Source: Chlorobiaceae bacterium (GTDB lineage: Bacteria > Bacteroidota > Ignavibacteria > Ignavibacteriales > Ignavibacteriaceae). From it: 42,500 bases of DNA. Where the stretch lies: NCBI GenBank assembly GCA_013824085.1, contig PNNF01000006.1, positions 1 through 42,500 of the forward strand, written 5' to 3'. The notes under the pieces were generated by a model. It was not told the origin of the DNA. It worked only from the letters and a program-made list of their open reading frames with translations, and made no database searches. A program made the translations under genes and the position numbers. Positions 1 through 42,500 of the stretch are shown piece by piece (the stretch's first letter is position 1; each line of letters opens with the position of its first letter).

Positions 1-359
1 AGCTATAACTTATTAATTGCTGCAATAATACAAAATATAATATTAATAAATATATTTACTGCGTGTAGCCTAAATTATTAGTAGCCATAATGTATGGTTA
101 GTGAAAAATTAAAACTATTTCGGATTTCCTTTCATTAATGAATTAGGCGCCACAAACTACATGGTCTATAATTCTCATCCACCACAACCAGTAAGCACAG
201 CTTCGCCGCGTGAGTCACATTAAAACTTGGAGTGATCGAATATCTGGTTTATCGCAAGTCTTAATTTTTGCTTTTCTTTTTTTGCTTACTCGCTCACTGA
301 TTAATCTGAGATAACGAAGTAGAGTTTCAAAAGAAAAAGTCAACTCACATGGTTAAAAT
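1..359. other. Non-coding left edge of the window
   Basis: I see no convincing gene in either strand here. The stretch lies just downstream of the accA stop codon on the minus strand, so it could hold the 3' end of the polysaccharide operon transcript. No GC-rich hairpin followed by a T-run is obvious. A slightly more GC-rich patch around 180-220 does not translate into a recognisable product. Confidence 0.5.
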
Positions 360-1310
360 TTATTCTTCATAAACTCCGAGTTCACTAAATTTTTTAACTC
401 TATTTTGAATTAGCTTTTCAGGTTTAGTTTTTATCAGCAAACTTAATTCTTCTTTAATTACATTTTTTAAAATCAAAGCCATCGCGTTGTGATCTTTATG
501 CGCCCCACCAAATGGCTCTTGAACAATTCTATCAATAATTTTTAGTTTGATTAGATCCTCAGCGGTTAGCTTTAATGCTTCTGCTGCTTGTTCCTTAAAT
601 TCCCAACTACGCCAAAGAATGCTTGAACAAGATTCAGGACTAATTACAGAATACCAAGAATTTTCAAGCATCAATATTCTGTCGCCAAGCCCAATTCCCA
701 AAGCACCACCACTCGCACCTTCGCCAATAATAACAACGATAATTGGAACTTTTAATTTTGCCATTTCAAATAAATTTCTTGCAATCGCTTCTGCTTGTCC
801 GCGCTCCTCTGCTTCAAGTCCGGGATAAGCTCCGGGTGTGTCGAGCAAAGTGATAACTGGCTTATTGAATTTTTCTGCAAGTTTCATCAAACGTAGTGCT
901 TTGCGATAACCTTCGGGATTCATCATTCCAAAATTTCTGTGCAGATTTGATTTTGTATCTCTCCCCTTTTGCTGTCCAATTATCATCACTTTGTATTCAT
1001 CAATTTTTGCGAATCCACCGACAACTGCTTTGTCATCCTTAAAATTTCTATCGCCATGAAGTTCAATAAAATCTTGAGTCATAAGATAAATGTAATCGAG
1101 TGTGTAAGGTCGCTCTGGATGACGAGCAAGCTGCACGCGCTGCCAACGTGTTAAATTTTTATAGATATTTTCTTTTAGATGTTGAACTTTTTCTTCAATT
1201 ATTTTTATCTCATTATCGATATTCAAATTATCCGAAAGTTTTTTCATCTCAGATAATTTTTCTTCAAGTTCAATAATTGGTTTTTCAAAATCAAGAATAG
1301 TTTTTGCCAT
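360..1310 (-). CDS. accA: Acetyl-CoA carboxylase carboxyltransferase subunit alpha
   Basis: This is the alpha subunit of the carboxyltransferase half of acetyl-CoA carboxylase, which moves carboxyl from biotin-BCCP to acetyl-CoA to make malonyl-CoA in the cytoplasm, the first committed step of fatty acid synthesis. The 316 residues match the family's usual length. Residues 1-50 are a charged helical region typical of AccA. The crotonase-like core carries [12 protein letters not shown] (about 63-74), [17 protein letters not shown] (156-172) and the oxyanion-hole motif [12 protein letters not shown] (196-207). The ATG is preceded at good spacing by AAAAGG, which overlaps the last codons of the upstream glycosyltransferase gene, so the two are probably translated from one mRNA. 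The odd point is its place as the last gene of a polysaccharide operon. No accD is in the window. Confidence 0.96.
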
Positions 1311-1312
1311 AG

Positions 1313-3292
1313 TTACCTTTTGTTAAAAATAAATTTACTTAATGTCTTACCAATAATTTCAAGATCAAGCCAAATGTTTTGATTCTTTGCATAGAATATA
1401 TCCAACTTATTATTCTTTTCAATACCTTCATTTTCTGCAAACCAAAGTCCTGTGGCTCCTCTTTTTCCGAGATAGAGCTTGTTAGATTTGTCTGTAATCA
1501 TCGGTCCAACAAAACTCATTTTGCCAATAAAAATTTTAGGGAGATCCCAGATCAAGTTTGGAAAATAAATTTCGTTTGGTTTTCTTTTTGTAAAAATAAA
1601 AAATGGTGAAAAAATAATTATCGAGAAAAATGAAAAAACAATATCAAAAAAACGTTTGATAATTTTATGCGCAGGTTGCGAAATGTTATAAGTAATTTCA
1701 ATCAATGGAAGATCATCAAGCAGATTCACAGAAGATTTACCAACAATGAAATCGAGATTAGTCCCGACCATCTTAAACTCAACATTTATTTTTTGACACG
1801 ACGAGACGATTATCATTATCTGTGTGTATGAAATTTCATCTGAAGAAAAAATAACTTCATCAATTTTTTTTTCACGAATAATTTTTGAAATATTTTCATA
1901 GCTTCCAATAATTTCAAACTCTTCTATTTTTTTTCCAACATCTTTCATCGAAGGAGAAATTAATCCGATGACATTATTGTATGATGTAGATTTCTTTGAG
2001 AGTTTATTTGCAATCTTAATTCCATTTTCACCCACGCCCACAACAACGGAATTAATTTTTTTTGATTCAGTAGAAACAACTCCAATTTTAAAAATTAGCT
2101 TAAAAAATATTCTCCAAAAAGAAGCAAGAAAAACTAAATTCAAATATGTAAGAACTACAACCACTCTACTGAATGCAAATTCTTTGAAAAAATATGTGAG
2201 TGATGAGACTACAAAGAAGCCCGCAACTACTCCCCAAAAATTTCTTAAGACAGAAAGTGAGTCGCGTCTATAAACGCCAAGCACAGCCGCAGTAATTATG
2301 TGCACGATTGCAGGAACTGTATAAACGATATGGAGAGTAGCGTGAGGAAACCCCCGCCAATCTGTTAGTAACATATAAAATTCTTCCGCAACAAAAAGGG
2401 CAAAGTTGAAGATGAAAAAATCGATAATGATTGCTGAAATAATAAGTTTGTTGATTCCTAAAAATGCTATTACTTCCCGAAAAGAAATTGCTATTCGCAA
2501 AAGCAAAACAACTAAGAATGAAGATGAAAAATGTTTCTTTACAAACAAGTGCATCGCGTTGTAAAAAATTCTTGTCTCATCAATGCTGCTGCGCCTTGTG
2601 CTCTCACCTTTGTAATGAATAATTTGTGTTTCATGAAAATAGAAAACTTTGAACCCCGCTTTTTGAATTCGATAACACCAATCCAAATCTTCACCATACA
2701 TAAAAAATGTTTCATCCAATCCACCAATTTTTTCATATACATTTTTTCTAAGCATCATGAATGAACCAGAAAGTGCATCTACTTCATAAGTTAAATCTTC
2801 ATCGAGATAGGTCAAATTATATTTTGCAAATAATTTACTTTTTGGAAAGAGCGCACTTAAACCTGTTACTTTGCAAAACGACGTCCAAGGTCCGGGAAAA
2901 CTTCTTCGGCAGGAGAGCTGAAAAGTTCCATCAGGATTTAATATTTTACAGCCCGCCATTCCAACGTTCTGATTGGATTGAAAAAAATTTATCATCTTTT
3001 CAAATGTATCTTCTTGAACAATTGTGTCGGGATTTATAAGCAGGAAAAATTTTCCCTTTGCAATTTTGAGTCCCAAATTATTTGCTTTGCTAAAACCAAG
3101 ATTAGTTTTGCTATCAATTAATTTTACATCAGGGAATTTTTCTCTTAATAATTCTACGCTGCCATCAACGGAATTATTATCGACAACAATAATTTCGTAA
3201 CGATAGTTTGTGATTGACTTGTTAATTGAGTGGAGTAAATTCTGTAAGAATTCTTTGACGTTATAGTTTACTATTATTATGGAAAGATCCAC
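1313..3292 (-). CDS. GT2 glycosyltransferase fused to a degenerate polyprenyl glycosylphosphotransferase
   Basis: This is a 659-residue two-part protein starting at GTG. Residues 1-265 are a GT-A family 2 glycosyltransferase of the rhamnosyltransferase (WbbL) type: SIIIVNYN (4-11), [10 protein letters not shown] (36-45), the metal-binding LLINPDT (84-90) and the acceptor-side GEDLDWCYR (200-208). From about 280 on it resembles an undecaprenyl-phosphate sugar phosphotransferase. There are several hydrophobic segments (about 281-305, 320-340, 350-370, 376-400), then a nucleotide-binding-like fold with VVVGVGENG (416-424), then a membrane re-entrant helix at [15 protein letters not shown] (546-560). 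After that the catalytic domain has collapsed. The SxGP...KFRSM stretch and the DEIPQ acid pair present in the neighbouring PGT at 4082-5485 are absent, while fragments such as KMSFVGPM (591-598) and GATGLW (612-617) remain. I infer an active GT2 tethered to a non-catalytic PGT scaffold. Ten bases separate it from the upstream gene. Confidence 0.85.
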
Positions 3293-3302
3293 AAAAAGCT
3301 CT

Positions 3303-4025
3303 CTATAAAAGTTTAAAAATACTACTAAGTCTCAGCTTCCAAACAAGAAGAGCAGCTTCGCGAACAATTTTTTTCGACATCTTTGAACTGCCTGAAGTTC
3401 TGTCGTAAAATATTATGGGAATTTCTTTTATCTTAAAACCTTTTTTCCAAACCTTAAAATTTATTTCGATTTGAAAAGCATATCCATTAGATTTTATTTT
3501 ATCGAGATCTATCGATTGCAAAACTTCTTTCCTAAAACATTTGAATCCACCTGTTGCATCGCATACAGGCATACCCGTAACGAGTCGTGTGTATTTATTT
3601 GCGGAGTAACTTAATAATAGGCGTTGCATCGGCCAGTTGATCACGTTCACGCCGGTTAGATATCGGCTTCCAATGACAAGATCATTATTTTCAATTTCAC
3701 GAAGAAAATTTGGAATCTCTTTGTAGTCGTGAGAAAAATCTGCATCCATTTCAAAAATGTAATCAAAATTTTTCTCGATTGCATATTTAAATCCCGCACA
3801 ATAAGCAGTTCCAAGCCCCAGCTTCGCAGCTCGTTGAATCAAGTGAATTCGGGAATTAGTTTTCATCAACTCTTTTACATATTCGCCTGTTCCATCGGGA
3901 GAATTATCATCAACAATTAAGATATGAATTTCATCCTCATACATCGATAAAATTTCTGGAATCAATTTTTGGATGTTGGACATCTCATTATATGTAGGCG
4001 TTATTATTAGCGAACGTTTTTTCAT
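3303..4025 (-). CDS. Polyprenol-phosphate mannose/glucose synthase-like GT2 (DPM1 family)
   Basis: This is a family 2 glycosyltransferase of the dolichol-phosphate-mannose synthase type, predicted to move a hexose from a nucleotide sugar to a polyprenyl phosphate at the inner face of the cytoplasmic membrane. Visible marks are IITPTYNE near the N-terminus, VDDNSPDGTG, the metal-binding FEMDADFSHD, and VIGSRYLTG followed by ATGGFKCFRKEVL, all in family order. There is no C-terminal membrane domain, as in soluble DPM1-type enzymes. I chose the ATG at 4025 (240 residues); an in-frame TTG lies nine bases upstream at 4034. It sits between the PGT gene and the GT2-PGT fusion. A polyprenyl-linked sugar made here would need a GT-C or a GtrA-type partner, and none is in the window. 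The sugar is not determinable from sequence. Confidence 0.88.
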   Translation of the reverse strand: MKKRSLIITPTYNEMSNIQKLIPEILSMYEDEIHILIVDDNSPDGTGEYVKELMKTNSRIHLIQRAAKLGLGTAYCAGFKYAIEKNFDYIFEMDADFSHDYKEIPNFLREIENNDLVIGSRYLTGVNVINWPMQRLLLSYSANKYTRLVTGMPVCDATGGFKCFRKEVLQSIDLDKIKSNGYAFQIEINFKVWKKGFKIKEIPIIFYDRTSGSSKMSKKIVREAALLVWKLRLSSIFKLL

Positions 4026-4081
4026 TTTGCTCAAAATATTTTATGAAAAATAATTTTATTTAGTGAATTCTCAAATTGAAA

Positions 4082-5485
4082 TTAATCATAATGTCCCTTT
4101 CCAAAAAGAACAACAAAAATTGTTCTAAACAAAATCTTTAAATCCATACGCAACGACATATTCTCAATATAGAAAAGGTCATACTTCAATTTCTTTTTTA
4201 CGTCATCAATAGTTTCGTCATACTTATGTTTTACTTGAGCCCAGCCAGTAAGCCCCGGCTTCACTTTTAATCTTCTTTTGTAATAAGGAATTTCTTCTGA
4301 CAATTTTTCAACAAAGAAAGGACGCTCTGGACGAGGACCGACTAAACTCATTTCGCCTTTCAATACATTTATCATTTGCGGAATTTCATCAACTCGAATT
4401 TTTCTAATCAGTCTTCCAATTTTTGTAATGCGCGGATCATTCTTGAATGACCAGACTGGCCCAGTATTTTTTTCTGCGTCAATATACATCGAACGAAATT
4501 TATAGACATTAAAAAGTTTTCCGTTCAAGCCGCATCTTTCTTGCTTAAACAAGATTGGACCTTTAGAATCAAGCTTGATGGCAATAGCAGTTGCTAAAGT
4601 CATTGGTGCGCTACAAACCAATAGAATCAACGATACGACAATATCCAAAATTCTTTTTGCACGTTTTTCCCATTCAGGCATTAGGATTGGATTAATATCA
4701 ATCAACGGAACGCCGTAGAGTTGGCTTGTCTTTGCTTGTCCGCTTAGAATATCATAAAGATCAGGAACAATTTTTATTCCGATGTTTAGATTTTCACATT
4801 TAGCAATAACTTCAATTAAAATATCTTCGTGATGATTTCGAAGACTTAGAATAACTTCTTGAACATTATAATTTTTTATTATTTCGGAAATTTGTGAAAC
4901 GTGTCCAATTGCTTTTATTCCATTATTTTCTTTTCCAATATTTTCATCTTGAACTGCAACGTAGCCAATAATATCAAGCCCCAACGCTCTATGATTTGTA
5001 ACTTGTTCTTGCACTTCAAATCCTTTTTCATTGAAGCCGACGAGTAAAACATTTCTTCTGCCGATACCTTTTATCAAAAGTTGTCTTTGTAAACTTCTGA
5101 TAAATAGACGACCAGTTCCAACGAGAGCGAAAAAGATTCCCCAATAAAAAAAGATTAAGAAACGATTTGTTGAAGAGACTCCGCTTTGATAATCATCAAA
5201 CATTATCAGAAAGAAAAGAATAAATATTCCGACGAAAGTTGACTTAAACAGAGTTGATAGCTCATCAAATCGTGAAAGCGCAAACCAAGTCCTATACATT
5301 CCAACCATCGTAAAAATTACTATCCAATAAAAATAAACGACAAACATTGGGAAAAATAATTCTGGTTCGACAAGGAAATCAAACCAACCTGTTGTAAGCC
5401 GCAGTTGTCTATAAATTATCCATGCAATATTAATTGTGATTAGATCTGTAATAAATACAAGAGTTTTTTCAGAAGTCTTATTCAT
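4082..5485 (-). CDS. Undecaprenyl-phosphate sugar-1-phosphate transferase (WbaP/WcaJ type, complete)
   Basis: This polytopic membrane enzyme is predicted to start repeat-unit synthesis by moving a sugar-1-phosphate from a UDP-sugar to undecaprenyl phosphate. The 467 residues have the full family layout. Four N-terminal membrane segments (about 10-30, 45-63, 80-97, 108-125) are followed by a CoA-binding-like Rossmann domain with NVLLVGFNEKG (145-155), a membrane helix (278-302) and the catalytic domain. The latter has KGPILFKQERCG (308-319), YKFRSM (328-333), the catalytic Asp-Glu pair in VDEIPQ (366-367), MSLVGPRPERP (379-389) and PGLTGWAQV (410-418). Its start overlaps the stop of the frameshifted GT4 gene by eight bases. 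It is the only intact PGT in the window and therefore the likely initiating enzyme. Sugar specificity cannot be read from sequence. Confidence 0.93.
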   Translation of the reverse strand: MNKTSEKTLVFITDLITINIAWIIYRQLRLTTGWFDFLVEPELFFPMFVVYFYWIVIFTMVGMYRTWFALSRFDELSTLFKSTFVGIFILFFLIMFDDYQSGVSSTNRFLIFFYWGIFFALVGTGRLFIRSLQRQLLIKGIGRRNVLLVGFNEKGFEVQEQVTNHRALGLDIIGYVAVQDENIGKENNGIKAIGHVSQISEIIKNYNVQEVILSLRNHHEDILIEVIAKCENLNIGIKIVPDLYDILSGQAKTSQLYGVPLIDINPILMPEWEKRAKRILDIVVSLILLVCSAPMTLATAIAIKLDSKGPILFKQERCGLNGKLFNVYKFRSMYIDAEKNTGPVWSFKNDPRITKIGRLIRKIRVDEIPQMINVLKGEMSLVGPRPERPFFVEKLSEEIPYYKRRLKVKPGLTGWAQVKHKYDETIDDVKKKLKYDLFYIENMSLRMDLKILFRTIFVVLFGKGHYD

Positions 5486-6697
5486 TAGAATTTAATTTAT
5501 TATAAAAATCATTGACAACTTTTTCTCTGTCAAAATTTTGTAAAGAATATTTTCGACCATTTTCTCCTTTACTAATAATTTCTGCTTGGTTGCTAAAACA
5601 ATATTTAATTTTTTCTGCAAGCATAATTGAATTTTCGGGTTCAACGAAATATCCGCAGTCAGAAGTTTCAACAATTTTTCTGGCTTCACCATCAACGCTT
5701 AACAACACGGGTATTTCGGCTGACATTGCTTCATACAATTTTGAGGGGATTGTCATTCTGAATAATTCATTTTTAATAAGCGGAATAATCATCACATCAA
5801 ATAACGAAATGTATTTAATAATTTCATCGCGCGAAAAAGGAGGAATCAATAAAACATTAGAAAGTTTATTTACTTCAATCTCTTTTTTTATTAAATCTTT
5901 ATCAACTCCATCACCAATAATCATATAGACGATGTTGGAATTTTCGAAAGTAATTTTTGCTGCATCGGTAATAATTTTTATTCCTTGTGCACCGCCAATA
6001 TTTCCAGCATATCCAAAAACCATTTTCCCTTCGAGAGATAATTCCTTCTGCAAGGTCAAATCTTTCTCGTACTTTTTCATCTTGTTTGAGTCAACAAAAT
6101 TGGGGACATAAAAGACATTTTTTACAAAGCTAAACTTCGACTTAAATTTTTCTTGAGTAATTTTTGTTACAACGTTTACGACATCACTTTTTTTATAGAT
6201 CAATTTTTCGAGCCACTCGCAATTTGGATAGCAGTTTTATTTTTTAAAAAACCAAGTTGAATTGCAGATTCAGGCCAGAGGTCGCCAATATCAAAAATAA
6301 ATTTTGTGCGTCTAAAGATTTTATTTATCACTCCAACAATTCCCGTAAACAAAGGCGGGGAAATTGTTAAAAGGTAATCAAATTTTTTTAATTTGAATAG
6401 AGTTACAAAACTTGCTGAGAATGTGAAGGACAAATAATAAAGCATTCGTTTTAAGAATGAGCCACGATCCGAAGCATAGACAAAGCACCTGAAAATTTTA
6501 ATTCCATTCTCTTCTTTGTATTGAAACAATCTAAACTGTTTTTCAATTTGATTTTTTTCCATCAAATAACTTGGGAAAGGCGCAACTACTGTTACATCAA
6601 CACCAAGCTTCAATAGCTCTTCAACAAAGCCGATGCTTCTTTGCGAACCGCCACCAATTTCAGGTGGAAAATATTGCGTAATTAAGATAAAATTCAT
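5478..6697 (-). pseudogene. GT4 glycosyltransferase (WbuB type) broken by a one-base frameshift near 6215
   Basis: Two reading frames together make one family 4 glycosyltransferase of about 406 residues. The N-terminal frame (6200-6697) has ITQYFPPEIGGGSQR, the hydrophobic stretch of WbuB-like enzymes and IFDIGDLWPESAIQLG, then runs into a stop after IASGSKN. The C-terminal frame (5478-6203) begins LIYKKSDVVNVVT and carries GYAGNIGGAQG and PSKLYEAMSAEIPVL, the sugar-nucleotide binding half. Restoring one base at about 6215 changes IASGSKN-stop into IASWLEKLIYKKSD, the expected family sequence, so the lesion is a single missing base (AGTTGG read as AGTGG on the minus strand). The 3' frame could start at a TTG at 6203, but half a GT4 should not be active. 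The gene overlaps both neighbours (4 bp upstream, 8 bp downstream), so the operon is otherwise intact. It may be a sequencing error or a true recent inactivation. Confidence 0.87.
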
Positions 6698-7899
6698 AAT
6701 AAACTATTACTTAAAAAGTATTCATACTTATTTATTAGTGATTCCCAAGAATACAAATTTGCTGCCTTATTTCTTGCATTACAACCAATTAAAAATCTTT
6801 TTTCTGGATTATTTATTAAAAAGTCAATTTGATTATAAAACTCCTCTTCATTATTGGCCAATAAAATGTCTTCATTTTCTTCATAATTAATTCCTTCGGC
6901 ACCTAATCTGGATGTTATGATTGGTTTGTTTGATGCCATTAATTCTAAAATTTTCACCCTCATTCCACCACCAACTTTAAGTGGGATTATACAGATGCCC
7001 GATTTTTTAATATATGGTCTCACATCTACGACTGTACCACTAACAATAATATTTTTTGAGCTATAGTTTTTCAAATTTGTAGTTGGATTTTTACCAACAA
7101 TATAAAATTTTAATTCAGGATATTTGCGGACTAATTTACTAAAGACATTTTTGATAAACCAAATTACTGCATCTTCATTTGGCTTCCAATCCATCGAACC
7201 TAGATACAATAAATCAAGAGATTCTCGATTTTCTAATCTATCAAAGTATTTAACATCAACTCCTGCACTAAGGACATAAGGATTTGCAATATAAGGATAA
7301 ATGGTTTTGGCAATGATCTTATCTTCTTCCGTGATGAAGACAATATTTTTAAATTTTTTATAACATTCTGCCTCAACTTTCTTGATAAGGTTATTTTCCC
7401 GATTGAAAAAAATTTTAAGTAAAGGGTTTCTCGTTTTTTCAAAGTATCGTTGAATTATTTGAGATTCAATATTGTGTAGCCTTATAACAATTTTTGAGGA
7501 AGTTAATGAATTAATATTAAGTGCATAAGGTACGGAATGTAATCCCTCAAAATGTAGAATATCATAATCTTTTCTTTTTAAGCTATTAATAATCTCAGAC
7601 AACAATTTTTTTGAATAGAACTTATATATTAAATATGGTTTGTTTGAAAATAAATATTTGAAAATCCTACTATAAGAAGAAATTCCTTTATCGATAATTA
7701 CTTTTGGTGGATTCTTTTGATCGAAGCAAATTATATTTTTGTTTAATACTTCGTTTTTATTAATGCAAAGAAAATCGATTTCATTCCCTGGTTTTTGAAT
7801 GTATTTATAGAAATTATAAATAACAATTTTACCTCCATCGTTAGGAGGATAAGGAAAATTTGGAGAAATATGTAAAATTTTCAAGTTCAGCCTCAGCAA
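6694..7899 (-). CDS. Glycosyltransferase family 4
   Basis: This is a GT-B fold family 4 glycosyltransferase. The N-terminus reads ILHISPNFPYPPNDGGK, a typical acceptor-side opening with a glycine-rich loop. The middle has LHFEGLHSVPYAL and IVIRLHNIES. The C-terminal donor half has LLYLGSMDWKPNEDAV, FYIVGKNP, GTVVDVRPYI and ICIIPLKVGGGMRVKILELMA, ending with the E/G-rich nucleotide-sugar site. The longest frame starts at TTG 7899 (401 residues). A second TTG at 7884 (LKILHISP) has TGAGG about six bases upstream and fits the family start better. The gene ends in a 4-bp ATGA overlap with the frameshifted GT4. Donor and acceptor are unknown. Confidence 0.88.
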   Translation of the reverse strand: MLRLNLKILHISPNFPYPPNDGGKIVIYNFYKYIQKPGNEIDFLCINKNEVLNKNIICFDQKNPPKVIIDKGISSYSRIFKYLFSNKPYLIYKFYSKKLLSEIINSLKRKDYDILHFEGLHSVPYALNINSLTSSKIVIRLHNIESQIIQRYFEKTRNPLLKIFFNRENNLIKKVEAECYKKFKNIVFITEEDKIIAKTIYPYIANPYVLSAGVDVKYFDRLENRESLDLLYLGSMDWKPNEDAVIWFIKNVFSKLVRKYPELKFYIVGKNPTTNLKNYSSKNIIVSGTVVDVRPYIKKSGICIIPLKVGGGMRVKILELMASNKPIITSRLGAEGINYEENEDILLANNEEEFYNQIDFLINNPEKRFLIGCNARNKAANLYSWESLINKYEYFLSNSLL

Positions 7900-7906
7900 A
7901 TCTAAT

Positions 7907-9043
7907 TTAGGTAAACAAATCTTTCTTAATTATTTTCACAATCCTTTCAGATGCTTTTCCATCGCCGTAAGGATTTTTCATTTTAAAATAATTGTATTTT
8001 TTATTCAAGTTGTTGTCGATTTCGGTAAATCTTTTTTTCAACAATTTATCATTACTTCCAACTAAGAAAGCATAACCCGCTTTTATCGCTTCTTCTCGTT
8101 CAGTTACATCTCTCATCACAATAATTGGTTTATTGAAAACAAAACATTCTTCTTGAACTCCACCTGAATCGCTAATGATGAAATGTGAATTGTCCATTAG
8201 ATAAAGGAAGTTCAAATAATCTTGCGGAGGAATCAGATAAAAATTCTTCAGATCGCTGAGTACATTTTCAACTGGAATTTTTACGTTCGGATTTAAGTGA
8301 ACGGGATAAATAAAATTGTAATCAGAATATTTGTGTGCTAATTCTTTTAATGAATTGAGAACATTCAAAAATTCTTCACCAAACTTTTCTCTGCGATGAA
8401 GTGTGATAAGAATATATTTCTTTTTTTCAAAATTCTGTGGAAGTAAATTGTTCAATGATTTTTGAATTTCTGCTGAAACTTTTTTCGAGCTTAACTGATT
8501 TTTAACTTCATACAATGCATCAACAACGGTGTTGCCTGTTACGAATATTTTCTTTTTAGAGATTCCTTCTTTAATTAAATTTTCTTCAGATAATTTAGTC
8601 GGAGGGAAATTATAATCTGCAACTACTGAAATAAATCTTCTGTTTGCTTCTTCGGGATACGGAGAAAAAATATTGTAGCTTCTTAATCCAGCCTCAACGT
8701 GAGCAATTTTTATTTTACAATAGAATGCTGCAAGCGCCGAAATAAAAGCAGTTGTTGTATCGCCTTGCACAACAACTAAATCTGGTTCAATCTCTTTGTA
8801 AACTGTTTTTAATTTTTCGATTGAGTTTATTGTTATGTCAAACAAATCTTGATTTGGCTTCATCAAATCAAGATCGAAATCAATTTTTAATTTGAAAATC
8901 GAAAGGACTTGTTTTAACATTTCTCTATGCTGTCCCGTTGAAGCAACAATAGTTTTAATTTTTTTTTGGCTCTTTAACGCCTTTATTACTGGTGCAAGTT
9001 TAATTGCTTCGGGACGAGTCCCAAATATTACGAGAGTTTTCAT
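7907..9043 (-). CDS. wecB: UDP-N-acetylglucosamine 2-epimerase (non-hydrolysing)
   Basis: The enzyme interconverts UDP-GlcNAc and UDP-ManNAc in the cytoplasm, supplying ManNAc-type sugars to the repeat unit. The 378 residues match the family length. Motifs in order are FGTRPEAIKLAPV at the N-terminus, STGQHREML, VVQGDTTTAF, HVEAGLRS followed by the YPEEANRRF block, GNTVVDAL, LHRREKFG and SDSGGVQEE. These are diagnostic for WecB rather than the hydrolysing NeuC type. It starts at ATG 9043, only three bases after the stop of the preceding GT2. No dehydrogenase (WecC) that would make UDP-ManNAcA is in the window. Confidence 0.96.
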   Translation of the reverse strand: MKTLVIFGTRPEAIKLAPVIKALKSQKKIKTIVASTGQHREMLKQVLSIFKLKIDFDLDLMKPNQDLFDITINSIEKLKTVYKEIEPDLVVVQGDTTTAFISALAAFYCKIKIAHVEAGLRSYNIFSPYPEEANRRFISVVADYNFPPTKLSEENLIKEGISKKKIFVTGNTVVDALYEVKNQLSSKKVSAEIQKSLNNLLPQNFEKKKYILITLHRREKFGEEFLNVLNSLKELAHKYSDYNFIYPVHLNPNVKIPVENVLSDLKNFYLIPPQDYLNFLYLMDNSHFIISDSGGVQEECFVFNKPIIVMRDVTEREEAIKAGYAFLVGSNDKLLKKRFTEIDNNLNKKYNYFKMKNPYGDGKASERIVKIIKKDLFT

Positions 9044-9046
9044 AAG

Positions 9047-9982
9047 CTAAGTTTTAAATATATTCTTTGGATAAATAAATAATTGTTTTAAGTATAAATA
9101 TGATTTTGTTACGCGACTTTTTTCCAATGTAACAATTGCAAAAAAGAGATAAACAAAAACACGCAAAAATAACCCTAAATAATGAAAGAGTATTAAAAAT
9201 AATTTTTCACAACCGAAATAATTTTTTTGATAAAATTTAATTTTTGCAAAGGATTGATTTTTATACTTGAACCAGAGCATCTTTTCTGTCGCTACTCCGC
9301 CATAGTGAATAATGGAAGTGTCTGGATAAAAATAATTCTTTCCACCATTTTTTTTCACTTGAAAACAAAAATCAGTCTCTTCAGCATAGAAAAAAAATCT
9401 TTCATCAAAGCCATTATATTTTTCAAAAGTAGATTTCGGTAAAAACAGAAAAGCTCCTTTGATACAATCGACTTCAATTGTTTCAGAAATATTTTTATGA
9501 TTTAAGTGAAACCTGTTAAACGTTTTTGACTTAGGAAAAAGTTTATATAAAAAGAAATTCTCGCCGAAGGAGTTTAACAAATTATCAAAATCAAATAATG
9601 ATTCCTGAAATGACAAATCTGCATTCAACAATTTGCAACCAATAATAAAATCACCTTTTAGTTCTTTTGAAAAAGATAAAAGTTTTTCAAGTGTATTTTC
9701 AATCAACAAAGTATCATTATTCAGTAAACAAATATATTTCCCTTGAGCAACTTTAGCTCCTTGATTATTAGCTTTGGCGAATCCGACATTTTCTTTGTTG
9801 AGTATGAATCGCACATCATTGAACTCTTTCTGAACTTTTTCAATATCACAATTTGTAGTGTTGTTATCTACAACAATTATTTCGTAGTGAATGCCTAGAG
9901 TCTCTTTCTTTATAGAATTCAAACAATTCGTGAGTAATTCGCACTCGTTGTAATTAACTATTATAATTGATAGATCAAGCAT
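9047..9982 (-). CDS. GT2 glycosyltransferase (rhamnosyltransferase-like)
   Basis: This is a GT-A family 2 enzyme of about 311 residues, similar in layout to the first half of the fusion at 1313-3292. It shows SIIIVNYNE at the N-terminus, [21 protein letters not shown], the metal-binding CLLNNDT, IKGAFLFLPKS and FFFYAEETDFCFQV. A C-terminal hydrophobic stretch (LFLILFHYLGLFLRVFVYLF) probably anchors it at the membrane. I chose ATG 9982; a TTG six bases upstream is also possible. The N-terminus overlaps the end of the flippase gene, so the two are probably translationally coupled. Sugar specificity is not predictable. Confidence 0.9.
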   Translation of the reverse strand: MLDLSIIIVNYNECELLTNCLNSIKKETLGIHYEIIVVDNNTTNCDIEKVQKEFNDVRFILNKENVGFAKANNQGAKVAQGKYICLLNNDTLLIENTLEKLLSFSKELKGDFIIGCKLLNADLSFQESLFDFDNLLNSFGENFFLYKLFPKSKTFNRFHLNHKNISETIEVDCIKGAFLFLPKSTFEKYNGFDERFFFYAEETDFCFQVKKNGGKNYFYPDTSIIHYGGVATEKMLWFKYKNQSFAKIKFYQKNYFGCEKLFLILFHYLGLFLRVFVYLFFAIVTLEKSRVTKSYLYLKQLFIYPKNIFKT

Positions 9983-11441
9983 TTTCAATTTTCGTTTTAT
10001 TTTTCTTCAATATCAAATTTAGAATGAAGCTCATCTCTTCATCATCAACAAATTTTAGTACTTTCATTGAGACAATTGCTAAGACAAAAATTATTAACGA
10101 ATAGACTACAATATTAATTTGCAAACTTGCAACGAGAGCTACGAACCCCAATAGAAACAAGGGAAAAAAGATGATTCTAAATTTAATTTGTTTTACTTTT
10201 ATTCCCGATTTTATCATCAATAGAATAATAAAAAGACTTCCGATTCCAGTTGAAGCCAATTTTATCATCGCTATATTTTCATGATTCAATTTATTTGAAA
10301 AATAAAAAATCAACAACGTATTGATTATTAAAATAAGTAGAGCGTAATACAAATTATTTTTTTGCTTCCTGTGTGCAGTGAATAAATCTACAGACAAAAA
10401 ATTAAAAAATAAAAATACTTGTCCCCACAAAAGTAAATTTGTTGCGAGTGAAGCTTCAATAAAATTTTTGCCAAAGACAATATGAATTATTTCTTCACTC
10501 CGAAATGAAATTATTAACACAAGCAAAAATGAAAATGCAAATAATAATTTATACGAAAGTAGAATTAACCTCTTATTCTCTTCTTGATTTGAAATAATAT
10601 TTCTGACAATTACTGGGAAAATTGTCATCACTAAAGCTGTTGGAAAAATATTAAATGGTATTGTCAACCGCATTGCTGCTGAATAAAGTCCAACTGAATA
10701 TTCAGTAGAAAAATATTTTAGAAAAATAATATCAAGTTGCTGAAAGAGTGCAATCAATGCCACGTATCCAAAAATTGGTAACGATTCTTTTATCAACCAT
10801 TTATAGTTCTCAAGATTGAATTTTAAATTGAATTGATATTTTTTCTTGAGAATAAAAAGAATTACAACAAATCCGGGAAGATTGACAAGTACATAAATTG
10901 AGATAAAATATTGAAGCGGCGGAAAAGAGGTAAATGGAAAAAGCATTACAAGAATTAGTAGAAAAATATTCTCTAAAACTACAATCGTCATAGGAATGTG
11001 CATCGATAAATTTACTCGAAAAGTTACTTCAAGTATCTCTCTAAAATTCTGAAATTTATTTGAGAGGATTATATTCAAAAGAAAAATATTAGTAAGAACA
11101 ATTTCTGTCAAATCTTTCGAAAGAGTGAATGCAATAGAATTGAACAACAACAAAGCAACCACAAAAAAGATTAATCTCAATGTTATTGCTGTGTTAATTA
11201 AATTTTTACGCAACTGTGATTGGGATACTTCACGGAAGACAATAGGGACAAATCCGAAATCGATCAGCTTAGAAATAATTGTCGCAATAGCTAAGAGATA
11301 ATTAAAATTTCCAAATAAATCTACGCTGAGCGCACGTGCAATAAGACTGATTGAAACGAAATTTATTATCAGTGAAAAAGCTTGACCAGTAGAGATGGAG
11401 AAGATATTTTTTACAATTTTAGATGGATTAAGTTTTTGCAA
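9975..11441 (-). CDS. Polysaccharide flippase (Wzx-like, MATE/MVF superfamily)
   Basis: This 488-residue integral membrane protein has about 12-14 hydrophobic segments and a lysine/arginine-rich C-terminus. The N-terminal SKIVKNIFSISTGQAFSLIINFVS-like arrangement and ARALSVDLFGNFNYLLA are the standard opening of O-antigen/teichoic-acid flippases (Polysacc_synt family), which move lipid-linked repeat units across the cytoplasmic membrane. The start is TTG at 11441 with AAGAAGG upstream, inside the end of the polymerase gene. It overlaps the downstream GT2. The family diverges fast, so the assignment rests on topology, N-terminal motif and context. Confidence 0.88.
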   Translation of the reverse strand: MQKLNPSKIVKNIFSISTGQAFSLIINFVSISLIARALSVDLFGNFNYLLAIATIISKLIDFGFVPIVFREVSQSQLRKNLINTAITLRLIFFVVALLLFNSIAFTLSKDLTEIVLTNIFLLNIILSNKFQNFREILEVTFRVNLSMHIPMTIVVLENIFLLILVMLFPFTSFPPLQYFISIYVLVNLPGFVVILFILKKKYQFNLKFNLENYKWLIKESLPIFGYVALIALFQQLDIIFLKYFSTEYSVGLYSAAMRLTIPFNIFPTALVMTIFPVIVRNIISNQEENKRLILLSYKLLFAFSFLLVLIISFRSEEIIHIVFGKNFIEASLATNLLLWGQVFLFFNFLSVDLFTAHRKQKNNLYYALLILIINTLLIFYFSNKLNHENIAMIKLASTGIGSLFIILLMIKSGIKVKQIKFRIIFFPLFLLGFVALVASLQINIVVYSLIIFVLAIVSMKVLKFVDDEEMSFILNLILKKNKTKIENA

Positions 11442-11445
11442 AAAA

Positions 11446-12774
11446 TTAACCTTCTTTTTTGGAGTATCTATTTTTTAAATAATTTTCCATTACTGGAATC
11501 ATCACAATCAATAATGCAAAACTCAAAAACCACATAGCAGCTCTCGTAATCATCACCAAAAATGAAATGCCAATAACAATAGAGAGGAATGATAACACTA
11601 CAAGCGAAATCATTTTTTTCTTTTCAAAAAAAGAGAACCAAAAGTAAGTGACAAGAAGACCTAACAAGAATGGAACTATCACTACTCCAATATTTCCAAA
11701 ATCAGAATGCACTTCTCGTAAATAAGTGCCTGTGTTCGTCCACATCGGAATATAATATCCCTTTTGATAAAATCCCGGATGATCGATCAATTCAAATCTT
11801 GAGAAAAAATTTATTATCGGTAGAAAAGTATTTTCACCCCAAAGTGATTTGTCATCTGCTTTCTCAAGATATTTACTTAATACACCAACGTGAGAAGACA
11901 AATACAAATAAATTGATGGCGTTAATATTAAATTATCCTCAAGTTGTTCAAGCCTTGCAGAAGATTGCTTGAAATTTTCAACACTACCTCTCGCTGATCT
12001 TACAACAGTTGCACTCGCTATCATCAAAGCAAATAAAATAATTCCAACAACTATAAAATTTTTATTTACTCTTGTAACTTTATTGGAATCTTTTTTTACA
12101 ACTAAATATCGATAAAAAACGAAGACAATTAGAAATTGTAAAAATCCAAAGAGCAATCCTGCGCGTCCAAAACTTGCAATCTCTTTCAATACAACGGCAA
12201 ATATTGGTAAGAGCGTAATCAAAGAAAATTTATTTTTGTGGGCTGCATAAATCGCTGCAAAAAATAATCCAATGTTACCAAAAATAATTAGGTAAGGTAC
12301 GAGCCCTTCAATCTCACCAGCAACTCGCATACTATAAATAATATTTGCCGAAGCGAGAACAATTGGAATACTACCAAATTTATCAATCAGCACAATCCAA
12401 TGTTGAATAGCGGCCAACAGCCCTATTGTTGATGTTGCAATGAGAACAATTCTTACAACTTTTCCTCCATCAAGGAAAAGAGGGTTTTGATATTCTTCTG
12501 GAGCGTTAAACAATGGAGTGGAATTTTTATTATAAACTTCTCTGCCGAAATAGATGAGAAGTACACCAAGAAGAAATGCGCCCGAACCACCAATGATTAC
12601 CAACCACGCATTAAAACTGAGTGGAATGAAACTCATAAGTTTTAACTCATAGAGAAAAATCATCGTTGTCCAAATCACAGCATAAAGTGCAAGTGGGTTG
12701 AACAATTTCTTGAAAATTCTAATGCTTAAAAAAATACAAAGGAGACCAACAATTAAAACTAAAACATTAGACAT
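11446..12774 (-). CDS. Oligosaccharide repeat-unit polymerase (Wzy-like)
   Basis: This 442-residue membrane protein has about ten hydrophobic segments and one long hydrophilic loop (roughly residues 255-345) containing SARGSVENFKQSSARLEQLE and a tyrosine/histidine-rich stretch. That pattern, a large periplasmic loop between late membrane helices, is typical of Wzy polymerases that link repeat units on the periplasmic face. Primary sequence is poorly conserved in this family, so the call depends on topology and on lying between the Wzz-type gene (3 bp gap) and the flippase gene. It could alternatively be an O-antigen ligase-like protein, but ligases usually show a different loop signature. Confidence 0.8.
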   Translation of the reverse strand: MSNVLVLIVGLLCIFLSIRIFKKLFNPLALYAVIWTTMIFLYELKLMSFIPLSFNAWLVIIGGSGAFLLGVLLIYFGREVYNKNSTPLFNAPEEYQNPLFLDGGKVVRIVLIATSTIGLLAAIQHWIVLIDKFGSIPIVLASANIIYSMRVAGEIEGLVPYLIIFGNIGLFFAAIYAAHKNKFSLITLLPIFAVVLKEIASFGRAGLLFGFLQFLIVFVFYRYLVVKKDSNKVTRVNKNFIVVGIILFALMIASATVVRSARGSVENFKQSSARLEQLEDNLILTPSIYLYLSSHVGVLSKYLEKADDKSLWGENTFLPIINFFSRFELIDHPGFYQKGYYIPMWTNTGTYLREVHSDFGNIGVVIVPFLLGLLVTYFWFSFFEKKKMISLVVLSFLSIVIGISFLVMITRAAMWFLSFALLIVMIPVMENYLKNRYSKKEG

Positions 12775-12777
12775 TAA

Positions 12778-14001
12778 TTATGAAACTTTGTAAAATTTAG
12801 AAATTTTTCTAATAAAATTAGACCCGCTCTGTTGAAGCGGATTACTAAAGTTTGTTAGATTTTGTAGCCTTTCACCGACAAAAACAAAAATTAGTAATGT
12901 TGATAGAGCAAGAAAACTTATAATGATAACTATCAACGCTCTGCGTGGCGAATCTTTAAGCTCAGGTGCTTGTGCTTTATCTACTTGGTAAATAGTTGGA
13001 ATGCTTTTTTGTTCTTCAATTTTTGCTTGTTCATAAAGTGGGAGCAATACTTCAAGAATCGATTGTTGAATTTCCAGTTCGCGAAAACTTCTTATATATT
13101 GTTGAGAAATATCGGGGAACTTATCAAATGGGAACATCACGTTGCTTGTATTTCTAATGTTACTTTTGCCCTGAAGATTTTCAACGCGTTCTTTTAATAA
13201 ATCTATTTCAACTAATACTCCTTGATACTGCGGAGAATTTTCACCGAAAGTTAATTTAATCATATGTCCCGCAATTTCTCTTGCCATCAATTGAGCTTCA
13301 ATTTCTGCAGCGGCTTTTACGCTTACTTCAATCTGTTCAGGCAATGCAATAATACCAAATCGTCTTTGAAATTTATAAAGCGAATCTTCAGCTTTTTTCA
13401 GATCTTCTAAATTTAATAGATATCTTTTTTCAATAAATGTTCTATTATTTTTTGCTTGTTGAATGTTTAAATCGATGTGCATACTATCGAGAAGCGTTAC
13501 GAAATAATTTGTAATGTCAGCAGCTTTTTGTGGATCCTCATTTATTACACTAATCTCAATCATCCCAAATTCATTTGGGCCAAAGGACAAATCATTTGTA
13601 AAAGCTTTTACGGCTTTATCCATATTCTTGTCATCAATTTCATAATAATCGATCAACTCAAATTTATGAATCGCATTCATTATTGAAGTGCGACTATTCA
13701 ATAGACCGAGAAGAACATCTTGATCCGAAGTTGTACCACCAATAAGTCGTGCAGCCAGATTAGCAGTATTTCCTCTGCTTCCGCCGCCACCAAGCAAACT
13801 TGACAAACCACCTAAACCAAATTGATTGTTAGAAGGAGCCATCACAACTGAAGTTGCCTTGTATTGAACGGGTATTAAAAAAGTAATTCCAATTGTAACG
13901 AGAGAAACAATGAAAAAATTTATTAGAATAAAATATCTCCACTTGAAAAAGATATAGAGATAATCACTTAATTTTGGATTCGTATTAGTAGTTGGATTCA
14001 T
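12778..14001 (-). CDS. Chain-length determinant protein (Wzz/PCP type)
   Basis: This is a polysaccharide co-polymerase of 407 residues with the usual two membrane helices bracketing a periplasmic coiled-coil domain. TM1 lies at about 25-45 (FILINFFIVSLVTIGITFLI) and TM2 near 355-375, preceded by the proline-rich ELKDSPRRAL motif of Wzz proteins. The glycine-rich GLGGLSSLLGGGG segment (about 62-76) is common in this family in Bacteroidota-like genomes. There is no C-terminal tyrosine kinase domain and no outer-membrane export gene nearby. It is the first gene of the operon, with an AT-rich 235-bp region upstream, and should set polymer length together with the Wzy-like protein encoded next. 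Confidence 0.9.
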   Translation of the reverse strand: MNPTTNTNPKLSDYLYIFFKWRYFILINFFIVSLVTIGITFLIPVQYKATSVVMAPSNNQFGLGGLSSLLGGGGSRGNTANLAARLIGGTTSDQDVLLGLLNSRTSIMNAIHKFELIDYYEIDDKNMDKAVKAFTNDLSFGPNEFGMIEISVINEDPQKAADITNYFVTLLDSMHIDLNIQQAKNNRTFIEKRYLLNLEDLKKAEDSLYKFQRRFGIIALPEQIEVSVKAAAEIEAQLMAREIAGHMIKLTFGENSPQYQGVLVEIDLLKERVENLQGKSNIRNTSNVMFPFDKFPDISQQYIRSFRELEIQQSILEVLLPLYEQAKIEEQKSIPTIYQVDKAQAPELKDSPRRALIVIIISFLALSTLLIFVFVGERLQNLTNFSNPLQQSGSNFIRKISKFYKVS

Positions 14002-14048
14002 TTTTGACTTTTTAAAAATTTATTTAGTAAAGTTAATACAAATCTCTA

Positions 14049-14078
14049 ATTTTAAACAATAATAAATTTACTACACAA
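14049..14078 (-). promoter_or_regulatory. Candidate promoter for the polysaccharide operon
   Basis: On the minus strand TTGTGT (14073-14078) is followed after 18 bases by TAAAAT (14049-14054), a sigma70-like pair lying 48 bases before the Wzz-type start codon. The surroundings are strongly AT-rich, so chance matches are likely. It is listed because this is the only sizeable gap upstream of the long operon. Confidence 0.3.
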
Positions 14079-14105
14079 ATTGTTGTCGTTATTATTTTTT
14101 TAAAT

Positions 14106-14133
14106 TTGACTTTTACCAAACTATTTGTATTTT
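14106..14133 (+). promoter_or_regulatory. Candidate promoter for the 84-residue gene
   Basis: TTGACT (14106-14111) and TATTTT (14128-14133) are separated by 16 bases on the plus strand. The match to a sigma70 -35 element is good. Initiation here would give a leader of about 95 bases before the ATG at 14237, and that leader contains the inverted repeat at 14184-14235. Bacteroidota-type consensus rules differ, so this remains a guess. Confidence 0.4.
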
Positions 14134-14183
14134 AGCAACAAATTAAACTATAAAATAAGGAATTATATTTTTGATCTGACTGT

Positions 14184-14235
14184 TACCTATTTCATGTAAG
14201 ATGTGCAATAAAAACCATAAATGAAAGGAATAGGT
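14184..14235 (+). promoter_or_regulatory. Inverted repeat around the ribosome binding site of the 84-residue gene
   Basis: ACCTATT followed by TCAT near 14185-14195 can pair with ATGA, a short AAGG bulge and AATAGGT at 14221-14235. The likely Shine-Dalgarno sequence AAAGGA (14224-14229) lies in the bulge and second arm, about seven bases before the ATG. Folding would partly hide the ribosome binding site, which suggests but does not prove translational control. Confidence 0.4.
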
Positions 14236-14236
14236 T

Positions 14237-14491
14237 ATGACTATCCAGAATTCGAAAATCGAAAATCCATTAGCAGATTTAATATCTGACGAAGTATATG
14301 AATTGCTTCATTCTCATAGTTTAATCGATGAAAAGGCCGTACGTGACTATCATATAAGAAAGCGATTCAAAAATCTTCGCTCTGGCAAAATGAATGCGGG
14401 TGATGCAATTGATGTAATCAGAAATGATTATCCTTATTTACAGTTCGATACTATTAGGAAAATTGTTTATCAGATTAATACTAAATCGTGA
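14237..14491 (+). CDS. Hypothetical 84-residue helical protein
   Basis: I do not recognise this family. The product is 84 residues, soluble, rich in charged residues and predicted to be mostly helical. Landmarks are LADLISDEVYELLHSHSLID (about 12-31), the basic stretch DYHIRKRFKNLRSGKM (38-53) and a C-terminal DTIRKIVYQINTK. There is no signal peptide or membrane segment. The basic middle and helical flanks would suit a small nucleic-acid-binding or regulatory protein, but no HTH signature is clear. Evidence that it is real: a good AAAGGA ribosome binding site seven bases upstream of the ATG, normal codon use, a candidate promoter, and isolation between two transcription units. It is divergent from the polysaccharide operon, so a regulatory role there is conceivable. 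Confidence 0.7.
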   Translation: MTIQNSKIENPLADLISDEVYELLHSHSLIDEKAVRDYHIRKRFKNLRSGKMNAGDAIDVIRNDYPYLQFDTIRKIVYQINTKS

Positions 14492-14550
14492 TCATTAAGA
14501 GTCTATTAACAAATTATTTGACATTTAGATTTCATCAATTATATTTGATA

Positions 14551-14633
14551 TGTCTTTCCTGTAGGTTTCTCCCCTGGCCTACGGGATAAAAAAAGACGGC
14601 CCAGTGTTTCCCCCAAACACTGGGTTTTTTTTT
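14551..14633 (+). ncRNA. Two-hairpin element ending in a strong intrinsic terminator
   Basis: The first hairpin pairs CCTGTAGG with CCTACGGG (about 14559-14586, one G-U pair) around a C-rich loop. A purine linker (ATAAAAAAAGACGG) follows, then a perfect 10-bp stem CCCAGTGTTT/AAACACTGGG and nine T residues. The layout resembles either the end of a small RNA or an attenuator/riboswitch expression platform in front of the gene starting at 14661. It matches no riboswitch class I can name. The simplest reading is the terminator of the 84-residue gene with an extra upstream hairpin. Confidence 0.4.
14600..14633 (+). terminator. Rho-independent terminator
   Basis: The stem is CCCAGTGTTT (14600-14609), the loop CCCCC (14610-14614) and the second arm AAACACTGGG (14615-14624), followed by T9 (14625-14633). 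It is perfectly paired and ends the transcript of the 84-residue gene. The next gene starts only 27 bases later, so that gene needs a promoter in the last part of this element, or read-through. Confidence 0.9.
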
Positions 14634-14660
14634 ATATTTACAAAAAGAGTTGAAAAAATT

Positions 14661-14942
14661 ATGACAGCTAAGATAAAAAGAAAATCAGTTCGCACTTCAA
14701 GGAAGGCTTCAGTCTCTCCTTTCTCAATTTATTGGACAAAAGGAAATTATCTCTTTTTGTTCGGTGGAGTTTTATTACTAATTCTCGGATACATTCTTTT
14801 GTCCGTCGGAAATTGGTATAGCACTACTTCACTTTATTTTGCACCGATTGTATTGTTCGCAGTTTACGTAATAATATTTCCGTTGGCAATTATGTTTGCA
14901 AAAAGAAATAAACCTAAGGTGGAAGAGGAAAAAGTAGATTGA
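14661..14942 (+). CDS. DUF3098-like small membrane protein
   Basis: This protein of 93 residues has a basic N-terminus (KIKRKSVRTSRK) and two membrane segments (about 30-49 and 58-78), ending in an acidic/lysine tail. The sequence SIYWTKGNYLFLFGGVLLLI followed by GYILLSVG resembles DUF3098 proteins of Bacteroidota, which have no established function. The open frame extends upstream to 14604, but that part overlies the terminator, so ATG 14661 is the credible start. It ends in a 4-bp TTGA overlap with the EutN-like gene, indicating co-expression. The DUF3098 match is from memory of the motif order and was not checked by search. Confidence 0.7.
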   Translation: MTAKIKRKSVRTSRKASVSPFSIYWTKGNYLFLFGGVLLLILGYILLSVGNWYSTTSLYFAPIVLFAVYVIIFPLAIMFAKRNKPKVEEEKVD

Positions 14943-15214
14943 TACTTGCTCGTGTCAAAGGGAATTTAGTCTCAACTCAAAAAAACATCGAGCTTCGCGG
15001 ACACAAGTTGATGATTATTCACCCAGTAAATCTTAAAGGAGAATTTATTGGGAAGCAAGATATTGTTGCTCTGGATATGATAGACTCAGGAATTGGTGAT
15101 ACCGTCCTCGTTGTGCAAGAAGGTGATGCAGTTCAACAAATTTTGAAAAATAAAAAATTACCAGTCCATACAATAATTGTTGCAATAGTTGATAATATTG
15201 ATGTAAACGAATAA
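14939..15214 (+). CDS. Orphan EutN/CcmL-family (BMC vertex) protein
   Basis: This 91-residue protein has the complete EutN/CcmL fold signature: MILARVKGNLVST at the N-terminus, GHKLMIIHPVNLKG (about 21-34), VALDMIDSGIGDTVLVVQEG (43-62) and a terminal IIVAIVD. These are the conserved positions of the pentameric proteins that cap the vertices of bacterial microcompartments and carboxysomes. The start is TTG at 14939, overlapping the stop of the DUF3098-like gene. No hexameric shell gene, encapsulated enzyme or signature aldehyde dehydrogenase is in the window, so it is an orphan copy between a membrane protein and dprA. It may form free pentamers or hexamers with another job, or serve a microcompartment encoded elsewhere. 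Confidence 0.88.
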   Translation: MILARVKGNLVSTQKNIELRGHKLMIIHPVNLKGEFIGKQDIVALDMIDSGIGDTVLVVQEGDAVQQILKNKKLPVHTIIVAIVDNIDVNE

Positions 15215-15222
15215 GAGGGAAT

Positions 15223-16350
15223 TTGTCAAAGTTTACTCTCGATGAATTAATAAACTTAAAAATTCTTTTGAGTTTAGATAGAATTGGACCAGTCAAAGTC
15301 ATCTCTTTGTTCAATAAATTTGGAAGCGTTGAAAATATTTTTGAAGCCAGCCTTAATGAGCTTACAAATATTGATGGAGTTAATAAATCAAGTGCAGAAA
15401 AAATTATTAACTCAAGAAAACAAAAAAATGAACTTCAAAATAATTATCTCCAAGAACTTGAAATACTCGAGAAAAAAGGGATAGAAATTTCTACATATTG
15501 GGATGAAAACTATCCTTTTCTTTTGAAAAAAATTTATGACCCACCAATTATAATCTACTCAAAAGGAAAATTTTTAGAACAAGACAATTACTCTATCGCT
15601 ATTGTTGGGACCAGAGAGCCGACAAGCTACGGAAAAAATCAAACTGAAAAATTTGCAGAAGAAATTTCGACGAGTGGAATTACTATTGTTAGTGGACTCG
15701 CAAGAGGCGTTGATTCTATTGCTCACAACACGGCATTAAAAAATAATGGAAGAACAATTGCTGTGCTTGGCAATGGTCTCGATATTGTTTATCCGCCAGA
15801 GAATAAAAAATTGTATGAAAGAATTCCGGAGAATGGAGTACTAATTTCCGAATTTGAACTTGGTGCAAAACCTGACGCAACAAACTTTCCGAGAAGAAAT
15901 AGAATTATCGCGGGACTGAGTTTGGGGTGCTTGGTTGTTGAGTCTGACGTAACAGGTGGTGCAATCCAAACCGCACACTTTGCATTAGACCAAGATCGAG
16001 AAGTCTTTGCAGTGCCTGGGAATTTGTCGATAAAACAATCTGAAGGAACAAATCATCTTATTCAAAAAGGTGAAGCAAAGCTTGTAAAAAATGGCTCGGA
16101 TATTTTCGAAGAACTCAATTATAAACTTAATAGAGTGTTGAAGGATAATAAAAAACTGCGTGTTGAAATTATTGAGATGAATATGTTTGAAGAAAAAATT
16201 TATAATGTTATATCAGATACAATAACGCACATCGATGAAATTTCAATCAAGAGCCAAATGTCTATGTCGGAATGTCTTGTTCATCTTTTGTCGCTTGAGT
16301 TTAAGGGTGCGATCAAACAACTTCCCGGAAAAAATTTTTCAAAAATTTAA
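15223..16350 (+). CDS. dprA: DNA-processing protein DprA
   Basis: DprA binds incoming single-stranded DNA during natural transformation and loads RecA. The 375 residues contain an N-terminal helix-hairpin-helix/SAM-like region (about 1-70), then the Rossmann domain with AIVGTREPTSYG (126-137), SGLARGVDSIAH (157-168), the AVLGNGLDIVYPPEN block and PRRNRIIAGLS, and a C-terminal winged-helix segment (from about 300). The start is TTG at 15223 with AAGAGGGA just upstream, eight bases after the EutN stop. It ends in a 4-bp convergent overlap with rarA on the other strand. Other competence genes are not in the window. Confidence 0.96.
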   Translation: MSKFTLDELINLKILLSLDRIGPVKVISLFNKFGSVENIFEASLNELTNIDGVNKSSAEKIINSRKQKNELQNNYLQELEILEKKGIEISTYWDENYPFLLKKIYDPPIIIYSKGKFLEQDNYSIAIVGTREPTSYGKNQTEKFAEEISTSGITIVSGLARGVDSIAHNTALKNNGRTIAVLGNGLDIVYPPENKKLYERIPENGVLISEFELGAKPDATNFPRRNRIIAGLSLGCLVVESDVTGGAIQTAHFALDQDREVFAVPGNLSIKQSEGTNHLIQKGEAKLVKNGSDIFEELNYKLNRVLKDNKKLRVEIIEMNMFEEKIYNVISDTITHIDEISIKSQMSMSECLVHLLSLEFKGAIKQLPGKNFSKI

Positions 16351-17648
16351 TACTTCTTTTTTTTCTTCCACAAAAATTTTAATCGTTCCAATAAATTTTT
16401 CTCTTGCCCTTCACTTGTCGGGAAATAATATTGAGTCTCTTTTAATTCTTTAGGGAGATAATCATCCTCAACAAAATGATTTTCAAATTTATGTGCATAC
16501 TTATATTCTTTGCCGTAGCCGAGTTGCTTCATCAATTTCGTAGGAGCATTTCTCAGATGCAATGGAACTGCGTAGAGTGGTTTTTCATGCACATCTTTCA
16601 TTGCGTTTTCGATTGCAAAATAGGAAGCATTACTTTTGGGAGCGGCGGCGAGATAAGTAACGCACTGTGCTAAAATAATTCTTGCTTCGGGCATTCCAAT
16701 TTTTTCAACTGCAGAGAAGCACGCTTCAGCAATTACGAGAGCATTTGGCGAAGCATTTCCAATATCTTCCGAAGAAAGTATAATCATCCGTCGAGCTATA
16801 AATAAAGGGTCTTCTCCACCTTCAAGCATTCGAGCCATCCAATAAATAGCTGCATCGGGGTCACTGCCACGAATGCTTTTAATAAATGCAGAGATTAAAT
16901 TGTAATGCTCTTCCCCATCTTTGTCATAAATAATATTTTTTTTTTGAAGAACATTTTCAATTATTTCTTTTGAAATTTTTATTTCAGATTTTTTCATCTC
17001 TTGCACAACTGCTGCTTCAAAGATATTGAGCATTGTTCTTGCGTCGCCACCACTCACGAAAAAGAGAAAGTTTTTATCAATCTCTGAAATATTTAATGAT
17101 GAAATAAACTCATCTTTTTTTATTCCACTCTCTAAAATATTTTCAAGATCATCTTTTGTAAGTTCATCCAAAACAAATGTTCTCATTCTTGATCGTAGTG
17201 CTGCGATAACTTCAAATGAGGGATTCTCAGTCGTTGCTCCGATTAATATAATTATTCCTTGTTCAACAGAATTGAGTAGTGCGTCTTGCTGTGCTTTGTT
17301 GAAGCGGTGAATCTCATCTATAAATAGAATTGTGCGCAGATTATTTGTTCTATTTATTTCAGCTCGTTGAATTATTTCTCTAATTTCTTTTACTCCAGAT
17401 GAGACAGCATTTATTTTATGGAAATCAGATTTTGTTGACTCAGCAATTAATTTTGCAATTGTAGTTTTTCCAGTTCCTGGCGGACCCCAGAGAATGAATG
17501 AGCTAAGCACATCATTCTCAATCATCAGTCGAATCGGTTTTCCTTCGCCAAGTAATTTCTCTTGTCCAAAAAAATCTGAAATAATTTTTGGTCTTACTCT
17601 TTCTGGGAAAGGGATGGAAGGGATTATTAAATGTTGATTCGATTTCAC
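16347..17648 (-). CDS. rarA: Replication-associated recombination protein A (AAA+ ATPase, MgsA)
   Basis: RarA is a clamp-loader-like AAA+ ATPase that acts at stalled forks. The 433 residues include GPPGTGKT (Walker A, 55-62), LFIDEIHRF (Walker B, 108-116), ILIGATTENPSFE (sensor 1 region) and an arginine-finger AALRSRMR, followed by the MgsA C-terminal tetramerisation region with ASPNALVIAEACF and AAAPKSNASY. Length and order match the family. The start is GTG at 17648, in a 4-bp overlap with the upstream DivIC-like gene. The stop shares the sequence TTAA with the stop of dprA on the plus strand. Confidence 0.96.
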   Translation of the reverse strand: MKSNQHLIIPSIPFPERVRPKIISDFFGQEKLLGEGKPIRLMIENDVLSSFILWGPPGTGKTTIAKLIAESTKSDFHKINAVSSGVKEIREIIQRAEINRTNNLRTILFIDEIHRFNKAQQDALLNSVEQGIIILIGATTENPSFEVIAALRSRMRTFVLDELTKDDLENILESGIKKDEFISSLNISEIDKNFLFFVSGGDARTMLNIFEAAVVQEMKKSEIKISKEIIENVLQKKNIIYDKDGEEHYNLISAFIKSIRGSDPDAAIYWMARMLEGGEDPLFIARRMIILSSEDIGNASPNALVIAEACFSAVEKIGMPEARIILAQCVTYLAAAPKSNASYFAIENAMKDVHEKPLYAVPLHLRNAPTKLMKQLGYGKEYKYAHKFENHFVEDDYLPKELKETQYYFPTSEGQEKNLLERLKFLWKKKKKY

Positions 17649-17932
17649 TTTACTTCAACATTAACTTGAATTTCATTGGGTCGTTTCATCTCATATTTTT
17701 CTCTTGCAATTTTTTCAATCTTAGCGGGAACTTTATTTTCAAGAGAATCAATGGTATTTTTTAACAAAATATTTTCTTCGTCAAGTTTATTTAATGAATC
17801 TTGAAGCAAAGAAATTTCATTTCTTAGTTTGAGATAATTTATCATTCCACTCTCATTAAAAATCAGTAAAGCTAAACCTGCCACAAAGATGAGGAAGAAG
17901 AGAAAAATTTTTATTTTGTTTTTTTTTGTCAA
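17645..17932 (-). CDS. Septum formation initiator family protein (FtsB/DivIC-like)
   Basis: This bitopic membrane protein of 95 residues has a lysine-rich cytoplasmic start, one membrane helix (about 8-26), a periplasmic coiled coil with regular leucines (about 36-68), and the family's closing motif IAREKYEMKRPNE (75-87). FtsB/DivIC proteins bridge FtsL and FtsQ in the divisome. It starts at TTG 17932, one base after the ddl stop, and overlaps rarA by 4 bp. The pairing of ddl with a division protein is common in bacterial cell-wall clusters. FtsB and DivIC cannot be told apart here. Confidence 0.87.
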   Translation of the reverse strand: MTKKNKIKIFLFFLIFVAGLALLIFNESGMINYLKLRNEISLLQDSLNKLDEENILLKNTIDSLENKVPAKIEKIAREKYEMKRPNEIQVNVEVK

Positions 17933-17933
17933 T

Positions 17934-18938
17934 TTATTTCAGCGATAATTTTACAATTCGATCTATCAAATCTTCAAATGAAATTCCAATAGCATTTGCC
18001 ATTTTGGGAATCAAACTTGTTTCAGTCAAACCCGGCAACGTATTAAGTTCAAGACAATAAAAAGTGTTGTCGTCTTTTAATCTGAAGTCAACTCTTGCAT
18101 AGGTACTGCACTCAAGACATTCATAAGCAGTTAGAGCTTGTTGTTGCATCTCATTGAAAACTTCCGTCGGAATATTTGCGGGAACAATATACTGGCTCAT
18201 TCCTTTGGTGTATTTGCATTCGTAATCATAAAGCTCGTGCTTAGGAATTATTTCGAGAACAGGAAGTGCTTGTTGATCTAAAATTCCAACTGTCATTTCT
18301 CTGCCGGGAATAAATTCTTCAATCAAAGCTTTTGGAGATAAAGAGAAAGAGAGGTTGAGTGCTTGTTCAATTTCGTTTTCTGATTTACAAATCGTTAAAC
18401 CAAATGTAGAGCCTTGATCGTTGGGTTTAATCACTAAGGGAAATGTGAATGATTTCTTTATTCGTGAGAGAACATTTTCTAATTCAAAATAATTTTTGTT
18501 TACAACAAATCCATCGGGAACGGAAATTCCTTTATCACGAAAATGAATTTTTGCGAAGCCTTTGTCCATCGAAAGTGAACTTGCAAGCACTCCACTTCCC
18601 GTATATTTTAAGCCCTTCAACTCAAGTAGCGATTGAATAGTTCCATCTTCTCCCCACTTGCCGTGCAAGCCTAAGAAGACGAGATCAACACCAACAAAAT
18701 GTTCCGAGTCAAATGCTTCGATATAATTTTTTTCAGAGACGAAATAGAAATCATTCGTTGAGAAAAAATCTTCAACTTGCTTTGGTTGTGTTTTTCCATA
18801 TGCGGGATCGATAAGTTTAACTTTATAACCAAGTGACTTCAACGCTTTGTAAATTCCGGCCGAAGATAATTTTGAAATTGCTCTTTCAAGTGAAGCTCCT
18901 CCAACGATAAGAGCAATTGTCAGTTCAGATTTTTTCAT
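17934..18938 (-). CDS. ddl: D-alanine--D-alanine ligase
   Basis: This ATP-grasp enzyme joins two D-alanines for peptidoglycan precursors in the cytoplasm. The 334 residues show GGASLERAISKLSSAG at the N-terminus (the family usually has GGxSxEhevS), LHGKWGEDGTIQSLLE, TGSGVLASSLSMDK, the ATP-grasp lysine block FPLVIKPNDQGSTFG, EFIPGREMTVGIL, and the metal-ligand motif YCLELNTLPGLTETSLIPKM near the end. These are the diagnostic positions in order. It overlaps the aldolase gene by 4 bp upstream and is followed after one base by the septum protein gene. Confidence 0.95.
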   Translation of the reverse strand: MKKSELTIALIVGGASLERAISKLSSAGIYKALKSLGYKVKLIDPAYGKTQPKQVEDFFSTNDFYFVSEKNYIEAFDSEHFVGVDLVFLGLHGKWGEDGTIQSLLELKGLKYTGSGVLASSLSMDKGFAKIHFRDKGISVPDGFVVNKNYFELENVLSRIKKSFTFPLVIKPNDQGSTFGLTICKSENEIEQALNLSFSLSPKALIEEFIPGREMTVGILDQQALPVLEIIPKHELYDYECKYTKGMSQYIVPANIPTEVFNEMQQQALTAYECLECSTYARVDFRLKDDNTFYCLELNTLPGLTETSLIPKMANAIGISFEDLIDRIVKLSLK

Positions 18939-19588
18939 AAAAATTTATTCTTCTCTTTAATGTTTAGCTTATATATTTCTTGCGAAATAGAATAGAGTTC
19001 TTTAATATTTTTTTTTGATAGCGGTTTTAAGCCACCTAACAATTCCCCAATGATTACAGTCTTTGCGTAATGCTCAAGTTTTTCTAATCGATAATATGCT
19101 TCTAATAAATTTTTTCCTGTTGTTACAACTCCATGATTCTCCAACAAAAAAACATTTGCAAAATCGATGTATGGCTCTAAACTTTTGGGAAGTTTATCTG
19201 TCGATGGAGTTGCATACTTACAAAGTGGAATTTTTCCAAGCGAAAGAATTACTTCAGGAAAAATCGGATAATTTAATTTATTCTTTGAAGATGCAAATGC
19301 AGTCGCATAAATTGGATGCGCATGAATGACAGCATTGATATCTTCTCGATGTTCGTAAATATAAAAATGTAATTTACTTTCAGTTGAAATTGAAAATTTA
19401 CTTTTGTAGTTAAATTCGGAATCAACATTGATAATATCATTCGCAGTTACTTTCCCCTTTGAAATTCCTGAACGCGTTACGAAAAAATTTTTATTATTTC
19501 TGACTGAAACATTTCCATCTGTTGCAGCAACAAATTCTTTAGAGTAGAGTTGATGACAAATTTCTATTAATTCTTTTTTGAGAGACAT
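18935..19588 (-). CDS. Class II aldolase/adducin family protein
   Basis: This zinc-dependent class II aldolase (fuculose-phosphate aldolase-like) has 217 residues. It shows DGNVSVRN and TRSGISKG, the phosphate-binding loops, VIHAHPIYATAFA with two metal histidines, and LLENHGVVTTGKNLLEAYYRLEKLE with the third. Family members cleave sugar phosphates or act as dehydratases/epimerases, and the substrate cannot be named here. It overlaps the Gfo/Idh gene by 22 bp upstream and ddl by 4 bp downstream, so it is tightly co-expressed. MtnB (methylthioribulose-phosphate dehydratase) is related but no other methionine-salvage genes are nearby. Confidence 0.88.
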   Translation of the reverse strand: MSLKKELIEICHQLYSKEFVAATDGNVSVRNNKNFFVTRSGISKGKVTANDIINVDSEFNYKSKFSISTESKLHFYIYEHREDINAVIHAHPIYATAFASSKNKLNYPIFPEVILSLGKIPLCKYATPSTDKLPKSLEPYIDFANVFLLENHGVVTTGKNLLEAYYRLEKLEHYAKTVIIGELLGGLKPLSKKNIKELYSISQEIYKLNIKEKNKFL

Positions 19589-20574
19589 TTACTTTCAAAC
19601 TCTTCCATTAATTTCATATTTATTAATCCATCTAAACCCGTTACAAAGGGAGATTCATTTTTTAAGAAAGATTTATTTACTGATCTGAGCAAACGATAAA
19701 ATTTATTGGCTCTTTTTCTGAATGAGTTAGTCATCTTCCCTTCTACGGAAATAGTCATCTTTGCAGAGGAAGGGAATTTTTGTCCAATCAGATTATCGAT
19801 AATGATAGAGCCTTTGTTACCAATCACTTCAATTCGATTTGAAGATTTTGGTGAACTAAATGAAACGGTAAAAGTTCCATAACCACTTTTAGAAAATTTG
19901 GCAATTCCTGATGCAAAATCTTCAACGTCAGTTTTAAAGATAATATTTTCCATCACTCCCGAAATTTCAGAAATATCGCCGCCTAAGTAACGAAGTAGAT
20001 CGATGAGATTAGTTCCTAAATCACGCAATGCACCGCCACCACTTAAATTTTTATTGTATCTAAAATTTTCGGATGGAAATAAATTAATATTAAAGCTCGT
20101 ATTTATGACAGAGATTTTTCCGAGTAATTGGTTATCAATAATCTCTTTCGCCTTTTGAATTAGCGGATGAAATCGATATGGATAATTAACAGCGAACTGA
20201 ACATTGTTTGCATTACAAACTTCAACCATCTCTTCAGCTTGTTGCGAAGTAATTGAAATCGGTTTGTCACAAAGAACATGCTTGCCTGCTTTTGCAGCTA
20301 ATATTACTTGCTCAAAGTGATGAGCGTTTGCACTGCCGACATAAACTGCATCAATTTCTGAATTCAAAAATTCTTGATAACTCGAAAAATATTTTGGTAT
20401 AGAATATTTAGCAGCAAGTGATTTCGCCCTTTTATTATCATTGCTGAAGAGAGCAATCAATTTAGTTCTTCTTAAAATAGCAATTGTTGGAATGAAAGTA
20501 GTTTCTGTAAATTTTCCACAACCTGCAGCGCCCCATCTAATTTTTTTTTGTAAAGGTGTAGTTAGATTAATCAT
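19567..20574 (-). CDS. Gfo/Idh/MocA family NAD(P)-dependent oxidoreductase
   Basis: This sugar or cyclitol dehydrogenase-like protein has 335 residues. The N-terminal Rossmann domain reads IRWGAAGCGKFTETTFIP and IALFSNDNKRAKSLAAKY. The catalytic-region motif HVLCDKPISIT carries the conserved lysine, followed by VNYPYRFHPLIQKAKEII and GGGALRDLGTNLIDLLRYLGG with the conserved Asp/His region. The C-terminal alpha/beta domain binds substrate. It begins within the last base of the metF stop and overlaps the aldolase by 22 bp. With that aldolase it may form a small carbohydrate pathway. The substrate is unknown. Confidence 0.9.
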   Translation of the reverse strand: MINLTTPLQKKIRWGAAGCGKFTETTFIPTIAILRRTKLIALFSNDNKRAKSLAAKYSIPKYFSSYQEFLNSEIDAVYVGSANAHHFEQVILAAKAGKHVLCDKPISITSQQAEEMVEVCNANNVQFAVNYPYRFHPLIQKAKEIIDNQLLGKISVINTSFNINLFPSENFRYNKNLSGGGALRDLGTNLIDLLRYLGGDISEISGVMENIIFKTDVEDFASGIAKFSKSGYGTFTVSFSSPKSSNRIEVIGNKGSIIIDNLIGQKFPSSAKMTISVEGKMTNSFRKRANKFYRLLRSVNKSFLKNESPFVTGLDGLINMKLMEEFESKCLSKKN

Positions 20575-21551
20575 TATTTTGTCACAAAGAAATTTACTTT
20601 ATCGAGATTTAATTTTTTCATTAACATCTTTATTGGCTTTGAATTTTGCATGATATAAAAATGAATACTCGGAACATTATGGCTCAACAATTCTTCAACT
20701 TGTTTTGCAGCCCAATTAACACCAACTTCAATAGCGTGTTCTGACTTAGCTTCTAATACTTCACTCGCAAGTGCTTCGGGAATATTGATGAAAAAATTTC
20801 GAGGAATTGTAGTCAAATGAGATTTGAGAGTTAATATTTTTAAGCCCGGAATAATCGGAACTTCAATACCTTCTGCTCTACACATTTTCACATATTCAAA
20901 ATATGTATTAGTATCGAAGAACATTTGAGTAACTATATATTCAGCACCTGCATCAATTTTTTTCTTAGTGTGTCTAATATCTTCTCTAACATTAGGTGCT
21001 TCAAAATGTTTTTCGGGGTAACCGCTTACACCTACACAAAACGTGGTTGGCTTTGCATCTAATAAATTTTCCTCAAGATATTTTCCGTGATTCATTGAAG
21101 TAATCTGAGTTACTAAGTCAATAGCTTTTTCATTTGCACTTCTGCCTTTTGGAATTGGCTTGTTGAAACCATTGTCATCGCCACGAATTGCAAGAACATT
21201 TTCAATACCGAGATAACTAAGTTCAATCAAAAAATCTTCAGTCTCTTCGCGAGTAAAATTTCTGCATAAAATATGAGGCACTGCGTCGATGTTATATTTA
21301 TTCTGTATCAACGCACATATTCCCAAAGTGCCGGGACGCTTGCGAATAATTTTTTTCTGAATTCCTGTTGGTGTCTCTTCATACACAATTTCAGCGGGAT
21401 GGCTTGTAATATCAATGAACGGTGGATTATATTTTGCAATATCCTCAATCACTGATAAAATACTTTTTATATCGCCACCACGCTTGGGTGGAATAATTTC
21501 AAAACTGATCAGTGGTTCTTTTGATTTTACTAAATGCTCAATAACTTTCAT
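20574..21551 (-). CDS. metF: Methylenetetrahydrofolate reductase
   Basis: This FAD-dependent enzyme reduces 5,10-methylene-THF to 5-methyl-THF for methionine synthesis. The 325 residues form the MTHFR TIM barrel. ISFEIIPPKRGG holds the conserved Glu, then FIDITSHPAEI, RNFTREETEDFLIELSYLGI, VLAIRGDD, FCVGVSGYPEKH, AGAEYIVTQMFFDTNTYFEY and VPIIPGLKILT follow in family order. It is slightly longer than the E. coli enzyme. It starts at ATG 21551 and heads the run metF-Gfo/Idh-aldolase-ddl-divIC-rarA. The 216-bp AT-rich region up to mnmA should contain its promoter. Confidence 0.95.
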   Translation of the reverse strand: MKVIEHLVKSKEPLISFEIIPPKRGGDIKSILSVIEDIAKYNPPFIDITSHPAEIVYEETPTGIQKKIIRKRPGTLGICALIQNKYNIDAVPHILCRNFTREETEDFLIELSYLGIENVLAIRGDDNGFNKPIPKGRSANEKAIDLVTQITSMNHGKYLEENLLDAKPTTFCVGVSGYPEKHFEAPNVREDIRHTKKKIDAGAEYIVTQMFFDTNTYFEYVKMCRAEGIEVPIIPGLKILTLKSHLTTIPRNFFINIPEALASEVLEAKSEHAIEVGVNWAAKQVEELLSHNVPSIHFYIMQNSKPIKMLMKKLNLDKVNFFVTK

Positions 21552-21767
21552 AACTACTCAATTTGTTAAGTTCAAATTTAAAACTTTATAACAATTAATA
21601 AATTAAAATATTTGTAAAACAATTTTATTTATTTTCTTGTTTGATTGCTTAAGTAAATTTTTATTCAATATTTTTTGGGCGATTTACCTCAACAAAATAA
21701 AAACTTATTATTAATAGAATAAATATTATCAAAATCATCCTTATTTTTGGAATTATTTTTGGGAAAG

Positions 21768-22841
21768 ATGAAAACAGCAATATTATTAAGCGGCGGTGTT
21801 GATAGCTCCGTTGCACTACGACTACTAAAAGATCAAGGTTATGATGTAACCGCATTCTATCTGAAGATTTGGCTGCAAGATGAATTTACTTCGCTTGGAG
21901 ACTGTCCTTGGGAAGAAGATATTGAATATGCAAAAGCCGTTTGTGACCAAGCGAGCGTTGGGCTGGAAGTAGTCTCGCTGCAAAATGAATATTGGGATAG
22001 CGTTGTTACTTATACGATAGATGAAGTGCAAAGTGGAAGAACTCCCAACCCCGATGTCTTTTGCAATAGCTTAATTAAGTTCGGACAATTTTATAACAAG
22101 ATTGATAGCAGTTATGAAAAAGTTGCTTCGGGACATTATGCTAAACTTGAATTTGAAAAAAATAAATTTTTATTGAAACGCTCACCTGACAAAATAAAAG
22201 ATCAAACATATTTTCTTTCATACTTAACTCAAGAGCAACTCTCGCGTGCATTATTTCCAATTGGGAATTTTTCAAAAAAAGAGATTAGAGATTTGGCAAA
22301 AAAATTTCAACTGCCAACAAAAGATAGAAGAGACAGTCAAGGAATTTGTTTTCTGGGACAAATAAAATTTAAAGAATTTATCAAATTCCATTTAGGCGAG
22401 AAGGAAGGAAAAATAATTCATCTTGAAGATGGAAAAATTCTTGGGACTCATAGCGGATATTATTTTTATACTATCGGGCAGCGCTCTGGATTAGGATTAA
22501 GTGGAGGTCCCTGGTTTGTTGTAAAAAAAGATATTGAGGAGAATATTATTTATGTTTCACTTACGAATGAGATAAATGAAATTGAAAGTAAATATTTTTC
22601 TGTTGTAAAGTGTAATTGGATTTCAGGAACAATTCCCGAAAAAAATAATTTGACAGTAAAAATTCGTCACGGCGAAAAAATGATTCCATGCAACTTAGAG
22701 ATTTTAGAAGACGGTTCAGGCAGAGTAGAATTATTTGAAACGGACAAAGGAATTGCACCCGGACAATTCGCAGTTTTTTATGATGGCGATATTTGTCTGG
22801 GAGGAAGTATAATTTCAGAGAGGGAATTTTTTAACAAATAG
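21768..22841 (+). CDS. mnmA: tRNA 2-thiouridylase MnmA
   Basis: MnmA transfers sulfur to U34 of certain tRNAs, using ATP. The 357-residue product starts with the PP-loop AILLSGGVDSSVALRLL, placing SGGVDSS at 8-14. The first catalytic cysteine is in NPDVFCN, the second in DSQGICFLGQ; RRDSQGICF is the family hallmark. FYTIGQRSGLGLSGGPWFVV and the C-terminal beta barrel with LEILEDGSGRVELFE and GIAPGQFAVFYDGD are also present. The frame extends to 21747, but ATG 21768 with GGGAAAG just upstream gives the standard N-terminus. It stands alone on the plus strand, convergent with the radical SAM gene. Confidence 0.95.
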   Translation: MKTAILLSGGVDSSVALRLLKDQGYDVTAFYLKIWLQDEFTSLGDCPWEEDIEYAKAVCDQASVGLEVVSLQNEYWDSVVTYTIDEVQSGRTPNPDVFCNSLIKFGQFYNKIDSSYEKVASGHYAKLEFEKNKFLLKRSPDKIKDQTYFLSYLTQEQLSRALFPIGNFSKKEIRDLAKKFQLPTKDRRDSQGICFLGQIKFKEFIKFHLGEKEGKIIHLEDGKILGTHSGYYFYTIGQRSGLGLSGGPWFVVKKDIEENIIYVSLTNEINEIESKYFSVVKCNWISGTIPEKNNLTVKIRHGEKMIPCNLEILEDGSGRVELFETDKGIAPGQFAVFYDGDICLGGSIISEREFFNK

Positions 22842-22938
22842 AAGACAACTACAATGTTTTCGATGAATTATATTAGTGCAGCATCTGTTAGTAAAGAACT
22901 AAATAAATTGCATCAATCATTTCAATTCACGTAAATAT

Positions 22939-23925
22939 TTAGGGATAATTAATCAGCATCGGTTGCCAATTCCAATAGTTGCAATTGCGACAAGCATCAA
23001 TACTCTGTTCTTCACCATTTAAGTGTTTGCATCGTAAATCAGATAATTTTTTGTTCGTCCAAATTTCTTGAACCGATTTCTCATTCACATTTCCAATTAT
23101 TAATTCTTGTTTCCAATCCATACAACACGCAGTAACCAAGCCATTTGAATTAATATTGAATGAGTGCCAAAGTGAATAACAAGGATATCGATAAGAAAGT
23201 TTTTTTTTCTCATCAAAAACATTCCAAGTTAGTTTTTTCCAGACAGCAACTTCAACATTAAATTTTTTCCAATATTTTTTGAATGCTTTAATTTCAGTTT
23301 TCATCTCTGGAAATTCAGGAAGGTCAATGATTTGAACGAATATTCTCGGCTTCCAACTTGAGTTAGAGACTGCAATCAAAAAATTATGAATGTTCTGAAT
23401 TGTTTTTGTAAATCCTTTTCCTCTAACTTTTTTGTAAAATTCTTCGCTGCTTGCACCGATACTAAAATTAATAACATCAACTCTGTTTTTTATAATTGCA
23501 TCAATAATTTCTGAACTTAAAAATTGTCCATTGGTAGTTAGATAAACAACGTGAGGCAAAGTTTTTTTTAATCGTTCAAGAATAGAGATAATCTTTGGAT
23601 GAAGCAGAGGTTCGCCATCTTTGTGCAGTGCGATATTTCGAATACCAAAATTATCTATCTCATCCATCAATTTATTGAAAATATCAAAATCGATGTGACT
23701 ATGCTTTCGGGTTTGTTCCTTAAACTCTTTCAATTGCGGTGGGCAGTGTGAACAAGATAAATTACATATACTCGAAGTTTCGATACTAATTAATTCGGGG
23801 AAAAGAATATCAGGATTCGGATTTTTCCCAAGGAGTTGCTTTAGTTGATAAAATTTTTTATTCCCAAATTCAGTTTGTTTTATTAATTCAACTATGCGTT
23901 CCTTCCCTTGATAAATAAGGTTCAT
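22939..23925 (-). CDS. Radical SAM/SPASM domain protein
   Basis: This radical S-adenosylmethionine enzyme has 328 residues. The cluster motif CNLSCSHC (C54, C58, C61) is CxxxCxxC. Next come KDGEPLLHPK and LTTNGQFL, the usual strand motifs. The C-terminal region holds a cysteine-rich SPASM-type domain (CCMDWKQE about 270, then C, DACRNCNYWNW) that would bind extra Fe-S clusters. Such proteins modify peptides or act in cofactor and cell-wall pathways. No small precursor-peptide gene is visible next to it. The gene follows aguA after 130 bp, which is AT-rich and may hold a promoter. The substrate is unknown. Confidence 0.9.
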   Translation of the reverse strand: MNLIYQGKERIVELIKQTEFGNKKFYQLKQLLGKNPNPDILFPELISIETSSICNLSCSHCPPQLKEFKEQTRKHSHIDFDIFNKLMDEIDNFGIRNIALHKDGEPLLHPKIISILERLKKTLPHVVYLTTNGQFLSSEIIDAIIKNRVDVINFSIGASSEEFYKKVRGKGFTKTIQNIHNFLIAVSNSSWKPRIFVQIIDLPEFPEMKTEIKAFKKYWKKFNVEVAVWKKLTWNVFDEKKKLSYRYPCYSLWHSFNINSNGLVTACCMDWKQELIIGNVNEKSVQEIWTNKKLSDLRCKHLNGEEQSIDACRNCNYWNWQPMLINYP

Positions 23926-24055
23926 AACAGTGAAGAATAATTAATTGACATTTTAGAATCAATGAAATTTATTTTTGTGATACTGATTTTGTTCATCAAA
24001 GCTGCACTTAAGCTGTTTTATAAAATTTTTAATGTTATTCAATATTCATTTTTTT

Positions 24056-25096
24056 CTACAATGGTTCTTCGTGACTTAAACAATGGATTGTGCCCAAGCC
24101 CCAAACCAAATCGACTGAATGAATGCCCACGACATTTCTATCAGGAAAAAGTTCTGACAAAATTCCAAGTGCAACTTTATCATTCTTGTCATTGAAGGTT
24201 GGAACTAAAACTGAATTATTCGAAATATAAAAATTTGCATAGCTCGCGGGCAATCTCATCTTTTCAAATATGAGCGGCTCTGGCATTGGCAATTCTATTA
24301 CTTCAAGTTTAGCTCCATCTTCAAGTTTAAAATCTTTTGCACGTTCCCAATTTTCTTCAAGCGGAAAATAATTTTCATCATTTTGTTTTTTTTCTCTACA
24401 GAGCAGAAGAGTTTTTTCATTTACGAACCGACATAAATCATCAACGTGTCCATGCGTGTCATCGCCTGCAATTCCTTTTCCGAGCCAAAGAATATTTTTT
24501 ATTCCGAGAAATTTTTCAAATACTTCGGCGTAATCAGCTTTTGTAAATCCGGGATTACGAACTTGTATTTTGGAATCCATCAAACATTCTTCTGTTGTTA
24601 AAAGTGTCCCACATCCATTTGAATCAATAGCACCGCCCTCAAGCACAACATCGTTATCATTGTGTGTGGCGTTAATCAATTTCATTTTATATTTGTCAGA
24701 AAAAAATGCGGGGAGTTTAGAATCTTTTTTCCAGTTGTCATATTTTGCCCAAGCATTAAACTTAAATCTGATGGCAATAACTTCTTCTGTTTCTAAGTCC
24801 TTGACAAATGTAGGCGATGAATCGCGAATCCAACTTCTATTGGTTTGAAATTTTAAAAATTTTATTTTCTTTAAGTCAACAGAATTTTTTGAGAGCATTT
24901 TTCTCACTTTTAATTCTTGTTGCTTCCCATTAACAATAATGTTTACAACTTCATCTTGGTGAATTTTTTTTACAATTTCTGTATAGACCCAAGGAATCGG
25001 TGCAAATTTTCCGGGCCAATCTTCTTTATTATTAGGCCAACACAAAATTGTTGATTTATGTTTTTCCCATTCTGCTGGGAGTCTAACTTTGATCAT
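24056..25096 (-). CDS. aguA: Agmatine deiminase
   Basis: This peptidylarginine-deiminase-fold enzyme hydrolyses agmatine to N-carbamoylputrescine. The 346 residues show WEKHKSTILCWPNNKEDWPG at the N-terminus, RDSSPTFV, FKFNAWAKYDNW, LEGGAIDSNGCGTLLTTEEC, GDDTHGHVDDLCRF with the catalytic His/Asp pair, ASYANFYISNNSVLVPTF and the catalytic cysteine in GTIHCLSHEEP (C339). All family positions are in place. The next enzyme of the route, AguB, is encoded 196 bp upstream on the same strand, which supports the assignment. Confidence 0.95.
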   Translation of the reverse strand: MIKVRLPAEWEKHKSTILCWPNNKEDWPGKFAPIPWVYTEIVKKIHQDEVVNIIVNGKQQELKVRKMLSKNSVDLKKIKFLKFQTNRSWIRDSSPTFVKDLETEEVIAIRFKFNAWAKYDNWKKDSKLPAFFSDKYKMKLINATHNDNDVVLEGGAIDSNGCGTLLTTEECLMDSKIQVRNPGFTKADYAEVFEKFLGIKNILWLGKGIAGDDTHGHVDDLCRFVNEKTLLLCREKKQNDENYFPLEENWERAKDFKLEDGAKLEVIELPMPEPLIFEKMRLPASYANFYISNNSVLVPTFNDKNDKVALGILSELFPDRNVVGIHSVDLVWGLGTIHCLSHEEPL

Positions 25097-25292
25097 TAAA
25101 ATTCCTTTTATAAATTTTTATGGTAGCACTGATCAGTTACACAATTTTTTCTGACTATTAGCACTTGATTTTTTTTTCTAAACTTTCAATAAAATAATTT
25201 TGTGAGAATCTGTGAAAAATAATTTGTGAGAATCTGTGGGAAAAGAACCCAGCAGAAACAACTCAGTTATTTAACGCTCGCAGCTAATTATT
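25097..25292. other. Intergenic gap between aguB and aguA
   Basis: The 196-bp AT-rich gap splits the two agmatine genes. It includes the 18-bp direct repeat at 25197-25238 and no credible reading frame. A promoter for aguA probably lies here. Confidence 0.4.
25197..25238. repeat. 18-bp direct repeat, two copies
   Basis: AATTTGTGAGAATCTGTG occurs at 25197-25214 and again, identical, at 25221-25238, with six bases between. The copies sit in the gap between aguB and aguA on an AT-rich background. They may be an operator-like pair, or remains of the short 'tctgtg'-type repeats also seen at 34270-34400. Confidence 0.8.
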
Positions 25293-26189
25293 TCAGTCAA
25301 GAAAACGTTCAGTAATTTTTGAATACGCATCAATTCTTCTGTCACGCAAGAAAGGCCAGTTGCGTCTAATATCTTCAATGTGTTCTAAATTTATTTCCGC
25401 AATTAAAATCTCTTCTTTATCAGTCGAAGCCTCTGCCAGCACTACGCCTTGCGGATCACAGATGAATGAAGAGCCCCAAAATTCTAAGCCCGCTTGAGTT
25501 GGAACAGTTTTTTCAAATCCAATTCTATTTACCGATGCAACATAAACACCATTTGCAATTGCGTGACTACGTTGAATTGTAATCCATGAATCGCGTTGAG
25601 CTTTTCCATATTTTTCTTTTTCGTGTGGATGCCAGCCAATTGCAGTTGGATAAAATAAAACATTCGCTCCCGCCAATGCTGTCAGTCTTGCTCCTTCGGG
25701 ATACCATTGATCCCAACAAATTAGAGTTCCAATTTTTCCAAACTTTGTTTGAAATGATTTGAATCCCAAATCGCCCGGAGTAAAATAAAATTTTTCATAA
25801 AAAGAAGGATCATCGGGGATGTGCATTTTTCGGTAAATGCCAAGCAATGCTCCATCTGAATCAATAATGACGGCACTATTGTGATATAGACCTAACGCTC
25901 GTTTTTCAAAAATCGGAACAACAATTGCAACTTTATTTTTCTTTGCAACTTTTTGAAATGCTATTGTTGAGTCGCCCGGAATAGTTTCTGCTAAGTCAAA
26001 TAAACTTGCATCTTCTTTTTGACAAAAGTATTGAGACCGATAAAGTTCAGGCAGACAAACAACCTCCGCCCCTTTCTTTGCAGCCTTCTCAACCCAACTA
26101 ACAGTTTTTTTTAGATTGTCATTTGCATCTGCTGAAAAAGAAAGTTGTGTTAATCCAATTGTAAAATTTTTAGAATTATTTTTTTTCAT
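25293..26189 (-). CDS. aguB: N-carbamoylputrescine amidase
   Basis: This nitrilase-superfamily amidohydrolase converts N-carbamoylputrescine to putrescine, CO2 and ammonia. The 298 residues contain the Glu-Lys-Cys triad: E48 in CLPELYRSQYF, K121 in YRKMHIPDDP and C158 in GTLICWDQWYPEGAR. RSHAIANGVYVASVNRIG and FWGSSFICDPQG complete the family pattern. With aguA it makes up the agmatine deiminase route to putrescine. It follows the exonuclease gene after nine bases and is separated from aguA by a 196-bp gap, so the two may be transcribed separately. Confidence 0.95.
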   Translation of the reverse strand: MKKNNSKNFTIGLTQLSFSADANDNLKKTVSWVEKAAKKGAEVVCLPELYRSQYFCQKEDASLFDLAETIPGDSTIAFQKVAKKNKVAIVVPIFEKRALGLYHNSAVIIDSDGALLGIYRKMHIPDDPSFYEKFYFTPGDLGFKSFQTKFGKIGTLICWDQWYPEGARLTALAGANVLFYPTAIGWHPHEKEKYGKAQRDSWITIQRSHAIANGVYVASVNRIGFEKTVPTQAGLEFWGSSFICDPQGVVLAEASTDKEEILIAEINLEHIEDIRRNWPFLRDRRIDAYSKITERFLD

Positions 26190-26198
26190 TTTTATCTT

Positions 26199-26903
26199 TC
26201 AAAATTTTAAGTAGTCATTCCAAATTGTATAAAGTTTATAAGTTGCCTTGATATCAGCTTCACAATATTTAGCAATATCTTTAATTCGTTTTTCGTGATA
26301 CAAATCTTTTACAACAAATCCTGAAACTTCTTTACTCTTAGGTGATTTTATTCCAAACGAGTTGCAATAAAAATCGAGATTAAATTTTTTATAGACGCCG
26401 TAAAAACTAAGTTGCTCGAGCAAATCGATATGTTCTGATTTATCATAGCGATAACCAATTAAATTTTTTGTCGGCTTTATTTTAAGCATCGCAGAGCGCA
26501 GCATCAAAAACGGAATATCAAATCCTCGTCCATTGAAAGTAATAAATTGATCTGCTTTTTCTGCTACTCTCCAAAACGAACTTAATATTTTTTCTTCACG
26601 CATCCCTTTGAAAATGGCAGTACCATCTTCGCTACTCCATTCCTCTTCATTCTCTGATTCATAATAGACAAATGATTTTTCTTTTTGAATTGAATAAATT
26701 CCAATCGTAACAACTTTGGCAGTGAATGGATACAAACTTAAAAATCTTTCGGCATCAATCATTTTTTGATTTTTAATTTCTTCGTCAGTTTCCTTATTCG
26801 CTTCACGCAATAAATATTCTTGTTGACTCTCACTTAAATCAGCAAGCGAGCAGCCAACAGTCTCAATATCAAAAACAATTTGTTGTGGATCTTTATTTTT
26901 CAT
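26199..26903 (-). CDS. Predicted PolB-like 3'-5' exonuclease (DEDD superfamily)
   Basis: This 234-residue nuclease domain protein shows QQIVFDIETVG with the first metal acids (ExoI), QFITFNGRGFDIPFL (ExoII) and KYCEADIKATYKLY (ExoIII, a YxxxD arrangement). It belongs to the stand-alone exonucleases related to the proofreading domain of family B DNA polymerases. No polymerase domain is present and the length is normal for this group. The physiological substrate is unknown. Its ATG overlaps the end of the thioesterase gene by 11 bp. Confidence 0.87.
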   Translation of the reverse strand: MKNKDPQQIVFDIETVGCSLADLSESQQEYLLREANKETDEEIKNQKMIDAERFLSLYPFTAKVVTIGIYSIQKEKSFVYYESENEEEWSSEDGTAIFKGMREEKILSSFWRVAEKADQFITFNGRGFDIPFLMLRSAMLKIKPTKNLIGYRYDKSEHIDLLEQLSFYGVYKKFNLDFYCNSFGIKSPKSKEVSGFVVKDLYHEKRIKDIAKYCEADIKATYKLYTIWNDYLKF

Positions 26904-27338
26904 TTGCCTTCACATTTATTTCATAATCTGAAACTATTTTTCTGAAATTAGAATCGATGGGTGTTGATTTGCGAGTAGCAGGATCAACGTGCACCACAAC
27001 TCCGCTGCCATCAGCCACTAATGAATTGTCGCTTGCTTTTGTTATCAGATGTTCAAATCCATACGACGAATTTTTGATGTAAGAAATTCTCGTGTAGATA
27101 TTTAATTCTTCATCATAGTAAGCGTGGTTCTGTAATTGATTTCATTCCTTACCATAAAATAAATTTGTCCATCTGAAAAAATTCCGTCTTTGGGCATCAG
27201 TCCAATATCTTTTATGTACTGTAATCTTGCGTGTTCAAAATAATTTATATAAACTGCATTGTTACAAACACCAAGCATATCAACCTCGTGGAACCTGATT
27301 GTAACGTTTATTTTATGTTTGAAGTCATTAATATTCAT
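26893..27338 (-). pseudogene. Hotdog-fold (4HBT/YbgC-like) thioesterase broken by a one-base frameshift near 27122
   Basis: The first frame (27102-27338) encodes KINVTIRFHEVDMLGVCNNA and YINYFEHARLQY, the acyl-CoA thioesterase opening with the conserved Asp in place, up to EINYRTT, then quickly reaches a stop. Adding one base at about 27122 opens the second frame, which continues YYDEELNIYTRISYIKNSS, then FEHLITKASDNSLVADGSG and VVVHVDPATRKSTPI to a TAA at 26893. The joined product would be 148 residues, the normal family length, and ends inside the exonuclease start as expected for a tight operon. So one base is missing, by mutation or sequencing error. Substrate is likely an acyl-CoA, not further defined. 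Confidence 0.87.
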
Positions 27339-27344
27339 AATTGA

Positions 27345-28373
27345 TTAACCAAAAATTTCTTCTAAAATATTTCCTGCTAATAAAATTTCTTCAAACGAAA
27401 CATCAAGATGAGTGAGTGCTCTTAGCGATGTTGCAGTTCCAAGTGATAGCAGCAAACCTTTTTCTTTAGATTTCTTAATCGCTTCTTCAACAGAAATATT
27501 AAGAGGTTCGAAAAGTAAAATATTGGTTTTAACTGAGGACAAATTTATTTTGAGATTTTTTATAGAATTTATTTTCTCAGCCAAGTGTTTTGCCTTTTCA
27601 TGGTCTTCAGATAATCGATCAATATTATTTTTCAATGCGTATAAACCTGCAGCAGCAAGAACACCCGCTTGGCGCATACCGCCGCCCCAACTTTTACGAA
27701 TTCTAAAAGCGTGCTCTATCGTCGCTTTATCTGAAGCAATGATTGAGCCGACTGGTGCTCCCAACCCTTTAGACAAGCAACAAGAAACAGTATCGAAGTA
27801 GGAAGCATATTTACTAACAGAAATTCCTGAAGCAACTGAAGCATTCCAAATTCTTGCGCCATCAAGATGAAATTTTAATTTATGATCATCAGCAACTTTT
27901 TTTAATTTTTCAATCTGCTCAATTGATTGAATTGCTCCACTCGCTCTGTTGTGTGTATTTTCAATTGTTATGACCTTAGTTCGAGGCATATAATATGCGG
28001 CTGTCGGACGTATCGCAGCAATTACATCAGTGTCAGACATTTCACCATTAATTCCATCAATCGGAAAAAGTTGAATTCCACTTAGTGCTGCAGGTGAGCC
28101 AGATTCATAATTAAAAATGTGAGAACTTTTTTCACAAATAACTTCATCTGCTGGTTGTGTTAATACTTTAAGACAAAGTTGATTTCCCATAACTCCACTT
28201 GTTACAAAGAGTGCTGCTTCTTTTCCCAATAGATTAGCTGCATATTCTTGAAGCTCATTTACAGTTGGATCTTCGCGATAAACATCATCGCCAACTTCTG
28301 CTGAGTACATCGCCTTTCGCATTTCTTCTGAAGGTTTGGTAACTGTATCACTTCTTAAATTGATGATTCCCAT
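27345..28373 (-). CDS. ltaE: Low-specificity L-threonine aldolase
   Basis: This PLP-dependent fold type I enzyme cleaves L-threonine or L-allo-threonine to glycine and acetaldehyde. The 342 residues start INLRSDTVTKPSEEMRKAM, the family hallmark. AEVGDDVYREDPTV, FVTSGVMGNQL, ENTHNRASGAI, LDGARIWNASVASG and the PLP-lysine motif LSKGLGAPVGS (K202) follow. It lies eight bases after lnt and six before the thioesterase. A related activity would be beta-hydroxyaspartate or phenylserine cleavage. Confidence 0.94.
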   Translation of the reverse strand: MGIINLRSDTVTKPSEEMRKAMYSAEVGDDVYREDPTVNELQEYAANLLGKEAALFVTSGVMGNQLCLKVLTQPADEVICEKSSHIFNYESGSPAALSGIQLFPIDGINGEMSDTDVIAAIRPTAAYYMPRTKVITIENTHNRASGAIQSIEQIEKLKKVADDHKLKFHLDGARIWNASVASGISVSKYASYFDTVSCCLSKGLGAPVGSIIASDKATIEHAFRIRKSWGGGMRQAGVLAAAGLYALKNNIDRLSEDHEKAKHLAEKINSIKNLKINLSSVKTNILLFEPLNISVEEAIKKSKEKGLLLSLGTATSLRALTHLDVSFEEILLAGNILEEIFG

Positions 28374-28381
28374 TTTTTATT

Positions 28382-30067
28382 TTACTCAATTTTTTTTGTT
28401 TGAAATAATTTTTTTATACGCAGCAAAATTACAATTCCAATAAACCAAATAGAAATGACTGAACAAATAATTGGAATCAGCAACGGATTTTTTGTATAAA
28501 ATGTTTTATGAGTTTCAATAGTTACGTAATCTGTCAATGTAGTTTTTTCAAACATTTTTGTATTTGCAGTTTCGCGTCCAAGCGGATCAATGAAAGAACT
28601 TATTCCACCATTTGCAGCACGCACTACCCAACGCCTATTTTCGATTGCTCTTAATTTTGCAATATCGCGATGCTGATAAGGTCCGCTCGTGTTTCCATAC
28701 CAACTATCATTTGTAACAACTGTCAAGAGATTCCCGCCTTTGTTTACAAACTGTGCGATGAAATCGGGATAGACAGATTCATAACAAACCATTGCTGCTA
28801 CTTGCAATGTATCGTTAATAAATTTTTCTTCGCTTAAAATATTTAATGGAAGTTGAAAGAGCGTTGTGTCTTGTCCTTCATTCCACATTCCCAAACCAAC
28901 GCCCCATTTTAGCAGCTCACCCAAAAGAGGAAATTGCGTAGCGAATGGAACTCGTTCCCCGAACGGAACTAATTTTGCTTTTCCATAAAATTTTATTCTG
29001 TAGTCAAACGGCATAAAATGCAATACTGAATTATAAGTAGCGAAGTGATAGCCAGAAGTTGGATTGAATTTTACATCGGGTGGAAAATCTTTTGGATCAT
29101 TAAAAAAAACAAAGTGCGGCATACCCGTTAGTAAATGAATTGAATTGTGATTAACATACTTTCGAATAGTATCCACTATGCTTTGATAAGCACCTGAAAG
29201 GAGATAAACAGGCAACGCGGTTTCAGGCCAAATAATAATTCGTGCACCATCTTTAACAACTTCATCTGAAAGATTTAAGTAGAGATTTGTAATTTGATTT
29301 AAGTCTCCGCCACTCCATTTTTCATAAGGATCAAGATTAGGTTGAACAACACCAATTTTGATTTTTTTATCACTCAATTGATAATTGGATAATTGGAATG
29401 CGCCATAAATTAATGGAAGAATAATTAGAAGAATTGCAATCACTAAATTTGATGAAAATATTTTTTTTGTTTCGATGTAATTTTTAATTGCAAAAAAAAT
29501 AAAAACATTCGTAAAAATAATTAACAAAGAAATTCCGAGTGCGCCAATGATTTCTGCTAATTGAATGTAAGTGATAAAAGTAGTGAATGAATTTGCTAAA
29601 GTAAGCCAAGGGAAACTTGCATCAGTAATCATATAAGCGTATTCATAAGTCACCCAAAAAATTGGGAAGAAAAGAAACGCAATTTTTTTATTAAAATATT
29701 TTTTTGTGAAATAAAATAATGTTGATGGAATCAGAAAAAGAAGAGGATTAAAAAGCAAAAGAGCAAAGCCAGCGACCAACAGATATGGGTCTCTTGCTTC
29801 AGTAAACGCACCAACCCAATAGAGAGTTATCAAACAAAAAATAAATGCAGTTAAGTAAACAGCTTTATTTATTTCGTGAAGTTTTTCTCTTTTATCGATT
29901 ACAAAAAATAGCGGCACTAATGCGAACCAAGCGAGAAAAGAGAGTGGGATTGGAGGAAAAGATAAACCTAATAGTACTCCACTTAGCAGTGCTAATTTTC
30001 TTTGCTTCGCATTATTTTTTTTTTCTTCAGGAGTTAAGTGCATTGGATTAAAAAATTTTATTTTCAT
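28382..30067 (-). CDS. lnt: Apolipoprotein N-acyltransferase
   Basis: Lnt adds the third acyl chain to lipoproteins at the periplasmic face of the inner membrane. The 561 residues have about seven N-terminal membrane segments (from about 25 to 225), a nitrilase-like catalytic domain and a final membrane helix (about 530-550). The catalytic triad is visible: E282 in WPETALPV, K363 in YGKAKLVPFGERVPF and C428 in MVCYESVYPD. AKLRAIENRRWVVRAANGG is also diagnostic. It is the first gene of the minus-strand run down to aguB. Presence of Lnt implies an organism with an outer membrane. Confidence 0.95.
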   Translation of the reverse strand: MKIKFFNPMHLTPEEKKNNAKQRKLALLSGVLLGLSFPPIPLSFLAWFALVPLFFVIDKREKLHEINKAVYLTAFIFCLITLYWVGAFTEARDPYLLVAGFALLLFNPLLFLIPSTLFYFTKKYFNKKIAFLFFPIFWVTYEYAYMITDASFPWLTLANSFTTFITYIQLAEIIGALGISLLIIFTNVFIFFAIKNYIETKKIFSSNLVIAILLIILPLIYGAFQLSNYQLSDKKIKIGVVQPNLDPYEKWSGGDLNQITNLYLNLSDEVVKDGARIIIWPETALPVYLLSGAYQSIVDTIRKYVNHNSIHLLTGMPHFVFFNDPKDFPPDVKFNPTSGYHFATYNSVLHFMPFDYRIKFYGKAKLVPFGERVPFATQFPLLGELLKWGVGLGMWNEGQDTTLFQLPLNILSEEKFINDTLQVAAMVCYESVYPDFIAQFVNKGGNLLTVVTNDSWYGNTSGPYQHRDIAKLRAIENRRWVVRAANGGISSFIDPLGRETANTKMFEKTTLTDYVTIETHKTFYTKNPLLIPIICSVISIWFIGIVILLRIKKLFQTKKIE

Positions 30068-30467
30068 TCACAATCTCAAAGTAATAATTAATTTTTAGGA
30101 GAAATAGTAACGTCTCAAAATGCAATACAAAATATCAGGATATAAAAAGATTTATTGAAGGCAATTTAAATAATCTGAATGAGAAAAGACCTAACTATTG
30201 AACTATTGATGCAAAAAAATTTCGCCGACATTAATCAATTGATGTAAATACATGAAAATAAAATCCGCGCAACTTAATTTGTAATTCGATAATGTTTGGT
30301 TGCTGCTTCGGTATAAAACGTAATAGGCAGTGAAGGCAATGCAATAGTATGAAATTAGATAATAATTGTCTCCAAAGTAATTCAAACTGTTTTGAGTTCG
30401 CAAAACTAATTCCTATGTTTGCGACAAATAGCACAAAAATTTATTTTTCGTTTTGTGAGGAAAAATT
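30068..30467. other. AT-rich gap upstream of lnt and of the MntA/HepT remnant
   Basis: Short frames occur on the minus strand around 30203-30434 but have no ribosome binding site or recognisable product. A 10-bp palindrome ATCAATTGAT lies near 30235. The sequence around 30270-30350 is slightly less AT-rich and could be decayed coding DNA, but no family can be named. The lnt promoter should lie within the first 100 bases. Confidence 0.4.
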
Positions 30468-30752
30468 CTGAATAGTAGAGAGATCTTAGAAAAAATTAGT
30501 CATCTACTTAAGAAAGAAGGAGCAATTTAAATAGCTGTCTTTGGTTCTTATGCAAGAGGAGAAGAGAAACCAGAAAGTGATATTGATATTCTTGTTAATT
30601 TTTCAGGAAGAAAAAATCTTCTTGAAATTGTGAAGATGGAAAGAGAGTTGTCAGAAGTTTTGGGAATCAAAGTTGATTTATTGACGGAAAAATCTATTAG
30701 TCCATATTTGATTAATACGATAAAAAAAGAGATGGCAGTAATTTACGAATGA
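30468..30752 (+). pseudogene. mntA: MntA-like minimal nucleotidyltransferase antitoxin, interrupted by an in-frame stop
   Basis: Reading the frame through one stop gives a 94-residue MNT-domain protein, the usual size. After KKEGAI comes a TAA at 30528-30530, then IAVFGSYARGEEKPESDIDI with the nucleotidyltransferase motif GSxxRG and the metal acids SDIDI, then VDLLTEK. The expected start position holds CTG (30468) instead of ATG, with GTGAGG upstream, so both start and frame seem lost. In working systems MntA adds AMP to a tyrosine of HepT to block its RNase activity. The stop codon falls between the first helix and the catalytic motif. The gene ends in an ATGA overlap with the HepT remnant. 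Confidence 0.85.
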
Positions 30753-31095
30753 AAAAAGACAACTCTTTATATCTGAAACACATTTTTGCTTCAATCTCAA
30801 GAGTAGAAGAATATACACATTCCATAAGATATGAAGATTTTATTAGTGGAAACCTTATTCAGGATGGAGTGATTAGGCAATTGAAATAATTGGTGAAGCA
30901 ACTAAGAAATTATCAAATGAGTTCAAGGATAGATATCCTGAGATAGCATTGAAGGATATTGCTGGAATGAGAGACAAATTGATCCATGATTATTTTGGAG
31001 TTGACATAGATGTTGTGTGGGATACAGTTCAAAGAGATATTCCAGCTTTGAAAAAGCAAATCGAAAAAGTAATTCAAATGGAAATGAGTAAATGA
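30749..31095 (+). pseudogene. hepT: HepT-like HEPN RNase toxin, frameshifted
   Basis: The first frame encodes MKKDNSLYLKHIFASISRVE and ends VIRQLK-stop. With one extra base at about 30883 the second frame continues IIGEATKKLS, RYPEIALKDIAGMRDKLIHD and YFGVDIDVVWDTV to a TGA at 31093-31095, 115 residues in all, the normal HepT length. The HEPN catalytic motif and AMP-acceptor tyrosine are intact as RDKLIHDY (Rx4HxY). The toxin lost one base (TTGGAAATA read as TTGAAATA). Loss of toxin and antitoxin together is the expected end state, since losing only the antitoxin would be harmful. Confidence 0.87.
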
Positions 31096-31140
31096 GCGGG
31101 ACTTAAAATCCCTTGAGACTTTGAAATATTTTAATGCTAT

Positions 31141-31629
31141 TTAAAATTTTTTCTCAAGCAACACTGTCGCATAAGCAGCAATTCCTTCTTCCCTACCAAC
31201 GAAGCCAAGTTTTTCCATAGTTGTAGCTTTTATTGATATCTGATTATTTTCAGTTTTCAATATTGAGGAAATTGCAGATCGTATCTTATCAACATAAGGC
31301 GAAATTTTTGGTTGCTCCATCAGTAGCATGCAATCAATATTTACAACTTGATAACCATTCTCATTAATTAATTCATAAACTTTTGCGAGTAATATTTTTG
31401 AATCAATGTCTTTAAATTTTTCATCTGTGTTTGGAAAATGAATTCCGATATCACCCAATGCCAGAGCGCCCAGCATCGCATCGCAAATAGCGTGAATCAA
31501 AACATCAGCGTCGCTGTGTCCCAACAATCCTTTTGAACTTGGGATTTCAATTCCACCAAGAAAAAGTTTGCGCCCTTCGACAAGTTGATGAACGTCAAAA
31601 CCGTTTCCAATTCTAAAATTATTTTTCAA
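31141..31629 (-). CDS. ispF: 2-C-methyl-D-erythritol 2,4-cyclodiphosphate synthase
   Basis: IspF forms the cyclic diphosphate in the MEP route to isoprenoids. The 162 residues show RIGNGFDVHQLVEGR with zinc ligands D12 and H14, GHSDADVLIHAICDAMLGAL with H46, IGIHFPNTDEKFK and the closing TTMEKLGFVGREEGIAAYA. The start is TTG at 31629, inside the TTGA overlap with the acylphosphatase stop. It is last in the run ybjQ-era-eamA-acyP-ispF. The isoprenoid product is also the source of the undecaprenyl carrier used by the polysaccharide operon. Confidence 0.96.
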   Translation of the reverse strand: MKNNFRIGNGFDVHQLVEGRKLFLGGIEIPSSKGLLGHSDADVLIHAICDAMLGALALGDIGIHFPNTDEKFKDIDSKILLAKVYELINENGYQVVNIDCMLLMEQPKISPYVDKIRSAISSILKTENNQISIKATTMEKLGFVGREEGIAAYATVLLEKKF

Positions 31630-31910
31630 TGTCTTATCTCAAATGTTGTAAATTCATGATTATAACTCGTCCACGAAATATTTATTTTGTTTACTCTCGA
31701 GTGTGAAGAACCAATTTTTAAAAGATTGAACAATTCAAAAATCAAAACTTTTTCGCCTTCAACAACTGTAAGAACTTCGCCTGTGTAAAGATTTTTTACG
31801 AATCCTTTTAACCCAAGATTTAATGCGTGCTTAACTACAAAGTATCTAAAGCCAACGCCTTGAACTAATCCATTAACAATAATTTCTGCACGAGCAAATT
31901 CTTTTTCCAT
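31626..31910 (-). CDS. acyP: Acylphosphatase
   Basis: This small cytosolic enzyme hydrolyses acyl phosphates such as acetyl phosphate. The 94 residues have the signature VQGVGFRYFV with catalytic R22 and GFVKNLYTGEV with catalytic N40, in the ferredoxin-like alpha/beta sandwich. Length is normal. It starts directly after the stop of the transporter gene (TAG then ATG) and overlaps ispF by 4 bp. Confidence 0.94.
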   Translation of the reverse strand: MEKEFARAEIIVNGLVQGVGFRYFVVKHALNLGLKGFVKNLYTGEVLTVVEGEKVLIFELFNLLKIGSSHSRVNKINISWTSYNHEFTTFEIRH

Positions 31911-32819
31911 CTACTTACGCCAAACTTCAGAAATAATAACACCAATAAAAATAAGGAGACAACCAATCAGTCCAAAGCTAGGAATAATTTCATTCATCAA
32001 AATAAATGCTATGAGTGCAGCATAAATTGGTTCCATCGAAAAATAAATTCCCGCTCTCGTGGGTGTTACAAATCTTTGATATTTCGTTTGCATAAATGTT
32101 GTAAGAACAGAAGCAAATATTGCAGTATAGAAAAATGCAAAGATTACATTATCAGTAAAATTAATTTGAATTTTTTCAATGCCTGTTAAGTCGAATGAAA
32201 ATGCAACGAACAGACTCATTAACGCCGTTATCCCAATTTGCATCAATGCTAAAAATTTCACATCATATTTATCGCTAATCATATCAAGGTGAATCATTTG
32301 CAATGAATAAAATATGGCGCAGAGTAGTGTCATGAAATCACCAAAATTAAAATCACTTCCAATTTCAGTGAATATTGTCAGTAGCGAAACACCTTTTGAT
32401 GTTAAAAAAATAATTCCGATAAAAACAAAAATAACTGCAACAACGCTTCCCAATCCGGGTGCTCGCTTTTTTATTAATGTTTGAAAAATTGGGACGAGCA
32501 CAACAAACAAGCTTGTGATGAAGGCAGATTTTGTTACGGATGTATATTCAAGTCCAATTGTTTGCGTAGAATATGCAGCAAAAAAAAGTAGCCCCAGAAT
32601 AGTAGCATCGCGATAGCCAATTTTGGTTTGATTAAAAAGTGCTTTGTAGGTAAATGGAAGAATAATAATTAATGCAAGTAAAAATCGAATTGCAACAAAA
32701 AGATTTGGTGAAAAATCTTGCAACGCATTTTTGATGAAGACAAATGTTCCTCCCCAAAGAAGTGGGATACAAATCAAAACTATTTCAGCAGTGTAAAGTT
32801 TTTTTTTCTCTACGATCAT
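31911..32819 (-). CDS. EamA/DMT-family transporter
   Basis: This inner-membrane protein of 302 residues has ten hydrophobic segments arranged as two EamA repeats. The first repeat includes LLWGGTFVFIKNAL and FLLALIIILPFT, and the second FFYTAIFASVLTTFMQTKYQ followed by SMEPIYAALIAFILMNE, the usual end of the second EamA unit. These exporters handle amino acids, nucleosides or other metabolites, and the substrate cannot be predicted. It overlaps era by 4 bp. Confidence 0.92.
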   Translation of the reverse strand: MIVEKKKLYTAEIVLICIPLLWGGTFVFIKNALQDFSPNLFVAIRFLLALIIILPFTYKALFNQTKIGYRDATILGLLFFAAYSTQTIGLEYTSVTKSAFITSLFVVLVPIFQTLIKKRAPGLGSVVAVIFVFIGIIFLTSKGVSLLTIFTEIGSDFNFGDFMTLLCAIFYSLQMIHLDMISDKYDVKFLALMQIGITALMSLFVAFSFDLTGIEKIQINFTDNVIFAFFYTAIFASVLTTFMQTKYQRFVTPTRAGIYFSMEPIYAALIAFILMNEIIPSFGLIGCLLIFIGVIISEVWRK

Positions 32820-33721
32820 TGTGAATTTTTTCCGAGATCATAACCAAAATTTTTCAAGAAATCTTCATTACTTCGCCAATCATCTTTTACTTTCACTCTT
32901 AGTTCAAGATAGACTTGTTTATCTAAAAATGTTTCAATTTCTTTCCGAGCAGTTTCCCCTAATTTTTTAATAGCTGCACCTTGTTTGCCAATCAGGATCA
33001 TTCTTTGTGAATCACGCTCTACATAAATAAACGCTTCGATGAAACTTTTATTATTTTCTCTTTCAATAAATTGCTCAACTTTAACTTCACTGCTGTATGG
33101 AATTTCATCGCGATATAGTTCAAGAATTTTTTCACGAATTATTTCCGACACAAAAAATCTTTCGTTTTCTACTGCAAGATCTTCATCATTATAAAATTTT
33201 GGATGCTCGGGTAAAAAATTTAATATAGTTTCAATAACCGTTTGAACATTGATTCCATTGGTTGAACTAATTGGAATAATTTTTTCAAAAACTTTTAGTG
33301 ATTCAAATTTTGTTTGAAGTGCATTTATTTTTAACTCTGTAGAAAGATCAATTTTGTTGAGTACCAAAATTTTTGGTGTCTTTTGAGCGAGTGCTTTTGC
33401 AAAAACTTCCTGAAAATCTTTCTCTTCATCTTTCTCAGCAACATCATGAATAAATAACAAAACATCTGCATCATAAATCGATTGCCCAACAAAGCTCATC
33501 ATTTTTTCTTGAAGTAGATAATGTGGTTTCATAATTCCGGGAGTATCAATAAAAACAATTTGATAATCAGCTTCGGATAAAATTCCAAGAATAGATTTTC
33601 TCGTAGTTTGAGGTTTACTCGAAACGATTGAGAGTTTGGAATTTAATGCAGCGTTTAGGAAAGTCGATTTCCCTGCATTTGGTTTCCCAATTATTGCAAC
33701 GTAACCAGCTTTTGTATTCAT
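32816..33721 (-). CDS. era: GTPase Era
   Basis: Era binds 16S rRNA and helps 30S subunit maturation. The 301 residues contain the G domain with GKPNAGKST (12-20), the DTPG motif near 57, and NKID near 126. A KH RNA-binding domain in the last third is marked by [20 protein letters not shown] and [12 protein letters not shown]. It overlaps the ybjQ-like gene by 4 bp and eamA by 4 bp. Confidence 0.96.
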
Positions 33722-34035
33722 TCGATTGTAACTGCTGTTCCAGAAGCGGAAACCATTAGCATATTTCCTTTTCCGATAGTTTCATAATCAAGATCGACAC
33801 CAACAACGGCGTTCGCTCCTAAGCTCTTTGCTTGAATCATCATTTCGCTAACAGCAATTTCTTTTGCTTTGCGTAATTCTTTTTCATAAGCGGCACTTCT
33901 TCCACCGACTATATCTCGAATGCCCGCAAAAATATCTTTAAAAATATTTGCTCCAAGAATCGCTTCGCCTGAAACGAGTCCATAATATTTTTTGATTTCT
34001 TTTCCTTCTACATTAGGTGTAGTTACGACTAACAT
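33718..34035 (-). CDS. UPF0145/YbjQ family protein
   Basis: This 105-residue protein of the YbjQ family (heavy-metal-binding domain-like pentamer) has [20 protein letters not shown] at the N-terminus, then [20 protein letters not shown], the helix around AYEKELRKA, and [15 protein letters not shown]. Function is not established. It starts at ATG 34035 with GAGGGA upstream and is the first gene of the run that includes era and ispF. Confidence 0.92.
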
Positions 34036-34159
34036 ATTTCCCTCGCTCTATTTAATTTTAATTTCAAAAACAAAAATAAAAGTTAATTACATTCTGATGA
34101 ATTACTAATCCCAACAAAGTCAAGATTAAAACTTATAGAATAATTTCAGATAGAAATAA

Positions 34160-34180
34160 CAAAACCCAACATTGGTTGGG
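34160..34180 (-). terminator. Possible terminator after trxB
   Basis: CCCAAC (34165-34170) and GTTGGG (34175-34180) form a six-base stem with loop ATTG. On the minus strand it is followed by TTTTG. It lies about 250 bp past the trxB stop, so it may belong to another transcript or be only a chance palindrome. Confidence 0.35.
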
Positions 34181-34271
34181 ACGAAATATTAATTGATTTA
34201 TTTAAAACAAAAATAGGAAAGAATAAGAAATTATCGAGTTGGAATTATTTTTTTTCTTTCGGCAAGTAATT

Positions 34272-34400
34272 ACAAATAAATTCCTTAGTGGTTCTCTGAG
34301 GTTCTCCGAGTAATTTTTTTTGTTTACTCAGAGAGAAGTTACACAAATAAATTTCTCAGTGGTGCTCTTTACCTTCTCTGAAGTTCTCTGTTTAATTTAT
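34272..34400. repeat. Two degenerate copies of a 71-bp-period repeat
   Basis: ACAAATAAATT-C-CT-AGTGGT begins at 34272 and recurs with 19 of 21 bases identical at 34343. Each copy continues with TTCTCTGA-GTTCTC and a T-rich tail. A partial inverse, CTCAGAGAGAAG, lies between. The wording is like the 'tctctgtggttctctg' phrases found between genes in many genomes. I have not verified that relation. Confidence 0.65.
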
Positions 34401-34429
34401 TTTTATTTTCAGAAGACTCACAAAAAAAA

Positions 34430-35374
34430 TTAATCTTCTTGAGATTCTAACCATCGTTCGGCATCGATTGCAGCCATACATCCCGTGCCTGCTGCGGTTA
34501 TTGCTTGTCGATAAGTTTTATCAGCTACATCTCCCGCTGCAAATACCCCGGGAATATTCGTATAAGTCGAGCCACTCTGAACAATCAAATATCCATTCTC
34601 ATCCATATCCAAAATTCCGTTAAACAATTTTGTATTTGGTTGATGACCAATTGCAACAAACATTCCATCGCACAAAAATTCTGAAACTTCGTTTGTCTTT
34701 GTATCTTTCAGTTTAACGCCGGTAAAACTTTTTCTATTCTCTTCATCTTTACCGAGAACTTCAACAACAGTTTTGTTAAGTAGGAATTTTATTTTAGGAT
34801 TTTTTTTAGTTCTATCGACCATAATTTTCGATGCCCTAAATTCTTCTCTTCTATGCACTACAAAAACTTCTGCTGCGAATTTCGTTAAGTAGTTTGCTTC
34901 TTCGAGTGCAGTATCGCCGCCGCCAACGACAATAACTTTTTGATTTTTAAAAAAGAATCCATCGCAAGTAGCACAAGCAGAAACTCCATAACCCATATAT
35001 ATTTTTTCGCTCTCTAATCCGAGCAATTTAGCCGAAGCACCCGTTGAAATAATTACAGAGTCTGAAGTATAAACTTCATCAAATGATTTCAGAACAAAAG
35101 GACGTGAACTAAAATCGACTTCAGTTATTTCTTTAAACTCACTCTTAGCTCCGAATCGCTGCACCTGTTTTCGCATTACGTCCATCAATACTGGACCTTG
35201 AATTCCATGTTCAAATCCGGGATAATTTTCTACTTCAGTTGTTATTGTAAGTTGTCCGCCTGGTTGAACTCCTTCAAAAATAATGGGACTCAAATTTGCG
35301 CGTGCTGTGTAAAGTGCTGCTGTCAGTCCTGCAGGACCCGAGCCAATGATTATTACTTTATGATGATTGTTCAT
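34430..35374 (-). CDS. trxB: Thioredoxin reductase
   Basis: This FAD- and NADPH-dependent reductase of thioredoxin has 314 residues. The FAD loop IIGSGPAGLTAALYTARAN is near the start, the redox-active pair is CATC (C134, C137), the NADPH loop is VVGGGDTALEEANYL, and VHRREEFRASK and GVFAAGDVADKTYRQAITAAG follow. HRRxxFRA suggests NADPH preference. It starts at ATG 35374 with GGAG upstream and appears to be a single-gene unit. Confidence 0.96.
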   Translation of the reverse strand: MNNHHKVIIIGSGPAGLTAALYTARANLSPIIFEGVQPGGQLTITTEVENYPGFEHGIQGPVLMDVMRKQVQRFGAKSEFKEITEVDFSSRPFVLKSFDEVYTSDSVIISTGASAKLLGLESEKIYMGYGVSACATCDGFFFKNQKVIVVGGGDTALEEANYLTKFAAEVFVVHRREEFRASKIMVDRTKKNPKIKFLLNKTVVEVLGKDEENRKSFTGVKLKDTKTNEVSEFLCDGMFVAIGHQPNTKLFNGILDMDENGYLIVQSGSTYTNIPGVFAAGDVADKTYRQAITAAGTGCMAAIDAERWLESQED

Positions 35375-35510
35375 TTATTCTCCAAATTTTATTTTAGTTA
35401 GATACAATTTTTATTTTATCGATTCAATTTTGAAACTTAATATTTTTTTTAGTTTAGATTAAAATATTTTTGATTAATCTTAATAATATTGCTCGTGAAT
35501 TGGTGACATT

Positions 35511-35585
35511 ATTTTTTTTGTTGGGACTATGGGGACGTTGGTGACACATGGGAAAATATTTTTTTTATTCATCAATCCTACAATC
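35511..35585. repeat. Intergenic repeat element, copy 1
   Basis: A T-run, GTTGGGACTATGGGGACG, an AT-rich stretch and CATCAATCCTACAATC make up this copy. It aligns over its whole length with copy 2 at 35802-35877, differing by scattered substitutions and small gaps. Confidence 0.8.
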
Positions 35586-35688
35586 CGGAGATTCTTTTTA
35601 TTTCACTTTAGGGAAACAGTCGCGGGCTCCTTCAGAATGACAGTTGCTCTATTTTTCCCTATCAGTGATTATCTGTTTTATCTGTGTC

Positions 35689-35712
35689 ATCCGCGTTCAA
35701 TTGTCTTTTTTT
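35689..35712. repeat. ATCCGCGTTC-ATTGT-T8 phrase, copy 1
   Basis: The phrase ATCCGCGTTCAATTGTC followed by eight T residues recurs near 35788-35811 as ATCCGCGTTCTATTGTG plus T8, with two substitutions. Confidence 0.75.
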
Positions 35713-35717
35713 TGGAT

Positions 35718-35757
35718 CGCTGATGACGCTGATTTTCAACCGCTGATCTTCGCTGAT
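35718..35757. repeat. Four copies of CGCTGAT in 40 bp
   Basis: CGCTGAT occurs at 35718-35724, 35727-35733, 35741-35747 and 35751-35757, at irregular spacings of two to seven bases, all in the same direction. Confidence 0.9.
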
Positions 35758-35801
35758 TTAAATCCGCGTTGCGCAGCATCCGCTTTATCCGCGTTCTATT
35801 G

Positions 35802-35877
35802 TGTTTTTTTTGTTGGGACAATGGGGACGATTGGGACAATTGAAGAAATATTATTTTTATTCTTCAATCCTGCAATC
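35802..35877. repeat. Intergenic repeat element, copy 2
   Basis: A T-run, GTTGGGACAATGGGGACG, then ATTGGGACAATTG, an AT-rich part and TTCAATCCTGCAATC make up this copy of the element at 35511-35585. ATCAATCCTGCA is repeated once more immediately after it, at about 35878-35889, just before the queG stop. Confidence 0.8.
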
Positions 35878-35911
35878 ATCAATCCTGCATTTTATTCGCC
35901 ACTAAGTTTAA

Positions 35912-36835
35912 TTACTGAGAAACAAATTTTGCGTTTCGTTTTAGTCCCTTTAGCTTTGTTCTTTTTATGGGGCTTAAATTAAACCGCTCACTAAATTCTT
36001 TTTCTGTCATATTAATAATTTTTTCTGTTTCAATCTCAACATTAACTGGCTCAAACTCAGCAACTTTAGATTCTGCAAAAAACTTTATGTTCCAAGGACA
36101 AACATCTTGACAAATATCGCAACCAAAAATCCAATTGTCGAACTTCCCTTTCAATGTTTCATCAATCTCATTTTTATTTTCAATTGTTTGATAAGAAATA
36201 CATTTGTTGGAATCGATTAAATATGGTTGAACAATTGCATCTGTCGGACACGCATCAATACAGGCTGTGCACGAGCCACAAAAATCTGCTATTACATTCG
36301 AGAAAGAAAAAGTCTTGTTGCAGATTATCGTCGCAATAAAAAACCAACTTCCGATTTCTTTATTAATTACGTTCGTATGTTTTCCCTGCCAACCCAATCC
36401 CGAACGAACCGCCCAAACTTTATCCATAACTGGGCCTGTGTCAACATAGTAAACAGCTTCAAAAGAGTTATCAATATTTTTTAATTGCGTAATCAAGTCT
36501 TCACATTTTTGCCACATAACAAAGTGATAATCTTTTCCCCAAGCATAACGAGAGATTTTTCCTGAAGATTTTTTTTCAGAAAAATTTTCATTATAATAAT
36601 AATTTAATCCAAGAGAAATAACTGAGACAGCATTTGGAAAAATATTTTTTACATCTAATCTTTTTTCAAGATTTTTTTCCATGTATTTCATTTCGGCATG
36701 ATAATTTTTCTCAAGCCAAATATTTAATTTCAGAAATTCTTCATCAAGACTTTCTGCTTTTGCAAAACCGACTAAGTCAAATCCAATTTTGCGTGAAGAG
36801 TCAATCACAATTTCATTTGTAATTTTGCTCATCAT
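35912..36835 (-). CDS. queG: Epoxyqueuosine reductase
   Basis: QueG reduces epoxyqueuosine to queuosine in tRNA, using cobalamin and two [4Fe-4S] clusters. The protein has YYVDTGPVMDKVWAVRSGLG with the catalytic Asp, GWQGKHTNVIN, then the ferredoxin cysteines CGSCTACIDACPTDAI and CDICQDVCPW, and ends with SPIKRTKLKGLKRNAKF. The C-terminal HEAT-like repeats of longer QueG proteins are absent, as in other short versions of about 307 residues. I chose ATG 36835; two GTG codons lie in frame just upstream, up to 36841. The last bases abut the repeat-rich gap. It overlaps or touches the Rieske gene. Confidence 0.93.
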   Translation of the reverse strand: MMSKITNEIVIDSSRKIGFDLVGFAKAESLDEEFLKLNIWLEKNYHAEMKYMEKNLEKRLDVKNIFPNAVSVISLGLNYYYNENFSEKKSSGKISRYAWGKDYHFVMWQKCEDLITQLKNIDNSFEAVYYVDTGPVMDKVWAVRSGLGWQGKHTNVINKEIGSWFFIATIICNKTFSFSNVIADFCGSCTACIDACPTDAIVQPYLIDSNKCISYQTIENKNEIDETLKGKFDNWIFGCDICQDVCPWNIKFFAESKVAEFEPVNVEIETEKIINMTEKEFSERFNLSPIKRTKLKGLKRNAKFVSQ

Positions 36836-37179
36836 CACCAATTAAATATTTTCTTAAAAACTTTTACATAAACATCGCTCTCAACAATTTTTACTTGATA
36901 AGAATCTAAACCTTTTCTCCCATCCGCTCTTTTGCCATCTTTAAGACGATACTCCCAACCGTGAGCGGGACAAACGACGCAATCATCTTCGATAAAGCCG
37001 TCAAAAATTATTGATGCGTGCAAGTGTGTGCAAACATTATTTAGTGCGTAAACATTTTCGTCTATCTTAAAGAGTGCAATCTCAACATCATTGACGAGAA
37101 ATTTTTTTCCTCTTTTTTCTGATAGCTCATCTAATCTGCAGACTTTGAAAAAATCTTGAAGCTCTTCATTGTTTCTCAT
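36835..37179 (-). CDS. Rieske [2Fe-2S] ferredoxin-like protein
   Basis: This 114-residue soluble Rieske domain has the ligand motifs C50-T-H52 (VCTHLHAS) and C70-P-A-H73 (VVCPAHGWEY), spaced by 17 residues as in dioxygenase-type ferredoxins and the small subunit of nitrite reductase. There is no membrane anchor or signal peptide, so it is a cytoplasmic electron carrier or a regulatory subunit. It starts one base within the end of the metallo-hydrolase gene and is followed by queG. The partner is unknown. Confidence 0.92.
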   Translation of the reverse strand: MRNNEELQDFFKVCRLDELSEKRGKKFLVNDVEIALFKIDENVYALNNVCTHLHASIIFDGFIEDDCVVCPAHGWEYRLKDGKRADGRKGLDSYQVKIVESDVYVKVFKKIFNW

Positions 37180-38009
37180 TACTTTAGTTTAAATCCTTTT
37201 TCAGTTTTTATAACTTTTGAAAATGGAATTTTGGGATCGTGCTCAAAAATTAAAGTCCAATCTTCTTCAACAGCTGTTAATAAAATTTCTTTTTTTTCTT
37301 GAAGAGTGATTAGTGGTTGCAAATCATAAGCCATAATAAAAGGTAGATGAACGTGTGATGCGAACGGAATCAAATCGCCACAAAAGAAAAATGTATTTGA
37401 ACTATCAGATATTTTTAAGAATTGCTGTCCGAAAGTGTGTCCATTTGCAAGCACGATTTCAAGTTCATCATCAAAATGTTTTGTCTTCTCATCTAAGAAA
37501 TTAAGAAGACCTTCTTTTGCAAGCGGCTCAAAATTTTCTTTTATGTAACTTCCGCGGTCTCTATCACTTGGGTTCATTCCCCAATCGAAATTCTTTTTCT
37601 GAACAAAATATTTTGCATTCGGAAAAGTGGGAACGATTTTACCGTTGTCATATCTCGTTGAAAAGCCCACGTGGTCAAAATGTAAGTGAGTTAAAAAGAC
37701 ATCAGTAATATCATCTGGAGTAAAAGACAATTTAGATAACGAATTTATCAAGTCATTTTCGGATTGCTCAATTTTATAAATCTCTTTTGATTTCTCATCC
37801 CATTTTGTTCCCATTCCAGTATCGACTAAAATTTTTCGCGAATCTGAAATCAAGAGCAAACATCGAGTTGAAAGCGTAACTCGATTTTTATCATCTGAAG
37901 GATTAGTCCTCTCCCAAAGTAGTTTTGGGATTATACCGAACATTGCACCGCCATCGAGACGAAAATATCCCGATTCAATTATGTGAAGTTTATATTTACC
38001 AATTTTCAT
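37179..38009 (-). CDS. Metallo-beta-lactamase-fold hydrolase
   Basis: This 276-residue MBL-superfamily protein has the metal site HLHFDH (108-113), then a later histidine in LANGHTFGQQ, an aspartate in FFFCGDLIPFASH and a last histidine in IFEHDPKIP. The order and spacing resemble lactonase-like or glyoxalase II-like members with two metals, and the N-terminal GTKWDEKSKE region resembles quorum-quenching lactonase relatives. The true substrate is unknown. It is the first gene of a trio with Rieske and queG, with overlapping or touching ends. Confidence 0.9.
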   Translation of the reverse strand: MKIGKYKLHIIESGYFRLDGGAMFGIIPKLLWERTNPSDDKNRVTLSTRCLLLISDSRKILVDTGMGTKWDEKSKEIYKIEQSENDLINSLSKLSFTPDDITDVFLTHLHFDHVGFSTRYDNGKIVPTFPNAKYFVQKKNFDWGMNPSDRDRGSYIKENFEPLAKEGLLNFLDEKTKHFDDELEIVLANGHTFGQQFLKISDSSNTFFFCGDLIPFASHVHLPFIMAYDLQPLITLQEKKEILLTAVEEDWTLIFEHDPKIPFSKVIKTEKGFKLK

Positions 38010-38691
38010 AACTATAAAATTTTATTTCTTAAAGTTAAGAAAATAAACTATTGATAAGAATGAGATTTACTCAAAGGATTTCAAATCAGGTTAAGTGAAA
38101 ATCTAAAATTATCTGTTCTTACAAATAAAAGAAATTTTTCCAATCTGTTAAGAAAATTTTTGAGTGGATGATTTTGATTATCCATACAAAAAAATTTTGG
38201 TAATTTTATTTTGAATAGTACGAAAAAAATTACTATTGAATTTTGTTCCTGACAAAAATACATTTTATTAATTTTAGCCAAATAGAAAACCGCATAATTA
38301 TTCTAGCTTTGTTTTTTGGAGTGTAGTAAACCGGAAATTAAATCGCTTTTGAGAATACGTCCAATCAATCACCGCTTACACAATAAGATATCAGCCGAAA
38401 TTCGATTGCTTTGTGTTAAACTAAACTTTATAAAAATTTAACTGACAACTAAAAGAAAAGCACTCTACGATGGTTGTAATTAAAGGCAATAGATGTGTTG
38501 AGGACTATGTATCAAGTAAAGATTAGACTAACGCAATCACAAGAAAAAGCAAATATACTCTTCGCTCCTTATTGAAAACAAATTGAATTACTAAAATTTT
38601 TCAATATTAACAATTCTTCAGACTGACCCAATGCGGAAAACAGGAAAAATAATTTCTTTATTTATACTAATTGATTTAGAATAGAAGTCAC
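38010..38691. other. 682-bp gap with no clear gene
   Basis: It is AT-rich, with only short frames. A hairpin GGATGAT/ATTATCC (one G-U pair) is near 38165-38182. An 18-codon frame beginning ATG at 38470 has no recognisable product. It lies between the MBL gene's upstream side and the 3' end of the MqnA-like gene, so the MBL promoter should be near 38020-38100. Confidence 0.5.
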
Positions 38692-39459
38692 TTATACAAA
38701 ATTTGGGACGACAATATCTTTAATAGTTCCATGCAGAAAAGGAATTCGTAACAATTCGTTTATTCCTTCAATATCAGCTTCATTCAAATTATAAATAACG
38801 GAACCTATTCCCTCTCGAATATTATCCTTCACTTCACTCTGAAGATCAGAATAAGAATTTGTTAATAGTTCATCAATATTAGAATAAATTTCAGTCGCAC
38901 TTCTACTTAAAATTTCTTCACACAATTGTAACTGTTTTTTATCAGTTGAGGCAAGGAGATAATTTACATAAGGAGCAGAAATATACTCCTCAATTGTTTC
39001 GGAAAAACTTATAGCATTCGAAATAAATTTTTTGTTGCTAAAATTTTCATCCCCAACTATCAGATAATTGTCAGAATTGTTCAGCTCATTATTAGCGTCA
39101 ATACTTAACTCAACGTCCAACTCATAAAGTTCTTTCATCATTATTTTAGAAAGAATAACTTCATTTTTTGAAATATCACCACGCAAGAATAATTTTTCAA
39201 TTTGATTAACGCCTTCGCCAAAATATAAATAGGAATTACATAATTGTTCGTCGAAACAAATTCCATATTTTTTTGAAACAAATAAGTCGTTATGGTCCAA
39301 AAGGTCAAAGATAGGAATGAAAGAAACCGAGTTAGTGTTTAAGAGAAGTGACTTAGTTAACAGAGAAGAAGCAGAAAAACTAATATTGAGATTGCTCGCT
39401 TCAGAAATTGAGTGAACAATTAATTGAGAAAAAATATTTTTCGGTAAGAAAAGATTCAT
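38692..39459 (-). CDS. Divergent MqnA/MqnD-like protein
   Basis: This 255-residue protein has no signal peptide or membrane helix and resembles, weakly, the periplasmic-binding-like fold of MqnA (chorismate dehydratase of the futalosine menaquinone route). Features that fit are a position like 'VSFIPIFDLLDH' (about 44-55), YGICFDEQLCNSYLYFG (63-79), the LIVGDENF element and a C-terminal IREGIGSVIYNLNEADIEGI. The usual SYLNTLP opening of MqnA is missing, so catalysis may differ. The frame extends to 39519 but that part overlies a terminator, so ATG 39459 is chosen. Name this MqnA-like only with caution. No other menaquinone genes are in the window. Confidence 0.6.
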   Translation of the reverse strand: MNLFLPKNIFSQLIVHSISEASNLNISFSASSLLTKSLLLNTNSVSFIPIFDLLDHNDLFVSKKYGICFDEQLCNSYLYFGEGVNQIEKLFLRGDISKNEVILSKIMMKELYELDVELSIDANNELNNSDNYLIVGDENFSNKKFISNAISFSETIEEYISAPYVNYLLASTDKKQLQLCEEILSRSATEIYSNIDELLTNSYSDLQSEVKDNIREGIGSVIYNLNEADIEGINELLRIPFLHGTIKDIVVPNFV

Positions 39460-39473
39460 AATAAAAGAATTTA

Positions 39474-39501
39474 AAAATAAAAAACCCCGACAAGCGGGGT
39501 T
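39474..39501 (-). terminator. Intrinsic terminator of the rRNA operon
   Basis: On the minus strand AACCCCG (39495-39501) pairs with CGGGGTT (39483-39489) around a five-base loop CTTGT, followed by a T-rich run (T6-A-T5 pattern). It lies about ten bases past the 5S 3' end. The next gene starts 15 bases beyond it. Confidence 0.9.
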
Positions 39502-39510
39502 AAAATAAAA

Positions 39511-39627
<117 letters not shown>

Positions 39628-39701
39628 AAAAATCTGAAAAAATAAATGAAAGAAAGAAAGAGTTAGAACCTATTTAAGGGTATTAATTGTGAATAAAATA
39701 A

Positions 39702-42500
<2,799 letters not shown>

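Follow-up and report, generated by a model that had tools for sequence, protein, structure and literature searches.

The gene at 1313..3292 on the minus strand of the window (the whole 42,500-nucleotide stretch of DNA analysed here) encodes a 659-aa protein, read from a GTG start, in which a complete GT2 glycosyltransferase is joined to a PGT that lacks its active-site block. The same architecture and the same deletion were found in 118 of 118 aligned orthologues (78 order-level and 40 divergent members), which excludes chance, and the substitution pattern of the dead half indicates purifying selection. Since the joined form has been retained across much of the phylum, the dead half probably still functions by holding the live half in place at the membrane.

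Domain architecture and the missing catalytic block

The GT2 catalytic domain occupies residues 1-255 (2528..3292, minus strand, as are all parts of the fusion and its three neighbours given below). It is a GT-A domain with its Asp motifs and catalytic Glu-Asp region (D38, N87-P88-D89 and E201-D202), matched by Pfam at residues 4-189 (PF00535, 1.5e-27), and its nearest structures are 6p61 (Z 24.5), WrtF and RmlT. The key residues are invariant in the 78 order members and present in 39-40 of the 40 divergent ones. A preliminary description of this DNA had reported complete GT2 motifs in the N-terminal part, which these data bore out.

Behind the GT2 domain comes a hydrophobic/amphipathic helix (residues 259-280; 2453..2518), similar to the post-GT2 helix of the short forms described below, and then the membrane architecture of a large PGT (Lg-PGT). 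A four-helix transmembrane bundle of Lg-PGT type (residues 282-401; 2090..2449) is followed by a Rossmann-like DUF (CoA_binding_3, PF13727, with the Pfam match at residues 344-508) together with a low-confidence hairpin segment (residues 402-536; 1685..2089), the end of the DUF lying at residues ~478-530 (1703..1861). The re-entrant membrane helix (1598..1675), carrying K546 and D550-x12-P563, runs into a junction (1544..1597) at which ~78 residues of the PGT core, from KFRSM to the Asp-Glu pair, are missing, and the protein ends in a PGT-domain remnant (1328..1543) that includes D643, equivalent to the Asp that stabilises the helix. Structure prediction of the C-terminal half (mean pLDDT 78) gave four long helices and a Rossmann-like domain, with the re-entrant segment as a single long helix and short helices at the C-terminus. 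The best Foldseek match was WbaP 8t53 (E 2.0e-12), onto which the half was superposed with Z 14.6 and rmsd 10.1 over 324 aligned positions; the remnant matched PglC 8g1n with Z 11.3 and rmsd 3.3 over 116 aligned residues. The earlier claim that PGT membrane helices and a Rossmann-like domain are kept was thus upheld by both the PF13727 match and the WbaP structural match.

The extent of the deletion was defined by comparison with the intact PGT two genes upstream (4082..5485). The two proteins are collinear except for the block from KFRSM through the DEIPQ region, and Bac_transf matches the intact PGT over profile positions 1-178 but the fusion only at residues 584-655, corresponding to positions 94-178 of 179; among the fusions this match always begins at about position 91-97. 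Likewise, a profile of 75 C-terminal halves matched the PDB entry of WbaP in two pieces, residues 12-308 and 387-472, leaving the ~78 residues 309-386 without a counterpart. The loss of KFRSM and Asp-Glu had been noted at the outset and is therefore confirmed, and the "scattered late motifs" mentioned with it proved to be the conserved late PGT segments S-[FL]-V-G-P, G-x-T-G and YA-x-N-Q-x-x-W-L-D-L-E.

The active site of monotopic PGTs consists of K59, R88, D93, E94 and R111 of PglC, and their re-entrant helix is a DX12P motif with a partner Asp (PMC12802240); Pro24 of PglC has been implicated in polyprenol binding (PMC6133551). The block with the Asp-Glu dyad (PglC D93-E94) is missing in all 118 aligned orthologues, the columns of K59, R88 and R111 are gapped or variable in the fusions, and in the alignment columns of the 40 divergent members no conserved counterpart of any of the five residues was found. 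Other positions are strongly retained: K546, D550 and D643 occur in 78/78 order members and in 36/40, 38/40 and 40/40 divergent members, respectively, so that D643 is present in 118/118 fusions. The exact DX12P motif is found in 72/78 order members and in 24/40 divergent members, its Pro having moved or been lost in the other 16. Conservation of the Lys, the DX12P Asp and D643 alongside loss of all five active-site positions indicates that the membrane architecture has outlived the chemistry, most strictly in Ignavibacteriales.

Distribution, selection and shortened forms

The domain pair was searched for across related genomes. Full-length orthologues with 50-63% identity were found in 57 of 59 relatives from the same order, Ignavibacteriales (named loci include Ignavibacterium, Melioribacter and Stygiobacter), with two truncated by contig ends. 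Among the matches listed from 395 genomes of the phylum, the fusion appeared as one long frame in 39 of 40 members of the order and in at least 52 of 58 members of the class, and direct reading added three further class genomes, including G156, in which the end is eroded, and G405, in which it is cut by the end of the contig. Outside the class, the full-length fusion was present in at least 15 families. All 40 divergent members that were fetched could be aligned over most of their length, and 0 of 40 contained the Asp-Glu block. A search of a plasmid collection for the fusion returned only dehydratase-like matches.

Two genome-level calls were revised. The apparent absence of the fusion from G156 in the profile search was rejected, as the fusion is present there, flanked by the DPM gene and accA, and its C-terminus has eroded further. 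Joint loss of fusion and PGT in G026 and G394 was not accepted as evidence of partnership, since accA is absent as well and a missing region is no less probable. At L198:7156-9012 (minus strand), a 619-aa fusion is situated between the DPM gene and accA, and its C-terminal part is too eroded for a profile search.

In a tree of shared columns, the C-terminal halves of 50 fusions formed one clade (SH-aLRT 99) separate from the neighbouring PGTs. Together with the identical deletion in every orthologue, this clade points to a single early loss of the core, and the simplest history would be one fusion and one loss before the lineages of the phylum split. Descent from the neighbouring GT2x gene was weighed and received no support from the GT2 tree, in which outgroup sampling was thin. 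A separate fusion was found in G079 (L251:2572-4938, minus strand), where a 788-aa protein joins another, different GT2 to an Lg-PGT that retains both KFRSM and Asp-Glu; the same genome also carries the dead fusion. GT2-PGT fusions have thus arisen more than once, with the PGT remaining alive in this case, which makes it plausible that a GT2 can work beside a PGT.

Selection on the two halves was compared in the seven closest pairs (dS <0.8; the pairs overlap and are not all independent). The dN/dS ratio lay at 0.03-0.07 in the GT2 and at 0.08-0.19 in the pseudo-PGT, indicating that the latter evolves faster than the GT2 and is itself under purifying selection. The two observations that had been named in advance as fatal to the proposal, orthologues retaining the Asp-Glu pair and a C-terminal half that is strain-specific and free of selection, were therefore both absent.

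The membrane part is nevertheless not kept everywhere. In family f30, 22 of 41 genera encode the same GT2 in a protein of 365-388 aa (L213, L226-L247), and in family f28 a 417-aa shortened protein stands directly before accA (L212, L248-L250). Both forms are without the four-helix bundle and the PGT remnant and retain the GT2, the post-GT2 helix and, of the DUF, its final ~50 residues, the sole DUF/PGT piece left in either lineage. The tail of L213 matched DUF HMM positions 206-256 (i-E 1.6e-5) and that of L212 positions 208-256 (i-E 0.005), compared with 0.58 for the best of 1000 shuffled tails; the f30 tails also matched the fusions profile against profile with a probability of 95.5 (E 1.6e-8). 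The two shortened groups were placed apart among full-length fusions in the GT2 tree, and a single clade of shortened forms was rejected (p-AU 0.0014), which indicates two independent shortenings and hence a membrane part that can be dispensed with. Of the membrane scaffold proposed in the preliminary description, what stands is a dead half conserved with its membrane architecture; the notion that it is obligatory does not, and the shortened forms point instead to the end of the DUF as a working part.

The conserved operon

In the window, the intact Lg-PGT (4082..5485), which carries KFRSM, Asp-Glu and GPRP, and a DPM-like GT2 of the polyprenyl-phosphate sugar synthase type (3303..4034) precede the fusion as conserved operon neighbours, and accA (360..1310) begins 2 bases past the fusion stop. 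Nearly all Ignavibacteriales loci show the arrangement PGT, DPM-like GT2, fusion, accA, with median gaps of 23, 7 and 1 bases, and some relatives have an extra gene after the PGT. Within the order, no other sugar protein of this module is as well conserved as the GT2 domain (0.745, compared with 0.677 for DPM and 0.659 for the PGT), and gene content upstream of the PGT differs between loci, which fits a fixed core. The proposal of one operon with the real PGT thus holds within Ignavibacteriales and fails as a general rule: many loci outside the order have no PGT gene adjoining the fusion, and some lineages have only accA, the most constant neighbour, alongside. An intact PGT was found in every examined genome that carries the fusion. 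Distances between fusion and PGT sequences were correlated (partial r 0.87 given accA), a result discarded as evidence of partnership since shared vertical descent predicts the same.

Several further features of these loci were recorded. Across 102 loci, the median gap between fusion and accA was 1 base, even where no PGT is nearby. In families f31, f32, f47 and f52 (L169-L174, L177, L182), the fusion is split from PGT, DPM and accA by an oppositely oriented tgt-like gene of 375 aa. Within the window, the abutting short reading frames at 5478-6203 and 6200-6697 resemble the split parts of a single GT4 glycosyltransferase, which a frameshift in the gene or in the assembly may explain.

Possible roles and comparison with known systems

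In lipid-linked glycan assembly, a PGT makes a polyprenyl-diphosphate sugar, which a GT2 then extends by one sugar at the same membrane face. We suggest that a GT2 gene became joined, early in the history of the phylum, to a large monotopic PGT copy from the lineage of today's adjoining PGT, and that the fused PGT lost its active-site block once, the product being retained as a membrane-held glycosyltransferase. The GT2 would be the only catalytic part, while the four-helix bundle, the DUF and the broken re-entrant helix would hold it at the cytosolic membrane face, where the lipid-linked acceptor is located. The most likely acceptor would be the polyprenyl-diphosphate sugar from the real PGT of the operon, making the fusion the enzyme that would attach the second sugar in a conserved core. 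That the protein is a GT2 anchored on a dead-PGT membrane platform and working in a conserved lipid-linked core pathway is, in our estimate, evenly balanced between right and wrong, the role, the acceptor and the second-sugar step all being inferred. Counting against a platform are the two shortened lineages that do without bundle and remnant, the many loci outside the order without an adjoining PGT, and the shifted or missing Pro of DX12P in 16 of the 40 divergent members. We also entertain, more tentatively, a version in which the pseudo-PGT either assembles with the real PGT into a mixed complex or captures the product of that enzyme, and so channels the two opening steps of a conserved lipid-linked glycan; here the end of the DUF would be the essential part of the dead enzyme, because two lineages independently retained it when shedding the rest.

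It is rather unlikely, though worth weighing, that the main role of the pseudo-PGT is to pair with the real PGT through its DUF and four-helix surfaces, as in WbaP, either holding GT2 and PGT together or regulating the PGT. WbaP forms a homodimer mainly through its DUF hairpin (PMC10942596) and EpsZ requires a partner to form its active dimer (PMC12802240); in the fusion the hairpin (approximately residues 512-533) is strongly conserved yet has a pLDDT below 50 in the monomer prediction, as with monomeric WbaP, and PGT and fusion are inherited together. However, such low pLDDT equally fits plain disorder, and in many lineages the PGT lies elsewhere in the genome. Unlikely too is a C-terminal half that serves as a generic GT2 membrane anchor with no relation to the PGT or its product. 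Its double loss with the hydrophobic post-GT2 helix remaining, and the constancy of accA rather than the PGT as neighbour, would suit such an anchor, but an anchor has no need to keep, over such distance, the DUF, the late PGT motifs and the Lys/Asp pair by which the re-entrant helix is tied to the PGT fold. In addition, both shortened lineages retained the same DUF end, which is not itself a membrane segment.

Two other explanations are very improbable. The decaying fusion raised in the preliminary description, or an artefact of assembly or gene calling, might be suspected from the missing core and the faster evolution of the C-terminal half, but the junction is identical in 118 orthologues from many assemblies and the low dN/dS of the pseudo-PGT in close pairs refutes decay. 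Continued phospho-sugar transfer through a rebuilt active site is scarcely credible: G-[LIVA]-T-G and other late PGT motifs persist across the order, yet no substitute is seen where the Asp-Glu pair, the Lys and the two Arg would stand, and the ~78 domain residues are gone.

The fusion is of interest for the study of glycan assembly. Since the pseudo-PGT is old, widely retained and beside a live PGT, physical coupling of early glycan steps becomes directly testable, and the fusion raises the question of the conserved core sugar in these bacteria. The DUF of large PGTs is thought to regulate catalysis, and survival of its fold without catalysis offers a handle on its function. No inactive PGT fusion, and no dead member of the monotopic PGT superfamily, was found described in the open-licence literature; the parts are known, and it is their combination and state that we did not find there.

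Among these known parts, Lg-PGTs (WbaP, WcaJ and EpsZ; TIGR03025) share with the fusion the four-helix bundle, the PF13727 DUF, the DX12P re-entrant helix and the C-terminal Bac_transf motifs, whereas the fusion lacks their ~78-residue catalytic core and has a GT2 domain in front. GT2 sugar transferases of the rhamnosyltransferase-like kind (PF00535; 6p61, WrtF and RmlT) have the same whole catalytic domain and motifs, although the GT2 of the fusion does not reach the NCBIfam cut-off for any named function. Bi-PGTs are bifunctional monotopic PGTs (PMC10942596), and like them the fusion joins a second functional domain to a monotopic PGT; in Bi-PGTs, however, the PGT core is catalytic, whereas in the fusion it is without an active site and dead.
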